From Crystallibacter permensis (GTDB lineage: Bacteria; Actinomycetota; Actinomycetes; Actinomycetales; Micrococcaceae), in NCBI RefSeq assembly GCF_025960875.1, contig NZ_JAODLR010000012.1, positions 1 to 64,000 of the forward strand: a DNA stretch of 64,000 nt, in the 5' to 3' direction. The notes under the pieces are model-generated. The model ran no database searches. It had not been told where the DNA came from and worked only from the letters and a program-made list of their open reading frames with translations. The stretch's first letter is position 1. Each line of letters begins with the position of its first letter. Positions 1-64,000 of the stretch are shown piece by piece. The position numbers and the translations under genes are program-made.

Positions 1-29
1 CCACCTGGGCCAAGTAGCCAGAAAACCAC

Positions 30-950
30 CTACGAATAACGCCGGAATCCCCGCAAACACGGGGATTCCGGCGTCTCAGACAGACGTAACTTCGGGCTAG
101 GGGCCACCGGCACGGATCGGGGAGGGGGCATGAGGGTTGCCGCGTCAAGGAGGTTCTTCGTGCAGGCTGTTTTCGGATCCGTTAGAACAGCTCTCGCCCG
201 TCCCGACTCTCGGATGCGTCCGGCGTCCATTACCACCACCCGATCGGCGAATGCGGCGACGGTGGCGAGGTTGTGGGTGATGTAGAGAACACCCAGTCCG
301 CGTTCATGCCGCTCTCGATCGATCAGTTGCAGGATTTGCCGTTCGAGCACTTTGTCCAGGGCAGACGTCGGCTCGTCTGCCAACAACAACTCCGGCCGCC
401 CGGCCAGGGCGAGGGCCATCATGGCTCTTTGGGCCATGCCTCCGGACAGTTGATGCGGATATGCCAACGCGCAAGAGGCAGGATCTTCCAAGCCCGCTTC
501 AGCCAGCAGATCCTTCGCCCGTGCTTTGGCGTTCCGTCCCCGGAGCCCTTGATGGAGCTTCAGCGGTTCCGCCAGGTGGTTGCCGATGGTCCGTCGCGGG
601 TTGAACATCCGTTTGGGCTGCTGGTAGAGCATGCCGATCCGGCCGCCGCGGATGCGGTTCAGGTCAGCCTCGCGGGATTGTGCCAGATCCAGCCCGTTCA
701 ACCGGATCGCCCCTGAATCGATGCGCACCTGCGGGGGCAGCAGTCTCAGGACGGACATTGCGGTCATCGTCTTGCCGCTCCCTGAAGGGCCGACCAGGGC
801 CACGAATTCACCCGGGGCCACGGAGAGGTCGATGCCGGAAAGGACCGGCCGGGACACAATGCCGTCCAGATACCTGCCTGCGGCATTCCGTTCAGCCAGG
901 GGCGCCTGATGGTTGAGGTGCAGCTGTTCGATGATCAGGCCTTCAAGCAT
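30..950 (-). CDS. ABC transporter ATPase (DppD/NikD type)
   Basis: ATP-hydrolysing subunit of a family-5 (peptide/nickel/metallophore) importer, acting on the inner membrane face. Visible motifs: Walker A GPSGSGKT (about residue 54), signature LSGGMAQR (about 168), Walker B LLLADEPTSALD and the switch His in YITHN. The 306-residue length fits DppD/NikD. Its ATG overlaps the end of the upstream permease gene by 8 bp, so translation is probably coupled. Only one ATPase is visible, while these importers normally carry two; the second may lie beyond the window edge. The last 14 or so codons run through a perfect hairpin (40-73), which is odd; the C-terminal tail after about residue 275 is not conserved-looking. 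Confidence 0.9.
   Translation of the reverse strand: MLEGLIIEQLHLNHQAPLAERNAAGRYLDGIVSRPVLSGIDLSVAPGEFVALVGPSGSGKTMTAMSVLRLLPPQVRIDSGAIRLNGLDLAQSREADLNRIRGGRIGMLYQQPKRMFNPRRTIGNHLAEPLKLHQGLRGRNAKARAKDLLAEAGLEDPASCALAYPHQLSGGMAQRAMMALALAGRPELLLADEPTSALDKVLERQILQLIDRERHERGLGVLYITHNLATVAAFADRVVVMDAGRIRESGRARAVLTDPKTACTKNLLDAATLMPPPRSVPVAPSPKLRLSETPESPCLRGFRRYS
40..73 (-). terminator. Hairpin at the end of the ABC importer operon
   Basis: Perfect 14-bp inverted repeat (CGCCGGAATCCCCG) with a 6-base loop. On the minus strand it is followed by TTATTCG, a weak T-rich tract. It lies just before the stop codon of the ATPase gene, inside the reading frame, rather than after it. This is a plausible intrinsic terminator ending the importer operon. 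Confidence 0.55.
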
Positions 951-1788
951 TCGGTGCCGCCTGTGAAGAGGTTGTGGTCAGTAAGAGTCGGCTGCTGGTC
1001 ATGTGCGACAGCCGCTGGCCGATGAGGGTAACGCAGAGCGCGACGATGAAGATCACCAGCCCGGGTGCGAGGATCGTCAGCGGCGATCTAAGCGCGTACG
1101 GCTGTGCAGCGGCCAGCATGGACCCCCAGTCCGACTGCGGCGGCTGCACCCCCAGACCGAGGTAGGAAAGAGCACCGACGTTGATCAGCAGCTGTCCGAA
1201 CCGGAGCGTTGCCTGCCCGAGCAGGGGAGCGGCGAGATGGGGCAGGATGTGGCGAAGAATGATGAACGAGGGGGAGCATCCGAGCACGCGGGCAGCCTCA
1301 GTGAATCCGCGTGCGGAGACGTCGTAGGCAAGCGCGCGTGCCAGCCGGGCGAAAGGCGTCCAGCCAGTCACGGTCAGCGCCAGCAGGAGGGACGGATAAC
1401 CGGTCCCCAGCGCGGCGACCAGAAACAAAGCGATCACCATTTCCGGCAGTGCCAGGAGGACGTCGTTGGTACGGGTGAAGAACTCATCGAGCCAGCCTCG
1501 GCGGCGGGCACTGATGACGCCGATCGCTGTGCCGACGACGCCGGTCAGTATTGTTGCCAGAGCTGCGATGGTCAGCGAGAACCGTCCGCCGTCGAGCAGT
1601 CGGCTGAAGGTGTCCCGGCCGAGGTGGTCCGTGCCCAACCAATGGGCTGAACTGGGCGGGGCCAGCCTGGCTGCCAGGTCCTGTTCCGCGGGCGGGTAGG
1701 GGCTAATCCACGGGGACAGCGCCACTGACAGCACGACGAGGGCCAGAATTATTGTTGCTGCCATGATGAGTGCGTGCCGTTTACGCAT
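943..1788 (-). CDS. ABC transporter permease (DppC/NikC type)
   Basis: Second membrane subunit of the family-5 importer, 281 residues. It has an N-terminal transmembrane segment (residues 9-27), a short soluble stretch ending in the typical HWLGTDHLGRD motif, and then five further hydrophobic segments. The ATG overlaps the stop of the preceding permease by 8 bp and its own stop overlaps the ATPase start by 8 bp, giving a tightly coupled operon SBP-permease-permease-ATPase. The HxLGTDxxGRD motif is a hallmark of DppC/OppC/NikC proteins. The substrate cannot be read from this subunit. Confidence 0.9.
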   Translation of the reverse strand: MRKRHALIMAATIILALVVLSVALSPWISPYPPAEQDLAARLAPPSSAHWLGTDHLGRDTFSRLLDGGRFSLTIAALATILTGVVGTAIGVISARRRGWLDEFFTRTNDVLLALPEMVIALFLVAALGTGYPSLLLALTVTGWTPFARLARALAYDVSARGFTEAARVLGCSPSFIILRHILPHLAAPLLGQATLRFGQLLINVGALSYLGLGVQPPQSDWGSMLAAAQPYALRSPLTILAPGLVIFIVALCVTLIGQRLSHMTSSRLLLTTTSSQAAPNA

Positions 1789-2722
1789 GGTGCATCCTGA
1801 GGCGGGGATTGAGGAGTCGGTGGATCAGGTCGGCTGTTGTCGTGAGTACGACGGCGAGTCCGACGACGATGACGACGCCGCCCTGCGCCAGGGGAATGTC
1901 GCTGTTGAGCACGGCATCGTATAACAAGCGTCCCATCCCCGGGATGGCAAAGATGACCTCCACGATGACTGATCCCCCCAGCAGACCGGCGAACCACACG
2001 GCCACCATGGTGGTCAGGGGCAGCAGGCTGTTGGGTATCACATGCTTCCACACTGCCTGGGAGTAGCTGAGTCCGCGGCTTCGGGCAGCGGTGACGTGCT
2101 CCGCCCCCAACGCGTCCAGCATCCCTTCGCGCACCGCTGAGGTGAAATAGCTTGTAGGACGCAGGGCGAGCACGGCAACGGGCAGAATGACGGAGGCAGG
2201 GCCCTCCCAGCCAGCGGAGGGCAGCAGCGAAAGTTTCAGTGCGAAGACGAGCACGAGCATCGGCGCCAGCCAGTATTCCGGCAGCGCGATGAAGGCCTGG
2301 GTGACAGTGGTGATGAGCCTGTCGGCCGTGCGGCCCTCCTGCAAGGCAGCGGCGATTCCCAACACGACAGCGATTGCGGCAGCCACGCCCAGGGTTACGA
2401 CGACCAGGCTCAGCGTGATCCAGAAGGCAGGCAGGACCTGGTCGATCACAGGTGTGCGGCTAGTGTAGGACAGGCCCATGTCTCCGCTGCCCAGCCGGCC
2501 CAGCCACCGCAGATACTGCACCCATAGGGGATCCTGAAGACCCAGCTCGACCGTCAGAGCCTGGACTGCGGAGTCATCGATCACGTCTCCGGCCACACGG
2601 GTGCGGATGATCTTCCGCACCGCGTCCCCGGGTGTCACATAGGGAATGAGGAAGACCACGAAAGACGCCAGAAGAACCGTGATGCCCAAGGTGGCTGTTC
2701 TCCGGGCGAGGAACATCATCAT
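1781..2722 (-). CDS. ABC transporter permease (DppB/NikB type)
   Basis: First membrane subunit of the importer, about 313 residues. The frame stays open further upstream, but the added residues are Arg/Ser/His-rich and overlap the binding-protein gene. I therefore start at the first of three consecutive ATGs (MMMFLARR), which has AGGAAC and AAGG sequences just upstream. The N-terminal segment FLARRTATLGITVLLASFVVFLIP and the following P-G-D region are typical of DppB/OppB. Six hydrophobic segments are visible. The gap to the binding-protein gene is 43 bp. Confidence 0.88.
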   Translation of the reverse strand: MMMFLARRTATLGITVLLASFVVFLIPYVTPGDAVRKIIRTRVAGDVIDDSAVQALTVELGLQDPLWVQYLRWLGRLGSGDMGLSYTSRTPVIDQVLPAFWITLSLVVVTLGVAAAIAVVLGIAAALQEGRTADRLITTVTQAFIALPEYWLAPMLVLVFALKLSLLPSAGWEGPASVILPVAVLALRPTSYFTSAVREGMLDALGAEHVTAARSRGLSYSQAVWKHVIPNSLLPLTTMVAVWFAGLLGGSVIVEVIFAIPGMGRLLYDAVLNSDIPLAQGGVVIVVGLAVVLTTTADLIHRLLNPRLRMHHA

Positions 2723-2765
2723 TCGGGACCTTGTTCCTGCTGGATCCCCGCCGTGCCGCTCATCC

Positions 2766-4313
2766 TCATGATGCGGGCTTCGTCGTTTCCGCCCGGAGCA
2801 CGTAGCGTGAGAGCGGGTCCTGGATGTAGGACTGCAGATCCGTACGGACCGCGTCAACGGCCTGTTCGTTCACGAGCCAGATGTTGACGGCCTGCTCCTG
2901 AAGGATCTGCCCTGCTTCGGAGTACAGCCGGTAGCGGTCCTCGGTGTCAGCGGTCTCGGCCGCCTGCGCGATGAGCTTGTCGTAGTCCTCGTCACAGAAA
3001 TGGCTCAGGTTGTAACTACCTTCGCAGGTGTAGTCGGCCGTGAGGAAGCCGATCGGGTCGGCGATGTCGATCAGGCGGTTACGCTGGCTCAGCACCATGT
3101 CGTAGTTACCTGCCAGCAGATCCGGTTCCACCGCGGCGTATTCCTTGGTCTGGATGGTAACCGGGACGCCGACACTCTTCAGGTTCGCCTGGATTACCGT
3201 CGCGACGTCCGCGAACTCCGCACGTTCCACGATAGCGATGATTTCCAGCGGCCGCTCTACGGTATATCCGACGGCAGTGAGCAGTTCCTTGGCCGCCTTC
3301 AGATCCTGCCCTTGAGGCTCAATATTTTTTGTCGCCCAGGGCTCCGACGGGGCAAACGGCCCGCTGGAGGCAATAGCAGCCCCTTCGTACACGCTGCCGG
3401 CGAGTGCATCCAGATCAAGTGCCGAGCGGATGGCCTTGCGGAAGTCGACGTCGTCGAACGGGGCCCTGCCGTTGTTCATGTACAGCGTTGCCGTCCGCGG
3501 CGAATCCGCCTTGAGGACCTTCACGCCGGAATCTGCCTCCAGCGTGGACAGACTTGAAACCGGAACGGAGAGGGAAACATCGGCTTCACCTGTCTGAACC
3601 TGAGCCGCACGGGTCGCCCCATCCGTGATGAACCGAACCTCGGCGCCGGCAAGTTGAACCTGCCCGCCCCAGTAGTTCTCATTCCGCTCCAGTGTCAGGG
3701 ACTGCTTCGGCTTTTCAGAGACGGGAGTGAACGGCCCAGTGCAGTGACCGAAGGGATCGACAGCATCGTCTTCGAATGCGGCCGGCGACAGGACACCCGT
3801 GTTGACACTGGCTAGCCGGTACGGGACCAGCGGACTCTCGCTCGGAGTGGTGATCCTGACCGTACTATCGTCGATCGACTTAATACCGCTGACTACCGTC
3901 GGGCTGAAAGCCCGAGCCGGAACCTCCGCTTCAAGGACATGATTCAGCGATGCAACCACGGTTTCCGCGGTCAGCTCGGAACCGTCCTGGAACTGCACCC
4001 CTTCACGGATCGTGAAGTCCCACTCGGTGGGAGCGACCTGCTTCCATTCGGTGGCCAGCGAGGGCACGACCTTTCCCTGTTTCTCGTCGTACCTGGTAAG
4101 GGTCTCGAGGCATCCGGACAGGGACAGAATGTAGGCGGAATCGCTCTCCAAAGCCCAACCGGCCACAGGAGCACGGAAATTATCCACGACAATTCGCTGG
4201 TCACCGCTGGCAGAAGATTCGGCTCCTCCTGCCCCACCACTGAATCCGCAACCTGACAGTGCAAGAAGGGCCACGAAGCCCATGGATGCCGATAACGGGA
4301 GCAGAGCGCGCAC
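2766..4313 (-). CDS. Family-5 extracellular solute-binding lipoprotein
   Basis: Substrate receptor of the importer, 515 residues, anchored outside the membrane. The start is GTG with AGGTGG about six bases upstream. The signal peptide ends in lipobox LSGC (Cys about residue 22), followed by a Gly/Ser linker. The body has the SBP_bac_5 layout (YEKQGKVVPSLATEW-like opening, ITTPSESPLVPYRLASV, NENYWGG). Family members bind peptides, Ni chelates, haem or opine metallophores. The iron box 70 bp upstream favours an iron- or metallophore-linked substrate. That is an inference from regulation; no biosynthetic genes are nearby. Confidence 0.88.
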   Translation of the reverse strand: MRALLPLSASMGFVALLALSGCGFSGGAGGAESSASGDQRIVVDNFRAPVAGWALESDSAYILSLSGCLETLTRYDEKQGKVVPSLATEWKQVAPTEWDFTIREGVQFQDGSELTAETVVASLNHVLEAEVPARAFSPTVVSGIKSIDDSTVRITTPSESPLVPYRLASVNTGVLSPAAFEDDAVDPFGHCTGPFTPVSEKPKQSLTLERNENYWGGQVQLAGAEVRFITDGATRAAQVQTGEADVSLSVPVSSLSTLEADSGVKVLKADSPRTATLYMNNGRAPFDDVDFRKAIRSALDLDALAGSVYEGAAIASSGPFAPSEPWATKNIEPQGQDLKAAKELLTAVGYTVERPLEIIAIVERAEFADVATVIQANLKSVGVPVTIQTKEYAAVEPDLLAGNYDMVLSQRNRLIDIADPIGFLTADYTCEGSYNLSHFCDEDYDKLIAQAAETADTEDRYRLYSEAGQILQEQAVNIWLVNEQAVDAVRTDLQSYIQDPLSRYVLRAETTKPAS

Positions 4314-4382
4314 AAAACCACCTAAAGTTCAGCGTCTACAAAAACGTTTGGAGACGATAGCGAATAGCCGAATGGCCACAGG

Positions 4383-4401
4383 TGAGTGTAGGCTAACCTA
4401 A
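4383..4401 (-). promoter_or_regulatory. IdeR/DtxR-type iron box
   Basis: Read on the minus strand the 19-mer is TTAGGTTAGCCTACACTCA. It matches the palindromic DtxR/IdeR consensus TTAGGTTAGCCTAACCTAA at 16 of 19 positions, with the first 13 perfect. It sits 70-88 bp upstream of the GTG of the binding-protein gene, a good position to overlap the promoter. The rest of the gap up to 4558 shows nothing else I recognise. Confidence 0.65.
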
Positions 4402-4558
4402 TTTCGCTGTCTAGCGGCATAGGAAATAACGCGTAATGAGAGTTAGAGGAACACCGTCCCGGGAATTCGATTTGCCGCCGCCTCCCCGCCTAATTGACTC
4501 GCTCTGTTATCGGCGGTGAAAGTCTCCCGTCTTCAGCCCCCGATATGTACGCGGTGAA

Positions 4559-5052
4559 TCATTGGTTGGCGCGCAGTTGGGACCAGAAGCGCCGTCCGGG
4601 GTCCGGGTCAACTCGGAAGCGCTGGGCGTAGCGTTCGTGAACTTCTCCCATGACTCCTGCGCCGCCTCCTCGGACAGGTACCCGCCGGCGAGGTGGGCAT
4701 CAAGACGCGAGAGGTGGCTCTCCCATCCTGCGCTGTCGGGGTGCCCTCGTCGAAGGCGTGGGTAAAGACCAAGCGGCAGCCTTCCTCGTCCGGGGCCAGT
4801 TCAAGGCTGTATTCATCACCGTTGAAGAGCCATTTCAGGATGCGGGGCGGATCGACTTCGATGACCTCGCCGGTCATGCCGTATGCCTCAAGCTTCTCCC
4901 CGACGGCCGGTGTCCATTGGGCGACCGCTGGGAACCAGCACTCAAGTTCTGCCGCTGGCTGCCCGCCACGCACGCTCGACCGGGTGGGGGAGGGCTCGTT
5001 CAAAGCGCAGGGCGAGTCGACCGTTGATCGTTTCGAGGGTTCCGTTGGGCAT
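4559..5052 (-). pseudogene. SRPBCC/AHSA1-family protein, frameshifted
   Basis: The ATG at 5052 has a good ribosome site (AAGGAG, 5 bases). The start reads MPNGTLETINGRLALRFERA, a typical AHSA1 (Aha1-like, START-fold) opening. Continuity then needs three frame changes: near 4950-4970 (into ELECWFPAVAQWTP), near 4730 (into WESHLSRLDAHLAGGYLSEE) and near 4645 (into EVHERYAQRF, ending RRFWSQLRAN before TGA at 4559). All three minus-strand frames carry parts of the protein. This is a decayed gene unless the region has clustered sequencing errors. Such proteins usually pair with an ArsR regulator, as here. Confidence 0.8.
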
Positions 5053-5365
5053 GGGTTCTCCTTTAGGTGTCGTTCAAGGTTGTCGAGGCAACTGGACCAG
5101 AGCAGTCGGTAGGGCTCCAGCCACTGGTCGACCTCTGCGAGGGGGCCCGCACGCAATGCATAAAGACGTTGCTTGTCCGCTGCGCGCACCACGACAAGCC
5201 CTGCCTCGCGTAGCACCTTCAGGTGCTTAGAGACGCCAGGCTGGCTAAGTCCGAGATGCGCCACCAGTTCTCCGGCGGCCGTTCCCCATTGCGGAGCAGA
5301 TCGAGGATCGGCGCAGACCGCCGGTCCCCTGACACCTCGCTGCCGGATAAACCGGCCAGCGCCAT
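5050..5365 (-). pseudogene. ArsR-family regulator, frameshifted
   Basis: Winged-helix repressor remnant just upstream of the AHSA1-like gene. The clear core is ELVAHLGLSQPGVSKHLKVL, then REAGLVVVRAADKQRLYALR and a C-terminal WLEPYRLLWSSCLDNLERHL. The likely ATG at 5365 opens a frame (MALAGLSGSEVS...ILDLLRNGER) that must shift by one base near 5275 to join the core. The usual LSDPTRR motif before ILDLL is damaged. The 3' end runs into the next gene without its own obvious stop. A functional product is unlikely. Confidence 0.78.
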
Positions 5366-5898
<533 letters not shown>

Positions 5899-6228
5899 AT
5901 GCATTCGCACAGCGAGGAAGCAAAATACATGTCCGATATCAAGGACGCTGTGCCGGAGATGGTTGAGGCGTTCTTCGGATTCGATAAGGCGGTGTTCAAC
6001 AAGAACACCGGCAACCTTGACCCGGCGACCCGCGAGCTGATCGCGGTCGGGGTCGCTGTAACCACGCAGTGCCATTTCTGCATTGAGGATCACGCCAAGC
6101 GTGCGGTCAAGGCCGGCGCGTCCAAGGCCGATGTCGCTGAAGCGGTAATGGTGGCGGCCGCTCTGCGTGCCGGCGGCGGCGTTACGCACGGGTGGAAGGC
6201 GATGAAGAGCATCGCTGAAGCCGAGTAA
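5899..6228 (+). CDS. Carboxymuconolactone decarboxylase/AhpD-like protein
   Basis: Small alpha-helical protein of 109 residues with the AhpD-type redox motif CHFC followed by IEDHAKRAVKAG, then AVMVAAALRAGGGVTHGW. These proteins act as thiol-dependent peroxidase partners or decarboxylases in the cytoplasm; the CxxC with the nearby His favours the AhpD-like redox role. I start at ATG 5899 (MHSHSEEAKYMSD). The frame is open to 5833, but that ATG lies inside the palindrome and the extra 22 residues are not family-like. AAAGGG lies upstream of the chosen start. The substrate is unknown. Confidence 0.82.
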   Translation: MHSHSEEAKYMSDIKDAVPEMVEAFFGFDKAVFNKNTGNLDPATRELIAVGVAVTTQCHFCIEDHAKRAVKAGASKADVAEAVMVAAALRAGGGVTHGWKAMKSIAEAE

Positions 6229-6423
6229 TTCCGCTTCCTTCGTGAACACTTCCGTCAGCCCGTACCAATGTGAAAACGGGCCGCCCGGGGGAGCTTCACA
6301 AAGTGGAGTCTGGAGTGCTCGCTCAGGCAGCAGTTCCATGTCTCCGAGGGGCGGAGGGCTCCACGGGCGGGGGACAGCCCGGATGAATAAGGCAAACTTC
6401 CCGGTAGCTGATGAAGGAGAAGT

Positions 6424-7872
6424 GTGGCAATAAGGAATAGGCGGCAGGCTGGCGTGATGCCCCTGCTGGTGATCGCGACGGCCCAGCTGATGCTGGTGCT
6501 CGATGACTCGATCGTGAACATCGCGCTGCCGAGCATTCAACGGGAGCTGGGCGTGGATGCCGTGCATCTGCCCTGGATCGTCAACGCCTACATCCTCGCG
6601 TTCGGCGCCCTTCTGCTGCTGGGCGGCCGGACCGGTGACTTATGGGGCCGGCGCCGCACCCTGCAGCTGGGCATCGCGGTCTTCGTTCTGGCCTCACTGG
6701 CCGGAGGCCTCGGGCAGAACACGGAGATGCTCATTATCGCCCGCGCCGCACAGGGCGCGGGGGCAGCGATGATCGCGCCCAACGCCCTGGCGCTGATCGC
6801 CACGACGTTCGCGGACCGCAAGACGCGCGACACTGCCTTGTCCCTCTACGCGGCGATGTCCGCCCTTGGCATCGTCATCGGACTGCTGCTCGGCGGCGTC
6901 CTGACGGACACCCTCGGCTGGCGGTGGGTGTTCTTCATCAACATTCCCATCGGCCTGCTCGTGCTCCTGGGCAGCCGTACCCTCGTCGCCGCCAACCGCC
7001 ACCAGGGGCGGCTCGGCATTATCGGCGGGGTGCTCGGCACCGGCGGCATGGTCTCGCTCGTGTACTCCATCACCCGGTTCGGCGAGGCCGGAATCACCGA
7101 CCCGACCGCGCTGCTCCTGCTCGGCGCCGCCGTCGTCCTGCTCGTCGTCTTCACTCTCACGCAGGCCCGCAGCCGCCACCCACTGGTCCCGCTGAGCCTG
7201 TTCCGGGACCGCAACCGCGCCGGCGCCTATGCGTCCATGCTGCTGCTGGCCATCGGCCCCATGGGCTCCTTCTACGTCATCACCCTCTACCTCCAGCAGG
7301 TCCAGCAGTTCAGCCCACTCCAAACCGGTGCGGCCTGGTTGCCGTTCGCTGCCGGGCTCGTGCTCGGCGCCGGTGCCGCCCCGAAACTGCTGCTGCGGAT
7401 CGCTCCGCGCTACGTCGCCGGAGCAGGGGCGCTCCTCAGCGCCCTGGCTGCACTCTGGTTCTCCGCCATCGAGGTGGCCTCCGGCTACTGGCTGCATCTG
7501 GCACCGGCTATGTTCGTCCTCGCGCTCGGATTCGGCCTCGGCGTCATCGCGCTCACCCAGGCGGCCGTCTACCGTGTCGACCCCGGCAAGGCCGGCATTG
7601 CCTCGGCACTGCTCAACTCAGCCCAGCAGATCGGCGTCGCGCTCGGCCTGGCCCTGCTGGCCGGAATCGCCGCCACCGTTTCCGCCCGGCAGGAGTACGC
7701 AGATGCCGCCACAAGCGCCGCCCTCACCGCCGGCTATAGCACCGCCCTAACAGCCGCGGCCGGTCTACTGGTCACCGCAGGAGTACTGGCACTTGCCATG
7801 CTTAACCCCCGCCCTACCCCCGAACACGAAAAGCCCGGCGTGATGGCGGACGCGGCCGGACCCACTACCTGA
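6424..7872 (+). CDS. DHA2-family MFS drug transporter
   Basis: Proton-driven multidrug exporter with 14 predicted membrane segments, 482 residues. The first helix carries LDDSIVNIALPSIQRELG, the DHA2/EmrB-QacA signature, followed by GGRTGDLWGRRR (motif A, loop 2-3) and GWRWVFFINIPIG (helix 5-6). The start is GTG with AAGGAG six bases upstream. It stands alone, with 195 bp of unassigned sequence before it and no regulator of its own unless the decayed ArsR served. The drug range cannot be inferred. Confidence 0.9.
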   Translation: MAIRNRRQAGVMPLLVIATAQLMLVLDDSIVNIALPSIQRELGVDAVHLPWIVNAYILAFGALLLLGGRTGDLWGRRRTLQLGIAVFVLASLAGGLGQNTEMLIIARAAQGAGAAMIAPNALALIATTFADRKTRDTALSLYAAMSALGIVIGLLLGGVLTDTLGWRWVFFINIPIGLLVLLGSRTLVAANRHQGRLGIIGGVLGTGGMVSLVYSITRFGEAGITDPTALLLLGAAVVLLVVFTLTQARSRHPLVPLSLFRDRNRAGAYASMLLLAIGPMGSFYVITLYLQQVQQFSPLQTGAAWLPFAAGLVLGAGAAPKLLLRIAPRYVAGAGALLSALAALWFSAIEVASGYWLHLAPAMFVLALGFGLGVIALTQAAVYRVDPGKAGIASALLNSAQQIGVALGLALLAGIAATVSARQEYADAATSAALTAGYSTALTAAAGLLVTAGVLALAMLNPRPTPEHEKPGVMADAAGPTT

Positions 7873-7975
7873 GGAACCGAACCATCACCTGAGAACCTCG
7901 TCCGCTCCGGGACGAGCGTGGCCGCAACCGTTCAGATCTGGATCCGAAGAGGCATAAGAACCAACGGCAACAATG

Positions 7976-8800
7976 CTAGTGCTGCGGCTGCTGCCAGGCA
8001 CGATATAGCGCGGGGCGGCGGTCACGGAGGTAGGGCACGTGGCGGCGGGCCGCGGCGACGTCGTCGGCCGTGATGTCTGCCCACAGAACTTCGAACACCG
8101 TGTCGGTTCCTGCCTGGGCGAGCAGTGCGCCATCGGGGCCAACGATCACGCTGAGGCCGCCAAGCAACAACTCCTGGCCGGCGTCCGCGGGCAACGCCCC
8201 CGTGTGGTTGGCGTAGGCGATGGCCAGTTGGCTTTCCAGTGCCCGGGCCCGCAACAGGACTCCGGGCACGTCCTGGAAGCCGGAACCGAGTGCCGTCGGC
8301 ACCAGCGCCACGTCCGCGCCGGCATCGGCCAAGGCCCGGACGGGCTCGGGGAACTCGACGTCGTAGCAGATCAGCAGGCCCACCTGGGTGCCCTCAAAGT
8401 CCACGGCCGACGGCGCATCTTCGCCGGGCACGAAAACTTGCTGTTCTTCCCGATCGAACAAATGCACCTTGGCGTACCGGAGGAGCTCATTCCCTGCGCG
8501 GTCCAGCAACGCAGCGGTAATGTGCCAGCCGTCGTTCTCGGCTGGTGCCGGTGCACTGTAGACCAGCCCGACCCGGTGTTCGCGTGCGATCCGGGCGGCG
8601 CCGTCGTCGATGGCGCGGGACAACTCGGGACCCAGGGAGGACTGAATGGCCAAAGGTGCGTAGCCGCAGATGAACAGTTCAGGGGTAACCAAGACATCGG
8701 CTCCGGCTGCCTTCGCCTCGGCGGCGGCACGAGACACCAGAGCAAGATTTCCCGCGACGTCCAGCACCTCGCCGGCAGCCTGCATCACCGCGATCCGCAT
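7976..8800 (-). CDS. Carbon-nitrogen hydrolase (nitrilase superfamily)
   Basis: Cytoplasmic amidase/nitrilase-fold enzyme of 274 residues. The catalytic triad is visible: Glu41 in TPELF, Lys111 in YAKVHLF and Cys145 in LLICYDVEFPE. The Arg/Tyr-rich end (YLRDRRPALYR) is typical of the omega-amidase-like and R-amide hydrolase branches. The ribosome site is GAAGGAGG, a few bases before the ATG. It is divergent from the DapA-family gene with 139 bp between, so the two may share a control region. Substrate uncertain: an amide or nitrile of a small carboxylate. Confidence 0.85.
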   Translation of the reverse strand: MRIAVMQAAGEVLDVAGNLALVSRAAAEAKAAGADVLVTPELFICGYAPLAIQSSLGPELSRAIDDGAARIAREHRVGLVYSAPAPAENDGWHITAALLDRAGNELLRYAKVHLFDREEQQVFVPGEDAPSAVDFEGTQVGLLICYDVEFPEPVRALADAGADVALVPTALGSGFQDVPGVLLRARALESQLAIAYANHTGALPADAGQELLLGGLSVIVGPDGALLAQAGTDTVFEVLWADITADDVAAARRHVPYLRDRRPALYRAWQQPQH

Positions 8801-8939
8801 CCGGTCCTCCTTCTATATTTAAGTACCCGCCTTAATTAGCCTAAGCGGAAACGGCGCAGCACCGCAGGATAAACTGCACCTTCCCCGAGTCGCGCAGGGA
8901 TGAAACGTACAGGACCCTCGACCAACAGGAGAGACAACG
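8801..8939. promoter_or_regulatory. Divergent promoter region (nitrilase / DapA-like)
   Basis: 139 bp between divergent starts. The A/T-rich stretch 8814-8843 (with TATATTTAAG and TTAATTAG) stands out from the GC-rich surroundings and probably holds the promoter of the leftward gene. I cannot define hexamers with confidence. Confidence 0.4.
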
Positions 8940-9836
8940 ATGTTCGCAGGCTTGAGTGCCTTCCCCCTGACCCCTCTGTCGGATGATGCCGTGGATGAGG
9001 CTGCTTTCAGCGGTCTCATCGAACGGCTCGCTGAGGCGAAGGTAGATTCGATCACCACGCTCGGGTCCACCGGGTCATACGCCTACCTCAGCGGTGAGGA
9101 GCGAAGCCGCGTAGCCCGCTTGGCTGTTGAGCACGCCGATGGAACACCGGTGTTCATCGGCATCGGGGCGCTGCGGACCTCGCATGTCCTCGCGAACGCT
9201 GAGAAGGCCGAGCAGGCAGGAGCCTCCGGCCTTCTGCTCGCGCCGATGTCGTACCAGCCCCTGACCGATGACGATGTGTTCGAACTGTTCCAGACGGTCG
9301 CCGTCAATTCATCGCTGCCCGTCATCGTCTATGACAATCCGGGCACCACCCATTTCACCTTCACGACCGAGCTCTACGGACGCATCGCGGAACTGCCCGG
9401 TATCGCGTCCATCAAAATCCCCGGTGTTCCGGACGATCCGGAGCAGGCACAGGCGCGGATCCAGGAAATCCGCGCAGCCGTCCCGGCACACGTGACCATC
9501 GGGGTATCCGGCGACGCCAAGGCCGCTGCCGGACTGGCCGCCAGGTGCGACACCTGGTACTCGGTCATCGCCGGCACCTTGCCCGCGCCGGCGCTGCGGA
9601 TTACCCGCGCTGCCCTGGAAGGACGGGTCTCCGACGCACTCGCCGACTCTGAACGGCTTGCACCGTTGTGGCAGTTGTTCGCCGAGTTCGGCGGGAGCAT
9701 CCGGGTTGTCGCAGCCATCGCGGAACAGCTGGGACTCGTGCCGAAGGGGAGTCTGCCCTTGCCGATCCAAGGGCTGAACGAGGAGCAGCGTGCCCGTGTG
9801 GCCGCGACCATCCAGGACCTCCGCCTCGACCGGTAG
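8940..9836 (+). CDS. DHDPS/NAL-family aldolase
   Basis: TIM-barrel class I aldolase or lyase of 298 residues. The Schiff-base lysine is Lys159 (ASIKIPG) and the proton-relay Tyr131 lies in VIVYDNPG. The substrate-carboxylate loop reads LGSTGS where true DapA has GTTGE. Together with the isolated position this argues for a catabolic or unknown member of the family, not lysine biosynthesis. The ribosome site is ACAGGAGAG upstream of the ATG. It may work with the divergent nitrilase-like hydrolase on a small carboxylate. Confidence 0.85.
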   Translation: MFAGLSAFPLTPLSDDAVDEAAFSGLIERLAEAKVDSITTLGSTGSYAYLSGEERSRVARLAVEHADGTPVFIGIGALRTSHVLANAEKAEQAGASGLLLAPMSYQPLTDDDVFELFQTVAVNSSLPVIVYDNPGTTHFTFTTELYGRIAELPGIASIKIPGVPDDPEQAQARIQEIRAAVPAHVTIGVSGDAKAAAGLAARCDTWYSVIAGTLPAPALRITRAALEGRVSDALADSERLAPLWQLFAEFGGSIRVVAAIAEQLGLVPKGSLPLPIQGLNEEQRARVAATIQDLRLDR

Positions 9837-9848
9837 TGCGGCACAGGG

Positions 9849-10493
9849 TCAGTTGTCGGCGGAGTCCTTGAGTTCGATGTAGTCGATGATCATGAACCCA
9901 TCCCACGGCACCAAGGCCACGTACCATTCCTGGGGCTTGACCGTCTCGGCCGAGACGGGCGGAAATCCTTCCCCGCGCGGAGGAATGTACGCGGCGTCGA
10001 ACTTCAGGAAGGTACCGGCGTCGGTGCTGGAATGTTCCTTCATGGTCATCAGCTCGTATTCGCCGTTGGTGGGGTGGCCCGCTTCCATGGCCAGCGCGAT
10101 GTTCCCTTCGTTCAGGTCGCGCTGCTCGTCGTAATACGCTTCCCACGCCACATCCGACCGGGTGACGAAGAGCGTGCCGGCATAGGCGTCGCGGTGGAGC
10201 TGGGCTAGGTCTTCCGCGCAGGTCGCGGGCAGGGCCGCGCCGCTCCATGGCGGGGAGGCGGCCAGCTCGGTGCCGGCATTGGCCCAGGCCGTGTAACTTG
10301 CCAGCACATTGGCGGCCACCTGTGCCGCGGAGCCTTGGCCGATCGGTTCGGCCTGCACCGGGGACGGGTCCACTGCGGGGCAGGTGGGAGTCGCCGTTGG
10401 TGTTGGTGCGGGTTCCGGGGAGTTGTCGCTGCAGCCGGCCAGCAGGGCCGCGGCCGCCAGCATCATGACCGTTCCACGCCTGGCGTTACGCAC
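9849..10493 (-). CDS. Putative lipoprotein, Pro/Thr-rich N-terminus
   Basis: 214 residues with a signal peptide ending in lipobox LAGC (Cys at 21), then a Pro/Thr linker (SPEPAPTPTATPTCP). The rest is a single soluble domain (about residues 45-214) with WEAYYDEQRDLNEG and EWYVALVPWDGFMIIDYIEL, of no family I recognise. The start is GTG with GGGGGAAG upstream. It is convergent with the DapA-like gene (12-bp gap) and divergent from the MFS gene. Likely exposed on the outer face of the membrane; function unknown. Confidence 0.75.
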   Translation of the reverse strand: MRNARRGTVMMLAAAALLAGCSDNSPEPAPTPTATPTCPAVDPSPVQAEPIGQGSAAQVAANVLASYTAWANAGTELAASPPWSGAALPATCAEDLAQLHRDAYAGTLFVTRSDVAWEAYYDEQRDLNEGNIALAMEAGHPTNGEYELMTMKEHSSTDAGTFLKFDAAYIPPRGEGFPPVSAETVKPQEWYVALVPWDGFMIIDYIELKDSADN

Positions 10494-10590
10494 TGCTTCC
10501 CCCTGTGAAGTTCCAACGGCCCATGCGGCCCGGACCAGCCTACCGGCTTCACGCGCCGGCCCCGTTTAACGACGGCGCAGCCTATCGGCC

Positions 10591-10596
10591 TAGCAT
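10591..10596 (+). promoter_or_regulatory. -10 box of a leaderless promoter
   Basis: TAGCAT lies 7 bases before the GTG of the MFS gene, the distance expected when transcription starts at the start codon itself. A possible -35 TTAACG lies 19 bases upstream. There is no purine-rich ribosome site before the GTG. Confidence 0.45.
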
Positions 10597-10603
10597 CTAA
10601 AGC

Positions 10604-11860
10604 GTGACGACGGCGGACCAGCAGCCCTGGCCGGGGCACCCGAAAGGCAGCAGGGCCTACCGGCACATGCTGATCGCGCTGCTCTTCGGCGGACTGGCCA
10701 CCTTCGCGCAGCTCTACTCGGTGCAGGCCGTGCTCCCCGGTATCGCCCGCGACTTCCAGGTGTCGGCGGCCGACGCGGCCCTGAGCGTTTCCGCCGCCAC
10801 CATCGGCCTCGCACTCGCGGTCATCCCGTGGTCCGCGATCGCCGACCGGGCCGGCCGGAAACGCACGATGACCTGGGCGATCAGTGCCGCCGTCGTACTT
10901 GGTTTGCTGCTGCCGCTCGCCCCGACTTTTCCTTCGATGCTGGCGCTGCGCTTCCTGGAGGGTGCGGCGTTGGGCGGGATTCCCGCCGTCGCGCTGGTGT
11001 ACCTGAACGAGGAGGTGCAGCGGCTGCACGCTGCGGTGGCCGCGGGGACTTACGTTGCCGGGACGACCATCGGCGGCCTCGCCGGGCGGCTCGTGGCCGG
11101 CCCGGTGGCGGAGTTTACCGATTGGCGCGCGGGCGTGCTCGCGGTGAGCGCGCTCTCCGGTGTCGCCGCGGTCCTCTTTGTCCGGCTGGCCCCGGCGCCG
11201 CGCGGGTTCCGGCCGGTGGTCCGCGGCCAGGGGCCGAAGCTGGCCGAGCGCATCCTCATCAACCTGCGCTCACCCCGGCTGCTGGCACTTTACGCGCAGG
11301 GTTTCCTGCTGATGGGCGGCTTCGTCGCGGTCTACAACTACCTCGGCTTCCGGCTCGAGGCGCCGCCGTTCAACCTGCCGACGTCGCTGACCAGCCTGCT
11401 CTTCCTGGCGTATCTGGCCGGCACAGCGTCCTCGCGTTTGGCAGGCGGGCTGACCGTGCGGTTCGGGCGGCTGCGCGTGCTGCTCGCCAGCATCCCGGTG
11501 ATCATCGCGGGACTGGCGATCACGCTGGCCGATTCGCTGCCGGTCATCCTGGTGGGACTTGTGGTCTTTACCGCGGGGTTCTTCGGCGCGCACTCCGTCG
11601 CGTCGGGCTGGACGCCGCGGCTGGCTACCGTGGGCCAGTCCCAGGCCTCGGGGCTCTACAACCTGTTCTACTACGCCGGCTCGAGTCTGCTCGGCTGGGC
11701 CGGCGGCCTTTTTTTCGTGCAGTTCGGCTGGTCCGGCGTCGCGATCTTTGCCGCCGTTCTCGCCCTGCTCGCAGGTACGACGGCGGTGCTCGCCTTGCGT
11801 GGTTTCGAGGCGAAGTATCCGCCGGACCAAGGGTTTTCCAAGATGGGGATGACGTACTGA
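10604..11860 (+). CDS. MFS transporter (YnfM-like, 12 TM)
   Basis: Membrane exporter of 418 residues with about 12 hydrophobic segments. The loop 2-3 motif reads WSAIADRAGRKRTM and its half-repeat SRLAGGLTVRFGRLR. The opening (LLFGGLATFAQLYSVQAVLP) resembles the YnfM/arabinose-efflux-like branch. The GTG has no Shine-Dalgarno but a -10 box at leaderless distance. The substrate is unknown. Confidence 0.85.
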   Translation: MTTADQQPWPGHPKGSRAYRHMLIALLFGGLATFAQLYSVQAVLPGIARDFQVSAADAALSVSAATIGLALAVIPWSAIADRAGRKRTMTWAISAAVVLGLLLPLAPTFPSMLALRFLEGAALGGIPAVALVYLNEEVQRLHAAVAAGTYVAGTTIGGLAGRLVAGPVAEFTDWRAGVLAVSALSGVAAVLFVRLAPAPRGFRPVVRGQGPKLAERILINLRSPRLLALYAQGFLLMGGFVAVYNYLGFRLEAPPFNLPTSLTSLLFLAYLAGTASSRLAGGLTVRFGRLRVLLASIPVIIAGLAITLADSLPVILVGLVVFTAGFFGAHSVASGWTPRLATVGQSQASGLYNLFYYAGSSLLGWAGGLFFVQFGWSGVAIFAAVLALLAGTTAVLALRGFEAKYPPDQGFSKMGMTY

Positions 11861-11909
11861 GTGCAGTACTTCTTGTGGGGATTAGTACGTGCATCGAGAG
11901 GCTTTAGTC

Positions 11910-14306
11910 ATGGGGAACGGTCTATTCAATCTTTTGCGGCCCGGAACGGCGCCCGCCACCAACGTCAGGACCGGTTCCACCGGGTCGGCCGGCGTGCTGG
12001 ATCTCTACATCAATGAGGGCTTTGTGCCCATGGTCGACGGCGCGCTGGTCTACCACCGCGGGTTTGGAGACCGACAGACGGCCCCTTCGGATCCGAACCC
12101 GAGCCTGAGGATCGCTCCGCGGATCTTTACGCAGTCGGGCCAGGTAGTCGAGAGCCGTACCTACCCGCTGAAGCGGCCGCTGCCGCCCCATGGCAGGCCC
12201 GCTCCGGAGCGTCCGGATCCGCAGGAAGAATACTACTACCTGCCGAAACGCGCGTACTGGGCCAGCTATTTTCCGGAGCGGACCATTATCGCGGAGGTGG
12301 GAAGCACCATCCGGCTGCGCATCCACAACCGTCTTTCGCAGCCCCACGAACTGGCCATCCATGGAGCGGGAGAGAACCGGGGGGACGTTACCACCGGATC
12401 CATTCCCGCCGGCGCGACCGCGACCCTGAATCTGAAGGCCCCGGCACCGGGAACGTACCTCTACACAGATCCCACCAACGGGGCTGTTGAACGCACGCTG
12501 GGACTCTACGGGGCACTGGTAGTTATCGACCCTGCCCGGGCCTGGCATCTTGGTCCGAACGGCCCGGAGTTCGAGCGTCAGTGGCTGTGGATGTGCCATA
12601 ACGTGGTGCCGGAGTGGGCCAGTCTTGCCTCGCGGGGCGGCAAGCTCGACAGCATCGGAACGGACGTTGCCCCGCGCTACTTCAATCTGAATGACGAGGC
12701 CGGCTTCCGATCACTGGCCGTCTCCGACGATCCTGAACTAAATGAAGAGCGGGAGGAGGACAGCCTTCCCTCCGGGTTTCCGCGCTTGACGGATGTGCGG
12801 AACTTTAGCCAGTCGCCGGCCGCGGGAACGGTCCGGACCGGACAGCTGATCCGGATGGTCAACGCCGGCATCGTGGGCCACCAGTTGCACTACCACGGCA
12901 ATCATGTCTGGACCGTCCGGGAGAACGGGCGGGACTTCCCGCGTGAGAAGGGGACGGTGATGGCGGACGGCCACGTGAGCCTCCAGCAATGGGAGGACAC
13001 TGTTGCGCTTTCGCCGCTTGAACGTAAAGAAGCGATCCTGCCGATGGTGCGCCCGCCGGACTGTGTCGACGCCGTTTGGGAAGCCCGTGAGGAAGACTGG
13101 CGGTACCCCATGCATTGCCATGCGGAGCCTTCACAGACGGCGGCCGGCGGTCTCTACCCTGGCGGTCTGGTCGCAGACTGGGTGCTGGCCGGAGAGCAGG
13201 AAGCCGAGGCCCACCATAAATACGAGAGCCAGGTGGACTTCGCTTCCGACCAGCCCCACGAGGGCAGCCCGGAAACCCTGTTCCGTCAGCAGCCCGACGT
13301 TTCGATGACGTTCGACTTCTTCAGCCGTGAGCTCGAATTCCCCGACGGTTCCGAGCACGAGGTATGGAGCTTTGCGACCAACAGCAAGGACCGGGGACTG
13401 CCCGGCCCGCTGGCGCGGTTCACGGAAGGCGACATCTTCCACGGAACCATTGAGCCGAGCAAGCGCGTGCACACCATCCACTGGCACGGACTTGAACCCG
13501 ATCCCCGCAACGACGGCGTGGGCCACACCTCCTATGAAGTCACCGGCCACTACACCTATCAACTGAGGCCGGACATCGGCGAACCAGGGAATCCGAACCG
13601 CGGAGGGTCGGGTACGTATTTCTACCATTGCCACGTCAATACACCACTGCACGTCGAGATGGGCATGTTCGGCATCGTCATCGTCGACCCGGCAATCGAC
13701 CGGGTGAAGCCGCCGCGGCCGGGCACCAGGCGAGCGTTCGTCGACGGCCCGGAGTACGACATCGCCACTGAAACTGTGCTGCTGCCGTATTCCCTGGACC
13801 CGAGCTGGCACGAGAAGAACCACGCGGCAGGCCTCTCCGGCGAGGACGCCGGCCTGAACCGGTTCAAGGCGAAGCATTTTTATACCTTGGGCGGAGTCAT
13901 CCCCAAAAGGCCGGGCGGCCGCCGGGTCTGGGCCTTCTCCAGCATGAAGGCGAATACGAAACAAAGCGGACTCGCGCCGACATTGGTCCGCATGGTCAAC
14001 GTGGACTATTTCCCCACCTTGACGGAATTTACCGACATGAAGGGCAAACCCGTGGCGATGGCCGACCTGATTGCCCATGACGGGCGTCCCTTCCGCAACA
14101 CCGCCGATCCCAACGGCCCGTCCACGCCGGTCTGGTCCAGCAAGTATCCGCTCCGCACCAGCAAGATAGCTTCGGGAGCGGCGGAAAAATACGACTTCCT
14201 GCTCCGTCCGCCCGCACCCGGCAAGTACCTCATGCACATCAAGTTCCTGTCCTGGGTGCCAGGGCAGGTCCGGGCCACCAAGACGGTAACCATTACCGCG
14301 GTGTAG
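11910..14306 (+). CDS. Large multicopper oxidase-family protein
   Basis: About 798 residues, starting at ATG 11910 after GAGAGG; an upstream GTG at 11889 is an alternative. Four copper-site blocks are visible: HxxHxHxxH around His324-His332 (HQLHYHGNH), HCH at 402-404, HxxHWHG at 521-527, and HCHxxxxxHxxxGM at 573-586. The HPxHxH-like block precedes the HWHG block, so the cupredoxin domains are arranged unlike a standard three-domain laccase. There is no Sec or Tat signal peptide, so it is apparently cytoplasmic, which is unusual. Probable copper-dependent oxidase; substrate unknown. Confidence 0.8.
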   Translation: MGNGLFNLLRPGTAPATNVRTGSTGSAGVLDLYINEGFVPMVDGALVYHRGFGDRQTAPSDPNPSLRIAPRIFTQSGQVVESRTYPLKRPLPPHGRPAPERPDPQEEYYYLPKRAYWASYFPERTIIAEVGSTIRLRIHNRLSQPHELAIHGAGENRGDVTTGSIPAGATATLNLKAPAPGTYLYTDPTNGAVERTLGLYGALVVIDPARAWHLGPNGPEFERQWLWMCHNVVPEWASLASRGGKLDSIGTDVAPRYFNLNDEAGFRSLAVSDDPELNEEREEDSLPSGFPRLTDVRNFSQSPAAGTVRTGQLIRMVNAGIVGHQLHYHGNHVWTVRENGRDFPREKGTVMADGHVSLQQWEDTVALSPLERKEAILPMVRPPDCVDAVWEAREEDWRYPMHCHAEPSQTAAGGLYPGGLVADWVLAGEQEAEAHHKYESQVDFASDQPHEGSPETLFRQQPDVSMTFDFFSRELEFPDGSEHEVWSFATNSKDRGLPGPLARFTEGDIFHGTIEPSKRVHTIHWHGLEPDPRNDGVGHTSYEVTGHYTYQLRPDIGEPGNPNRGGSGTYFYHCHVNTPLHVEMGMFGIVIVDPAIDRVKPPRPGTRRAFVDGPEYDIATETVLLPYSLDPSWHEKNHAAGLSGEDAGLNRFKAKHFYTLGGVIPKRPGGRRVWAFSSMKANTKQSGLAPTLVRMVNVDYFPTLTEFTDMKGKPVAMADLIAHDGRPFRNTADPNGPSTPVWSSKYPLRTSKIASGAAEKYDFLLRPPAPGKYLMHIKFLSWVPGQVRATKTVTITAV

Positions 14307-14410
14307 GAGGACGGCGGCGGGAAGCGTTCACCGAAGGCGTAGCGCCGGCTGGATCAACCACGGGCGCAAGGTGGTTTTAATAGATCACCAACTGTTCGAG
14401 GAAGTGCGCT

Positions 14411-15391
14411 GTGAATGCAACAGCCGGAGCCGGCCCAGCACCCGGCGCCGAAGACCCGCTTGATGCCTACTCACGGACCGTCATCCGCGTGGCGGAATCC
14501 GTCACTCCGCACGTGGCTGCCATCGAGATGGCGCGCCATGGCCGCAACGGGCCTGTCCGAGTGGGGGCCGGTTCGGCCGTGGTGTTCACCGAAGACGGCT
14601 ATCTGCTGACCAACGCCCATGTGGTCGCCGGCGCCAACGAAGGGCGGGCGGTCTTTGCGGACGGAAGCGCCACGGACATTGACATCATCGGTGCCGACCC
14701 GTTGTCCGACCTGGCCGTCCTCCGCGGCCTGTCCGCCACACCGGCACCGGCCAGGCTCGGCGAAGCGGAATCGCTGCGGGTCGGGCAACTGGTCATCGCG
14801 GTTGGCAACCCGCTGGGCTTGAGCGGCTCCGTTAGCGCCGGTGTGGTGAGTGGTCTCGGCCGCTCGATGCCTGCCTGGACCGGCGGCAGCAGGCGGGTGA
14901 TTGAAGACGTCATCCAGACGGACGCGGCCCTGAACCCGGGCAGCTCCGGCGGCGCGCTCGCCGACAGCCGCGGGTACGTGGTTGGCATCAGCACGGCGGT
15001 GGCCGGGGCCGGTCTCGGACTGGCCATCCCGATCAACGCCACCACCCGCCGCATCATCTCCGCGCTGCTGACCGATGGGCGGGTCCGCCGCGCTTACCTT
15101 GGACTGGTCAGCACCCCGGTGCAGCTGCCGGCAACCGTCAAACTGCGCAACGGGCAGCGCCACGCGCTGCGCGTCGTCGAGGTCATTCCCGGTTCCCCGG
15201 CAGCCAAGGCCGGCCTGAAGCAGGGCGACCTCGTGGTCAGCGCCGGCCGCAGGCCGGTGTCAAGCGCCGAAAGCCTGCAGAAGCTGCTGTTCTCGGACGC
15301 CATTGGCGTGCCCTTCCCGGTCACCGTCATGCGCTCCGGTGCGCTGGTGGACGTCATCGCCGTCCCGGAGGAGATGACCGAATCCGTCTAA
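14411..15391 (+). CDS. HtrA/DegP-like serine protease with PDZ domain
   Basis: Trypsin-fold S1C protease of 326 residues. The catalytic His is in LLTNAHVV (about residue 76), Asp in LSDLAVL (about 105) and Ser in NPGSSGGAL (about 182). One C-terminal PDZ domain follows (about 230-320, PGSPAAKAGLKQGDLVVSAGR). It lacks the N-terminal membrane segment usual for actinobacterial HtrA, so it may be cytoplasmic or exported another way. GTG start with GAGGAAG upstream. It follows the multicopper oxidase by 104 bp. Confidence 0.88.
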   Translation: MNATAGAGPAPGAEDPLDAYSRTVIRVAESVTPHVAAIEMARHGRNGPVRVGAGSAVVFTEDGYLLTNAHVVAGANEGRAVFADGSATDIDIIGADPLSDLAVLRGLSATPAPARLGEAESLRVGQLVIAVGNPLGLSGSVSAGVVSGLGRSMPAWTGGSRRVIEDVIQTDAALNPGSSGGALADSRGYVVGISTAVAGAGLGLAIPINATTRRIISALLTDGRVRRAYLGLVSTPVQLPATVKLRNGQRHALRVVEVIPGSPAAKAGLKQGDLVVSAGRRPVSSAESLQKLLFSDAIGVPFPVTVMRSGALVDVIAVPEEMTESV

Positions 15392-15435
15392 CTGACTGAG
15401 CCTCAGCGCCCGCCCAAGATCCTCCTTTCGACTGA

Positions 15436-15464
15436 TAGACACTGCCCGATCGCAGGCATACGCT
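15436..15464 (+). promoter_or_regulatory. Promoter of the ABC exporter pair
   Basis: TAGACA, 17-bp spacer, TACGCT: a good sigma-70-type pair about 100 bp upstream of the exporter start at 15567. Confidence 0.45.
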
Positions 15465-15566
15465 AGGGTGCGGCCTTTGCTTGCGGCGCCGTCCGGCAAC
15501 CGGCGTCCACACCGCGGCACTCCCGCACCCTGGCTCTGTCACTCACAATCCCGAGGAACCGGCTTC

Positions 15567-17300
15567 ATGCTGATCAAACTGGTCCGTCACTACATACGGC
15601 CCTACCTGTCACTGGTCCTGGCGGTGGTCATCCTGCAGCTCGCAGCGACCATCGCGGCCCTCTACCTGCCCAGCCTGAACGCCCAGATTATCGACCAGGG
15701 TGTGGCCCGGGGCGATACCGAATACATCTGGAACATCGGCATGGTCATGCTCGGGGTCAGCCTCATCCAAGTAACGACGGCGATCGCCGCGGTCTGGTTC
15801 GGTTCCAAGGCGGCCATGGCCGTCGGCCGGGACGTGCGCAAGGGCGTCTTCCACAAGGTATCCGGCTTCTCGGCCCAGGAGGTCAACGAGTTCGGCGCGC
15901 CCAGCCTGATCACCCGCGGCACCAATGATGTGCAGCAGGTCCAGATGCTGGTGCTGATGGGCCTGAACTTCATGGTGGCTGCTCCCATTATGTGCATCGG
16001 CGGCATCATCATGGCGCTGCGCGAGGACCTTGCGCTCTCCTGGTTGGTGTGGGTATCCGTACCGGCGCTGTTCGTCGTCGTCGGTTTCCTGGTCTGGCGC
16101 CTGATGCCGCTGTTCCGGTCCATGCAGACCAAGATCGACAACATTAACGGGGTGCTGCGCGAGCAGATCACCGGCATCCGCGTGGTGCGGGCCTTTGTCC
16201 GCGAGCCGTTCGAGGCCAAACGGTTCGGCAAGGCCAACAGGGAGTTGACGGACGTGTCCCTGGCCGTGGGCTCGCTGTTTGTGTTGATGTTCCCGGCGAT
16301 CGGGATGATCCTGCACCTGGCCACGGCGGCCGTGCTGTGGTTCGGCGGGCTGCGGGTGGACGCGGGGGAGATGCAGGTGGGCGCGCTGACCGCGTTCCTG
16401 CAGTACCTGCTGCAGATCCTGGTGGCGGTCATGATGGGCACGTTCATGGCCATGATGATTCCGCGCGCTTCGGTTTGTGCCGAGCGGATCGGCGAGGTGC
16501 TGGGCGTCAAGCCCTCCATCCACGAGCCCGAGCAGCCGCTGCAGCCGGCGGACAAGGCCGGCGTGGTGGAGTTCCGGAACGTCTCCTTCGCCTATCCGGG
16601 CGCCGAAGCCCCGGTGCTTCACGATGTCAGCTTCACCGCCCGGCCCGGGCAGACCACCGCCATTGTGGGCAGTACCGGCTCCGGCAAGAGCACACTGATT
16701 TCCATGCTGCCCAGGCTTTTCGACGTCGGCAGCGGCGAGGTCCTGCTCGACGGCATTCCCATCACCAGCATGGCGCGCCCGGACATCACGGACCGTGTGG
16801 CGCTGGTGCCGCAGCGGCCGTACCTGTTCTCCGGTACCATCGCGCACAACCTGCGGTTCGGCAACCCCCAAGCGCACGACGACGACCTCTGGGAAGCCCT
16901 CACCGTAGCCCAGGGCGCGGATTTCGTGCTGGCCAAGGAGCACGGCTTGAACTCGCCGGTTTCGCAGGGCGGCACCAATGTGTCCGGCGGGCAGCGCCAG
17001 CGGCTGTGCATCGCGCGGGCGCTGGTGGCCAAGCCCAAGGTGTACCTGTTCGACGACTCGTTCTCGGCGCTGGATGTGGCCACCGATGCGCGGTTGCGGG
17101 CGGCGCTGAAGGCCAAGACCAAGGACGCCACGGTGATCATCGTGGCCCAGCGCGTCACCACCATCACGGACGCGGACCAGATCCTGGTGATGGACCATGG
17201 GCAGATCGTGGCCCGCGGCACCCACGAGGAGTTGCTGGAAACCTCTCCCACCTACCAGGAGATTGTTGAATCGCAGACCCAGGCGGAGGAGGTGGCATGA
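15567..17300 (+). CDS. Heterodimeric ABC exporter subunit A (degenerate site)
   Basis: Fused membrane-ATPase half-transporter of 577 residues. Six hydrophobic segments precede the nucleotide-binding domain (Walker A GSTGSGKST, about residue 370; signature VSGGQRQR; Walker B YLFDDSFSALD). The residue after the Walker B Asp is Asp instead of catalytic Glu. This marks the non-hydrolytic site of a heterodimer such as TM287/288 or BmrCD. Start at ATG 15567 with GAGGAA upstream; the open frame further back is not conserved-looking. Its TGA overlaps the next ATG (ATGA). Likely exports drugs or lipids. Confidence 0.9.
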   Translation: MLIKLVRHYIRPYLSLVLAVVILQLAATIAALYLPSLNAQIIDQGVARGDTEYIWNIGMVMLGVSLIQVTTAIAAVWFGSKAAMAVGRDVRKGVFHKVSGFSAQEVNEFGAPSLITRGTNDVQQVQMLVLMGLNFMVAAPIMCIGGIIMALREDLALSWLVWVSVPALFVVVGFLVWRLMPLFRSMQTKIDNINGVLREQITGIRVVRAFVREPFEAKRFGKANRELTDVSLAVGSLFVLMFPAIGMILHLATAAVLWFGGLRVDAGEMQVGALTAFLQYLLQILVAVMMGTFMAMMIPRASVCAERIGEVLGVKPSIHEPEQPLQPADKAGVVEFRNVSFAYPGAEAPVLHDVSFTARPGQTTAIVGSTGSGKSTLISMLPRLFDVGSGEVLLDGIPITSMARPDITDRVALVPQRPYLFSGTIAHNLRFGNPQAHDDDLWEALTVAQGADFVLAKEHGLNSPVSQGGTNVSGGQRQRLCIARALVAKPKVYLFDDSFSALDVATDARLRAALKAKTKDATVIIVAQRVTTITDADQILVMDHGQIVARGTHEELLETSPTYQEIVESQTQAEEVA

Positions 17301-19447
17301 GCACGGATAAGGACACGGACAAGGACCTGGATAATGGCATCCGGCAGGACGACGGCCGCACAGCTGACGGCCACAGGACCGGCTCGCGTACCTTCGACGG
17401 CCCGCCCACCAGCGACGGCCCCGCCATAGACCGCCCCATCGACGGGCCCACCATCGACCCCGTGGTAGCGCCGACTCCCGGCGCGGCCGCGGACGCCGAG
17501 GCACAGGTCCTCGAGGAGGAGTTCCAGCCCACCGAGGCTGACGGCGACATGTTCGGCGGCACGCCCGCGAAGAAGGCCAAGCAATTCTGGCCGTCGGCCA
17601 AGCGGCTCTTCGGGCTGCTTAAACCGGAAAAGGCAGCAATCGCCGTGGTGCTCGCCATGGTGATCATCGCCGTCGTACTTAATGTCATTGCCCCGCGGGT
17701 CCTCGGCAACGCGATGGACGTGATTTTCAACGGCGCCATCGGCAGCAACCTGCCCGCCGGCGCCACCCAGGAACAGGTGATCGCGGGGCTGCGCGCGCAA
17801 GGCCAGGACCAGTTCGCGGACCTACTGTCCGGGATGGAAATCACGCCCGGCGCCGGCATCGATTTCGAGTTGCTGGGCCGGCTGATCGCGATGGTGCTGG
17901 GCATGTACGTGGTGTCCTCGCTCTTCATGTGGCTGCAGGGCTACGTGCTGAACAAGGTGGTCATGCGCGTGGTCTACAACCTGCGCCGCGACGTGGAAGA
18001 CAAGCTGAACCGGCTGCCGTTGAACTACTTCGATACCCGCCAGCGCGGCGACCTGCTCTCCCGGGTGACTAACGACGTCGACAACGTCCAGCAGGCGCTG
18101 CAGCAGGCCTTCGCGCAGTTGATCATGTCCGCGCTGAGCCTGATCGGCATCACGGTCATGATGTTCATCGTCTCCTGGCAGCTGGCCGTGATCGCCCTGA
18201 TCGCGCTGCCGCTTTCCGCCGTGGGCGCTGGTCTGATCGGCGCACGCAGCCAGAAGCTCTTTGCCGCGCAGTGGAAGAACACCGGGCAGCTGAACGGGCA
18301 TATCGAGGAGTCCTTCAGCGGCCATGACCTGGTCCGCGTTTTCGGCCGGGAGAAGGAATCGCTGGCGCAGTTCGACGAGAAGAACGAGGAACTCTACCAG
18401 GCCTCGTTCGGCGCGCAGTTTGTCTCCGGCATGATCATGCCCGTCATGCAGTTCATCTCCTACCTGTCCTATGTGGGGATCGCGGTAGTAGGCGGGCTGC
18501 GCGTGGCCTCCGGTTCCATGACCCTGGGCGAGGCGACGGCGTTCATCCAGTACTCGCGCGAGTTCAACCAGCCGCTGAGCCAGATGGCCGGCATGGCCAA
18601 CATGCTGCAGTCCGGCGTGGCCTCCGCCGAGCGGGTGTTCGAACTCCTCGACGCCGAAGAGCAGGACCCGGACACGGCCACCAAATCGCTACCGGCCAAG
18701 ACGGACGGCCATGTGGAATTCGAGCACGTCAGCTTCAGCTACACCCCGGACAAGCCGCTGATCGAGGATCTGTCCTTCGCGGCGAAGCCGGGCGAGACCG
18801 TGGCGATTGTCGGGCCCACCGGCGCCGGCAAGACCACGCTGGTGAACCTGGTGATGCGCTTCTACGAGTTGAACTCCGGCCGGATCACCCTGGACAATGT
18901 GGACATCAACCAGCTCAGCCGGGCCGAGCTGCGCTCCAAGGTGGGCATGGTGCTGCAGGACGCCTGGCTCTTCGGCGGCACCATTGCGGAGAACATCCGC
19001 TACGGCAACCTCGACGCCACCGAGGAGCAGGTGCTCGAGGCGGCCAAGGCCACCTATGTGGACCGCTTTGTGCGGGCACTGCCGGACGGCTACGACACCG
19101 TGATCGACGAAGAGGGCAACAACGTCAGCGCGGGCGAGAAGCAGCTGATCACCATTGCCCGCGCGTTCCTGGCGCACCCGTCGCTGCTCATTTTGGACGA
19201 GGCCACGAGTTCCGTGGACACCCGGACCGAGCTGCTGGTCCAGCACGCCATGGCCGCCCTGCGCACTGACCGGACCAGCTTTGTGATCGCGCACCGGCTC
19301 TCCACGATTCGCGATGCCGACATCATCCTGGTGATGGAAGACGGGCAGATCGTGGAGCAGGGCAACCATGCGGAACTGCTTGAAGCCCAGGGCGCGTACT
19401 ACCGGCTCTACATGTCCCAGTTCGCCGCGGCCGCAGACACCGTGTAG
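17297..19447 (+). CDS. Heterodimeric ABC exporter subunit B (catalytic site)
   Basis: Partner half-transporter of 716 residues. A charged, low-complexity N-terminal extension (about 95 residues, Asp/Thr/Pro-rich) comes before the six-helix membrane domain. The ATPase has Walker A GPTGAGKTT, an altered signature NVSAGEKQ and a canonical Walker B LLILDEATSSVD with catalytic Glu. The altered signature here and the altered Walker B in the partner are complementary, as expected for an asymmetric exporter. Translation is coupled through the 4-bp overlap. Confidence 0.92.
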   Translation: MSTDKDTDKDLDNGIRQDDGRTADGHRTGSRTFDGPPTSDGPAIDRPIDGPTIDPVVAPTPGAAADAEAQVLEEEFQPTEADGDMFGGTPAKKAKQFWPSAKRLFGLLKPEKAAIAVVLAMVIIAVVLNVIAPRVLGNAMDVIFNGAIGSNLPAGATQEQVIAGLRAQGQDQFADLLSGMEITPGAGIDFELLGRLIAMVLGMYVVSSLFMWLQGYVLNKVVMRVVYNLRRDVEDKLNRLPLNYFDTRQRGDLLSRVTNDVDNVQQALQQAFAQLIMSALSLIGITVMMFIVSWQLAVIALIALPLSAVGAGLIGARSQKLFAAQWKNTGQLNGHIEESFSGHDLVRVFGREKESLAQFDEKNEELYQASFGAQFVSGMIMPVMQFISYLSYVGIAVVGGLRVASGSMTLGEATAFIQYSREFNQPLSQMAGMANMLQSGVASAERVFELLDAEEQDPDTATKSLPAKTDGHVEFEHVSFSYTPDKPLIEDLSFAAKPGETVAIVGPTGAGKTTLVNLVMRFYELNSGRITLDNVDINQLSRAELRSKVGMVLQDAWLFGGTIAENIRYGNLDATEEQVLEAAKATYVDRFVRALPDGYDTVIDEEGNNVSAGEKQLITIARAFLAHPSLLILDEATSSVDTRTELLVQHAMAALRTDRTSFVIAHRLSTIRDADIILVMEDGQIVEQGNHAELLEAQGAYYRLYMSQFAAAADTV

Positions 19448-19497
19448 CTAATAACGACGTCGAAAAACCCGTCCGTCGGTGTCTCCGGCAAGACAAT

Positions 19498-19536
19498 GCC
19501 AGTGGCCGGGTGCCCGTATCGCACCCGGCCACTGGC
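19498..19536. terminator. Bidirectional hairpin terminator
   Basis: Perfect 16-bp inverted repeat (GCCAGTGGCCGGGTGC) with a 7-base loop, between the ABC exporter operon and the convergent GlsB-like gene. There is no strong T run on either side. Confidence 0.65.
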
Positions 19537-19562
19537 CATCAATATCAAATCCTGAGTTCGCT

Positions 19563-19823
19563 TTAGCGGCGGACGCTGCGGCGTCCGGCAATGCCCTCGG
19601 CCACACCGATCAGGAGTACCGCTGCGATCACGGCAACGACGAATCCGAGGACGTTCAACTCGAAGATGTCGCCGGTGCCCAACAGATTCGCGATCAGGCC
19701 ACCAATAACTGACCCAACCAGGCCCAGCAGCAGCGTGGCCACCAGGCCCAGATTCTGCTTCCCGGGTTTGACAAGACGGGCAAGTGCCCCGATGACGAGC
19801 CCAGCGATGATAAAACCAATCAT
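19563..19823 (-). CDS. GlsB/YeaQ/YmgE-family stress membrane protein
   Basis: 86-residue integral membrane protein with three hydrophobic segments and the family pattern GLVIGALARLVKPGKQ, LGLVGSVIGGLIANLLG, VLLIGVAEGIAGRR (transglycosylase-associated family). Members are general stress or envelope proteins of unknown mechanism. It stands alone; an AGGAGG-type ribosome site lies before the ATG. It is convergent with the exporter operon across the hairpin. Confidence 0.88.
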   Translation of the reverse strand: MIGFIIAGLVIGALARLVKPGKQNLGLVATLLLGLVGSVIGGLIANLLGTGDIFELNVLGFVVAVIAAVLLIGVAEGIAGRRSVRR

Positions 19824-19927
19824 GTTGCCTCCTAGTAGGTTTCACTAAACGTAAGCATACTTAGTAACCCTTGGCAAAACCCGCGTAACCGGTTTCGCGA
19901 CGCGGACGACGCTGACATGCTTGTGAG

Positions 19928-20746
19928 GTGACATCAATCTCGACCGAACCGCCCCGCACCGCGCTCAGTTGGAAGTTGGTGCCAGCAGTGCTGCTCTCGG
20001 TGTCCGGCGTGCTGCTTTTCGGCGTCGAGAATAACCCTGTTGGTTACAGTCTGCTCGGCATCAGCCTGGTCGCGGCCGCGCTGGTCGACCGTGAGTTCCT
20101 GAGGCATCTTGCGCTCGTCGCTGCGGGGATGGTTATTATCAGCCTGGTCCCGCTGAACGCTGATTTGAGCATCGGGCATATGGCGCTGATGGGCGGTGCG
20201 CTCACCTTGGCCGTGCTGGTGCCGTGGCTGGTGTCGCGGTTTGTTTACCGTGAGCGGGTCATCAAGTTTCCGGTGAACACAGGCCGTAAATGGCCGCTGA
20301 CCGCGAAGCTGTACCTGATCGGTGTTGTTGCGCTCGGCTACTTCATTCTGCCGGTGTACTTGATCAGCACCGGCGTCTACCAGAACTGGCCGGACGCATC
20401 CGACCCCACCATCTTCTGGCGGCTCTTTCTCGGAGTGAACGCTGTTGGTATCTGGGACGAGCTGTTCTTTATCTGCACCGCGTTTACGCTGCTGCGGCGG
20501 CATTTCCCGGACTGGCTCGCCAACATCCTTCAAGCCGTGATCTTCTCGTCTTTCCTGTGGGAGATCGGCTACCAAGCCTGGGGCCCGCTGCTGACGTTCC
20601 CGTTCGCGCTGCTGCAGGGATACACGTTCAAGCTGACGAAGTCGTTAACTTATGTAGTGTCAGTGCACTTGATCTTCGACTTCGTCCTGTTCCTCGCACT
20701 GGTGCACGCGCACAACCGCGACTGGCTGCCGATCTTCTTGTACTGA
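19928..20746 (+). CDS. CPBP-like intramembrane protein, divergent active site
   Basis: Polytopic membrane protein of 272 residues with about eight hydrophobic segments. The second half resembles the CPBP (CAAX protease and bacteriocin-processing) family: WDELFFICTAFTLLRR in place of EExxxR and SVHLIFDF in place of HxxxN/B. The usual FxxxH motif seems to be FSSFLWE. The acidic Glu and the final His remain but the first acid is Asp, so activity is uncertain. GTG start. No neighbour suggests a substrate. Confidence 0.6.
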   Translation: MTSISTEPPRTALSWKLVPAVLLSVSGVLLFGVENNPVGYSLLGISLVAAALVDREFLRHLALVAAGMVIISLVPLNADLSIGHMALMGGALTLAVLVPWLVSRFVYRERVIKFPVNTGRKWPLTAKLYLIGVVALGYFILPVYLISTGVYQNWPDASDPTIFWRLFLGVNAVGIWDELFFICTAFTLLRRHFPDWLANILQAVIFSSFLWEIGYQAWGPLLTFPFALLQGYTFKLTKSLTYVVSVHLIFDFVLFLALVHAHNRDWLPIFLY

Positions 20747-20831
20747 CTCCTGTGACTGAAACCTTGTTCGGGCTTTCCTTCCCGCCGCTTCGCATCGATG
20801 CCGAAATGCCGGCCCCGGCCACTCCTGGACT

Positions 20832-21536
20832 CTATGCCAGACGTTCCATGCCGGAGGGGTAAAAGCCTTCCTCGCGGGCTTCCAGAGCACCGGTGACAGA
20901 GGCCGTGAGGCTGTGGAGGATATGGGCGCGTGCAAGTTCGGCCGCGGCAGCGGCTTCACCGGCTATTACCAGCTCCAGGATCTTGTGGTGCTGATTCAGA
21001 TCGATGGTGCGTGGTTCATCCCCGGCCGGAAGTTCAAGTCCGATCCGTCGGTACCGATCGGACTTGTCCCACAAGTCATCTAGGAGTCGGATCATCACGT
21101 CGTTGTGCGAGGCTGCATAAATGGCACGGTGGAACGATCGGTGCGCCGTGATGGCTTCCTCGCCCCAGGTGCGGGTGACAGGCAATAGCTCATCGGCTGC
21201 CGCCTTCATCACTATGATTTCCCTGTCTGTGCGGCGCCTGGCCGCAAGTTCGGTGGCCGACGGCTCGAGTGATAAGCGGACCTCCAGGAGCTGGCGGGCT
21301 TCGGACGCGCTCATCGGTGAAACCCGGACATCCCGGTGCGTGTCCATTTCCACCCAGCCTTCGCTGGCCAGCTGCCTCACGGCCTCGCGAAGGGGGGTGA
21401 TGCTCATATTCATCTCGTCCGCGAGGTCGTACTGCGACAATCGCGACCCGGGAGCGAGTTCCCCGGACAGGACCCGGCGGCGCAGTTCGCTGTAGGCCAT
21501 CGCGCCCTTACTTGAGAAAACGTTCGTCGTGTTCAT
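20832..21536 (-). CDS. GntR/FCD-family transcriptional regulator
   Basis: 234-residue repressor. N-terminal winged helix (about residues 12-72: ELRRRVLSGELAPGSRLSQYDLADEMNM, split by SITPLREAVRQL) and a C-terminal FCD ligand domain with metal-type residues (RSFHRAIYAAS, DLNQHHKILELV). Start at ATG 21536 with GGAAAGGG upstream; an earlier TTG is less likely. It is divergent from the D-tartrate dehydratase gene with a perfect palindrome in the gap, so it very probably controls the tartrate locus, with tartrate or a breakdown product as effector (inference). Confidence 0.9.
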   Translation of the reverse strand: MNTTNVFSSKGAMAYSELRRRVLSGELAPGSRLSQYDLADEMNMSITPLREAVRQLASEGWVEMDTHRDVRVSPMSASEARQLLEVRLSLEPSATELAARRRTDREIIVMKAAADELLPVTRTWGEEAITAHRSFHRAIYAASHNDVMIRLLDDLWDKSDRYRRIGLELPAGDEPRTIDLNQHHKILELVIAGEAAAAAELARAHILHSLTASVTGALEAREEGFYPSGMERLA

Positions 21537-21606
21537 CGCAGCCCTTTCCAAATTTCTTCATCCGGAGGGGTTGTGCTCCGTATCACTCACAGTATAGTCT
21601 CCAAAT

Positions 21607-21629
21607 ATCTTATAAGACGCTTATAAGAT
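21607..21629. promoter_or_regulatory. GntR operator of the tartrate locus
   Basis: Perfect 10-bp inverted repeat (ATCTTATAAG) separated by ACG. It also reads as two direct TTATAAG copies. It is strikingly A/T-rich against its surroundings and lies 24 bp upstream of the dehydratase ATG and 71 bp from the GntR start. Confidence 0.75.
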
Positions 21630-21652
21630 GTAAGAACAGAGGAAAGAGGACC

Positions 21653-22819
21653 ATGAAGATTGTTTCCGCCCACGCCGGCACCATCCCGATCAGCTCGACT
21701 ATGCGCAACGCCTACATCGATTTCAGCAAAATGGACTGCACAATCCTGGCGCTGGTCAGCGACGTGTTCGTCGACGGCAAACCCCTGGTCGGCTACGGGT
21801 TCAACTCCAACGGCCGGTACAACGCAACGGCCATCATGAACGAGCGGATGCTGCCGCGGCTGCTGGATACCCCTTCCGAGGATCTACTGGATGAGGATGG
21901 CGGACTTTCGCCCGAGAAGGCGTGGGACATTATGATGCGCAATGAAAAGCCCGGCGGCCACGGGGAGCGTTCTGTCGCCGTCGGCGTCGTGGACATGGCC
22001 CTGCACGATCTGGCAGCCAAGATCGCCGGCGTTCCGCTGTACCGCTGGATTTCCGATCACTATGGTGACGGCAATCCCGACAAGGACGTCTTTGTGTACG
22101 CCGCCGGAGGCTATTACGCACCGGGCAAGACCCTGGCAGATCTGCAGGCCGAAATGCTTGGCTTCCTCGACGCGGGCTACGAGGTCGTCAAAATGAAGAT
22201 CGGCGGAACGGACCTGGCCGACGACCTCACACGCATCGAAGCCGTACTTGACGTGCTCGGCGGCGACGGATCCCGCCTGATGGTGGACGTCAACGGCAAG
22301 TTCGATCTGCAGACGGCCATCGAATATGGCAAGGCGATCGATCAATACGGACTGTTTTGGTACGAGGAAGTCGGCGACCCGCTGGACTACGCCCTCAACG
22401 CCACCCTTTCGGAGCACTACAGGAACCCGATTGCGACCGGCGAGAACCTGTTCTCGCTGCAGGACGCCCGGAACCTGATCCGCCACGGCGGCATGCGTCC
22501 GGACCGCGATTTCATCCAGGTTGACCCTGCCTTGAGCTACGGGCTGACGGAGTACCGTCGGGTCCTGGACATGCTCGCCCAGCACGGCTGGTCCTCCCGG
22601 CGCTGCATCCCGCACGGCGGGCACCAGTTCTCGCTGCACATCGCCGCTGCACTTAAGCTCGGCGGCAACGAATCCTACCCGGGGGAGTTCCAGCCCACGG
22701 GCGGCTTCACCGACGATGCAGTCATCACCAACAGCCGCGTCGCCCCCGGCGATCTGCCCGGTATTGGTCTGGAAGGCAAGGCCGAGTTCTACAAGGCCCT
22801 GCTCGCGTTGCATAACTGA
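21653..22819 (+). CDS. tarD: D-tartrate dehydratase (enolase superfamily)
   Basis: Mandelate-racemase-like enzyme of 388 residues that dehydrates D-tartrate to oxaloacetate. The opening PISSTMRNAYIDFSKM, NEKPGGHGERSVAVG, FVYAAGGYYAPGK and RCIPHGGHQFSLHIAA closely follow the characterised Bradyrhizobium TarD as I remember it. Catalytic Lys182 (KMKIGG) and His321 (IPHGGHQ), and metal ligands Asp212, Glu238/239 and Glu264, are present. Start at ATG 21653 with GGAAAGAGGA; the frame upstream crosses the operator and is not coding. It heads the tartrate locus. Confidence 0.88.
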   Translation: MKIVSAHAGTIPISSTMRNAYIDFSKMDCTILALVSDVFVDGKPLVGYGFNSNGRYNATAIMNERMLPRLLDTPSEDLLDEDGGLSPEKAWDIMMRNEKPGGHGERSVAVGVVDMALHDLAAKIAGVPLYRWISDHYGDGNPDKDVFVYAAGGYYAPGKTLADLQAEMLGFLDAGYEVVKMKIGGTDLADDLTRIEAVLDVLGGDGSRLMVDVNGKFDLQTAIEYGKAIDQYGLFWYEEVGDPLDYALNATLSEHYRNPIATGENLFSLQDARNLIRHGGMRPDRDFIQVDPALSYGLTEYRRVLDMLAQHGWSSRRCIPHGGHQFSLHIAAALKLGGNESYPGEFQPTGGFTDDAVITNSRVAPGDLPGIGLEGKAEFYKALLALHN

Positions 22820-22824
22820 TCCCT

Positions 22825-22875
22825 GGAGACCGGCAGGTCCCGCTTCGATCGCGGGTGCGGGAACTGCCGATCTCC
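22825..22875 (+). terminator. Hairpin after the dehydratase gene
   Basis: 18-bp arms (GGAGACCGGCAGGTCCCG and its partner) with two mismatches and a 15-base loop, six bases after the TarD stop. There is no T run. It may reduce read-through into the carrier gene. Confidence 0.5.
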
Positions 22876-23094
22876 ACACCATCACGCGACCCCCGGAATG
22901 GCGCAAGGAAGCGTCCTCTGAATGGCGGCCGCCAAGGGGCTCAAGTCCCACCACCGAGATTGTCGGCTTTATTCCTCCTGCAGAGTGTCCGTAGACCCCC
23001 TGGTGGTTTCCGCCCGATGTCGACCCGTAAATGACATCCACACCGAGTTTCTGCAGTCGACCGTGCTGAGCAAACAACCCAAGAAAGTACTGCC
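22876..23094. other. Intergenic region before the carrier gene
   Basis: About 220 bp. I see no gene with a ribosome site. The minus strand of 22920-23110 is open and reads with fairly natural composition, but it continues antisense through TarD and resembles no family, so I do not call it. Confidence 0.4.
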
Positions 23095-24780
23095 ATGGCA
23101 ACATCTGCCCTGCATTCCCTTTGGGGAAATCTGTGGACATCGCACCGAGAGACAAAGAGTCTCCTGACGTTATCGAGAATCAGGCAGTCCTCGGGGCGAA
23201 ACCCGACGACCACCGACCAGGACAAGGAGTCCGGCTCTACGACGGTCCGGGTTGCGCAGAAGGGCCCCGGATTACCGGAGGGCTCCAGAAACCCCGGACC
23301 TGGCTACACCCCCGCCCGCATCACAGGCCTGATCCTCGGCCCGACACTGTTCGTGGCGGCAATGCTGTTCTTTAACCCGGAGGGACTCTCTCCGGAAGGG
23401 CAGGCAGTCTTCGCCATTACCCTGTGGGTCGCCACCTGGTGGATCACGGAGGCGATACCGATCCCGGTGACATCCTTGCTTCCCGTCGTGCTCATGCCGC
23501 TGACCGGCGCGCTGGAGGGCGATATCGTCGTCTCCTCGTACGGCAACGACATCATTTTCTTGTTCATCGGAGGCTTCTCGCTGGCGATCGCGATGGAGAA
23601 ATGGAATCTCCACCAGCGCATCGCACTCTCGATCGTCTCGGCGATCGGGACGAGTCCGCGGCGCATCGTCCTCGGATTCATGGTCGCTACAGCCTTCCTG
23701 TCGATGTGGGTCTCCAATACAGCGGCCACGATGATGATGATTCCCGTCGGCCTCGCCGTGGTGTATCAGGCTGCCCAATCGCTGCGAGGTGGGGAGCATG
23801 AAGCAGAACTGCCGAAATTCGAGAAGTCCGTCGTCTTCGGAATCGCCTACGCGGCGACTATCGGCGGTCTCGGCACCCTCATAGGCACACCGCCTCTGGC
23901 GATTCTCGCCGCGACCGTCGGGGAGCTCTTCGGTGAGACCATCTCCTTCGGCCGATGGATGATGTTCGGGGTTCCCATCGTCGTCATCCTTCTCTCCTTC
24001 ACCTGGTTCTACCTGACGCACGTCTCGTTCAAGGTGCGGCTCAAGCACCTTCCCGGCGGTGCTGAACTCATCCGAAGTGAGAAGAAAGCCCTCGGAGGAA
24101 TGTCCCATGAGGAGAAGGCCGTGCTTATGGTTTTCCTGGGCGTCGCCTTCATGTGGGTTACCCGGTCCTTTATCTGGGAAGATGTCCTCCCAGGCATCAG
24201 CGACGGAGTAATTGCGATCATGGCGACCGTGGTTTTGTTCGCGTTGCCAACTCGCCGTGCCGACGAGAAAAGAATTATGCAGTGGGAGGACTCGAAGAAG
24301 ATTCCGTGGGGGATCCTCCTGTTGTTTGGCGGAGGCCTGGCCATTGCGGCGGGTTTCGTAGACACCGGTCTGACTGGATGGATCGGAGAGCAGCTGCGTG
24401 TCCTTGACGCGGTCAATGTCATCCTCGTCATCGTCCTGGCCACCGCGCTCGTGCTGTTCCTGACCGAGATCACCTCGAACGCAGCGACCGCGACCATGAT
24501 CCTCCCGGTCATGGCAGCTTTCGCGATCGCTTTGGGTGTCCACCCCCTCGCCTTGATGGTGCCCTGCGCCATGGCCGCGAACTGCGCTTTCATGCTTCCG
24601 GTGGGTACACCCCCGAACGCCATCTTGTTCGGAACCGGGAAGGTGACGATCATGGAAATGGTCAAAGCCGGATTCTGGCTGAACATCGCCGCACTTTTCC
24701 TCATCGTGGCAGCGGTGCTCTTTGTACTGCCCTACCTGTGGGGAATTGATCTCATGTCAATACCCCCGGCTTTCCAGTGA
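23095..24780 (+). CDS. SLC13/DASS-family dicarboxylate carrier
   Basis: Sodium-coupled carboxylate importer of up to 561 residues. The membrane part begins at about residue 75 (ARITGLILGPTLFVAAMLFF). Two family motifs are clear: SNTAATMMMIPVG (about 205) and EITSNAATATMILPVMAAF (about 460), the cation and substrate sites. Its place between tartrate enzymes makes tartrate or another C4 diacid the likely cargo. The N-terminus is uncertain: the ATG at 23095 lacks a good ribosome site, and the first 70 residues look poorly conserved, so the true start may lie later or the 5' end may carry a frameshift. Confidence 0.85.
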   Translation: MATSALHSLWGNLWTSHRETKSLLTLSRIRQSSGRNPTTTDQDKESGSTTVRVAQKGPGLPEGSRNPGPGYTPARITGLILGPTLFVAAMLFFNPEGLSPEGQAVFAITLWVATWWITEAIPIPVTSLLPVVLMPLTGALEGDIVVSSYGNDIIFLFIGGFSLAIAMEKWNLHQRIALSIVSAIGTSPRRIVLGFMVATAFLSMWVSNTAATMMMIPVGLAVVYQAAQSLRGGEHEAELPKFEKSVVFGIAYAATIGGLGTLIGTPPLAILAATVGELFGETISFGRWMMFGVPIVVILLSFTWFYLTHVSFKVRLKHLPGGAELIRSEKKALGGMSHEEKAVLMVFLGVAFMWVTRSFIWEDVLPGISDGVIAIMATVVLFALPTRRADEKRIMQWEDSKKIPWGILLLFGGGLAIAAGFVDTGLTGWIGEQLRVLDAVNVILVIVLATALVLFLTEITSNAATATMILPVMAAFAIALGVHPLALMVPCAMAANCAFMLPVGTPPNAILFGTGKVTIMEMVKAGFWLNIAALFLIVAAVLFVLPYLWGIDLMSIPPAFQ

Positions 24781-25085
24781 CCAAAACATTCCGTCCCTGG
24801 ACATGGTCAGCCCCATGCGATGGCTGCGCCCGTGAGTGGTAAAAGCCGGTCACCCACGACCTCGGCGCCCTACCTAGGTGCCGAGGTCCGCGGAGCGTGG
24901 ACGAGACGGACGATCAGATCCGCCCGTTGCAGACGGAGCAGGACCGAATGTAAGGCCTGCGTTGAACCAGTCGGATAAGGCCGACAATCCGACCGCTGAG
25001 ATGCTCGCGCTCGAGCTTCCCCCGCCGATGAAACCGCAGTGAGAATGACTTATACACCGAACACAATAGATGGAGAGCACTGATC
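24781..25085. other. Intergenic region, 305 bp
   Basis: Holds the hairpin at 24859-24887. After it, 24952-25041 can be read on the plus strand as a short coding tail ending ALELPPPMKPQ before TGA, possibly the relic of a lost gene. No start or ribosome site supports it. Confidence 0.35.
24859..24887 (+). terminator. Hairpin after the carrier gene
   Basis: 11-bp stem (ACCTCGGCGCC with one G-T pair) and a 7-base loop, about 80 bp after the carrier stop. No T run follows. Confidence 0.5.
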
Positions 25086-26030
25086 ATGGGACGAATCCTG
25101 ATAACGACCGATTATCTTGTCCCTGGCGATGACGTCGATAGACTCTTGCGCCGGCACGGGCACGAACCCGTCTACTCGCCCTACACCGGAGCGCGGGAGC
25201 CTGCGGAACGGAAGACTCTGTTCAACGGCATCGACGGTGCCATCCTAGCCAGCGAATCCGTGAGTGCCGACATGCTCGCCGAAGCGCACGGTCTGAAGGT
25301 CCTGGCCCGCAGCGGGGTCGGTTACGACTCCATTGACGTTCCTGCCGCCGCCGCCCTCGGCATCCGCGTCTGCAACGCTCCGGGGACAAACCACCACTCC
25401 GTCGCCGAGCTGACGGTCGGCCTGATCATCATGGCGGCTCGCCGCCTCGCCGATGTCACAAACGCAGTGCGACGGGGCCAATGGCCCCGCGACGCCGGCC
25501 ACGAACTGCACAGATCAACCTTGGGAATCGTTGGCTACGGTCCCAGCGGCCGTGCAACAGCAAGACTAGGCCTCGCCCTCGGCATGACCGTCATGGTCCA
25601 TACCTCCCACCCAGACGCCGAGGACACACCGGTCCGCTTCGCTGATCTCGACACCGTAATCGCGGGCGCTGACTACCTGTCGCTGCATACACGGGCCGAC
25701 AAAACCAGCCAAAAGCTCATCGACGCCCCTCGGCTGCAGAGGATGAAACCTTCCGCTGTACTGATCAATACTGCCCGCGGCTCGCTCGTGGACGAGGACG
25801 CCCTGGCCGACGCTCTGCGCGCTGGCACCATAGCCGGCGCTGCCCTCGACGTGCTTGAGAACGAACCCCTGCCCAAGGACAGCCCTTTGCGGCACCTGGA
25901 CAACCTGATCATTACCTCGCACTTGGCAGGCCAGACAGCCGAAGCACGCACCCGGGCGGGCATGGCAGCAGCCCACGCCGTCATTGACGTCCTCGCGAAC
26001 CGCGAACCGGGACACCCGGTCGACCGCTAA
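25086..26030 (+). CDS. D-isomer-specific 2-hydroxyacid dehydrogenase
   Basis: NAD(P)-dependent cytoplasmic oxidoreductase of 314 residues in the phosphoglycerate/hydroxypyruvate/glyoxylate reductase family. The nucleotide fold motif is GIVGYGPSGRA (about residue 143). Catalytic residues are Arg in NTARGSLVDE (about 235), Glu in DVLENEPL and His in ITSHLAGQ. It lies 15 bp before tartrate dehydrogenase, so a role in reducing a tartrate-derived 2-keto acid (oxaloglycolate, hydroxypyruvate or tartronate semialdehyde) is likely. That assignment rests on context. Confidence 0.85.
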   Translation: MGRILITTDYLVPGDDVDRLLRRHGHEPVYSPYTGAREPAERKTLFNGIDGAILASESVSADMLAEAHGLKVLARSGVGYDSIDVPAAAALGIRVCNAPGTNHHSVAELTVGLIIMAARRLADVTNAVRRGQWPRDAGHELHRSTLGIVGYGPSGRATARLGLALGMTVMVHTSHPDAEDTPVRFADLDTVIAGADYLSLHTRADKTSQKLIDAPRLQRMKPSAVLINTARGSLVDEDALADALRAGTIAGAALDVLENEPLPKDSPLRHLDNLIITSHLAGQTAEARTRAGMAAAHAVIDVLANREPGHPVDR

Positions 26031-26045
26031 ACCGAACGGAACCTG

Positions 26046-27125
26046 ATGTCCAACACCCACAGCATCGCAGTCATTCCAGGCGACGGCATCGCCACGGAAG
26101 TCGTGCCCGAAGGACTGCGTGTCCTCGACACGGCAGCCTCAGCCTTCGACCTCAACCTCAAATACGAGCAGTTCGACTTCGCCTCGGCGGCGTACTACAC
26201 CCGCCACGGCAAAATGCTCCCTGACGGCTGGTATGACCAGCTGAAGCATTTCGACGCCATCTTCTTCGGCGCCGTCGGATGGCCCGAGGTCGTCCCCGAC
26301 CATATCTCGCTCTGGGGCAGCCTGCTGAAATTCCGCCGCCACTTCGACCAGTACGTCAGCCTGCGACCTGTCAAACTCCTGCCGGGGGTGCTCAGCCCCC
26401 TCACTGGCCGGGAGCCCGGCGACGTCGACTTCTACGTCGTACGGGAAAACACCGAAGGCGAATACTCCAGCATCGGCGGAAGGCTGTTCGAAGGAACCGA
26501 CCGCGAGACCGTGATGCAGGAAACCGTGATGACCCGCACCGGTGTCGACCGCATACTCAAATACGCCTTCGAACTCGCCCAGAGCCGTCCAAAACGGCAT
26601 CTGACCTCGGCCACGAAGAGCAACGGCATCTCCATCACCATGCCCTACTGGGACGAACGAGTCGAAGCCATGGCCACCGACTACCCCCAGGTCGATGTGG
26701 ACAAGTACCACATCGACATACTGACCGCGCACTTCGTCATGCACCCGGACTGGTTCGACGTCGTCGTCGCCAGCAACCTCTTCGGAGACATCCTCTCCGA
26801 TCTGGGACCGGCCTGCACCGGAACCATCGGAATCGCACCCAGCGCAAACATCAACCCGGAACGGAACTACCCCAGCCTCTTCGAACCCGTCCACGGATCC
26901 GCTCCCGACATCGCAGGCAAAGGCATTGCCAATCCCATCGGCCAGATATGGGCCGCCGCCATGATGCTGGACCACCTCGGAGAACCCGAAGCCGGAGCCT
27001 CCATCACCACGGCCATTGAAACGGTGCTGGCCGGCGGAGCCCAGGTCCTCACGCCCGACATGGGCGGCAATTCCACGACCGAAGAGCTGGGGAAAGCAAT
27101 AGCAGCGGCAATCACCACGCCGTGA
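26046..27125 (+). CDS. ttuC: Tartrate dehydrogenase/decarboxylase (IPMDH family)
   Basis: NAD- and divalent-metal-dependent beta-decarboxylating dehydrogenase of 359 residues. Family marks: AVIPGDGIATEVVPEG, FDAIFFGAVGWPEVVPDHISLWG, FYVVRENTEGEYSSIGG, catalytic Lys/Asp pair in TSATKSNG and ASNLFGDILSD, and FEPVHGSAPDIAGKG. The WPEVVPDHISLWG block distinguishes tartrate/D-malate dehydrogenases from isopropylmalate dehydrogenase. It can turn meso-tartrate into D-glycerate and CO2, L-tartrate into oxaloglycolate, or D-malate into pyruvate. With TarD and the carrier it lets the cell use more than one tartrate isomer. Confidence 0.9.
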   Translation: MSNTHSIAVIPGDGIATEVVPEGLRVLDTAASAFDLNLKYEQFDFASAAYYTRHGKMLPDGWYDQLKHFDAIFFGAVGWPEVVPDHISLWGSLLKFRRHFDQYVSLRPVKLLPGVLSPLTGREPGDVDFYVVRENTEGEYSSIGGRLFEGTDRETVMQETVMTRTGVDRILKYAFELAQSRPKRHLTSATKSNGISITMPYWDERVEAMATDYPQVDVDKYHIDILTAHFVMHPDWFDVVVASNLFGDILSDLGPACTGTIGIAPSANINPERNYPSLFEPVHGSAPDIAGKGIANPIGQIWAAAMMLDHLGEPEAGASITTAIETVLAGGAQVLTPDMGGNSTTEELGKAIAAAITTP

Positions 27126-27225
27126 CCCAGTCAGGGCCGCCCCGGCTGCACCCGATAGAAACGCCACGATTCTCGGCCCTGCAACGGCCATTGTCAGGAT
27201 CCGGCGGTGGTGCCAACGTGTATGT

Positions 27226-27798
27226 ATGGCGATCGAGGTGCGCGCGGCTACGACGTTCGACGACGTGAAGGCGGTGCTCGGGCCTAAGCGGCCGGATGCG
27301 AACGTGTGCTGGTGCCTGAGCTATCGGATTCCGTCCAAGGACAATCTGGCGCTGCGAGGACAAGAGCGGGGGCAGCTTGTGGAGCGTCTGTGTCGACAGG
27401 ATCCACCGCCTGGGGTGCTCGCTTACGACGGCGACGAGGTGGTCGGCTGGGCCGCCGTGCATCCGAGAGCGGACACCAGTTTCGCCCGCAACCGGAAGAT
27501 TCCGCAGGTGGACGACGTCGATGTGTGGTCGGTGTGGTGCATCCGGGTGCGGCCGGGGCATCGCGGCAAGGGCATCTCACATCATCTGCTCAGGGGCGCC
27601 GTCGAATTTGCACGTGAGTATGTGGCGCCTGCGATCGAGGGGTATCCCGTCGACAACGATGGCAAGAAGGTGGACCTCACCATGGCATACGTGGGAACAC
27701 GCAAGCTCTTCGAACGAGCTGGGTTCACCAAAGCAGCCGACACCGACTCGGTCCTGAACGGGTTCCCCCGCGTACTCATGCGACTCGACCTTCGCTAA
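27226..27798 (+). CDS. GNAT-family N-acetyltransferase
   Basis: 190-residue acetyl-CoA-dependent transferase. The acetyl-CoA loop is VRPGHRGKGISHHLLRGA (about residues 107-124), preceded by beta-4 segment WSVWCIRV and followed by YVGTRKLFERAGF. The N-terminal CWCLSYR block is seen in a small subgroup of uncharacterised actinobacterial GNATs. No clear ribosome site precedes the ATG. Substrate unknown; it is unconnected to the tartrate genes apart from position. Confidence 0.82.
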   Translation: MAIEVRAATTFDDVKAVLGPKRPDANVCWCLSYRIPSKDNLALRGQERGQLVERLCRQDPPPGVLAYDGDEVVGWAAVHPRADTSFARNRKIPQVDDVDVWSVWCIRVRPGHRGKGISHHLLRGAVEFAREYVAPAIEGYPVDNDGKKVDLTMAYVGTRKLFERAGFTKAADTDSVLNGFPRVLMRLDLR

Positions 27799-27866
27799 AC
27801 ACATCGTCAGTGGGACAACGGGGTCGAGCGGTGGCTCAAGGGTCCACGGATATCCGTCGTCGCTCT

Positions 27867-27894
27867 TTCAACGGCCTTACATCGGTTCTACGCT
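27867..27894 (+). promoter_or_regulatory. Leaderless promoter of the MFS gene
   Basis: TTCAAC, 16-bp spacer, TACGCT, then six bases to ATG 27901. No ribosome site is present, so the transcript probably begins at the start codon. Confidence 0.45.
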
Positions 27895-27900
27895 TGGAAC

Positions 27901-29304
27901 ATGCCGCAGGAAGATCCCTCCTCCGCGGACCTTGAAACGGCGGACAGGCAAGCCGTTACCAATGCGACGCCACCGGAAGTGGGGCACCGCACGTTTATGC
28001 ATGTGCTGGTCAATACGGCCCTTGCCAACGTGATCACCAGCTTTCTCTGGTTCGCTTTGACCTTCTGGGTGTACCTGGAAACCCGTTCCGTGCTGGCCAC
28101 CGGTCTCATCGGCGGTGCCTACATGCTGCTCGTCGCGTTCTTCGGCCTGTTCTTCGGCGTGCTGGTGGATCGCTACCGCAAGCACGCGGTGATGGTGGGC
28201 TCGACGCTGTTCACAGTGGCCTGCTTTGGGCTGGCGGGACTGATGTTCCTGCTGATTCCGGAGGACGCGTTGTTGAGCCTGACCGGGATCTGGTTCTGGC
28301 TCTTTGCCCTTGTGGTGCTCATCGGCGCGGTGGTTGAACAGCTGCGCAACATCGCCCTGTCCACCACCGTGACGCTATTGGTGCCGACCGAGCGCCGGGC
28401 CAATGCCAACGGTCTGGTCGGAACCGTGCAGGGGCTCGCGTTCATGATCACCTCCGTCTTCAGCGGATTAGCGATCGGGATGCTGGGCATGGGTGGGACG
28501 ATCATCATTGCGCTGGTGGCCTGTGGCGCGGTGCTGGTGCACTTGCTTATCCTCAGGATTCCCGAACCCAGGATCGTGCGTGCTCAGGAGCGCGAGAGTT
28601 TCGCCGAGCTGCGCGCGGGCATCGCGGCGGTCCGAGCGACGCAGGGTTTGTTCGCGCTGATCCTGTTCACCACATTCAACAACCTGACGGGCGGGGTGTT
28701 CATGGCGCTCATGGACCCGTACGGCCTGACGATCTTCCCCGTGGAGATCTGGGGTGTGGTGCTGGGAGTGACGGCGACCGGTTTCCTGATCGGCGGCGGG
28801 CTGGTGGCCAAGTTCGGGCTGGGCAAGAACCCGATCCGAACCATGCTGATCCTGGTAGCCTGCACAGGCGTACTCGGCGCGACGTTCACGATCCGCGAGT
28901 GGTGGTGGCTCTACGCGGTAGGCATCTGGATCTTCATGATGATCATCCCGGCGGTCGAGGCCGCGGAGCAGACCGTGATCCAGAAGGTGGTTCCGTATGC
29001 GACCCAGGGGAGGGTCTTTGGGTTCGCCATGACGTTTGAGGCGGCGGCCGCCCCGATCACCGCGTTCATGATCGCGCCGTTGGCTGAGTTCTGGATCATT
29101 CCCTACATGAATTCACAGCCCGGGAGGCAGTCCTGGGGGTGGTTGCTGGGGGAGGGGGACGCCCGCGGGATTGCGCTGGTGTTCCTGGTGTCCGGGATCG
29201 CATCGATCGTGCTGGGGCTCGCGGCCTTGCTCACGCGGTCGTATCGTCGGCTCTCGGTTGCCTACGCCAGCGCCCCGGAGAACGCTTTCACACCAAGGGT
29301 CTAA
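27901..29304 (+). CDS. MFS transporter (MFS_3/enterobactin-exporter-like)
   Basis: Polytopic exporter of 467 residues. After a charged 30-residue N-terminus come about 12 hydrophobic segments, with FFGVLVDRYRKHAVMVG as the loop 2-3 motif and LLVPTERRANANGLVGTVQG in the first half. The unusual loop with FIIPYMNSQPGRQSWGWLLGEGD (split: PYMNSQPGRQSWGW) before the last helices is a feature of this actinobacterial subgroup. The substrate is unknown. A strong terminator follows. Confidence 0.82.
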   Translation: MPQEDPSSADLETADRQAVTNATPPEVGHRTFMHVLVNTALANVITSFLWFALTFWVYLETRSVLATGLIGGAYMLLVAFFGLFFGVLVDRYRKHAVMVGSTLFTVACFGLAGLMFLLIPEDALLSLTGIWFWLFALVVLIGAVVEQLRNIALSTTVTLLVPTERRANANGLVGTVQGLAFMITSVFSGLAIGMLGMGGTIIIALVACGAVLVHLLILRIPEPRIVRAQERESFAELRAGIAAVRATQGLFALILFTTFNNLTGGVFMALMDPYGLTIFPVEIWGVVLGVTATGFLIGGGLVAKFGLGKNPIRTMLILVACTGVLGATFTIREWWWLYAVGIWIFMMIIPAVEAAEQTVIQKVVPYATQGRVFGFAMTFEAAAAPITAFMIAPLAEFWIIPYMNSQPGRQSWGWLLGEGDARGIALVFLVSGIASIVLGLAALLTRSYRRLSVAYASAPENAFTPRV

Positions 29305-29323
29305 CATCCTCCACCAGTGATTA

Positions 29324-29354
29324 ACAGACCCCCGGCCAGCTGCCGGGGGTCTGT
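29324..29354 (+). terminator. Intrinsic terminator of the MFS gene
   Basis: Perfect 13-bp stem (ACAGACCCCCGGC), 5-base loop, then TTCATCC, 20 bp after the stop codon. It also lies between convergent genes. Confidence 0.75.
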
Positions 29355-29461
29355 TTCATCCTTGAGCGTTATTAGGACTTACTCATCTAGTTGGCATTTG
29401 TCCAGGGCCGGGGAAACCTGCGTGATGCTGTGACTCGTCGTGGTACGCGGCAGCAGCGGGG

Positions 29462-31024
29462 TCACCGGGTGCCGCCGGCAGGTTCACCCTCGAGGTCTTC
29501 CGGTGCCGAGAGATCCATTTCGTGCAGCGGCACCAGCTTGGACTTGGTGATGAAGCGGTGGGCCAGCCATAGGACGATGAAGACCGGCAACCCAATGTAC
29601 GAGGAGAGCACTTCCGGGCCCCGTCCGGCAAGCACAGCCTCGTAGTTCTGTCCCGCGATCACTAGAATCAGCAGGGCGAAGGCCAGCAGTGGGCCGATCG
29701 GGAACAGGGAGGCCTTGTACGGCAGGTCGCTGACCTTGTTGCCCTGTGCCAGGAAGCCTCGCCTGAAGCGGTAGTGGGAGATTGCGATCCCCGCCCAGAC
29801 GATGAAGCCGCACAGGCCCGACATGTTCAGCAGCCAGGAGTAGGCCGAGCCCTGGCCGACGATCGCGGATACGAAGCCGAAGAGTCCCACGGCCGCGGTG
29901 GCCAGCAGCGCCGGGATCGGCACGCCGCGCGTATTGGTGCGGCCGAAGATTTTCGGGGCCATGCCATCATGGGCCATGGCGTAAAGCATGCGGGTGGATG
30001 CATAGAGTCCGGAGTTGCCCGCTGAGAGGATGGCGGTCAGGATCACCGCGTTCATCAGGGCGGCTGCGAACGCGATCCCGGCGCGTGAGAAGACCAGAGT
30101 GAACGGGGATACTGCAACATCGGCCTCGCCGGAGGCCAGCAGGCTCGGGTCTGTGAACGGGATCAGGCAGCCGATGATGAAGATGGCACCGATGTAGAAG
30201 AGCATGATGCGCCAGAAGACCGTGCGGATGGCCTTAGGCACTTCGCGGCGCGGGTTCTTGGCTTCGCCTGCGGCCACACCCACTAGCTCGGTGCCTTGGA
30301 AGGAGAACCCGGCAATCATGAACACCGAGATGATCGAGACCCAACCGCCGTGGAACACTTCATCGCGGTTTTCCCAATTGCTGAGGCCAGGGGAGTTGTC
30401 CCCGAGGATGCCGAAGATCATCAGCACGCCGGCGATCAGGAAGAGCACCACTGCCGAGACCTTGATCAGGGAGAGCCAGAACTCCGACTCACCGAAGGAC
30501 TTGGCCGAGAGGGCGTTGAGCCCGGTCAGTACCAGCAGGAAGATCCCGGCCCATACCCAGCCGGGGATACCCGGGAACCAGAAGTCCATGATGATTCCGG
30601 CCGCGACCAGCTCGGCGGCTACCGTGATGGCCCAGTTGAACCAGTAGTTCCAGCCGATCGCGAACCCGAAGGAGGGGGAGACAAACCGGGTGGCAAAGGT
30701 TTGGAAGGAGCCAGCCACCGGAATCTTGGCGGACATTTCACCCAGCGACTGCATAAGCAGGAACACCATCAGCCCGACCAGCGCGTAGGCGGCTAGCGCG
30801 CCACCCGGGCCCGCCTGGGAAATAGTGCCGCCCGAGGCCACGAACAGCCCTGTACCGATCGCACCGCCTATGGCGATCATCTGCAGGTGACGGCTGCTTA
30901 ACCCGCGCTTGAGTTCGTTGGCCGTGTCGTTGGAGGTGTGGTCTGCCCCTGTCGCCGTAGAGGATCCAGGTTGCGCCATCGCATTTGGTTCGATTTCTGC
31001 GGAAGTTCCCTTCATGAGCGTCAT
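29462..31024 (-). CDS. APC-family amino acid permease (LysP-like)
   Basis: Amino acid-proton symporter of 520 residues with 12 hydrophobic segments after a 40-residue polar N-terminus. The core opening is LSSRHLQMIAIGGAIGTGLF, with GFSFQGTELVGVAAGEAKNP (about residues 265-285) and VFWRIMLFYIGAIFIIG, close to E. coli LysP and gamma-aminobutyrate/lysine permeases. Lysine or another cationic amino acid is the best guess. The ATG overlaps the stop of a 66-codon permease stub (ATGA). GGTGG lies 8 bases upstream. Confidence 0.88.
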   Translation of the reverse strand: MTLMKGTSAEIEPNAMAQPGSSTATGADHTSNDTANELKRGLSSRHLQMIAIGGAIGTGLFVASGGTISQAGPGGALAAYALVGLMVFLLMQSLGEMSAKIPVAGSFQTFATRFVSPSFGFAIGWNYWFNWAITVAAELVAAGIIMDFWFPGIPGWVWAGIFLLVLTGLNALSAKSFGESEFWLSLIKVSAVVLFLIAGVLMIFGILGDNSPGLSNWENRDEVFHGGWVSIISVFMIAGFSFQGTELVGVAAGEAKNPRREVPKAIRTVFWRIMLFYIGAIFIIGCLIPFTDPSLLASGEADVAVSPFTLVFSRAGIAFAAALMNAVILTAILSAGNSGLYASTRMLYAMAHDGMAPKIFGRTNTRGVPIPALLATAAVGLFGFVSAIVGQGSAYSWLLNMSGLCGFIVWAGIAISHYRFRRGFLAQGNKVSDLPYKASLFPIGPLLAFALLILVIAGQNYEAVLAGRGPEVLSSYIGLPVFIVLWLAHRFITKSKLVPLHEMDLSAPEDLEGEPAGGTR

Positions 31025-31221
31025 GCAATACCACCAAGGGGCATCAATGCGATCTGGCTGTCCGCCATGATGTATCCCGAGCTGCGGAATAATCCTGAGC
31101 CGATAACGCCACCCGCAGCGATCATCATTAGGTGGTGCGTTTCCGTCGATTGGGGCAGATCGGCGGGGTGGCCGGGCGCGACCATCCGATCATCTGTAAG
31201 CGAGGGGGAGCTGAGTCCCAT
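31021..31221 (-). pseudogene. 66-codon stub of a second amino acid permease
   Basis: The ATG at 31221 has an excellent ribosome site (GGAGG, 4 bases). The end of the peptide, HHLMMIAAGGVIGSGLFRSSG, is the first membrane segment of an APC permease, paralogous to the same segment of the next gene. The frame then ends at a TGA that overlaps the ATG of the LysP-like gene. Either it is the remnant left when a longer permease gene was lost, or it is a short translated leader that couples ribosomes to the downstream permease. Confidence 0.6.
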
Positions 31222-31542
31222 GTTGCCTCCGGGAAAGTAGCTGCGTTGGATTGGATCTTCCGGCGGGCCTGGCCGGGAAGAAGAGTGATCAAGCTAACAC
31301 GCAAAAGGAAAGAGTTCTTTTGCCTAGCGGATGTTGCACAGCAGGGCCGGTGAAGTCTTACCGTTGCGCATCAAATATGTGTGAGCAGCATAAGACTTAC
31401 TAATTTACACGGGTAAACAGGTAAGTGGCTCTTGGTGATCTGCTAGAACGCACGCTTGCGCCAAGTGAGTTCCGCCTGCGGCAGGCGCAGCAGTTGCCTG
31501 AGAGTCTTGCCTGGTGCCGGCTGACGGCTCCGGGTTGCATCT

Positions 31543-31571
31543 CTGGGATAAGGGGTTCCCGCCTATCCCAG
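31543..31571. other. GC-rich hairpin in the permease upstream region
   Basis: CTGGGATA and TATCCCAG form an 8-bp stem, with further G-C pairs possible in the 13-base loop. It could be a terminator or part of a structured leader. I could not fit it to a known riboswitch. Confidence 0.35.
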
Positions 31572-32025
31572 CCGTTTGGGGCGGCCGCTAAGCAATCCGT
31601 ACGGAACTTCAGGCAGGGATCTGCCGGTCGGACACGGCATTACGCTTCGTCGATGGTCCTATTTCGACGCTTGGCCCGCTGGCCCGGTGGCGGTGGGAAA
31701 CGTCCGTAAGGCACTGATTGCAGGCATCTTGCCGGGTGCGCGCCAGATCGAGAAGCTGCCCCTCCGGCTACGTACCACCGCGGCCGAGTTCACTGCTGCA
31801 CAGCGGCCGGTGTATGCGGTCTGATCGGCCAGCCTTTCCTTGACCGCCATATGGCGGTGGGGGCGTGACGGGACCCGTGGCGACCGGGGAACAAACCGAG
31901 GAAGCCCACGATGCAAACCTGAAGGACGTCGACTGGGGAAAGTGAATCCGAGAACACGAACCCCTGTGTGTTCCAAGCCTCAGCCACAGCTCGAGCAATC
32001 AAACTGCTAATGCTCCACCTGTTTT

Positions 32026-32045
32026 GACATAAGTCTCTCTATGTC
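32026..32045. promoter_or_regulatory. Short inverted repeat upstream of the unknown gene
   Basis: GACATA and TATGTC separated by 8 bases, about 60 bp before the start at 32105. The left arm overlaps a TTGACA that could be a -35 hexamer. Possible operator; weak. Confidence 0.3.
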
Positions 32046-32104
32046 TGGTCTAGGCTCCATATCGTTGTGCTTCACCTGCTTCTGTTCGAAAGGACTGACT
32101 ATTT

Positions 32105-33508
32105 ATGCCTACGGCTACCCAGCGCACCCCAGAGACGCTCTCGGATAATCAGATGCAGTCCCATCCGGCTTGGACGGCCTTGAAGAACGCCGCCACGGAG
32201 CTTCAGCTCATTCAAGCTCGAGACGGTTCCGTGCCGGAGCCCGGAGATCTTGCCACCGCCTCCAAGCTGGCGACCATAATCCGCGAATCCGTCGCCGACC
32301 TCGCGCCCCTTTTCCCTCACGACGCGGAGTATCTTGACTGTCTTCAGAAAGCCTTCACAGCGTGGGAAGTATCAGAATTTGCAGTCCCTGACTTTCTGGA
32401 GGCTCTGCAGGCCTTCCAACCGCAACTCCACCGTGCCGATGGTCTCCGCCACCTCGTCGTCTTTCCGATGTATACCCAGAACGGCAGCACCAACAGGTTC
32501 GTGGAAGCTGTGCTGATCGAGGTCATCTGGCCCGACTTCATTGCTGAACTCGAAGCCGGGGACTACTCAAACCCGCTCTTCCTGCCCGTCCGGTTCATCG
32601 ACTTCACACCTGGCTACGATACGAATTCTGCGGTACTGTTCCCGGAATCCGTCGCGGTACGGGAGACCCCCCAGTTCAATTGGGGAGCAATTTTCGCGGA
32701 CAGGGAAGCCGCACGTTTTAGGCGCGTTCTGCGTGCCGCCGCCACGACCACCCGGCTGGACCTGCCCGAAGATGCTGCCGCTCTTCTGGAGGATCAGCAG
32801 CTTACGCAGTCGACGTTTGTCATGTGGGATCTGATTCATGACAGGACCCACATGCGCGGAGACCTTCCCTTTGATCCCTTCATGATCAAGCAGCGGATGC
32901 CCTTCTTCCTGTACACGCTTGAAGAACTGCGCTGCGATCTCACCGCCTTCCGAGAATCGGTCAAAATCGAAAAGGACAAGGAGTCGTCCCCGGAAGCGCG
33001 CAAGTATGCCAAGCTCGTCCAGTACGCCGTCATCTTCGACAGGATCTTCCGCTTCGCGATGACCGGGCCCCGCGTACGGAACTACGACGGCCTCGGCGGC
33101 CAGCTGTTGTTTGCGTGGATGCACCAGCACCGTGTGCTCCATTGGACCGATTCAAAGCTGACCATCGACTGGGACAACGTCGCTGACGTCGTGGTTGCGC
33201 TGGGACAGGAAATCGAGGAGTTGTACTGGCGCTCCATTGACCGTCCCAAGACCGCGCACTGGCTCGCCGCCTATGAACTCATTTCCGCAACGGTCACCCC
33301 TCACCCTGCCTCCACATGGGCGAAGGGACCGGATGCGCTCCCGCTCGCCGGGCCCCCACGCGGACTCACCGACTTGGTCCTGGACGATGAGTTTCCCTAC
33401 TCGATGTTCTACGAAGCGCTGGAAAAGAAAATCCGGCCGGTTATCGAATCGACTTCCGGGATCACCGGAACCTCGGACCTCGGCGAAGATGTCGGGGCAG
33501 CCGCATGA
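32105..33508 (+). CDS. Uncharacterised protein (DUF6421-like) with HDxxH motif
   Basis: 467-residue soluble protein with no signal peptide or membrane segment. I believe it belongs to an actinobacterial family of unknown function (DUF6421, from memory). A short zincin-like pattern can be seen: WDLIHDRTHMRG (about residues 242-253), then LEELRCDLTAF about 25 residues later. In metallopeptidases of the gluzincin type, HExxH is followed by a helix with a Glu and a basic or acidic residue. Here Asp replaces the catalytic Glu, so a hydrolase role is only a suggestion. Its stop overlaps the SDR start (ATGA), so the two are made together. Confidence 0.7.
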   Translation: MPTATQRTPETLSDNQMQSHPAWTALKNAATELQLIQARDGSVPEPGDLATASKLATIIRESVADLAPLFPHDAEYLDCLQKAFTAWEVSEFAVPDFLEALQAFQPQLHRADGLRHLVVFPMYTQNGSTNRFVEAVLIEVIWPDFIAELEAGDYSNPLFLPVRFIDFTPGYDTNSAVLFPESVAVRETPQFNWGAIFADREAARFRRVLRAAATTTRLDLPEDAAALLEDQQLTQSTFVMWDLIHDRTHMRGDLPFDPFMIKQRMPFFLYTLEELRCDLTAFRESVKIEKDKESSPEARKYAKLVQYAVIFDRIFRFAMTGPRVRNYDGLGGQLLFAWMHQHRVLHWTDSKLTIDWDNVADVVVALGQEIEELYWRSIDRPKTAHWLAAYELISATVTPHPASTWAKGPDALPLAGPPRGLTDLVLDDEFPYSMFYEALEKKIRPVIESTSGITGTSDLGEDVGAAA

Positions 33509-34242
33509 ACGCCCGTTCAGCAGCGCACCCGCTGAACGTCGTCGTCGCCGGTTCCACCAGTGCGGCAGGCCGGGCAGTCGTTGAAGCCCTCGTGGGTATC
33601 GGCGCGCGCGTCGCTGCGGTCGATCTCGACCCCGTCGGCGTCGAATCACTGGCCGAAACCCACGACGAAGTAGCGCCCTATGTCTGCAACCTGGCCGACC
33701 TATCCGCCGTCGGCAATCTCGCGGACTCCATACGTGCCGACCTTGGACCGGTGGACGGGCTGATCCATCTGGTTGGTGGCTGGCGTGGCGGCGACGGTAT
33801 TCCCGGACAGAAGGATGAGGACTGGGACGTCCTGCACACGAGCGTCCTGACCACGCTGCGCAACACGTCACGTACCTTCTACCCGGATCTGGAAGCGTCA
33901 CCCTCCGGCCGAATGGCTATTGTCTCGGCTGTCGCCGCTTCCCAGCCGACTGCCTCGGGGGCCGCCTACTCCGCGATCAAAGCTGCTTCCGAAGCCTGGG
34001 TTCTGGGCATGGCGGATGGCTTCCGCAGAGCCCAGTCGGGCCACAAGACGGAGCCGAAGGAGCAGTCCTCGGCAGCGGCCATCTTCGTGGTCAAGGCCTT
34101 GGTCGATGAAACGATGCGGACCGAAGCGCCCCACCGGGCGTTCCCCGGATACACCGACGTGAGCGAGCTGGCGGACCATGTGTCCGCACTCTTTTCAGCG
34201 CCGGCTTCGGAACTGAACGGAACACGACAGCACCTCGTCTAA
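33505..34242 (+). CDS. Short-chain dehydrogenase/reductase
   Basis: NAD(P)-binding oxidoreductase of 245 residues, coupled by a 4-bp overlap to the unknown protein. The dinucleotide motif is VVVAGSTSAAGRAV (classical TGxxxGxG altered to AGSTSAAG). The catalytic Tyr and Lys are in AAYSAIKAA (about residue 155), and the Ser in IVSAVAA. The early Asp in VAAVDLDP favours NAD. The partner protein may supply or act on its substrate. No substrate is suggested by sequence. Confidence 0.82.
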   Translation: MNARSAAHPLNVVVAGSTSAAGRAVVEALVGIGARVAAVDLDPVGVESLAETHDEVAPYVCNLADLSAVGNLADSIRADLGPVDGLIHLVGGWRGGDGIPGQKDEDWDVLHTSVLTTLRNTSRTFYPDLEASPSGRMAIVSAVAASQPTASGAAYSAIKAASEAWVLGMADGFRRAQSGHKTEPKEQSSAAAIFVVKALVDETMRTEAPHRAFPGYTDVSELADHVSALFSAPASELNGTRQHLV

Positions 34243-34259
34243 GACCGGCGGCAACCGAA

Positions 34260-34289
34260 CTACACAAGAACCTGCCTGGTTGCGTGTAG
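34260..34289. terminator. Imperfect hairpin between convergent genes
   Basis: CTACAC and GTGTAG arms with an inner AACC/GGTT pairing around TGCCT. It lies between the SDR and the exonuclease, and probably serves both. Confidence 0.4.
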
Positions 34290-34310
34290 GGCAGACGGCG
34301 AAACCGCTCC

Positions 34311-35246
34311 TCACTGATGGTGGTCGAGGGCCGCGAGGAACCGCTTCATGGAGCCGCCGAGATTCCAGTCGGTGGCCAGGCGCTCAAGTTCGGCACGTGG
34401 ATCGCCGTCGACGGGATGGAGCTGAGCGCCGGCTTCCTCGAGACTCGGCAGTTTGAGGTCGCGTACGACGTTCACGACGGCGGGTGCGACCTTCAGGTAG
34501 TCTGCGGCCGCGGTGAGCTTCGACCGTACGGATGCGGACACTCCGCTTCCCGCGTCCGCCGCCGCTAGCAGCCCGTCGAGGGAGCCGTGCTCTCCGAGCA
34601 GCGACGCGGCAGTCTTCTCACCGATGCCGGCGACCCCCGGGAGTCCATCGGAGGCGTCGCCGCGGAGGAGCGCGTAGTCGGCATACTGCTCGGGCAGCAC
34701 ACGGTATTTGCCGACGACCACAGCGTCTGTCAGGACTTCAAGGTTCTTCATGCCGCGCGCGGTGTAGATCACCCGCACTTGGCGGGCGTCGTCGACAACC
34801 TGGAAGAGATCGCGGTCGCCGGTGACCACATCGACTGGAAGGTTGGCGTGGCTGGCGTAGGTGCCGATGACGTCGTCGGCCTCGTGTTCGGGCGCCCCGA
34901 CGACGGCGATTCCGGCGAGCTCGAGCACCCGTCGGATCATCGGAATCTGCGCCTCGAGCCCGGGCGGCACCACCTCCACGTCGGGAGCGTCCGCTACCAC
35001 CTCTGCGACCCGATGCGCTTTGTAGGTGGGGAGGAGGTCGACCCGCCACTGCGGACGCCAGTCGTCGTCCCAACATGCGATCAGATGCGTGGCGTTGTAG
35101 TCGATGGTCAGCCACGCGATCATGTCCAGCAGGCCGCGCACAGCGTTAACCGGCGTGCCGTCAGCCCGCTGGATCGTGTCGGGCATGCCGTAGAAGGCGC
35201 GGAAGTACAGTGACGCAGTGTCAAGGAGCATCAGGCGATCGGGCAT
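34311..35246 (-). CDS. Stand-alone 5'-3' exonuclease (FEN/PolA N-domain)
   Basis: Structure-specific nuclease of about 311 residues, like the N-terminal domain of DNA polymerase I. Acidic metal-site residues are seen in LLLDTASLYFRAF, ACWDDDWRPQWR, EHEADDVIGTYA and VTGDRDLFQVVDD. The helix-3-turn-helix DNA-binding motif is LPGVAGIGEKTAASLL (about residue 195). Start at ATG 35246 with CAGGATC; an upstream GTG would add five residues. No polymerase domain follows, as in other actinobacterial free-standing copies used in flap or RNA-primer removal. Confidence 0.9.
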   Translation of the reverse strand: MPDRLMLLDTASLYFRAFYGMPDTIQRADGTPVNAVRGLLDMIAWLTIDYNATHLIACWDDDWRPQWRVDLLPTYKAHRVAEVVADAPDVEVVPPGLEAQIPMIRRVLELAGIAVVGAPEHEADDVIGTYASHANLPVDVVTGDRDLFQVVDDARQVRVIYTARGMKNLEVLTDAVVVGKYRVLPEQYADYALLRGDASDGLPGVAGIGEKTAASLLGEHGSLDGLLAAADAGSGVSASVRSKLTAAADYLKVAPAVVNVVRDLKLPSLEEAGAQLHPVDGDPRAELERLATDWNLGGSMKRFLAALDHHQ

Positions 35247-35365
35247 AACTGATCCTGACACGGATACACCGGGATGTCAGTGCCTCACGGTTTCCGGGTG
35301 TTCGTGCCCGGCCTTCCGCTGCCGCGGCTACGGTGGAGCCATGGCGCTAACGAAAGGGGCAGCTG

Positions 35366-35944
35366 ATGGAAGACTATTTTGCCGGTGACGAGCGATCGAT
35401 GCGCGAGCGGATGCTCGCAGGCGACCTCTATATTGCCGACGACCCGGAGCTGGCCGCGGACAGCACCCGCGCGATCGAACTCGCGGACCGTTACAACAGG
35501 GTCTGGCCCAGCGACCGCGGCGCGGCAGGGGAGATCCTGCGCGACCTGCTGGGGGCGATCGGCGAGGGCTCCGAGGTCCGGCCACCCGTGTTCGTGGACT
35601 ACGGCCATTACGTCAGCATCGGTGCGCGGACCTTCATCAACTACAACCTCACGGCCCTGGATGTCGCTGCGATTACGATCGGCGACGATGTTCAGATCGG
35701 TCCCAACGTCCAGCTGCTGACGCCAACGCACCCGGTGGAGCCGAAGCCGCGCCGCGACAAACTGGAAGCAGCGCAGCCCATCACCATTGGGGACAACGTG
35801 TGGATCGGCGGCGGAGCGATCATTCTGCCGGGCGTTACGGTTGGCGAAAACACTGTGATCGGCGCGGGCGCGGTTGTCACGAAGGACCTGCCGGCAAACG
35901 TCGTAGCCGTGGGTAACCCGGCGCGGGTGGTCCGCGAGCTCTAA
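35366..35944 (+). CDS. Maltose/galactoside O-acetyltransferase family
   Basis: 192-residue left-handed beta-helix acetyltransferase. The N-terminal maltose-acetyltransferase cap (MEDYFAGDERSMRERMLAGDLY) is followed by hexapeptide repeats (about residues 70-185), with the active-site His in LLTPTHPV. The end, VIGAGAVVTKDLPANVVAVGNPARVV, is typical of Maa/LacA/NodL. It transfers acetyl from acetyl-CoA to a sugar hydroxyl. AAAGGGG precedes the ATG. It stands alone, so the sugar is unknown. Confidence 0.88.
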   Translation: MEDYFAGDERSMRERMLAGDLYIADDPELAADSTRAIELADRYNRVWPSDRGAAGEILRDLLGAIGEGSEVRPPVFVDYGHYVSIGARTFINYNLTALDVAAITIGDDVQIGPNVQLLTPTHPVEPKPRRDKLEAAQPITIGDNVWIGGGAIILPGVTVGENTVIGAGAVVTKDLPANVVAVGNPARVVREL

Positions 35945-36027
35945 AGAAATATCTTGACGGCTCCCTCTGGCTGGGGGAAGCTTTTCGCCAGCGGATTCTC
36001 CTCCGCTTACGCAGGGAAAGGCTCGTC

Positions 36028-36915
36028 ATGATCAACGAAGATTCGAAGACCGGTGTCCGGCGATATAAACGATGGCTGCCGGCGCTGATGCTGTGCCTGC
36101 TTATGTCAGCTGTAGGCATTGGCGCCGCCCCGGCTGCAGATGCCGCCCCAAACAAGGGCGGCGGCAAGGGCGACAGCGGTGGCAGCACGGACCTGCTCGG
36201 CAATGATGTGTCCTGGCCGCAATGCGGCAAGGCGCTTCCGGATAACCCGGCGTTCGCCATCATCGGGGTGACCGGCGGCTTGGCCAACAACACCAACCCC
36301 TGCCTGTCCGAGCAATTGGCCTGGGCGGAGGAAGAGACGCTGACGGACGCCACCGGCCAGCCTGATGTGGCGCTCTACGTCAACACTGCCAACGCAGGGC
36401 ACGCGGGTTCCTGGTGGCCGGACAGCAACGTCTACCCGGAAGACGTCGATGATCCCGATTCCGTCGTCGTAGATAATCCTTACGGTAAGTGCAGCGGGGC
36501 CGAAGATGCGGCCTGCGCCTACATGTACGGCTGGGCCAAGGCCTACGACGACGCCAACATCCGCGGCATCAGCAACCCGGAGGATTATCTGTGGTGGCTC
36601 GACGTCGAAACCGAGAACAGCTGGTCCGAGACCGATCTGGAGGCCAACAGGGCCTCTCTGGAGGGCATGACCGACTACTTCGAGAGCATAGATGCCGACG
36701 TCGGCATTTACTCGACCAACTTCCAGTGGGGCCAGATCGTTGGCCAGGTCAGTGCGGACAGCAGCCTGGCCGGACTCCCGAGTTGGCTGGCCGGGGCACG
36801 GACAGCCAACGGGGCCAAGAACAACTGCTCCTCTGCGCCGCTCACGCCCGGCGGTTACGTGTCCGTCACGCAGTTCGTCTCGCGCGGCTTCGACTACGAC
36901 TACTCCTGCATTTAG
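36028..36915 (+). CDS. Secreted protein, GH25/DUF1906-like fold
   Basis: 295 residues with a signal peptide (hydrophobic segment about residues 17-36; probable cleavage after AADA/APN) and a Gly/Lys/Ser linker. The domain starts GNDVSWPQCGKALP, and includes VALYVNTANAGHAGSWWP, a WWLDVETENSW block (about 190) and VGIYSTNFQWGQI. The D-x-E pattern after a beta-strand recalls GH25-like or DUF1906 barrels that cleave or bind cell-wall glycan. Four or more Cys suggest disulphides. Exported, function inferred only by fold resemblance. Confidence 0.65.
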   Translation: MINEDSKTGVRRYKRWLPALMLCLLMSAVGIGAAPAADAAPNKGGGKGDSGGSTDLLGNDVSWPQCGKALPDNPAFAIIGVTGGLANNTNPCLSEQLAWAEEETLTDATGQPDVALYVNTANAGHAGSWWPDSNVYPEDVDDPDSVVVDNPYGKCSGAEDAACAYMYGWAKAYDDANIRGISNPEDYLWWLDVETENSWSETDLEANRASLEGMTDYFESIDADVGIYSTNFQWGQIVGQVSADSSLAGLPSWLAGARTANGAKNNCSSAPLTPGGYVSVTQFVSRGFDYDYSCI

Positions 36916-36922
36916 CCCCTCA

Positions 36923-36992
36923 GCGAGAACGTCCCTAAAGCACGAGAACGTCCCTTGCACGCCGAATACAAACGGTAAGGGACGTTCTCGTG
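36923..36992. repeat. 70-bp palindromic repeat, copy 1
   Basis: Three arms of one 12-16-bp unit: GCGAGAACGTCCCTA and CACGAGAACGTCCCTT in tandem, then the reverse complement AAGGGACGTTCTCGTG after a 20-bp spacer. The second and third arms form a perfect 16-bp stem. The same three-arm layout recurs at 53839-53909. It looks like a REP/MITE-type dispersed element; it lies 8 bp after a stop codon and could act as a terminator. Confidence 0.8.
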
Positions 36993-37049
36993 GTCGAAAC
37001 ACCCTGCACGGCCGGATCACCTGAGCGCAGGGCTGCTCGCGCAGCGGAC

Positions 37050-37469
37050 CTACTGCTGGGGCTGGCCGGCGATGTTGACCAGCCAGTTGATGCCGAATTT
37101 GTCCGTGAACATGCCAAAGGTATCGCCCCAGGGAGCCTTCTCCAGCGGTTCAGCGATGTTGGCGCCCTCGGTCAGTTTGTCCCAGTAGCCGCGCAGTTCG
37201 GCTTCGTCGTCGCCGCTGAGGGAGACCGAGATGTTGTCTCCGGGGTTGTAGGCCATGCCGTTCGGGGTGTCCGCGCACATGAGGGTGAGGCCGTTCGGGG
37301 TCTCCAGCATGGAGTGCATGATCTTCTCGCCTTCGGCTGGATCGTCACTGGCATGCAGTTCGGCGAAGGTGCTGCGGGTCAGTTCGCCACCGAAGGCCGC
37401 GTGGTAAAAATCCATGGCCTGCCGGGCGTTGTCGCGGAAGCTGAGGTACGGGTTGAGGCGCGTTGCCAT
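37050..37469 (-). CDS. VOC-family protein (PhnB/YjdN-like)
   Basis: 139-residue glyoxalase/bleomycin-resistance fold protein. It begins with TRLNPYLSFRDNARQAMDFYHAAFGGELT and has HSMLETPNGLTLMCADTP and the end WGDTFGMFTDKFGINWLVNI, as in the PhnB/3-demethylubiquinone-methyltransferase-like subgroup. AAAGGAG precedes the ATG. Members are often of unknown substrate. It is convergent with the secreted protein across the repeat. Confidence 0.85.
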   Translation of the reverse strand: MATRLNPYLSFRDNARQAMDFYHAAFGGELTRSTFAELHASDDPAEGEKIMHSMLETPNGLTLMCADTPNGMAYNPGDNISVSLSGDDEAELRGYWDKLTEGANIAEPLEKAPWGDTFGMFTDKFGINWLVNIAGQPQQ

Positions 37470-37571
37470 GATCGAACTCCTTTGTTGGTCATGCTCGGGT
37501 TCTATCCAAGGTTGATTATTTACCAGAGGCTGCGGGTAGGGAAGACTGCGGGGTGACGGAAAGTTGGTTCC

Positions 37572-38372
37572 ATGCCAGTTCAGTTGTCATCGCACGCGCA
37601 GGTCTTGGTTGCGGAGAGGCTGCGCGCTGCGGGCTGTGTCTTTGCCGAGGACGAGGCACAGCTGCTGGTCGCTGCCGCGCTGACACCGGCCGCGCTTGAG
37701 GACATGCTGGGCCGGCGGGTTGCCGGGCTGCCGCTGGAACAGATTCTCGGCTGGGCGGAGTTTTGCGGCCTGCGGATCGCTGTGGAGCCCGGCGTGTTTG
37801 TGCCCCGCCGACGGACGGAGTTCCTGGCTTCCAAGGCCATCGACCTGGCTCGCCTCGTGGACGGCTCACCCGTAGCGGTCGACCTTTGCTGCGGCTCGGG
37901 CGCCGTTGCGGCGGCGCTGGCGGACGCCGTGAGCGGGCTGGAACTGTACGCGGCGGATATCGACCCTGCGGCGGTGCGCTGCGCTCGCCGCAATCTCGGC
38001 ACGGCAGGCCAGGTGCATGAAGGGGATCTCTACGCTGCGCTGCCCATTGACCTGCGCGGCCGGGTTGACGTCCTCGTGGCCAACGCACCCTACGTTCCTA
38101 CCGGAGCGATCGGGATGATGCCGCCGGAAGCCCGTCTGCATGAACCGCGGGCAGCGCTCGATGGTGGGACGGACGGACTGGACATCCAGCGGCGCGTAGT
38201 CGATGCCGCGCATGAGTGGCTGGCACCCGGGGGCTACCTGTTGGTCGAGACCGGCCCGAGCCAACTGAATGAGACCGCGCGGATTTTCGAGGGCAACAGT
38301 TTTGCCGCCCAAGCCGCCTATTCCGCGGAGCTGGACGCTGCCGTCGTTGTTGGAACGATCCTCAGGAAATAG
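37572..38372 (+). CDS. PrmC-related protein-glutamine N5-methyltransferase
   Basis: SAM-dependent methyltransferase of 266 residues. The SAM motif is VAVDLCCGSGAVAAALA (about residue 98), with acidic loop YAADIDPAAV. The catalytic NPPY of PrmC/HemK reads NAPYVPTG (about 178). This NAPY form marks a PrmC-related actinobacterial subgroup whose substrate is not release factors as far as I know. The N-terminal helical bundle is present. No ribosome site is evident before the ATG. Confidence 0.82.
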   Translation: MPVQLSSHAQVLVAERLRAAGCVFAEDEAQLLVAAALTPAALEDMLGRRVAGLPLEQILGWAEFCGLRIAVEPGVFVPRRRTEFLASKAIDLARLVDGSPVAVDLCCGSGAVAAALADAVSGLELYAADIDPAAVRCARRNLGTAGQVHEGDLYAALPIDLRGRVDVLVANAPYVPTGAIGMMPPEARLHEPRAALDGGTDGLDIQRRVVDAAHEWLAPGGYLLVETGPSQLNETARIFEGNSFAAQAAYSAELDAAVVVGTILRK

Positions 38373-38412
38373 GACCGCGGGCATTTGACCGCCGTTCCCA
38401 AATCTCTTGACG

Positions 38413-38441
38413 CAAACCGGTTTGTAACGCAAACTGGTTTG
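38413..38441. promoter_or_regulatory. Two tandem CAAAC-N2-GTTTG palindromes (operator)
   Basis: CAAACCGGTTTG (38413-38424) and CAAACTGGTTTG (38430-38441), 17 bp centre to centre, the first perfect and the second with one central mismatch. TTGACG, a good -35 hexamer, abuts the first. They lie 32-60 bp upstream of the first gene of an operon that encodes a small winged-helix regulator, so autoregulation is likely. Confidence 0.65.
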
Positions 38442-38472
38442 TGTGATCCACCACGAAGGAAGGCAAGCGAGC

Positions 38473-39147
38473 ATGGCACCGCATTCCAACAGCACCGGCG
38501 CCCAGCCCGGCGAACCGGAAGAGGCCCCGCTGGACCTGCACGCCGCGCTGCGCCTGGTCAACGACGCCGAAACCAAAGCGCGGGAGGAGCTCCAGGGCAA
38601 CGAGGCCGGCGTCTACCTGATCTGGGGTTTCGCCTGGCTGCTCGGTTACGGCGCGATGCACGGCGCCAGGTTCGGCTGGCTTCCGCTTAGCGCCGGGGCG
38701 TCGCTGACGGTCTTTGCCGCCTGCATCATGGTCGCGCTGTCGACCACGGTCTACATCGTGACCCGGCAGCGGCGCGGCATCCGCGGACACTCGTCCTTCG
38801 TCGGCGCCATGTACGGCGGCGCGTGGGCGCTGGGCTTCATGGTGATGGGCACGCTGTCCGGGGTGATCGGCGCCGCCGTCGACGATTTCTGGCTCACCGG
38901 CATGATCATCAACGGGATCGCGCTGCTGATTGTCGGGCTGATGTATATGGTCGGCGGCGCGATGTTCAACGACAAGAGCCAGGCCCGGCTGGGCATCTGG
39001 TTCCTCGTGGCGAACATCATCGCGATTCTGGCCGGTCCGGCAAACTTCGTGACCGTCTGCTTCATCCTCGGCCCGCTCGGCTTCTTCGCCGGAGCCCTGG
39101 CGGAATTCCGCCGGCGCCGGCGGCTGCGGAACCGCGGGAAGGTGTAG
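38473..39147 (+). CDS. Membrane protein of unknown function, first gene of a regulator-ABC operon
   Basis: 224 residues with about six hydrophobic segments after a polar N-terminus (LDLHAALRLVNDAETKAREEL). Start at ATG 38473 with GAAGGAAGG; an upstream GTG overlaps the operator. The second gene, a winged-helix regulator, follows by 2 bp, then ABC-2 ATPase and permease genes. I do not know this family, but the arrangement suggests a sensor or partner of the transporter. Confidence 0.72.
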   Translation: MAPHSNSTGAQPGEPEEAPLDLHAALRLVNDAETKAREELQGNEAGVYLIWGFAWLLGYGAMHGARFGWLPLSAGASLTVFAACIMVALSTTVYIVTRQRRGIRGHSSFVGAMYGGAWALGFMVMGTLSGVIGAAVDDFWLTGMIINGIALLIVGLMYMVGGAMFNDKSQARLGIWFLVANIIAILAGPANFVTVCFILGPLGFFAGALAEFRRRRRLRNRGKV

Positions 39148-39149
39148 CC

Positions 39150-39446
39150 GTGGCCGAACTGGACCCGGTGATCCACGCCGAATCCCGGCTACGTGCCATC
39201 ACGATCCTGAACGAGGTGGGGGAGCGGGACAAGATCGCCTTCACCAAGCTGCGCAAGATGCTGGACATGACCGCCGGCAACCTCTCCACCCACCTGCGCA
39301 AGCTCGAAGACGCCGGCTACGTGGAGGTCACCAAGACCATCGAGGGCCGCACCCCCGCCACTTACGTGGGCATCACCGCCAAGGGCAAGGCCGCCTATGC
39401 GCAGTACCGGGTGGCGCTGCGCGAACTGCTCACCGGCCTGCCCTAG
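39150..39446 (+). CDS. Winged-helix transcriptional regulator
   Basis: 98-residue DNA-binding protein: HAESRLRAITILNE, TKLRKMLDMTAGNLSTHLRKLEDAGYV (recognition helix) and KTIEGRTPATYVGITAKGK (wing). This is the compact HTH type found in YjdI/PF13601-like single-domain regulators. GTG start with GGGAAGG. It probably binds the CAAAC palindromes in front of its own operon. There is no ligand domain, so signal sensing may depend on the upstream membrane protein or on dimer stability. Confidence 0.85.
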   Translation: MAELDPVIHAESRLRAITILNEVGERDKIAFTKLRKMLDMTAGNLSTHLRKLEDAGYVEVTKTIEGRTPATYVGITAKGKAAYAQYRVALRELLTGLP

Positions 39447-39511
39447 GCGCTGTAGTTCCGCCCGAATAACACCGCAAGAACGGCAAAATCCGCACTCATC
39501 CAGGAGCACCG

Positions 39512-40513
39512 ATGAAAGTCCCTGCACTAGTTGCTGAACGTACTTCTGAAGCAACTTCCAACTCCGCTTCCAACCCCACCGAACAGCGTACGACGGCGGT
39601 GCTCGCCTCCGTCACGAATGCCTCCAAGAGCTTCGGCAACACCACGGCGCTGAGCGGCATCAATCTGGACATTCACGCCGGCGAAGCGCTGGGCCTGCTC
39701 GGTCCCAACGGTGCTGGGAAGTCGACGCTGATCAGCCTGCTCGCCGGCCTCCGCCGGGCCGACTCCGGCAGAGTGGAACTGTTCGGCCGCAACCCGCTGG
39801 ACCCGAAGGCGCGGCTGCAGCTGGGCACCACGCCGCAGGCCACCTCCGTCCCGCAGACCCTGAAGCTGCGCGAGACCGTGGACTTCGTGGCGGCGCACTA
39901 CCCGGACCCGGTTCCCACCGCAGAGTTGCTGGCCGACTTCGGCCTGAGCAAGATGGCCGAGAAGCAGTGCGGCGCGCTCTCCGGCGGCCAGCAGCGCCGG
40001 CTGCTGGTGGCGCTGGCGCTGGTGGGCCGGCCGCGCCTGGTGGTGCTGGACGAACCGACCACCGGCCTGGACGTGGACGCCCGCGAAACCTTGTGGCAGC
40101 GGCTGGAAGAATACCGCCGCGGCGGCGGGACGCTGCTGATCACCAGCCACTACCTCGAAGAGATCCAGGCGCTCGCGAGCCGCGTGGTAGTGATCGACCG
40201 CGGGACCGTGATCGCAGACGGCAGCGTGGACGAGATCCGCAGCCATGTGGCAATCAGCAAGGTCTCGTTCAAAAGCCAGCTGCCGGCGTCGTTCTTTGAA
40301 TCCTTTCCACAGGCGGTCAGCGCCGCCACCAGCGCCAAGGGCATCACCACCGTGGTGACGCAGGACGCAGACGCGACCGTGCGGCAGTTGGTCCGCGAGG
40401 GCGTCGAATTCACGGGACTGGAAGTCCACGCCGCCAGCCTGGAAGAAGCCTTCCTGGCGCTGACCCGCCATTCCTCCGAAGCAGCCACCGAGACCGCAAA
40501 GGATTCGGCATGA
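39512..40513 (+). CDS. ABC-2 exporter ATPase
   Basis: ATP-binding subunit of 333 residues. Walker A GPNGAGKST (about residue 67), Q-loop TTPQA, signature LSGGQQRR (about 157), Walker B LVVLDEPTTGLD and H-loop ITSHYLEE. The C-terminal 90 residues are an accessory domain as in drug and lantibiotic exporters (DrrA/CcmA type). GTG of the permease overlaps its end (ATGA). It belongs to the operon starting at 38473. Confidence 0.9.
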   Translation: MKVPALVAERTSEATSNSASNPTEQRTTAVLASVTNASKSFGNTTALSGINLDIHAGEALGLLGPNGAGKSTLISLLAGLRRADSGRVELFGRNPLDPKARLQLGTTPQATSVPQTLKLRETVDFVAAHYPDPVPTAELLADFGLSKMAEKQCGALSGGQQRRLLVALALVGRPRLVVLDEPTTGLDVDARETLWQRLEEYRRGGGTLLITSHYLEEIQALASRVVVIDRGTVIADGSVDEIRSHVAISKVSFKSQLPASFFESFPQAVSAATSAKGITTVVTQDADATVRQLVREGVEFTGLEVHAASLEEAFLALTRHSSEAATETAKDSA

Positions 40514-41316
40514 CCACCCTGGCCCATCGCAATCCAGCGCCGCCCACGCAGGCGGCGCTGCTCAAGGCCCACACCAAGGCGCAGGTGCTGGAACAGCTGC
40601 GCATTCCCGTGGCCGTCATCTCCTCCACAGTCTTCCCGACCCTGGCCCTGCTGTTCTTCGTGATTCCGCAGGAGATGGTCACCTCGAACCCGATCACCGC
40701 GCTGACTGCGATCGCCCAACTGGCTCTGTTCGGCGTGATGAGCTCGTTCCTGTTCAACTACGGCATCGGCATCGCCGAGGAGCGGGCCAACCCCTGGAAC
40801 AGCTACCTGCGCACGCTGCCTGCGGGTCCGGTGCCGTCGACCATCGCGCGGGCGTTGACGGCGATGATGTTCGCGTTCTTCGCGCTGATTCCGGTGCTGA
40901 TCCTGGGCGGACTGATGACCTCGGCGCCGGAGGCCTTCACCAACGGCGAGCTGTCCTGGAGCCGGATTCCGCTGTCCGTGGTGGTCTGGCTGTTCTGCGG
41001 GCTGCCGTTCCTGGCGCTCGGGCTGTTCATCGGCTACCTCTGCACGTCCAAGGTGGCGATCGCGGTGACCCAGGTGGTGTTCTTCCCGATGGCGTTCGCC
41101 GGCGGGATGATGCTCCCGCCGATCATGTTCCCCGACTGGCTGAACACGTTTTCGCTGTTCCTGCCGTCCCGGGCGGCGCGCGATATCGCGGTCCAGGTGC
41201 TCTCCGGCCAGGGCATGCACGCCAGCTCGGTTCTCTGCCTGGTGGCGTGGACGCTGGTGCTGGGCGGGCTGGCGCTCTGGGCGAACCGGCGGGACCAGGG
41301 CCGCCGGTTCCGGTAG
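40510..41316 (+). CDS. ABC-2 exporter permease
   Basis: 268 residues, six hydrophobic segments, ABC-2 family with the C-terminal block MAFAGGMMLPPIMFPDWLNTFSLFLPSRAA (split here: GGMMLPPIMFPDWL). It pairs with the preceding ATPase by a 4-bp overlap. Cargo is unknown. The small-regulator context fits an inducible drug or envelope-stress exporter. Confidence 0.88.
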   Translation: MTTLAHRNPAPPTQAALLKAHTKAQVLEQLRIPVAVISSTVFPTLALLFFVIPQEMVTSNPITALTAIAQLALFGVMSSFLFNYGIGIAEERANPWNSYLRTLPAGPVPSTIARALTAMMFAFFALIPVLILGGLMTSAPEAFTNGELSWSRIPLSVVVWLFCGLPFLALGLFIGYLCTSKVAIAVTQVVFFPMAFAGGMMLPPIMFPDWLNTFSLFLPSRAARDIAVQVLSGQGMHASSVLCLVAWTLVLGGLALWANRRDQGRRFR

Positions 41317-41388
41317 CTCCCCGGGTTCGACCTCTGGTTCCGATAAGCGCCGGTTCCCCCGGAACGCCGGCAGCCGTATCCTGACAGC

Positions 41389-41631
41389 ATGGCTGTGACA
41401 ATAACTGTCCGTGACGTCCCGGAGGAAGTCCGGGCGCGGCTGGCTGAGCAGGCTGCCCGCTCCGGCCGGACCATGCAGGAATACTTGGCAGCCGAACTCC
41501 GCCAGCTAGCGGACCGTCCCCGTCCTGTGGATTTTGTCCGCAGGCTTGAAAGCCGCGTCGAGCTGGACACCGCGGACGTCTCGGCAGACGACATCCTGTC
41601 AGCACGCGATTCCGGCCGCCAATACCGGTAG
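41389..41631 (+). CDS. Ribbon-helix-helix antitoxin (FitA/VapB-like), orphan
   Basis: 80-residue protein with N-terminal RHH domain (VTITVRDVPEEVRARLAEQA, RSGRTMQEYLAAEL) and a C-terminal tail of the kind that wraps a PIN toxin. In VapBC or FitAB loci the toxin gene follows immediately. Here only 91 bp separate it from the MATE gene and no PIN-like frame is present. It is either an orphan antitoxin acting in trans or as a regulator, or the toxin has been lost. Confidence 0.8.
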   Translation: MAVTITVRDVPEEVRARLAEQAARSGRTMQEYLAAELRQLADRPRPVDFVRRLESRVELDTADVSADDILSARDSGRQYR

Positions 41632-41709
41632 CCGGCGGCAACAGCCACTAACGACGGCGAACGGGCCGGTGTGCCGCTTCCTCACGCCTGGATAGTCGGT
41701 GCGGAGTCC

Positions 41710-41715
41710 TAAGCT
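41710..41715 (+). promoter_or_regulatory. -10 box of a leaderless promoter (MATE gene)
   Basis: TAAGCT ends 7 bases before GTG 41723. GGGAGG lies only one base from the GTG, too close for a normal ribosome site. Confidence 0.4.
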
Positions 41716-41722
41716 GGGAGGC

Positions 41723-43072
41723 GTGAGTCCTAAACAACCCGTCGCGCCCGTCACTGGGCAGGGCCTGAACCGTACCATCCTCGCCCTCGCGCTGCCGGCC
41801 TTCGGCGCGCTGATCGCCGAGCCGCTGTTCCTGCTGGCCGATTCTGCGATTGTCGGCCACCTCGGCGTGGCCCAACTGGCTGGCGTCGGACTCGCGGCCA
41901 CCGTGGTGCAGACCGTGGTGGGCCTGATGGTGTTCCTGGCCTACTCGACCACGCCCGCGGTGGCCCGGTTGCTCGGCGCCGGGCGGCATGCGGATGCGCT
42001 CGACGTCGGCCGGGACGGCATCTGGCTCGCCTTCTTCCTCGGGCTGGTGCTTTCCGTCGCGGGCTGGGCCACTGCTCCCGCGCTGGCCTCCGCGATGGGG
42101 GCGGCAGGCGAGGTGCACGGCTATGCGGTGGATTACCTGCGCTGGTCCATGCCGGGGCTGACCGCGATGCTGATCGTGCTGGCGGCAACCGGCGTGCTGC
42201 GCGGTCTGCAGGACACCAAGACCCCGCTGCTGGTGGCCGGCATCGGTTTCCTGGTAAACATCGGGCTGAATTTCGTGCTGGTCTACGGGCTGGATCTGTC
42301 CGTGGCGGGATCGGCGATGGGCACCAGCCTTGTGCAGTGGGGGATGGCCGCCGTTTATCTGGCCATCGTCTACCGCGGCAGCGTGAAATACGGTGTGCCC
42401 CTGGCGCCCACCTGGACCGGGGTCAAGGCCACCACCCACGTGGGCTCGTGGCTGATGCTGCGTACCTTGAGCCTGCGGATCGCGATTCTGGCCACTGTCT
42501 TCGTGGCCACGGCGCAGGGGCCGGTGAGCCTGGCCGCGCACCAGTTGGTCATGACGGTCTTCACCTTCCTCGCCTTCGCGCTGGACGCCATCGCGATCGC
42601 GGCACAGGCGCTGATCGGCAAGGAACTCGGGGCGGGCAACAAGGCGCTGGCGCATTCGCTGACCCGCCGGATGATCGTCTGGGGCGTGGGCTTCGGTGTC
42701 GTCACCGGGGTGCTGCTGGCGCTCGCCGGGCCGCATTTGGGGTGGATCTTCTCCTCGGACGCCGCCGTGCAGGATGCGTTCGCCATCGGGGTGCTGCTGC
42801 TGGCGCTCAGCCAGCCGGTCTGCGGTTTCGTCTTTGTGCTCGACGGCGTGCTGATCGGCGCCGGTGACGCGAAGTATCTGGCTGTTGCCGGCGTCGTAAA
42901 TCTCTTGGTCTATGCGCCGCTGCTGGTCTGGGTGCAGTTGTCCGAACTCAGCGGCGTCGCCGGACTGGCCTGGCTCTGGGCGGCATTCGGGCTGGGCTAC
43001 ATGGCGGCGCGCGGCCTGACGCTCGGCTGGCGGGTCCGCACGGATGCATGGATGGTCACCGGAGCGCACTAA
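41723..43072 (+). CDS. MATE-family efflux transporter (DinF-like)
   Basis: Cation-coupled multidrug or metabolite exporter of about 449 residues with 12 hydrophobic segments. It begins NRTILALALPAFGALIAEPLFLLADSAIVGHLG, the DinF-branch signature (LADSAIVGHLG), and the half-repeat shows DAIAIAAQALIGKELGAG. I start at GTG 41723 on promoter geometry; GTG 41699 would add eight residues. Stands alone; its stop lies 9 bp before the next leaderless gene. Confidence 0.88.
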   Translation: MSPKQPVAPVTGQGLNRTILALALPAFGALIAEPLFLLADSAIVGHLGVAQLAGVGLAATVVQTVVGLMVFLAYSTTPAVARLLGAGRHADALDVGRDGIWLAFFLGLVLSVAGWATAPALASAMGAAGEVHGYAVDYLRWSMPGLTAMLIVLAATGVLRGLQDTKTPLLVAGIGFLVNIGLNFVLVYGLDLSVAGSAMGTSLVQWGMAAVYLAIVYRGSVKYGVPLAPTWTGVKATTHVGSWLMLRTLSLRIAILATVFVATAQGPVSLAAHQLVMTVFTFLAFALDAIAIAAQALIGKELGAGNKALAHSLTRRMIVWGVGFGVVTGVLLALAGPHLGWIFSSDAAVQDAFAIGVLLLALSQPVCGFVFVLDGVLIGAGDAKYLAVAGVVNLLVYAPLLVWVQLSELSGVAGLAWLWAAFGLGYMAARGLTLGWRVRTDAWMVTGAH

Positions 43073-43075
43073 ACT
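43070..43075 (+). promoter_or_regulatory. -10 box of a leaderless promoter (DUF308 gene)
   Basis: TAAACT overlaps the TAA stop of the MATE gene and ends 6 bases before GTG 43082, so the next gene is probably transcribed from its own start codon. Confidence 0.45.
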
Positions 43076-43081
43076 CGAGGG

Positions 43082-43642
43082 GTGAGCACTAACAGCACTG
43101 TCCAGGCCGCCGCGTACTGGCAGCCCGTTTTGATGCGGGCCCTTGTCGCGGCCGCGTTCGGCATCCTCACCATCTTCTGGCCCGAGCCGGGGGACACGGT
43201 CATGGCCCTCGCCGGCGGCGCGTTCCTGCTGCTCAGCGGTGCCGCCGTGTGGCTGCTCGCGCGGAAGCCCGAGGCCAACGAGTACCGCACCCTGCTCCAG
43301 CTCGAAGCCGGTGCGTTCGCGGTCGCGGGGGCACTCGCGTTCGCCCTGCAGACCCCGTCCACCTTCACCATCCTCGCCACCGCGGCCCTGCTCATCGGCG
43401 GCGGCGCGGAACTGGTGCTGTGGTGGCAGAACCGCGGCGCGCACGGCTCGGTCCTGTCCAAGGACTGGCTGATCGTCGGCGCCGTCTCGGTGGGCTTCGG
43501 CGCGGCCCTGCCGTTCTTCACCTACCTCGGCGCGCACGCGCTGTTGGGCGTCCTCGGCGGCGCGGCGATCATCACCGCCGTCGTGCTGGGGATCGCCGCC
43601 CTGACCTACCGCTTCGATGCGCGGAAGGCCGCCGCCAGTTGA
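43082..43642 (+). CDS. DUF308/HdeD-like membrane protein
   Basis: 186 residues with six short hydrophobic segments arranged as three hairpins, Trp-rich at the start (AAAYWQPVLMRALVAAAFGILTIFWP, split as YWQPVLMRALVAAAFGI). This layout is typical of the HdeD/DUF308 family associated with acid or envelope stress. GTG start without ribosome site. Function in actinobacteria is unknown. Confidence 0.78.
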   Translation: MSTNSTVQAAAYWQPVLMRALVAAAFGILTIFWPEPGDTVMALAGGAFLLLSGAAVWLLARKPEANEYRTLLQLEAGAFAVAGALAFALQTPSTFTILATAALLIGGGAELVLWWQNRGAHGSVLSKDWLIVGAVSVGFGAALPFFTYLGAHALLGVLGGAAIITAVVLGIAALTYRFDARKAAAS

Positions 43643-43759
43643 CCGATGCCAGCTGACCTACGGCCCGCAACCGTGACTGCGCCCACACCGAAATTCCGGC
43701 GTCTTCTACAGCCGGTAGACTGGGGTGAGACTTTTCGCAGTAACCAGGAGGAATTCATC

Positions 43760-44161
43760 GTGGGCAAAAACGCTTCGGGCGAGCCGAACGAACCGCGGAT
43801 GTCGGTCAAGGGGCCGCTCATATTCTCCGCCGTGCTCGGCGTGATCGCCGGTTTCTTCACGATGATCTTCTCTACCGGCGGCGCGGAAAACCAGCTGCGC
43901 TGGGACCTTGGCGTTACCGCGGCCGGTATCGCTTTCATCGCCGCGCTGCTGGTGGTGGCCGTGCTGACCATGGCCGGCAAGGACAACCCGGACCACCTCA
44001 GCCAGGGCTCGGGCGTCAACCGCAGCTCGGCCAAGATTCCGGGCGGCGCCGGCACTGTGGGCGGGCAGAAGCGTGCTCCCCGCGAGCCGCAGGCGGATCC
44101 CGACACCGTGGGTGATGAAGACCAGAACGACGACGGCGGCAGCCCCCGCCCGCAGGTGTGA
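43760..44161 (+). CDS. Small membrane protein with acidic tail
   Basis: 133 residues. Two hydrophobic segments (about 17-40 GPLIFSAVLGVIAGFFTMIF and 51-73 GVTAAGIAFIAALLVVAVL) followed by a 55-residue hydrophilic, Asp/Pro-rich tail. GTG start with AGGAGG eight bases upstream; longer frames upstream lack family-like sequence. A TAGACT at 43725 could be its -10 box. I do not recognise the family. Confidence 0.7.
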   Translation: MGKNASGEPNEPRMSVKGPLIFSAVLGVIAGFFTMIFSTGGAENQLRWDLGVTAAGIAFIAALLVVAVLTMAGKDNPDHLSQGSGVNRSSAKIPGGAGTVGGQKRAPREPQADPDTVGDEDQNDDGGSPRPQV

Positions 44162-44202
44162 CAGCCTGACGCTTCCGCCGGCGGATCAACCCGCTGGCTT
44201 TC

Positions 44203-44233
44203 CATGGCCCCAAGCTGACAAGCTGGGGCCATG
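44203..44233. promoter_or_regulatory. Palindrome covering a start codon
   Basis: CATGGCCCC and GGGGCCATG are perfect 9-bp arms flanking AAGCTGACAAGCT. The right arm contains the ATG at 44231. It may be an operator, or a hairpin that hides the start codon in the mRNA. No ribosome site is seen. Confidence 0.5.
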
Positions 44234-45139
44234 ACTTTTGGGCAGGACGAACCGCAGATTGCAGCGGAACCAGCGACTCCGGAACAGGTAGAACCGCAGC
44301 AAGCCGAGCAGGCGCAGGCCCGTCCTGCCCAGACCGGCGAGACCGCCGAGGGCAAGACCCTGCTGGTGGCCGAGCTCTGGTACCGGGGCGATCCCGGCCT
44401 CTCCTCGGCTGCGTTGCGCGAACAGCTGGAGGAACGGTTCCCCGGCGCGGCCTTCTCTGAGGGCGTCATCCTGCTCCCGCACCGCGAGCATGCGTTTGAG
44501 CTCAGAGGCAAGACGGTCAGCCTCAGCACCGGGCTGGCGGAACCTTCCGAACCGCTGCCCGCGGCGGACGCGCTCGAAGCCACGCCCACCGACCAAAGCT
44601 GGACCTGGCCCGATGTCGACCAAGTGGTGCCCAGCTGCACGCACCGGGTCCTGGTGACGGAAGTCCTGTCCAGCACGTTCGATCCGATGCCGCGGGTGGA
44701 ATCGTTCCGCAACGTCCTCCAGTTCCTGGTTGGCGAGACCAACCCGGCGGCCGTCCGCTGGCTGCACAACTCCCACTGGCGGCAGCCGGGCGAACTTGAG
44801 GCGGCACATCCGCTGGCAGGGCCGGTGAACATGCGGTTCTTCCTCGTGACCGATGACGAGGGCGCCATGGTGGTGGACAGTCTGGGCATGTACCAGCTGG
44901 GCCTGCCCGATGTGCAGATCCACTTCCGGGACAAGGACCCCAACATGCTAGTGGAGCTGGCCTTCAACGTGGCCGCCTACCTTTACGAGAACGGACCGGT
45001 GATAGCCGGCGGCACAACCTTGAACGGGCCGGACGGCCTGGTGCTGACCTGTTCCTGGGAAGACTCGCTGATCGGGCCGCTGCGCACGGTCATCGATCTG
45101 GATCCGGGGGAGCCGTTCGCCGCCGGGCACCGTGGTTGA
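44231..45139 (+). CDS. DUF4261-like protein
   Basis: 302-residue soluble protein. A Gln/Glu/Ala-rich N-terminus (about 45 residues) precedes a domain with TLLVAELWYRGDPGLSSAAL, HRVLVTEVLSSTFDPMPRVE, NMRFFLVTDDEGAMVVDSLGM and LGLPDVQIHFRDKDPNMLVE. The C-terminal half matches DUF4261 as I remember it. No catalytic motif is evident. The ATG lies within the palindrome at 44203-44233. Confidence 0.68.
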   Translation: MTFGQDEPQIAAEPATPEQVEPQQAEQAQARPAQTGETAEGKTLLVAELWYRGDPGLSSAALREQLEERFPGAAFSEGVILLPHREHAFELRGKTVSLSTGLAEPSEPLPAADALEATPTDQSWTWPDVDQVVPSCTHRVLVTEVLSSTFDPMPRVESFRNVLQFLVGETNPAAVRWLHNSHWRQPGELEAAHPLAGPVNMRFFLVTDDEGAMVVDSLGMYQLGLPDVQIHFRDKDPNMLVELAFNVAAYLYENGPVIAGGTTLNGPDGLVLTCSWEDSLIGPLRTVIDLDPGEPFAAGHRG

Positions 45140-45170
45140 GGTGCGGACCGGCTGCTGGTAAGACTCTGGT

Positions 45171-46007
45171 ATGGGTGCCGGGAATGATTCTGGCTCTTCG
45201 GCGGCAAACGCAGCGGACGCCGCCGAAGAGCTCTCCAACGCGACGACGCTGGATGTTTTTGCGCGCGTCGGCTTCGCCGTCCTCGGCCTGATCCACGTTC
45301 TCATCGGGGCCATCGCCGTACGGATCGCCCTGGGCGGTTATGGCGAAGCGGATCCCGCCGGCGCCGTGGAGGTCCTGGCGTCGCGGCCGGTGCTGGGTCC
45401 GCTGCTCATGTGGACCTGCTTTGCCGGCTGCCTGGGGCTCGCACTGTGGCAACTCAGCGAGGCGTCCCTGCGCGCCAGGCACCTGCCGCGCAAGGAGCAG
45501 ATCTCCAAGGGCATCTCATCCGGTTCCTTGAGCGTGACGTATGCCCTGTTCGCGTTCATGTTCGCGCGGTTCGCGTTCGGCGACGAATCCGACTCGGGCG
45601 AATCCACCAAGGACTTCACCATCGCGATGCTCCAGCATCCGCTGGGCGTGCCTTTCCTGGTGGCCGTGGGCGGCACGGTCATCGGCATCGGGATCTATTT
45701 TGTAGTCAAGGCGCTGCGCCGGCAGTTCAAGGACGAACTGGACTTCGGCGACTCAAAACGAGGCAGGCTCCTGCGCGGCCTCGGCGTCGTGGGGCACATC
45801 GCGAAGGGCGTTGCGTTGTTCCTGGTCGGACTGCTCATCATCATCGCCGCGGTCACGCACCAGCCCCGGCAGTCCACCGGACTGGACGGCAGCCTGAAGG
45901 CACTCCCCGAGCAGCCCTTCGGCATCGTCGCCCTGCTCACCATCGCCGTCGGACTGATGTGCTACGGGGTTTTTGCGATCATCCGTGCCCGCTACGGGCG
46001 GATGTAA
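45171..46007 (+). CDS. DUF1206-family membrane protein
   Basis: 278 residues, built of three repeats of about 75 residues, each with two hydrophobic segments (ARVGFAVLGLIHVLIGAIAV, ISSGSLSVTYALFAFMFARF, GLGVVGHIAKGVALFLVGL). This is the DUF1206 layout, common in actinobacteria and cyanobacteria, of unknown function. TAAGAC about six bases before the ATG suggests leaderless expression. Convergent with the YtxH-like gene. Confidence 0.85.
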   Translation: MGAGNDSGSSAANAADAAEELSNATTLDVFARVGFAVLGLIHVLIGAIAVRIALGGYGEADPAGAVEVLASRPVLGPLLMWTCFAGCLGLALWQLSEASLRARHLPRKEQISKGISSGSLSVTYALFAFMFARFAFGDESDSGESTKDFTIAMLQHPLGVPFLVAVGGTVIGIGIYFVVKALRRQFKDELDFGDSKRGRLLRGLGVVGHIAKGVALFLVGLLIIIAAVTHQPRQSTGLDGSLKALPEQPFGIVALLTIAVGLMCYGVFAIIRARYGRM

Positions 46008-46018
46008 CGCAGAAAGCA

Positions 46019-46058
46019 AGGGCCGGCCCGACCCCGGAATCGGGAGCGGGCCGGCCCT
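46019..46058. terminator. Bidirectional hairpin terminator
   Basis: Perfect 12-bp arms (AGGGCCGGCCCG) with a 16-base loop that can itself pair (CCCG/CGGG). It lies between convergent genes. Confidence 0.7.
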
Positions 46059-46078
46059 GGGATCCAGACAGGCGGAAC

Positions 46079-46411
46079 CTACGGGATCATGCCGGTGGTG
46101 GTTCCGGTGGAGTCCGGGTCGCTGGGAGCGTGGCTCGCGGTACCGGAAGCCGAGGTTCCGGACGAGGTGGTGGAGGATCCGCCGTCGTTCTTATGCAGAA
46201 CCTCTCTGGCCTTGCCGGTTACCTTTTCCTGCACCTGCGGCGCCTTCTCCTTGGCCCACTCGGTTCCTTCGGACACCTTGTGCTGGACCTTGGGGTCGTT
46301 CCACAGCTTCTGGGCCTGGACCTTGATCTTCTCGTAGCTTTCGCGGCCTGCCCGGGATCCGAGCACGAAGCCCGCGCCGATGCCTGCTACAAAAATGACC
46401 TTCTTCAACAT
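46079..46411 (-). CDS. YtxH-like small protein
   Basis: 110 residues. A Gly-rich hydrophobic N-terminus (KKVIFVAGIGAGFVLGSRAGRESYEKI) is followed by a charged helix (residues 30-75, WAKEKAPQVQEKVTGKAREVL) and a Ser/Thr/Gly tail. This is the YtxH/gas-vesicle-like stress-protein pattern. Ribosome site GGAGGAACC. Function unknown. Confidence 0.75.
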   Translation of the reverse strand: MLKKVIFVAGIGAGFVLGSRAGRESYEKIKVQAQKLWNDPKVQHKVSEGTEWAKEKAPQVQEKVTGKAREVLHKNDGGSSTTSSGTSASGTASHAPSDPDSTGTTTGMIP

Positions 46412-46498
46412 GAGGGTTCCTCCAGTTCATCAGACACTGTTGCCGGACTATTCCTCAGCGTACTGATGATCTGGCGATCCGCAATATCCGGACGGGAT

Positions 46499-47041
46499 TT
46501 ATGCCGTTGCCTTGCGGGCGCGGTAGGCGGCCACATGGGTGCGGTTGGCACAGTTGCCGGTATCGCAGAAGCGCTTGGACCGGTTGCGCGAGAGGTCCAC
46601 CAGGACGGCGTTGCAGTCTTCCGCGGCACAGACCTGCAGCCGGTCCAGTTCCTTCTCGCGGATCACGTCCACCAAGGCCATGGCCGCGTCAACCGCCATC
46701 CGTATATCCAGCGGCGCGTCCGGCGTCGTGGCGTGCAGGTGGTAATCCCAGCCGTCGTGTTTGACCAGTTGGGGCAGTGCGCGGCCGTTGCGCAGGATGT
46801 TGTTGACCAGGCGGACGGCTTCGTCCTCCTCCGCCGTCCAGACTGCGCGCAGCCGGGGGCGCAGGTGGCGCACCGCCCGCAGTTCCCCCATCGTGTGGCT
46901 GCGCGAGCCGGAGTACTCGTTCGCCTTCACGAACTCGTCCAGGTCCGCCAGGGTGTTCAGCTGGTCCACCTCGGACTCGGCGGTGTTAATTAACTTGGCC
47001 GCGTCGATCAGCGATCTTTCCGCGTCATGGGCAAACACCAT
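46499..47041 (-). CDS. CGNR zinc-finger regulator (ABATE domain)
   Basis: 180-residue regulator. The N-terminal ABATE-like domain (about 1-130) carries AAKLINTAESE and LRPRLRAVW. The C-terminal zinc ribbon reads LQVCAAEDCNAVLVD and RFCDTGNCANRTHVAAYRAR, with CGNR written as GNCANR. Such proteins are usually divergent from a transporter they control, exactly as here with the EamA gene. GGAGTCAAG precedes the ATG. Confidence 0.87.
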   Translation of the reverse strand: MVFAHDAERSLIDAAKLINTAESEVDQLNTLADLDEFVKANEYSGSRSHTMGELRAVRHLRPRLRAVWTAEEDEAVRLVNNILRNGRALPQLVKHDGWDYHLHATTPDAPLDIRMAVDAAMALVDVIREKELDRLQVCAAEDCNAVLVDLSRNRSKRFCDTGNCANRTHVAAYRARKATA

Positions 47042-47164
47042 CTTGACTCCTGAATATGCTCGGCGATACTGTCACTACTATATCCATCTTTAGGTCCTGA
47101 CATACCCCGATTTTGCGCATTCGGCCGGGGTGGAGGGCTGACAATTAGCGCAATCGAGGTCACC

Positions 47165-48145
47165 ATGGGCGGCAGTACTGTGTCAGTCAAGCCTGCAAGC
47201 GGCGTCATGAGATCCTCAGCCGTTTCCGGGGTTGGCATCGCGTTGTTCTCGTCGGCGGTGTTCGGATTGTCCGGGTCGTTTGCGAAATCACTGCTGGAAG
47301 CGGGCTGGACGCCCGGCGCCGCCGTTGCGGTCCGGATGCTCGGAGCCGCACTGGTGCTCACAATCCCGGCGCTGATTGTGCTGCACGGCCGCTGGGGCCA
47401 GGTCCGGCAGAACTGGAAGACCATCGTGCTGTTCGGGCTCATCGGCGTGGCCGGCTGCCAGCTCGCCTATTTCAACGCGGTATCGACTCTCTCCGTTGGC
47501 GTCGCGCTGCTGCTCGAGTTCCTTGCGCCCGTGCTGATAGTGCTCTGGCTGTGGCTGACCAGCCGCCGCAGGCCCCGCGCCGCCACGATGGCCGGCACCG
47601 TTCTGGCTGTGGCAGGACTGGTGCTGGTGCTGGATGTTTTCGGTGAGGTGCGCCTGGATCTCGGCGGTATCCTCTGGGGCCTGGCGGCCGCCGTGTGCCT
47701 GGTCATCTACTTCTTCATCACCGCCCGGCATAACGACTCCCTGCCGCCGCTGGTTCTGGCGGCGGGCGGACTGCTGGTGGGCGGGGCCTCCATGGTGGTG
47801 CTGGGCGCGGCCAGGATTCTGCCCATGGCCGTCAGCACAGCAGATGTCAGCCTTGCCGGCTGGCGGACGAGCTGGTGGGTGCCGCTGGCGGCACTGATAC
47901 TGCTGTCCACCGTGATCTCCTACATCACGGGCATCATGGCCGCACGGGCGCTCGGCACCAAGGTGGCATCTTTCGTCTCCCTGACCGAGGTGCTCTTTGC
48001 CGTGCTGTGGGCATGGCTGCTGCTCGGCGAATTGCCCGCGACCATCCAGCTGCTCGGTGGTGCGCTGATCGTGCTGGGTGTGGTGCTGGTCCGGCTGGAT
48101 GAACTGCGGGGACCGCGGCTGAGGGTGCGCGCGCAGGCGCTGTGA
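47165..48145 (+). CDS. EamA/DMT-family transporter
   Basis: 326 residues, ten hydrophobic segments in two EamA repeats (FGLSGSFAKSLLEAGWTPG in the first; TKVASFVSLTEVLFAVLWAWLLLGE in the second). It exports amino acids, nucleobases or other small metabolites. Divergent from the CGNR regulator with 123 bp between, which presumably holds the shared operator. Confidence 0.87.
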   Translation: MGGSTVSVKPASGVMRSSAVSGVGIALFSSAVFGLSGSFAKSLLEAGWTPGAAVAVRMLGAALVLTIPALIVLHGRWGQVRQNWKTIVLFGLIGVAGCQLAYFNAVSTLSVGVALLLEFLAPVLIVLWLWLTSRRRPRAATMAGTVLAVAGLVLVLDVFGEVRLDLGGILWGLAAAVCLVIYFFITARHNDSLPPLVLAAGGLLVGGASMVVLGAARILPMAVSTADVSLAGWRTSWWVPLAALILLSTVISYITGIMAARALGTKVASFVSLTEVLFAVLWAWLLLGELPATIQLLGGALIVLGVVLVRLDELRGPRLRVRAQAL

Positions 48146-48311
48146 GTTGTGTCTCAAGCTATGGCTTGCGGCACATAGCGGGGTAGCGGAGCTCATATAG
48201 TTAATGACTGTGGTGATTTTGAACACCTGTTCACATCGCGAACGCCACACCGTTTGCCCAACGTTCTCCCGTCGAGCTCACGACCCAAGTCAGCAACAGT
48301 AAGGCCCGGTA

Positions 48312-49667
48312 ATGGATATCAAGTCGCGCATCGAAGCGGCCCCCATGAAGCGCACCCAGGTCGGCGTCATCGTCATCTGCACCGCGCTGTACATGATTGA
48401 CGGCTTCGACGTCCTCGTCATGGCGTTCAGCGCCAACGCAGTCAGTGAATACTGGGGCCTGAGCGCTTCGCAACTCGGCATCCTTCTCAGCTCGGCCTTG
48501 GTCGGCATGGCGATCGGCTCGATCTTCGTCTCCACCATCGCCGACATCATCGGCCGCCAGAAGACGTTGGCCCTCGGCGCCCTGATTGTCGCCTTGGGCA
48601 TGCTCGCCTCGGCCTTCGTGCCCAGCTACGAACTTCTGGTGGTGCTGCGCTTCATTACCGGCCTGGCCGTGGGTACGCTGCAGGCCACCGCCAACGTTCT
48701 CGCATCCGAGTTCACCAACGCCAAGCGGCGCTCCACCTCGCTGGCGATCGTCAGCATAGGCCAGCCGATCGGCGGCGTCCTCGGCGGCATGGCCACCGGT
48801 GCGCTGATCCTGCAGTTCGGCTGGCGCTCGGCCTTTCTGCTCGGTGCGATTATTACCGCCATCATGATTCCGCTGATCCTCCGCTCTGTGCCGGAATCCG
48901 TCGACTATCTGCTGGTCCGCCGGCCGGCCAATGCGCTGGAGCGCGTCAATAAGGTCCTGACCCGGATCGAACAGCCCGCGGTCACGGAACTGCCCGCACC
49001 GGCCCCGGCGCCAGCTAAAAAGAAGTCCCGTTTCGCCGACGTGCTCACCGGCGTCAACGCCCGCCGCACCATCCTCATCTCGCTGGCGTACTTCATCCTG
49101 ATGGCCAGCTTCTACTTCGCCAACTCCTGGACCCCCAAACTGGTGACGGCCAGCGGCTTCAGCGAGCAGGACGGCATCACTGCCGGCGTCCTCTTCAGTA
49201 CGGGAGCCATCGTTGGCGCCGTCGTCCTCGGATTCTTCGGGTCCCGGTTCCCGATGCGCAAGGTCCTGGCCGTCTTCTTCGTCATCGGCGGCCTCACCTT
49301 CGGCGCCTTCTCGCTGTCCACCGGATCGCTCGCCGGCGCGCTGCTGGCGGCCGCGTTGGTAGGTTTCGGCTCCAACGCCCCGATCGCCGGCATGCTCGCC
49401 ATCAGTCCGACCTACTACACCTCCGAGGTCCGCGGAACTGCCTTGGGCTTGGTCATCGGCATGGGCCGCGTCGGCGCCATCGCTTCCCCGATGATCGCCG
49501 GTGCGCTGATGGACGGCGGTTGGCAGCCGACCGACCTGTACTTCCTGTTCATCATTCCGATGCTGCTCGGCGCCGTGGTGATTTCCATGCTCGGCAAGCC
49601 GGTCCTCGGCGAGCCCGCCGCCACCCAGAGCGGTGCAACCGAGCGGGAGCTGACCAACAGCCGCTAA
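48312..49667 (+). CDS. MFS transporter, aromatic-acid:H+ symporter type
   Basis: 451 residues, 12 hydrophobic segments. MIDGFDVLVMAFSANAV (helix 1; the conserved DGFD of the AAHS family), STIADIIGRQKTLALG (loop 2-3) and RFITGLAVGTLQATANVLASEF are clear. It probably imports a benzoate-like or other organic acid. No aromatic catabolic genes are nearby, so the cargo is open. 166 bp of upstream sequence precedes it. Confidence 0.85.
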   Translation: MDIKSRIEAAPMKRTQVGVIVICTALYMIDGFDVLVMAFSANAVSEYWGLSASQLGILLSSALVGMAIGSIFVSTIADIIGRQKTLALGALIVALGMLASAFVPSYELLVVLRFITGLAVGTLQATANVLASEFTNAKRRSTSLAIVSIGQPIGGVLGGMATGALILQFGWRSAFLLGAIITAIMIPLILRSVPESVDYLLVRRPANALERVNKVLTRIEQPAVTELPAPAPAPAKKKSRFADVLTGVNARRTILISLAYFILMASFYFANSWTPKLVTASGFSEQDGITAGVLFSTGAIVGAVVLGFFGSRFPMRKVLAVFFVIGGLTFGAFSLSTGSLAGALLAAALVGFGSNAPIAGMLAISPTYYTSEVRGTALGLVIGMGRVGAIASPMIAGALMDGGWQPTDLYFLFIIPMLLGAVVISMLGKPVLGEPAATQSGATERELTNSR

Positions 49668-49801
49668 TTTCTCCTGGAGAGTTTGATACGGGATGGGCTC
49701 CTGCTGCCGATTACGACGGCGGCGGGAGCCCTTCCTCTTACATCCCACCGGCCTTCTGGCGCACACTGGAAAGAGGCATACCAGAACCGAAGGAGCTTCC
49801 T

Positions 49802-50077
49802 ATGTGCCGCAACATCCGCCAGCTCTACAATTTCGAGCCGTCAGCCACGAGCGCCGAGGTCGAGGCCGCCGCATTGCAGTACGTCCGCAAAGTCAGCGGC
49901 ACCAACAAACCCTCAAAGGCCAATGAAGAGGCCTTCAACGAGGCGGTGCACGAAATCGCGCACATCACGGCGCATCTGCTCGATTCGCTCGTGACCACCG
50001 CCCCGCCGAAGAACCGTGATGAAGAAGCAGCCAAGGCCAAGGCCCGCGCGGCCGTCCGCTATGGTGCAGCCGGGTAG
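49802..50077 (+). CDS. DUF2277-family protein
   Basis: 91-residue protein beginning MCRNIRQLYNFEPSATSAEV, then AALQYVRKVSGTNKPSKANE and HEIAHITAHLLDSL, the DUF2277 signature. Cys2 and a few His may bind metal. Start at ATG 49802 with GAAGGAG. The next gene starts 3 bp after its stop. Function unknown. Confidence 0.85.
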   Translation: MCRNIRQLYNFEPSATSAEVEAAALQYVRKVSGTNKPSKANEEAFNEAVHEIAHITAHLLDSLVTTAPPKNRDEEAAKAKARAAVRYGAAG

Positions 50078-50080
50078 CCG

Positions 50081-50521
50081 GTGAAGTCGCTCCTCCACTG
50101 GTCCAGCGCTATTGCTCTGATCGCTGTGGCCGTAATGATGCTGGCCGTTTATGGCAACCGGGGCCAATGGGGGCAGGCGGTCGTCGTTGCCGCTATCCTG
50201 CTGGCCGCCGCGTGGTTGCTCAGCCCGCTCTTCGGCGGCCGGCAATCACCGTGGTCAGCGCTGCGGCAGGACCAGGAGCGCGAGCCCGGAGTGGTGATCT
50301 TCTGGCGTCCGGGCTGCGTCTACTGCATGCGGATGATGGCCTCGCTGGGTCGGACCCGGCGCAAGGCACAGTGGGTCAATATCTGGCGCGATGCCGAAGC
50401 AGCCTCGTTTGTTCGCGAGCATAACGACGGCAACGAAACCGTCCCCACGGTCATCCTGCGCGACGGGGTTTACACCAACCCGGATCCCGAGACCGTGCGC
50501 CGGGAACTGGTCCGCGGGTAG
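50081..50521 (+). CDS. Membrane-anchored glutaredoxin/thioredoxin-fold protein
   Basis: 146 residues: two hydrophobic segments (about 8-25 and 32-50), then a redox domain with GVVIFWRPGCVYCMRMM (CVYC, about residue 79), the cis-Pro block NETVPTVILRDG and a C-terminal helix. It resembles mycoredoxin-like glutaredoxins. GTG start, 3 bp after DUF2277. Likely a membrane-linked disulphide reductase, facing the cytoplasm. Confidence 0.82.
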   Translation: MKSLLHWSSAIALIAVAVMMLAVYGNRGQWGQAVVVAAILLAAAWLLSPLFGGRQSPWSALRQDQEREPGVVIFWRPGCVYCMRMMASLGRTRRKAQWVNIWRDAEAASFVREHNDGNETVPTVILRDGVYTNPDPETVRRELVRG

Positions 50522-50527
50522 CACGGC

Positions 50528-53011
50528 CTACCGGGCGAAGGCCCGCAGCCGCAGGGAGTTCGCCACCACCAGGACGGAGCTCGCCGCCATGGCGGCGCCG
50601 GCGATCATCGGGTTCAGCAATCCGAATGCCGCTACCGGGATGCCGAGGGTGTTGTAGGCGAAGGCCCAGAACAGGTTGCTCTTGATGGTGCTCAGCGTCT
50701 TGCGGCTCAGCTCGATGGACTGCACCACCTGGCCCAGATCGCTGCCCATCACCGTGATGTCCGCGGCCTCGATGGCGACATCCGTTCCGGCGCCCATGGC
50801 GATTCCGAGGTCGGCCTGCGCCAAAGCGGCAGCATCATTCACACCGTCGCCGACCATCGCCACGGTCTTGCCGGCGTCCTGCAGTTTCTGCACGGCCTCG
50901 ACCTTGCCCTCGGGGAGGACATCGGCGAAGACGTCTTCGGCGGCAATTCCGACGGCGGCCGCAACCTGGGCGGCGACTGCGCCGTTGTCTCCGGTCAGCA
51001 GGATCGGGCGGAGGCCCAGTTCCTTGAGGCGGGCAATCGCCGCGGCCGAGCTGTCCTTGATGGTGTCCTTGAGACTGACGATGCCGGCAAGTTCGCCGTC
51101 CACGGCCACCCAGATGGCGGTCGCGCCGGACTCCTGCTGTTCCAGCAGGAGAGCACGGTCCTGCGGCGTCAGGTTGATGCCGTTCTCTTCCAGCCAGCCG
51201 GTCCGGCCCGCCACCACGGTAAGACGTCCGCCGTCGTTATTTGTCACGAGGCCGCGTACACCGCCGCCGGCCGCACTGTGGAAATCCGTCAGTGCCGGCA
51301 AACCGGCTTGGGCTGACAGGCCCGTGGCTGTCCCGCCGGTGCGGGTAGCGGCCGAGGCGAGGCGTTCCTTGGCAGCGTCGACGATCGCGTGGGCGATCGG
51401 ATGTTCGGAGCCGGATTCGACCGCGCCGGCCAGCGCCAGCACCTCGTCTTCGGAATGAGCGCCAAGGGCGACGACGCCGGAAACAGCCTGCTTGCCGGTG
51501 GTCACGGTGCCCGTCTTGTCCAGCAGAATGGTGTCCACGTGCCGGGTGTCCTCAAGGATCTGCGGCCCCTTGATCAGGATGCCCAGCTGCGCGCCCCTGC
51601 CCGTGCCGGTGAGCAGCGCGGTCGGCGTGGCCAGCCCCAGTGCGCAGGGGCAGGCGATGACCAGGACCGTCACCGCGGCGGTGAAAGCGGACTCCAGGTC
51701 GCCGGTGAGGACCAGCCACAGGATGAAAGTAACGACGGCGATGGCCAGCACGATGGGGACGAAGACCGAGCTGATGCGGTCCGCCAGCCGGGCGATGGGC
51801 GCCTTGCCTGCCTGCGCCTGGCTGACCAGCCGGCCCATCTGCGCCAGCGTCGTATCCGAGCCGACGCGGGTCGCCCGGACCAGCAGGCGGCCGGAAGTGT
51901 TGATGGTGGCGCCGGTGACCGTGTCATCCACGTCCACTTCCACCGGGACAGATTCGCCCGTGATCAGCGATGTGTCGACGGCGGAATGTCCCTCGACCAC
52001 GTAGCCGTCGGTGGCGATCTTCTCGCCGGGGCGGACCACGATGAGGTCGCCGGGAACCAGCTGTTGCGCGGATACCTTCACCTCGGCGCCGTCGCGCAGC
52101 ACCGTGGCTTCCTTGGCCCCGAGATTCAGCAGGGACTTGAGCGCGTTGCCAGCCTTCTGCTTGGCGTTGGCTTCGAGATAGCGCCCCAGCAGCAGGAAGG
52201 TGGTGACGACGGCGGCGGTCTCGAAGTAGAGCGCGTGGTCGGCCATGCTGCCGTGGACATGCTCAGTCATCATCGGGTCCATCAGCAGTTGCCACGCGGA
52301 GAAGAAGAACGCCGCGAGGACGCCGATCGACACCAGCGTGTCCATGGTTGAGGCAAGATGCCGTGCGTTGATCGCCGCGGCGCGGTGGAAGGGCCAGGCA
52401 GACCAGAACACCACAGGGATGGACAGCGCGAAGACAACCCACCCCCAGTGCGGGAACTGCGCGCCCGGGATCATCGAGATGGCGAAGATCGGGGCGGTCA
52501 GAATGGCGGCAGTCCACAGCCGGGGCTTTAGCTGGGCGGCCGTACCGCCGTGCGCCATGTGGTCTTCGTGCCCGGCGTGCTCGTCATGTAAAGCGGTGGA
52601 GTCCGTCGAATCCGGCTGGCGCGAGTTATGGCGCAGCGAGGAACGAGCGGAGTCATTGTTTGAGCGCAGGATCGACGGCGGAACCGACTCCGGCGCCTCT
52701 CGGTGCGGGGCATGGTGGGGCGAGGATTTGATGCGGGCGCGGTAACCGGTGGCCTTGACCGTGTCGAGCAGCTGCTGGTCCGACACGTTTTCGGGCACAG
52801 TGACCTGAGCCGATTCGAGGGGGAGATTGACGCTGGCTTGGACACCTTCGAGCTTGCCCAGTTTGCGCTCCACGCGGTTGACGCAGGACGCGCACGTCAT
52901 GCCTTCGATCTCCAGCTCGACCAGCCGGGTCGGAGCCACTTCCGTACCGCTGATTCCGGCAGGGCCGGCCTGGTTGCTGCTTTTAATCCGGGCACCCGTG
53001 TTCTGGGCCAT
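50528..53011 (-). CDS. copA: Copper-exporting P1B-type ATPase
   Basis: 827 residues. One N-terminal heavy-metal domain (MTCASC, about residue 39-44), a His-rich linker (HDEHAGHEDHMAHGG, about 142-156), then eight membrane segments with the CPC motif ACPCALGLATP, phosphorylation site DKTGTVTTG, SEHPIA histidine motif and the hinge GDGVNDAAALAQADLGIAMG. It pumps Cu(I) (or Ag) out of the cell. Last gene of csoR-copZ-copA; convergent with the glutaredoxin-like gene. Confidence 0.92.
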   Translation of the reverse strand: MAQNTGARIKSSNQAGPAGISGTEVAPTRLVELEIEGMTCASCVNRVERKLGKLEGVQASVNLPLESAQVTVPENVSDQQLLDTVKATGYRARIKSSPHHAPHREAPESVPPSILRSNNDSARSSLRHNSRQPDSTDSTALHDEHAGHEDHMAHGGTAAQLKPRLWTAAILTAPIFAISMIPGAQFPHWGWVVFALSIPVVFWSAWPFHRAAAINARHLASTMDTLVSIGVLAAFFFSAWQLLMDPMMTEHVHGSMADHALYFETAAVVTTFLLLGRYLEANAKQKAGNALKSLLNLGAKEATVLRDGAEVKVSAQQLVPGDLIVVRPGEKIATDGYVVEGHSAVDTSLITGESVPVEVDVDDTVTGATINTSGRLLVRATRVGSDTTLAQMGRLVSQAQAGKAPIARLADRISSVFVPIVLAIAVVTFILWLVLTGDLESAFTAAVTVLVIACPCALGLATPTALLTGTGRGAQLGILIKGPQILEDTRHVDTILLDKTGTVTTGKQAVSGVVALGAHSEDEVLALAGAVESGSEHPIAHAIVDAAKERLASAATRTGGTATGLSAQAGLPALTDFHSAAGGGVRGLVTNNDGGRLTVVAGRTGWLEENGINLTPQDRALLLEQQESGATAIWVAVDGELAGIVSLKDTIKDSSAAAIARLKELGLRPILLTGDNGAVAAQVAAAVGIAAEDVFADVLPEGKVEAVQKLQDAGKTVAMVGDGVNDAAALAQADLGIAMGAGTDVAIEAADITVMGSDLGQVVQSIELSRKTLSTIKSNLFWAFAYNTLGIPVAAFGLLNPMIAGAAMAASSVLVVANSLRLRAFAR

Positions 53012-53080
53012 GATTGCCTTCTTCCCCTTCGATTCTCAGAGGCGGGCCCTTCGCATCACGCGGCGCCCGCCGTCGTACTC

Positions 53081-53308
53081 TTACGCGTCTGCTGCGACGA
53101 CCAGATAACCCGCTTCGGCTACAGCCTCGCCGATCTGTTCCGGATCCAGGTCGCCGGTGGAGTTGACGGTGGCGGTGGAAATGCCGCCCTTGTTCAGCTC
53201 GATGGCGACGCCCTGCACGCCGTTGATGGCCTTGAGTTCTTCGGTGACTGCGTCGATGCAGTGGCCGCAGGTCATGCCGTCAATGCTGACTTTGGTGATG
53301 GTGCTCAT
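53081..53308 (-). CDS. copZ: CopZ-like copper chaperone
   Basis: 75-residue HMA-fold protein with the Cu(I) site GMTCGHCIDAV (Cys about 14 and 17) and the partner segment EAVAEAGYLV. It carries Cu(I) in the cytosol and hands it to CopA. GGAGG precedes the ATG. It lies between csoR and copA. Confidence 0.92.
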   Translation of the reverse strand: MSTITKVSIDGMTCGHCIDAVTEELKAINGVQGVAIELNKGGISTATVNSTGDLDPEQIGEAVAEAGYLVVAADA

Positions 53309-53340
53309 GGTTCCTCCTGCTGGGGTTGAATCTGGATGGG

Positions 53341-53706
53341 CTAGCGAAGCAGCCGGCCGATGGCGTCCGAGGCTTCCTTGACCTTGTCCTGCACGATGGT
53401 CGGGTCCCCGGCGGCTTCGGAATCCTTCGCGGCACCGACCACGCAGTGCGCGATGTGGTCCTCGAGCAGCCCGATGCTGACGGCGTGCAGGGCTTTGTTG
53501 ACCGCGGATACCTGGGTGAGGATGTCGATGCAGTACTTGTCCTCGTCCACCATGCGGGCGATGCCCCGGACCTGGCCTTCGATGCGCTTGAGTCGGCGCA
53601 GGTAGGCCGCTTTGTCTGTGGTGTAAGCGTGTCCGATGTGCTCGTCGGCTACGAGGGCATCCTCAAGGACCGACGGCTCGGCCGCGGGAAGATCTGTCTG
53701 GCTCAT
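53341..53706 (-). CDS. csoR: CsoR-family copper-sensing repressor
   Basis: 121 residues, all-helical CsoR/RcnR fold. The metal ligands have true CsoR spacing: Cys59 (KYCID), His84 and Cys88 (DHIAHC), 25 and 4 residues apart. Y/E second-sphere residues and RRLKRIEGQVRGIARM are present. It represses the operon until Cu(I) binds. The N-terminal extension of 30 residues is longer than usual. A perfect operator lies 34 bp upstream. Confidence 0.93.
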   Translation of the reverse strand: MSQTDLPAAEPSVLEDALVADEHIGHAYTTDKAAYLRRLKRIEGQVRGIARMVDEDKYCIDILTQVSAVNKALHAVSIGLLEDHIAHCVVGAAKDSEAAGDPTIVQDKVKEASDAIGRLLR

Positions 53707-53740
53707 GGCGTTCCTTCCGGTGAACTTCTATATCCAAGGT

Positions 53741-53757
53741 ATACCCCTTGGGGGTAT
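53741..53757. promoter_or_regulatory. CsoR operator
   Basis: Perfect inverted repeat ATACCCC-TTG-GGGGTAT, the classic CsoR box (GTATACCCC... on the left flank). It is placed to block transcription of csoR-copZ-copA. Confidence 0.85.
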
Positions 53758-53838
53758 GAATCAAGGGCGTATGGTCAACGCCTCACCATCGGTCGCTTAC
53801 TGCGGCCTCAGTGCATACCTCGCTACGGTCCCGTCACG

Positions 53839-53909
53839 GCGAGAACGTCCCTTAAACGCGAGATCGTCCCATACACCCGGGTGTCGGGCAGGTAAGGGAC
53901 GATCTCGTG
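53839..53909. repeat. 70-bp palindromic repeat, copy 2
   Basis: Same three-arm plan as 36923-36992: GCGAGAACGTCCCTTA, then CGCGAGATCGTCCCAT, then AAGGGACGATCTCGTG inverted after about 19 bp. Arms 2 and 3 differ from copy 1 at a paired position (A-T in AGAACG/CGTTCT becomes T-A in AGATCG/CGATCT), so pairing is kept. It lies between the copper operon promoter and a DHA2 gene end. Confidence 0.8.
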
Positions 53910-53965
53910 GGCGGAATGCAGCCCGGGCTGCTTGGCCCGTAACTCAGGGCTGCACCGCCCAGGAA

Positions 53966-55468
53966 TCAGGACTGGGCGTCGCGCAAGGTGCGGAAGGCCA
54001 GCCAGGCCGCGGCAACCATCAGCACGGACGCGATTCCGGCCGTGACCGTGACGCCGCTGTCGAAGGCGTGGAATGCCGACTCCAGTAGTGAGTCCGCGGT
54101 TCCGCCGGGAAGTTCGGCGGCAGTGTTGATGGCGCCGCCCAAGGTCTCGCTGGCTATCGCCTGCTGCGCCGCGGTGAGGTTTGCGGGCAGGTCGATGTTC
54201 TGCCGGTAGGCCGCCACCAGGATGCTGCCGAGCACCGCGGTGCCGAAGACCGAGCCCACCTCGTAGGCGGTTTCGGAAACCGCAGACGCCGCACCGGCCT
54301 TGGCCGCCGGGACGCTGGAGAGGATCAGGTCATTGGAGAGTGTTTCCGAAGCGCCCACGCCCGCGCCGAGTACGGCGAAGGCCAGCATAAGGTTTCCGGC
54401 CGAGGCGCCGGGGGCTGCGGCCACCATCCAGTAGGCCGTCGCCGAGAGCAGCAGTGCGACGGACACCACCAGGTGCGGGCGGACCCGGCGCACCAGCGGC
54501 ACCACCAGCAGGCCGGCAATGATGGTGATCGCGAGGCCGGGCAGCAGCACCAGTCCGGCATCCAGAGGGCTCAGCCCAAGGATCAGCTGCAGGTGCTGGG
54601 ACACGAAGTACAGGAAGCCGACCAGCGAGAACACCGCCAGCAGGTTGACCAGCACCGCGCCGGTGAACGGCCGGACCGTGAAAAGCCGCACGTCCAGCAT
54701 CGGCTGGTGCCGGCGAAGCTGGCGCCGGGTGAACAGCCAACCGGCGGTCACTCCAAGCGCGGCAATGGCCAGCGTCGCCATGAGGTTGCCGCCGTTGGCG
54801 AGGTTCTTGATGGCGTAGACCACCGGCAGCATCGTGGCGATGGAAAGGAAAATGCTCCAAATATCGACGGCGCCCGGTGCCGGATCCTTGGACTCCGGCA
54901 CGAAGAGCGGGGTCATGACGAGCATCAGCACCAACACCGGTACGGCCAGCAGGAACACGGAGCCCCACCAGAAGTGCTCCAGCAGCAGTCCGCCCAGGAT
55001 CGGGCCCAGCGCGGCACCGGCGGAGAAGCCGGCGGCCCAGACCGCGATGGCCAGGCGGCGCTGCCCGCGGTCGGTGAAGATGTTGCGGATCAGGGAAAGC
55101 GTGGCCGGCATCAGCATGGCACCGAAGACGCCCAAGCCGGCACGCGCGGCCACCAGCACCTCGGCGCTGGGGGCGAAGGCCGCCAGCACAGAAAAGACGG
55201 CAAAACCCACGGCACCCGTGATCAGCATGCGCCTGCGGCCGAACCGGTCGCCCAGGCTCCCCATGGCAACCAGCAGGCCCGCGAGCACCAATGGATAGAT
55301 GTCGATAATCCAGAGCAGGGTGGTCCCGCTGGTGTTGAACTCCAGCGAGATGGCAGGCAGGGCAAAGCTCAGCACCGTATTGTCGACGGCGACCAGCAGC
55401 ACGGGCAGCATGAGCGCTGCCAGGGCGGTCCATTCTTTGCGGCCGGCACGTTGGGTGATGGTGAGCAT
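53966..55468 (-). CDS. DHA2-family MFS drug exporter (14 TM)
   Basis: 500 residues with 14 hydrophobic segments. VAVDNTVLSFALPAISLEF (helix 1), GSLGDRFGRRRMLITGAVG (motif A) and LGPILGGLLLEHFWWGSVF (motif C) are of the DHA2/QacA-SmvA type. Start at ATG 55468 with AGGAGG six bases upstream. Divergent from a TetR gene that would normally repress it. Likely exports cationic drugs or dyes. Confidence 0.9.
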   Translation of the reverse strand: MLTITQRAGRKEWTALAALMLPVLLVAVDNTVLSFALPAISLEFNTSGTTLLWIIDIYPLVLAGLLVAMGSLGDRFGRRRMLITGAVGFAVFSVLAAFAPSAEVLVAARAGLGVFGAMLMPATLSLIRNIFTDRGQRRLAIAVWAAGFSAGAALGPILGGLLLEHFWWGSVFLLAVPVLVLMLVMTPLFVPESKDPAPGAVDIWSIFLSIATMLPVVYAIKNLANGGNLMATLAIAALGVTAGWLFTRRQLRRHQPMLDVRLFTVRPFTGAVLVNLLAVFSLVGFLYFVSQHLQLILGLSPLDAGLVLLPGLAITIIAGLLVVPLVRRVRPHLVVSVALLLSATAYWMVAAAPGASAGNLMLAFAVLGAGVGASETLSNDLILSSVPAAKAGAASAVSETAYEVGSVFGTAVLGSILVAAYRQNIDLPANLTAAQQAIASETLGGAINTAAELPGGTADSLLESAFHAFDSGVTVTAGIASVLMVAAAWLAFRTLRDAQS

Positions 55469-55556
55469 AGTGCACCTCCTGAAAAATTGCGGGGATGCAT
55501 CTACTGTACCGGCTGGACGGTTTAGCGGCAAGCCGATCGAAAGCTAGGATGGATGG

Positions 55557-56097
55557 ATGGCCAGTGCAAAAGACCGGATCCTTGACAGCTTTGAAGACAT
55601 CCTCATCAAGGAGGGCGAACGGGCCGCCACCATGGACGCCGTTGCGGCGGCGGCAGGGGTGTCCAAGGGCGGGCTGCTCTACCACTTCCCGTCCAAGGAG
55701 GCCATGGTGGAAGGGCTCTGCGCGCGGCTCGCGGTCCTGACGGCGGAAGATGCTGAGAAGATCGGCAAGGCGCCGGAGGGGGCGGCCCGCTATTACGTCC
55801 GCACGTCCTTGTATATGGATTCGCCGTTGGACCGGGCCATTGTTGCCGTGGCGCGCCTGGTGCAGCAGGGGCATCCCGCGGCGGCGCAGACCTTTGCGCA
55901 TATCGAGGCTCTCTGGCTGGATGCGCTGGAAAAGGCCCTCGGCAGCAGGCCGGTCGCACAGGCCATCAAGCTGATGGGGGGACGGGCTCTATTACAGCGC
56001 TACCTTTTTCGCGGGGGCCGGCCAGCCCGCCAAGGTTACCGCAGCAGAGCTGGAAGCGCTGCTGGAGCAGGTGGACGCCCTCGTGGAACGCAGCTGA
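55557..56097 (+). pseudogene. TetR-family regulator, frameshifted in a G run
   Basis: The N-terminal HTH is intact (RILDSFEDILIKEGERAATM, AAAGVSKGGLLYHFPSKEAM), and the ligand domain reads well to AQAIKLM (about residue 140). At 55976-55981 there are six G; five would continue as DGLYYSATFFAGAGQPAKVT, then AAELEALLEQVDALVERS and TGA at 56095, giving a normal 179-residue TetR. As read, the frame runs on to 56213 with an Arg/Ser-rich tail. Either a real slip mutation, phase variation or a sequencing error. It is divergent from the DHA2 exporter. Confidence 0.8.
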
Positions 56098-56143
56098 CCT
56101 TGAATGCCTTGCCTTCCGGCCTGGTCAGCTCGACACGTGAGCG

Positions 56144-57118
56144 TCAGGCATGGGTTTCCTCTTCCACCAGGGCGGTGGCGATGCTGTCCGAATCTTCCAG
56201 CGCGGCTAGGTAGCGTTCGGCGTCGAGCGCGGCCGAGCAGCCGGTGCCCGCGGCGGTGATGGCCTGCCGGTAGCGGTGGTCCACGGCGTCGCCACAAGCG
56301 AAAACGCCCCGCTGGCTGGTCACGGTGGTGGGGGAGTCCACCTTAATGTAGCCCTCCGCATCCAGATCGATCTGGCCCTTGACCAGTTCGGTCCGCGGCA
56401 GGTGCCCAATGGCCACGAAAATCCCCGTGGCGGACAGTTCGCGCGTAGCCCCGGTGATGGTGTCAGTCAGCGTCACGCCGGAGACCTTGCCGTCGCCGTG
56501 GATGGCGGAAACGGTGCTGTTCCACTCGAAGCGGATCTTCTCGTTGTCCCGCGCCCGCTGCGCCATGATCTTCGACGCCCGCAAGGCATCCCGGCGAACG
56601 ACGACGGTGACGGACTTCCCGAACCGCGTCAGGAAAAGCGCTTCCTCCATGGCCGAATCCCCGCCGCCGACGACGATGATGTCCTGCTCGCGGAAGAAGA
56701 ACCCGTCGCAGGTGGCGCACCAGGAAACCCCGTGGCCGGAGAACTTCTTTTCCTCCGGCAGGCCCAGCTCCTTGTAGGCGGAGCCGGTAGCCAGGATGAC
56801 CGCCGGTGCCTGGTAGACGTTCTCGCCGGTGGTGACCACTTCTTTAAGGTGGCCTTCGAGCGAGACGGAAGAGACGTCGTCGTACTCAATGGTGGCACCG
56901 AACCTTGCCGCCTGCTGCTGCAGGTTCTCCATCAGCTCCGGGCCCTGGATACCCTCGGGAAAACCCGGGAAGTTCTCCACGTCGGTAGTGTTCATCAGCG
57001 CGCCGCCCGCGGTCACCGCGCCGGCGATCACACGGGGTTCCAGCCCGGCCCGTGCGGCGTAGATCGCCGCGGTGTAGCCCGCGGGGCCGGAGCCGATGAT
57101 GATGATCTTCTCGCTCAT
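56144..57118 (-). CDS. trxB: Thioredoxin reductase
   Basis: 324-residue FAD/NADPH flavoenzyme that reduces thioredoxin. FAD motif [17 protein letters not shown] (residue 9), redox CATC (Cys134, Cys137), NADPH motif [11 protein letters not shown] (about 155) and the C-terminal [21 protein letters not shown]. Start ATG 57118 with GAAGGAG; the frame is open far upstream but that overlaps arsC. It directly follows an arsenate reductase in the same direction (32-bp gap), consistent with supplying electrons to it. Confidence 0.93.
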
Positions 57119-57150
57119 GATGTTTCTCCTTCGGGTGCCGTCGCCGCGGG

Positions 57151-57585
57151 CTAGCTGGCGTCCGGGTGCAGCGCGGGGAGCAGGCCGGATACCAGGTTCT
57201 GAACCCGGGCCTTGATATCGTCGCGCAGGACGCGGGCGGCGCCAACGTCCTTGCCGGCTGGCTCCGTCAGCTCCCAGTCCTCGTACTTCCGGCCGGGGAT
57301 GACCGGGACATCGTCGCCGCCGCCCAAGGTGATGACCATGTTGGCGTCGTGGAGCTGCTCCGTAGTGAGCTGTTTGGTGGTGCGGCCGGAAATGTCGATT
57401 CCGTCCTCCGCCATGGCTTCCACCACCGCGGGATTGACCGCTTTTGCCGGCCGGGATCCGGCGGACCGGACGTCGATGGCGCCCCTGGACAGGTGCTCCA
57501 GGTAGGCGGCGGCCATTTGCGAGCGGCCCGCGTTGTGGACGCAGACGAAGAGGACGGTGGGCTTGTGGCTGTTGGTCTCGGTCAT
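57151..57585 (-). CDS. arsC: Arsenate reductase, LMW phosphatase fold
   Basis: 144 residues. The P-loop CX5R is [13 protein letters not shown] (Cys15 to Arg21), with the later acid in [10 protein letters not shown]. This is the thioredoxin- or mycothiol-linked arsenate reductase family that reduces arsenate to arsenite. Start at ATG 57585 with AAAGGA; upstream frame is hydrophobic by chance. It is followed by trxB on the same strand. No arsenite pump or ArsR is adjacent, so resistance would need genes elsewhere. Confidence 0.85.
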
Positions 57586-57787
57586 GGCGGGTCCTTTGCT
57601 TCTGCCGGCGGTGCCTCTGGGGTGAAGAAACGTTCCGGCGCGGGCTGTATAGACCAGTGCAACAAGAACCGCGGCTACTATCAAGAGCCTTCGCCTTCCC
57701 GGCCGGCGCGAAGACCCTCCCGGCAGCCAATCTGGGCATAATGGACTTCACGTCCCTCTTCGGAATCCGCCTGCAGAAAGCGACCCC

Positions 57788-58210
57788 ATGACCCCTCAGC
57801 CAGCTAAGCCCAGCGTCCTCTTCGTCTGCTCCTCCAACAGCGGCAAGTCCCCGATGGCCGCCGGTTTGATGGAAAAACTGGCCAACGGCACGGTGGGGGT
57901 GCACTCGTGCGGCACCAAACCCGGGACCGCGGTCAACCAGGAATCGGCCGAGGCGCTGCTCGAAAAGGGCATCGACATCAGCGCAGGGACGCCCACTGCG
58001 GTGACCGAAGAAGCGCAGCGGGCGGCCGACGTCGTCGTTATTCTGGGCACCAACGCGCAGCTGGAGGAGGTGCCGGGCACGCGCTACGAGCGTTGGGAAA
58101 TCGGCGAACCGAGCCTGCGCGACATCCATGGCATGGAACGGATGCGCCTGGTCCGCGACGAGATCGACGCCCGCGTGCACCGGCTCTACGAAGAGCTCGT
58201 CGGCGAGTAG
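57788..58210 (+). CDS. LMW phosphatase-fold protein, Arg-to-Lys P-loop
   Basis: 140 residues, divergent from arsC (202 bp apart). The P-loop reads [16 protein letters not shown]: the phosphate-binding Arg of CX5R is Lys. The same change occurs, as I recall, in corynebacterial mycothiol/mycoredoxin-dependent arsenate reductases, so it may be a mycothiol-type ArsC. A second Cys is in [11 protein letters not shown]. The final acidic loop is [18 protein letters not shown]. Confidence 0.8.
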
Positions 58211-58302
58211 GCGAAGACCACAACTAACGACGACGGCGGGAGGTCCCATAATGGGGCCGCCCGTCTGTGCTTGGGGGGATACGCACCGAACCGCGCGAGC
58301 TG

Positions 58303-59109
58303 TCAGACGGCCAGGTGCTTCGACAGGGCCGGGAGCAGGCTGGCCGCTGCGCTGACGGCGATGGCGGCCGGGTCTTTACCGGGCAGGCCGGGAAGCCCGA
58401 TCGGGCAACTGATGGTGTCGATGACGTCGGCCTCATGCCCCTCGGCCTGTAGTTTCTGGCGGAACCTGGACCACTTGGCCGAGGAGCCGATGAGACCCAC
58501 CGAGCCGAGGTCGCCGCGGCGCAGCGCGGCGTCGCACAGCAGGAAGTCTTCGGCATGGTCGTGGGTCATGATGAACACGTGCGAGCCCGGCGGCAGGGTG
58601 CCCAAGGTGGAATCCGGGACAGGGCTGTGCTGGGGGTGGACTTCGGCCGGCCCCGCCAGGACGTCGGCGAGGCGGGCGGGATCAAGCTGGTCGGCCCTGC
58701 TGTCCACAAGCTGCAGTTCGATCGGCAGCCGGGAAAGGATCCGGGCCAGCTCGTGGCCCACGTGCCCTATGCCGAAGATGGCAACGGTGGCACGGGCTGG
58801 AAACGGCTCGAGGAGAACACTGACTGCTCCTCCACAGCACTGCTGCCCGTGCTCGGTGACGGCATGTTCATTGAGCGGGAACGGCAGGCTCTCCGGGACC
58901 GTGCCTCCTGCCCGGAGCATCGCGCGGGCCCGGTCGATGACCGTTGCCTCGAGATTGCCGCCGCCGATGCTGCCCCAGGTGGACTCGGCGCCGACCACCA
59001 TCTTTGCTCCCGCCTCCCGCGGGGCATGGCCCCGCGCCTCGGTGACCGTAGCCAGGACGCTGGGCAGGCCAGCCGAGCGCAGATCCTGCAGCGCCTGCAG
59101 CCAGTCCAT
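58303..59109 (-). CDS. xdhC: XdhC/CoxI molybdoenzyme maturation protein
   Basis: 268 residues. The N-terminal XdhC/CoxI domain has [35 protein letters not shown] and [17 protein letters not shown]. The C-terminal Rossmann-like domain starts [17 protein letters not shown] and contains [13 protein letters not shown]. It binds and protects molybdenum cofactor and hands it to xanthine dehydrogenase. The start lies one base after the XdhB stop. Confidence 0.9.
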
Positions 59110-59110
59110 C

Positions 59111-61516
59111 TCAGCCTGCCGCGGTAGTAACAGATGAAGGCGAGGACGCGTCCTCGGCCTGACTCCCGCCGTCGGAAGCCTTTGAGGTTGTCTCCCGCGC
59201 TGCCTGGATCGCCCAGAAGACCGCCTCGGGCGTGGCCGGGCTGGCGAGTTCGACCGGCCGGTCCCCAGCTCCGAACGCAGCTACCGCCTGGCGCAGGGCC
59301 TCCCTGACGCTGAAGGCGAGCATGAGCGGCGGTTCACCCACCGCTTTGGAGCCGTAGACGACCCCGCTTTCGGTGGCCTGCTCGAAAAGGTGCACGTTGA
59401 ACTCCTCGGGCATCTCCGAGAAGCTGGGCAGCTTGTAGGTGCTGGCGGACTGCGTCGCCAGACGGCCCCGGTGCTCGCCGTCGGACTCGTCCCAGCGCAG
59501 TTCCTCGAGCGTCAGCCACCCGGCACCCTGGACGAAGCCGCCCTCGATCTGGCCGAGGTCGATGAGCGGCGAGAGGCTGTCGCCGACGTCGTGGACAATG
59601 TCCGTCCGCAGTTGGCGGTAGGCGCCGGTGAAGCCGTCCACTTCTACCTCGGAAACGGCCGCCCCGTAAGCGAAGTACTTGAACGGCTCGCCTTGCATGC
59701 GGGCGCTGTCCCAGTGCAGTCCCGAGGTGCGGTAATAGCCGGCGGCCCAGATCGGAATCCGCTGGAAGTAGGCGTCGTTGGCCAGATCGGCGAAGGCAAT
59801 GTGCCTGTCATGAAAGCCGATCCCGGTCACCTTGCCGTCGGCGAACCGGACGTCATCGGGGTGGATATTCATCTTGCGGGCCGCCACCTCGGCCAGCCGC
59901 GCGCTGATTTGCTCGCAGGCGTCCTTGATGGCCCCGCCATTGAGATCGGCGCCGGAGCTGGCGGCCGTCGCCGACGTGTTCGGTACCTTGTCCGTGCGGG
60001 TCGGGGCCAGACGGATGAAATCCAGCGGAACTCCCAAGGCGGTGGCGGCCACCTGGCGCATTTTGGTGTGCAGGCCCTGGCCCATTTCCGTGCCGCCGTG
60101 ATTGATCAGGACGGAGCCGTCCTTATATACGTGCACGAGTGCGCCGGCTTGATTAAAGGCGGTGAGGTTGAACGAGATACCGAACTTCACCGGAGTGATG
60201 GCGAGGGCGCGTCTGTTGTGCGGGTGGCCGGCATTGAACACGTCGATCTCTTCGCGTCGGCGCCCGACGTCGGCACGTTCCAGCAGGGTTTGCCAGATGG
60301 TATGCAGCCGCTCGGCATGGCGGACCGGCTGGCCGTACGGGGTGCTCTGCCCGGCAGTGTAGAGGTTGCGCTGCCGCAGCTCGCCGGGGTCGAGTCCCAG
60401 TACCGGAGCGGCTCTGCCCAGGACCTCCTCGATGAGGAACATGCCTTGTGGACCACCGAAGCCGCGGAATGCGGTCTGGGAAGTCTTGTTGGTCTTCGCG
60501 ATCCGGCCATCGACGTGCACGTTGGGAATCCAGTAGGAATTGTCCACGTGGCACAGCGCGCGGGTCAGTACCGGCTCCGAAAGATCAAGGCTCCACCCGC
60601 CGTCGCTCGTCAGCGTAGCCTTCAGCGCCTGGATGCGGCCGTCCTGGTCGAAACCGGCTTCCCATCTGGCGTGGAACGGGTGGCGCTTGCCCGTCAGGGT
60701 GATGTCCTGCGTGCGGTTAAGTCGCAGGCGCACCGGCCGGCCGGTGAGAACCGCGCCCAGCGCCGCGACGGCGGCGAAACCGTGGGGCTGCATTTCCTTG
60801 CCGCCGAAGCCGCCGCCCATGCGCAGGCACTGGACGGTGACGTCGTGGTTGTGCCGGCCCAGCACGTGCGCCACGATTTCCTGCGTCTCCGAGGGATGCT
60901 GCGTGCTGCTGTGGATAAAGATCTGTCCGCCCTCATCGAGGTACGCGAACGATGCGTGGGTCTCCAGATAGAAGTGCTCCTGGCCGCCGTACTCGATCTC
61001 GCCGGAAAACCGGTGTGCAGCTCCCTCCAGGGCCGCGTTGGCGTCGCCCCTGCTAAGGGTCGGCTGGTGGCCCTGGAAGCTTTCCGCCTCGATGGCCTCA
61101 GTGAGTGTCAGCAGCGAGGGGAGCCGGTCGTAGCTGACGTCGACTGCCTCCGCCCCCAGCCGCGCAGCCTCGGGCGTTTCGCCCAGCACCCAGCAGACGG
61201 CATGGCCGTAGTACATGACCTCGGTGGGAAAAAGCGGCTCGTCATGCTTGGTCCCGGCGTCGTTGACGCCGGGAACATCCGCTCCGGTCAGCACCCGGAC
61301 TACTCCCGGGACCTGCAGCGCGGGTTCGGTCCGCAAGGAAGTCACGACGGCGTGGGCATGCGGTGCCTGGACGGGCCAGGCATGCAGCACATTCTGGCGG
61401 CCGACGATGAGGTCATCGGTGTAAAGGGCCGTACCCGTGACATGCAGCGCGGCGGATTCGTGCGGGACCGTCAGACCGACGACGGGATTGACTGGGCGGT
61501 CGGCAAGGGATTTCAT
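59111..61516 (-). CDS. xdhB: Xanthine dehydrogenase molybdenum subunit
   Basis: 801 residues. It carries the molybdopterin domains: KHDEPLFP-type opening, QEHFYLETHASFAYLDEGG, GGGFGGKEMQPHGFAAVAALGA, FRGFGGPQGMFLIEEVLGRAA (split FRGFGGPQGMFLIEE) and NHGGTEMGQGLHTKMRQVAA, and catalytic Glu in GSKAVGEPPLMLAFSV. It hydroxylates hypoxanthine and xanthine to urate. Start at ATG 61516, overlapping the XdhA stop (ATGA). A longer upstream frame is not family-like. Confidence 0.93.
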   Translation of the reverse strand: MKSLADRPVNPVVGLTVPHESAALHVTGTALYTDDLIVGRQNVLHAWPVQAPHAHAVVTSLRTEPALQVPGVVRVLTGADVPGVNDAGTKHDEPLFPTEVMYYGHAVCWVLGETPEAARLGAEAVDVSYDRLPSLLTLTEAIEAESFQGHQPTLSRGDANAALEGAAHRFSGEIEYGGQEHFYLETHASFAYLDEGGQIFIHSSTQHPSETQEIVAHVLGRHNHDVTVQCLRMGGGFGGKEMQPHGFAAVAALGAVLTGRPVRLRLNRTQDITLTGKRHPFHARWEAGFDQDGRIQALKATLTSDGGWSLDLSEPVLTRALCHVDNSYWIPNVHVDGRIAKTNKTSQTAFRGFGGPQGMFLIEEVLGRAAPVLGLDPGELRQRNLYTAGQSTPYGQPVRHAERLHTIWQTLLERADVGRRREEIDVFNAGHPHNRRALAITPVKFGISFNLTAFNQAGALVHVYKDGSVLINHGGTEMGQGLHTKMRQVAATALGVPLDFIRLAPTRTDKVPNTSATAASSGADLNGGAIKDACEQISARLAEVAARKMNIHPDDVRFADGKVTGIGFHDRHIAFADLANDAYFQRIPIWAAGYYRTSGLHWDSARMQGEPFKYFAYGAAVSEVEVDGFTGAYRQLRTDIVHDVGDSLSPLIDLGQIEGGFVQGAGWLTLEELRWDESDGEHRGRLATQSASTYKLPSFSEMPEEFNVHLFEQATESGVVYGSKAVGEPPLMLAFSVREALRQAVAAFGAGDRPVELASPATPEAVFWAIQAARETTSKASDGGSQAEDASSPSSVTTAAG

Positions 61517-63015
61517 CGAGCTACCTCCACAGCGGATGCTGTTTCCGCATAAAACTTGAGCAATGCCTGGCCGAGCATCGCCGAGCGATACTTGGCGCTC
61601 GCCCTCAAATCGTCGATCGGTGTGCCCTCGGCGGACATGACGGCGGCGGCAGCCTCGGCAGTTTCCGGCGTCCACGGCTGGCCCGCCAGCGACTGCTCCG
61701 TTCTGGTTGCGCGGATCGGCGTGGCCGCAACGCCGCCGACGCCTATCCGGATGGAGGAGACGGTGCAGCCGTCGAGTTGCATGGCGAAAGCGACGGCGAC
61801 ACTCGAAATGTCGTCAAAACGGCGCTTGGCGATTTTGTAGAAGGCGGTGCTCTCCGCGAGCGGCAGCGGGATCCGCACCGCGCGCAGGAGCTCGCCTGGT
61901 TTCTTGACGCTCTGGCGGTACCCGGTGAAGTATTCGGCAAGCGCGACTTCCCGCTCGCCGCTGGCGGAGGCCAGCACGACCGACGCGTCCAGCGCCAGCA
62001 GCGCCGGCGCGGAATCACCGATCGGCGACCCCGTCGCCAGATTGCCGCCCAGGCTTGCCGTATTGCGGATCAGCGGGGAGGCGAACTGGGGGAAGAGCTG
62101 GCTCAATAAAGGTACGCGGCCGGCGAGCCCGCGATCGATCTCGGTGAGGCTCAGTGCGGACCCAATGGTGATCCGATCGTTGCCGACCTCCAACATCCGC
62201 AGCGGCTCCAGCCGGTCGATGGCAAGGGTCAGCGGAGGCCGCGTGTGCCGCAGGTTCACCTCCACCCCGAGATCCGTGGCGCCGGCGACCAGCTTGGCCT
62301 CCGGATTCTGTTCGAGCAGGTCGAAGAGCTCCTCCATGGCCGCAGGCCTGACGAAGCGGGCGCCGTCGACAATTTTCTGGGTAGGACGAGCGGCAGGCGC
62401 GGGTCCACCCTGCCGGACAAGCAGCGGGTCGGAGCCATCGGGGGAGCCGAGCGCGTACGCCGCGTCCCGGATGGGGCGGTAGCCGGTGCAGCGGCACAGA
62501 TTACCGCTCAGAGCATGCAGGTCAAAGCCGTTGGGCCCGCTTTCATGGTCGGTCGCATGCTCCTCGCCGGCCACCGCAGTCCCGGTCTGCGCCGCACTGG
62601 AGCGGGCAGCGTCCCGCTCCGGGCGGTAATACTCTGCGGCCATGGAACAGATGAACCCCGGCGTGCAGTAGCCGCACTGGGCTCCACCGCGGTCCGCCAT
62701 CTCGCGCTGAACGGGGTGCAGAGCCTCCTCGGCGCAGGGACCCGGTGCGGTACCGAGGCCCTCTGCGGTCACGATTTCCTGGCCGTCGAACGCCAAGGCA
62801 GGAGGCAGGCACGCGTTGATTGAGGTCCAGCGGCTTCGGTCGGCCCCGTCCGGGCGGGCCACGAGGACGGCGCACGCACCGCACTCACCCTCGGCGCAGC
62901 CCTCCTTCGCCCCGGTCAAGCCCTCTGTTCTCAACCAGTCGAGCAACCGGGTGTGCGGACCAGCCCCGCCGCAATCGCGCAGTTGGCCGTTGACCGTTAT
63001 CTGGCTATCGTCCAT
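61513..63015 (-). CDS. xdhA: Xanthine dehydrogenase FeS/FAD subunit
   Basis: 500 residues. N-terminal plant-type 2Fe-2S domain (GCAEGECGACAVLV), second 2Fe-2S helical domain (CGYCTPGF and LSGNLCRCTGYRPI), then an FAD domain (from about residue 215: LVAGATDLGVEVNLRH, NTASLGGNLATGSPIGDSAP) and the CO-dehydrogenase-like C-terminal domain. An inserted hydrophilic stretch sits at about residues 135-160 between the cysteine motifs. First gene of xdhA-xdhB-xdhC. No regulator of purine use is next to it. Confidence 0.92.
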   Translation of the reverse strand: MDDSQITVNGQLRDCGGAGPHTRLLDWLRTEGLTGAKEGCAEGECGACAVLVARPDGADRSRWTSINACLPPALAFDGQEIVTAEGLGTAPGPCAEEALHPVQREMADRGGAQCGYCTPGFICSMAAEYYRPERDAARSSAAQTGTAVAGEEHATDHESGPNGFDLHALSGNLCRCTGYRPIRDAAYALGSPDGSDPLLVRQGGPAPAARPTQKIVDGARFVRPAAMEELFDLLEQNPEAKLVAGATDLGVEVNLRHTRPPLTLAIDRLEPLRMLEVGNDRITIGSALSLTEIDRGLAGRVPLLSQLFPQFASPLIRNTASLGGNLATGSPIGDSAPALLALDASVVLASASGEREVALAEYFTGYRQSVKKPGELLRAVRIPLPLAESTAFYKIAKRRFDDISSVAVAFAMQLDGCTVSSIRIGVGGVAATPIRATRTEQSLAGQPWTPETAEAAAAVMSAEGTPIDDLRASAKYRSAMLGQALLKFYAETASAVEVAR

Positions 63016-63235
63016 GCCTCAATCTCCTCAGCGCCCTCGTTAGACGTGCCTTGAGAATCATCCTGTGACTCACACCATACTGCGCCACGCGTAGGTGTAA
63101 ACCCGTCGCGTAGCCTTCAGGCGAAGTTGTTTGGGCGGGGATGTTTGACGGGCACACCACTGCTCATCTGAGCGACAGTGGAGGGCTCATATGATAGATT
63201 GGCGGAAAAGTAACCCAGCTCACAAGGTGGTTCCA
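63016..63235. promoter_or_regulatory. Divergent promoter region (xdhA / mannitol dehydrogenase)
   Basis: 220 bp. A clear -10 (TATGAT, 63190-63195) lies 41 bp before the rightward ATG. TTGACG at 63145 is too far for a normal spacer. I see no distinct operator for the xdh genes. Confidence 0.4.
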
Positions 63236-64000
63236 ATGTCATCGCTGAACGCGCGCACCCTCGCCGACCTTCCCCCGCAGCTAGCCAAGCCAACCTATGA
63301 CCGTTCCCAGTTGACGGCCGGCATCGTCCACTTCGGAGTCGGCGGCTTCCACCGGGCGCACCAAGCCATGTATCTGGACCGGCTGATGAACCAGGGCAAA
63401 GCCTTCGACTGGGCCATCTGCGGCGTCGGCGTCCTGCCCGGCGACGCGCTCATGAAGAAGGTCATGGATGACCAGGACTGCCTCTACACACTGGTGATCA
63501 AGAACCCGGACGGCACACGCGAGGGGCGGGTCATCGGATCTATTGTCGAGTACCTGTTTGCCCCGGAAGATCCGGAGGCAGTGATCGAAAAAATGGCCTC
63601 GGAGCAGGTCCGAATCGTCTCCTTGACCATCACCGAGGGCGGCTACAACCTCCACCATGTGACCGGGGAGTTCGACGCCGGAAACCCTGCCGTGGCAGCC
63701 GACCTGGCGCCGGGCGCAACACCGGCAACCACCTTCGGGTTGGTGACGGAAGCCTTGGCCCGGCGCCGTGAGCGCGGCCTGCCGCCGTTTACGATCATGT
63801 CCTGCGACAACATCCAAGGCAACGGCGACGTCGCGAAGAAGATGTTCACCGCCTACGCCAGCCTCAAGAACCCCGAGCTGGGTTCCTGGATGGAGGCGAA
63901 CATTGCCTTTCCCAACTCCATGGTGGACCGCATCACGCCCGTCACCACTGATGAGGACCGCGCCGCCATTGCCGAAGGGTTCGGCGTCGAAGATGCCTGG
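63236..64000 (+). CDS. Mannitol dehydrogenase-family protein (partial)
   Basis: The first 255 codons of a long-chain polyol or uronate dehydrogenase; it continues beyond the window. The NAD site is GIVHFGVGGFHRAHQAMYLD (about residue 28), followed by ITEGGYNLHH (about 142), TIMSCDNIQGNGDV (about 185) and NSMVDRITP (about 223), the signatures shared by mannitol 2-dehydrogenase and fructuronate/altronate oxidoreductase. Start ATG 63236 with AAGGTGG. The substrate (mannitol, arabitol or fructuronate) cannot be decided from this part. Confidence 0.9.
   Translation, partial: MSSLNARTLADLPPQLAKPTYDRSQLTAGIVHFGVGGFHRAHQAMYLDRLMNQGKAFDWAICGVGVLPGDALMKKVMDDQDCLYTLVIKNPDGTREGRVIGSIVEYLFAPEDPEAVIEKMASEQVRIVSLTITEGGYNLHHVTGEFDAGNPAVAADLAPGATPATTFGLVTEALARRRERGLPPFTIMSCDNIQGNGDVAKKMFTAYASLKNPELGSWMEANIAFPNSMVDRITPVTTDEDRAAIAEGFGVEDAW

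Follow-up and report, generated by a model that had tools for sequence, protein, structure and literature searches.

REP sequences are common small bacterial repeats, and REPINs are inverted REP doublets with a variable spacer. RAYTs are the one enzyme class that, to our knowledge, accompanies REPs. For GTAG REPs, the REP/RAYT (TnpAREP) systems are described as repeat-specific 'REPtrons' (PMC3733652, PMC8266576), and the CGTC REPs are said to lack a dedicated transposase (PMC3733652). The main text of PMC3733652 does not contain the words actinobacteria, Arthrobacter or Cellulomonas. Table 3 of RepRanger (PMC12306157) gives REP-like sequences in one Arthrobacter genome. Hairpins of the type treated here may be among such computed sets, which run to thousands of generic hairpins in each genome; the main text of that paper nowhere uses the words transposase, endonuclease or RAYT.

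The palindromes reported here resemble those of REP/RAYT systems in being short, dispersed, intergenic and near gene 3′ ends, with eight copies in the genome under study (G000), and in that a gene for a DNA-processing enzyme is flanked by the repeats, although the enzyme is a different one, not a Y1/HUH transposase, and the genome's own gene has the repeat on one side. They have no conserved GTAG (or CGTC) tag at either end, the copies read beginning with CGAGAWC, and they are built of tandem and inverted 12-bp units, or are longer near-perfect palindromes. Like CGTC REPs they are palindromic repeats without a RAYT, but of another sequence; like REPINs they keep conserved inverted arms around a divergent spacer, but without a RAYT and with two to four units at near-fixed spacing. 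We take the element of the window to be a solitary member of a family of REP-like palindromes whose partner is a non-RAYT, AbiEi-type nuclease gene, a reading to which we give a probability of roughly 0.7.

The window is the whole 64,000-nucleotide stretch analysed (64.6% G+C). Two copies of one plan lie where an earlier note had placed them: copy 1 at 36922..36994 (+ strand; covariance model R1, 83.4 bits, E 3.9e-16) and copy 2 at 53838..53911 (+ strand; 84.3 bits, E 2.5e-16), each with two tandem 12-bp units separated by a 7-bp gap and one inverted unit. The spacer before the inverted unit, put at about 20 bp in that note, measures 24 bp in copy 1 and 25 bp in copy 2. The unit, CGAGAWCGTYCC, is termed type A; units of the form CGAGAWCGTCCC occur three times in each copy, and the six exact matches to CGAGANCGTCCC in the window are these six units. 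By exact pattern match, copy 1 has unit 1 (CGAGAACGTCCC) at 36924..36935 (+), unit 2 (CGAGAACGTCCC) at 36943..36954 (+) and the inverted unit 3 at 36979..36990 (−); in copy 2 these are unit 1 (CGAGAACGTCCC) at 53840..53851 (+), unit 2 (CGAGATCGTCCC) at 53859..53870 (+) and the inverted unit 3 at 53896..53907 (−). The starts of units 1 and 2 are 19 bp apart in both copies, and the expected number of such unit pairs at that distance is about 1e-6 per genome, from base composition with 65% G+C assumed. Single-unit patterns are useless for searching, since CGAGANCGTCCC with two mismatches gave 36 matches against 40.9 by shuffle.

Both copies are intergenic, as the earlier note had it. Copy 1 lies in 36916-37049, between convergent genes: one without a Pfam match that ends just before it (36028..36915, +) and a glyoxalase-superfamily gene (37050..37469, −; PF00903, 3.8e-14). 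Copy 2 lies in 53707-53965 between two − strand genes, with the gene for a CsoR-type metal-sensitive repressor downstream (53341..53706, −; PF02583, 5.1e-30) and an MFS transporter gene (53966..55531, −; PF07690, 3.4e-49) whose 3′ end faces it. No known RNA family of Rfam matches the window at the gathering threshold. Two other convergent intergenics of the window, 29305-29461 (which contains a hairpin at 29323-29355) and 58211-58302, cannot be aligned to the close relative G002, although their genes align.

Model R1, built from five of the copies, found eight full copies at E ≤ 4.7e-10 in the 4.95-Mb genome, which is a lower bound, as 150 of 1449 first-look candidates were scored. The other ten of the 18 R1 rows are reverse-strand readings of the eight copies and two weak matches with E > 2. 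Besides the two of the window (C12:36922 and C12:53838), the copies are at C2:89030, C2:113902, C2:120722, C2:150706, C4:109997 and C13:96050. All eight are between genes and three between convergent genes, on gene calls made partly by a simple codon-composition method, and the solitary copies sit at gene 3′ ends. The same search of nine same-genus genomes found nine more copies in three of them (three in G002, two in G004, four in G007) and no R1 element in the other six. Neither of the outcomes that the earlier note had named as contrary to its view, a lack of further copies or copies without conserved pairing, occurred. By flank alignment, all nine copies of the relatives are at orthologous sites that are occupied in the own genome too, so there is no sign of type A having jumped to a new site. 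Copy 2 is present in all four element-bearing genomes of the genus (the own one included); five others have its locus but gave no model match there and showed no element in the part that was read, and G005 had no match to the query. Beside C2:150706, about 680 bp with most of a TMEM175-type gene (L011 1575-2257) are absent in G002, the break lying at the element edge.

In copy 2 an A/T change in arm 2 is matched by one in arm 3, just as the earlier note described; as proof of a selected hairpin, which that note took it to be, this is weak evidence, because arm 1 is at least as good a pairing partner for arm 3 as arm 2 is. Over the 17 copies in four genomes, arms 1 and 3 are paired in 94.6% of cells and arms 2 and 3 in 89.7%, percentages that were reached by 2 and 18 of 500 shuffles, respectively. 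At the position of the change, arms 2 and 3 pair in 10 of 17 copies and arms 1 and 3 in 13 of 17, and in the predicted RNA folds of the eight own copies arm 3 joins arm 1 in five and arm 2 in three. The strong form of the claim, an arm 2-arm 3 hairpin as the selected unit, is therefore rejected. The compensatory pair is one case in a mixed picture where the arms within a copy tend to agree, and such agreement is expected from pairing and from copying alike.

The earlier note had also proposed a dispersed element of REP/MITE type, and had suggested a look for a REP-associated transposase. A REP-like dispersed palindrome is borne out by the eight intergenic copies, related elements in other genomes and the presence or absence of copies at given sites in close relatives; a RAYT partner is not. 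The Y1_Tnp family, PF01797, was found in one of 12 genomes tested, and none was found in G000, G002, G004, G007, G033 or G043; in a control set it matched 5 of 14 known genomes. With PF01797 missing in 11 of the 12 genomes, the own one included, a RAYT partner was rejected. The single match is G003:C6:35872-36228, in a genome where no window-type element was found.

An order-wide search with CGAGAWCNNCC...GGNNGWTCTCG matched 70 of 297 genomes, and the reversed control matched one. Many of the single matches look like chance, inside genes. Among the matches listed there are families of fixed length in G094 (56 bp), G179 (55-56 bp), G166, G294, G190 (50 bp), G043 and G264. Some of these, in G043 and G190, have four units, two each way, the unit being 12 bp and the period about 19-20 bp. 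By reading only, without a statistic, this four-unit layout raises the idea that the 25-bp spacer is a decayed fourth unit. At a contig end of G264 (L084 7050-7783) twelve CGAGAACGGCC units, some facing one way and some the other, form an array that runs up to the contig end, several of the units being exactly 19 bp apart.

The link with a gene was first noticed in G094, where elements cluster around a 349-codon gene; G094 is the discovery genome and hence no independent test of that link. The product has weak Pfam matches (the best to the MTES_1575 restriction-type domain, 0.058), no model in NCBIfam, and matches to the AbiEi models of PADLOC at 8.8e-11. Of its four relatives in the own genome the best is C2:120689-121945, which matches AbiEi_4 (PF13338) at 7.9e-7 and 29.5 bits, above the cut-off of 25, MTES_1575 REase at 0.0013, below the cut-off, and PADLOC AbiEi models down to 1.5e-15. 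The gene before it is of HemD type and carries a regulator domain as well; the element C2:120722 lies between that gene and the probable start codon of this nuclease gene, at L128:1780, and so on the 5′ side of the nuclease gene only. One ORF downstream reads like an aldehyde dehydrogenase. Among the listed neighbours of the AbiEi-type gene no AbiEii gene was recognised on reading. The three other relatives (near C2 10323, C1 104941 and C5 129657) adjoin inverted repeats of other sequence, and an exact search with the palindrome of another own paralogue returned the gene-linked copy only.

At 4 of the first 30 loci of homologues a CGAGAWC palindrome was within 1.5 kb. CGAGAAC-type palindromes flank the gene left and right in G094, G166 and G179 (56 bp in the latter two). 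A distant relative in G190, whose product shares 32% identity with the own protein across 293 aligned positions, is bracketed by two multi-unit CGAGAACGACC elements, one to either side, and its locus appears, from sequence, to be the closest match to the architecture in the window. Genomes G004 and G007 carry elements while lacking a close orthologue of the own nuclease gene, that locus being empty, so the elements can outlast the enzyme. In G006 there is a 42% relative but no elements were found. A contig scan with the own protein as query found no relative. Phages gave no match to the protein of a Cellulomonas relative (L206, below), and plasmid records gave four weak matches to the own protein. 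Of two loci read in the plasmid collection, one matches at 24/24 across the gene and the other at 18/24; in another order, the flanks of such a gene match at 24/24 in one Tsukamurella record and do not in a second. A string, CGAGATCGAC, was seen by reading at the codons of the conserved E-I-D motif in several nuclease loci (L104 1693, L105 1636, L106 1618, L118 1621), a recurrence that is probably codon usage.

A profile scan with alignment A3 was used to sample relatives of the gene, and the best 80 of 300 were kept, mostly from Cellulomonas, Cellulosimicrobium, Oerskovia, Isoptericola and Promicromonospora; the sample includes several near-duplicates (same species or locus) and tests the wider gene family, not the close relatives of the own gene. 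Among these best 80 of 300, the left and right 400-bp flanks had at least 21 of 24 bp in common at 58 of 79 loci, the remaining 21 being without a strong match. In the controls this degree of sharing was seen in 1 of 69 pairs of stretches taken 2 kb away, in 3 of 77 shuffled pairs (relatives included), in 1 of 21 other genes of those loci and in 0 of 37 genes of the window. A pair of inverted repeats with common arms was present at 52 of 80 loci versus 0 of 69 far pairs, and inverted repeats numbered 178 in 83.7 kb near the gene versus 149 in 208.1 kb far from it. The strict CGAGAWC form was near the gene at 5 of 80 loci (a sixth match, 1.8 kb away, looks like chance); other loci have different arms, many starting with CGAAC or CGAGCAC. 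Since CGAGAWC loci are few and same-arm flanks many, the arms belong to the gene or genome, and the arrangement is general in the sample. Within the own genus, the inverted repeats at 15 loci numbered 14 over 13.5 kb close to the gene and three over 21 kb far from it. The own gene contributed 0 to this count, its match start being that of an over-long ORF covering the element; by eye, four loci of the genus have like arms on both sides. Four Promicromonospora loci (L167, L168, L174 and L183) have long near-perfect palindromes of the CCTTTGAGGCCTAAGTTTCTTCGCTTTG type beside the nuclease gene, one of them with 47% G+C although its locus has about 72%.

Solitary palindromes with the same arms as those at the gene were found nine times in the far flanks, in 9 of 52 loci, versus two to four with swapped arms. 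Over 48 loci, similarity between palindromes correlated more closely with identity of the N-terminal part of the protein (partial r 0.33, permutation 0.001) than with that of the C-terminal part (partial r 0.13, permutation 0.009), correlations in which shared descent is still contained; in the N-terminal part, residues 61-200 correlate at 0.43 and the winged helix, residues 1-60, at 0.24. The pairing of palindrome and gene is well supported.

Comparison with G002 gives a closer look at how the two change. About 90% DNA identity between the own and G002 genomes extends a few bases beyond the HemD stop and returns at about the middle of the nuclease gene, alignment resuming at 59% of the gene (45% with other settings); of the stretch in between, which spans the element and the gene's 5′ half, only 71 bp align. 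Codon-aligned identity is 38-66% in codons 1-150, 68% in 151-210 and 76-86% in 211-300, and falls to 69% over the final 26, so that the nuclease gene is more diverged than its surroundings throughout and its N-terminal part most. Upstream of the gene G002 has another palindrome, GCCTGCGAAAGCGGTGC (type B: 17 bp, a 6-bp loop, 17 bp). Two more type-B copies, paired and imperfect, are found in G002, in the same intergenics as C2:89030 and C13:96050, with adjoining stretches 91.9-95.5% identical to the own ones; paired arms only were used here, because in the matches listed the type-B arm at three mismatches was about as frequent as its reversed control. Their offsets within the intergenics differ, which argues for loss of type A and gain of type B and not for a change in place. 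At the other G002 sites three keep type A and one has a decayed half. Of 34 control intergenics compared between the two genomes, 31 align clearly above shuffled ones and three fail. The palindromes associate with this type of gene, the arms are gene-specific, and palindrome and gene appear to turn over jointly.

Relatives also show empty sites. The 1338-bp stretch with the element and the nuclease gene is absent from G004 (42 bp, with flanks 93-97% identical) and from G007 (140 bp). Site C2:113902 is 112 bp in the own genome and 27 bp in G004. Site C2:89030 is 208 bp in the own genome, with an imperfect duplication of about 49 bp around the element in the alignment as read; G004 has one unit-like sequence there, CGAGAACACCCC, and G007 has 7 bp. 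The intergenic of copy 1 holds an unrelated hairpin instead in G004 and G007. In all these comparisons whole intergenic stretches differ, and there is no clean insertion with a short target duplication; the empty sites reflect gain or loss, in either direction.

The protein of Cellulomonas sp. URHD0024 (L206) was modelled by AlphaFold2 with 75 sequences (pLDDT 92.6, pTM 0.90); the model is of a distant relative, which shares 30% identity with the own protein across 144 aa. Its residues 207-312 match the catalytic domain of the homing endonuclease I-Bth0305I, which we take to be an EDxHD family member, with Z 10.4 (94 aligned, rmsd 2.8), other nuclease folds following at lower Z, and its residues 3-202 match the AbiEi antitoxin 6y8q with Z 8.8 (179 aligned, rmsd 6.6); these Z ranks come from re-scoring Foldseek matches, and Foldseek itself puts AbiEi first. 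A sequence-profile search of solved structures gave no good match, the best being AbiGI and AbiEi chains at E 0.6-0.7. Residues E210, D243, E257, D259, H264 and D273 are invariant and would fit a metal-dependent nuclease. On this model, the cognate protein is predicted to have two parts, an AbiEi-type winged-helix and middle domain at the N-terminus and a nuclease of the PD-(D/E)XK/EDxHD kind as its C-terminal domain. EDxHD is a homing endonuclease family (PMC6083498); the C-terminal fold predicted for L206 is like that of the Vsr-like I-Bth0305I, but the gene here lies between palindromes, is fused to an AbiEi-type domain and is not seen in an intron. With the AbiE toxin-antitoxin systems the protein shares its AbiEi-type N-terminal domains (PF13338; 6y8q), and it differs in the fused nuclease domain.

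A mechanism can be proposed on these grounds. The N-terminal part would bind the 12-bp units, at their 19-bp spacing and in inverted pairs, and the nuclease would nick or cut at or near the unit sites. Repair might then copy palindrome-bearing DNA into new or empty sites; in this way we infer that the copies spread, and gene and palindromes would spread and change together. The hairpin at solitary sites may also end transcription. Such a role, which the earlier note had offered as one of its two options, is possible from sequence; it is compatible with mobility, as is a regulatory role, and could coexist with it. As a full account, we regard it as very unlikely that the palindromes are ordinary bidirectional terminators whose arms are alike by chance or shared use. 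Their 3′-end location, the hairpins predicted in the eight copies (z −2.2 to −5.7) and the different hairpin that stands in the copy 1 intergenic of G004 and G007 would suit terminators, yet these need no common arm sequence, while the eight copies have their units and a near-constant spacing in common; the same-arm flanks of the nuclease genes are left unexplained, and a scan of copy 1 (36922-36994) called no T-run terminator.

It is unlikely, in our judgement, that the palindromes are operators through which the AbiEi-type domain regulates its own gene and a few others, without mobility. That account draws on the AbiEi-type N-terminus, the element upstream of the own gene and the strict 19-bp spacing of units, which suits a protein array; palindrome type and N-terminal part differ together at the nuclease locus, and two other sites have the new type. 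Against it stand the gene 3′-end position of the solitary copies, three of eight being between convergent genes, and the second same-arm palindrome close after the gene at 52 of 80 loci; operators in such places would have no obvious use. Very unlikely, too, are MITE-like relics of an undetected insertion sequence, with an incidental nuclease link: the 58 of 79 flanking result with its controls and the joint switch of type speak against them, even though the elements are dispersed inverted repeats, present or absent by site, and the search for transposases was for PF01797 only. We thus prefer the solitary copy of a palindrome family with an AbiEi-type nuclease gene as partner. Its extension to a whole actinobacterial class of REP-like selfish systems, with an evolutionary origin separate from that of RAYT, is a tentative one, to which we would give rather less than even odds; each AbiEi-type, homing-endonuclease-like gene would own a palindrome family, the N-terminal part reading it, the nuclease making breaks whose repair would spread and homogenise it, and specificity switching jointly.

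By title and abstract, the literature searched gave no link of AbiEi-type nuclease genes with flanking palindromes; a description elsewhere is possible. If true, a second, unrelated enzyme with the REP arrangement would mean that the pairing of palindrome and enzyme arose more than once. It would also suggest a role for the actinobacterial 'AbiEi-family antitoxin domain proteins', such as WP_074851054.1, and would provide a natural collection of enzyme/site pairs whose specificity changes.
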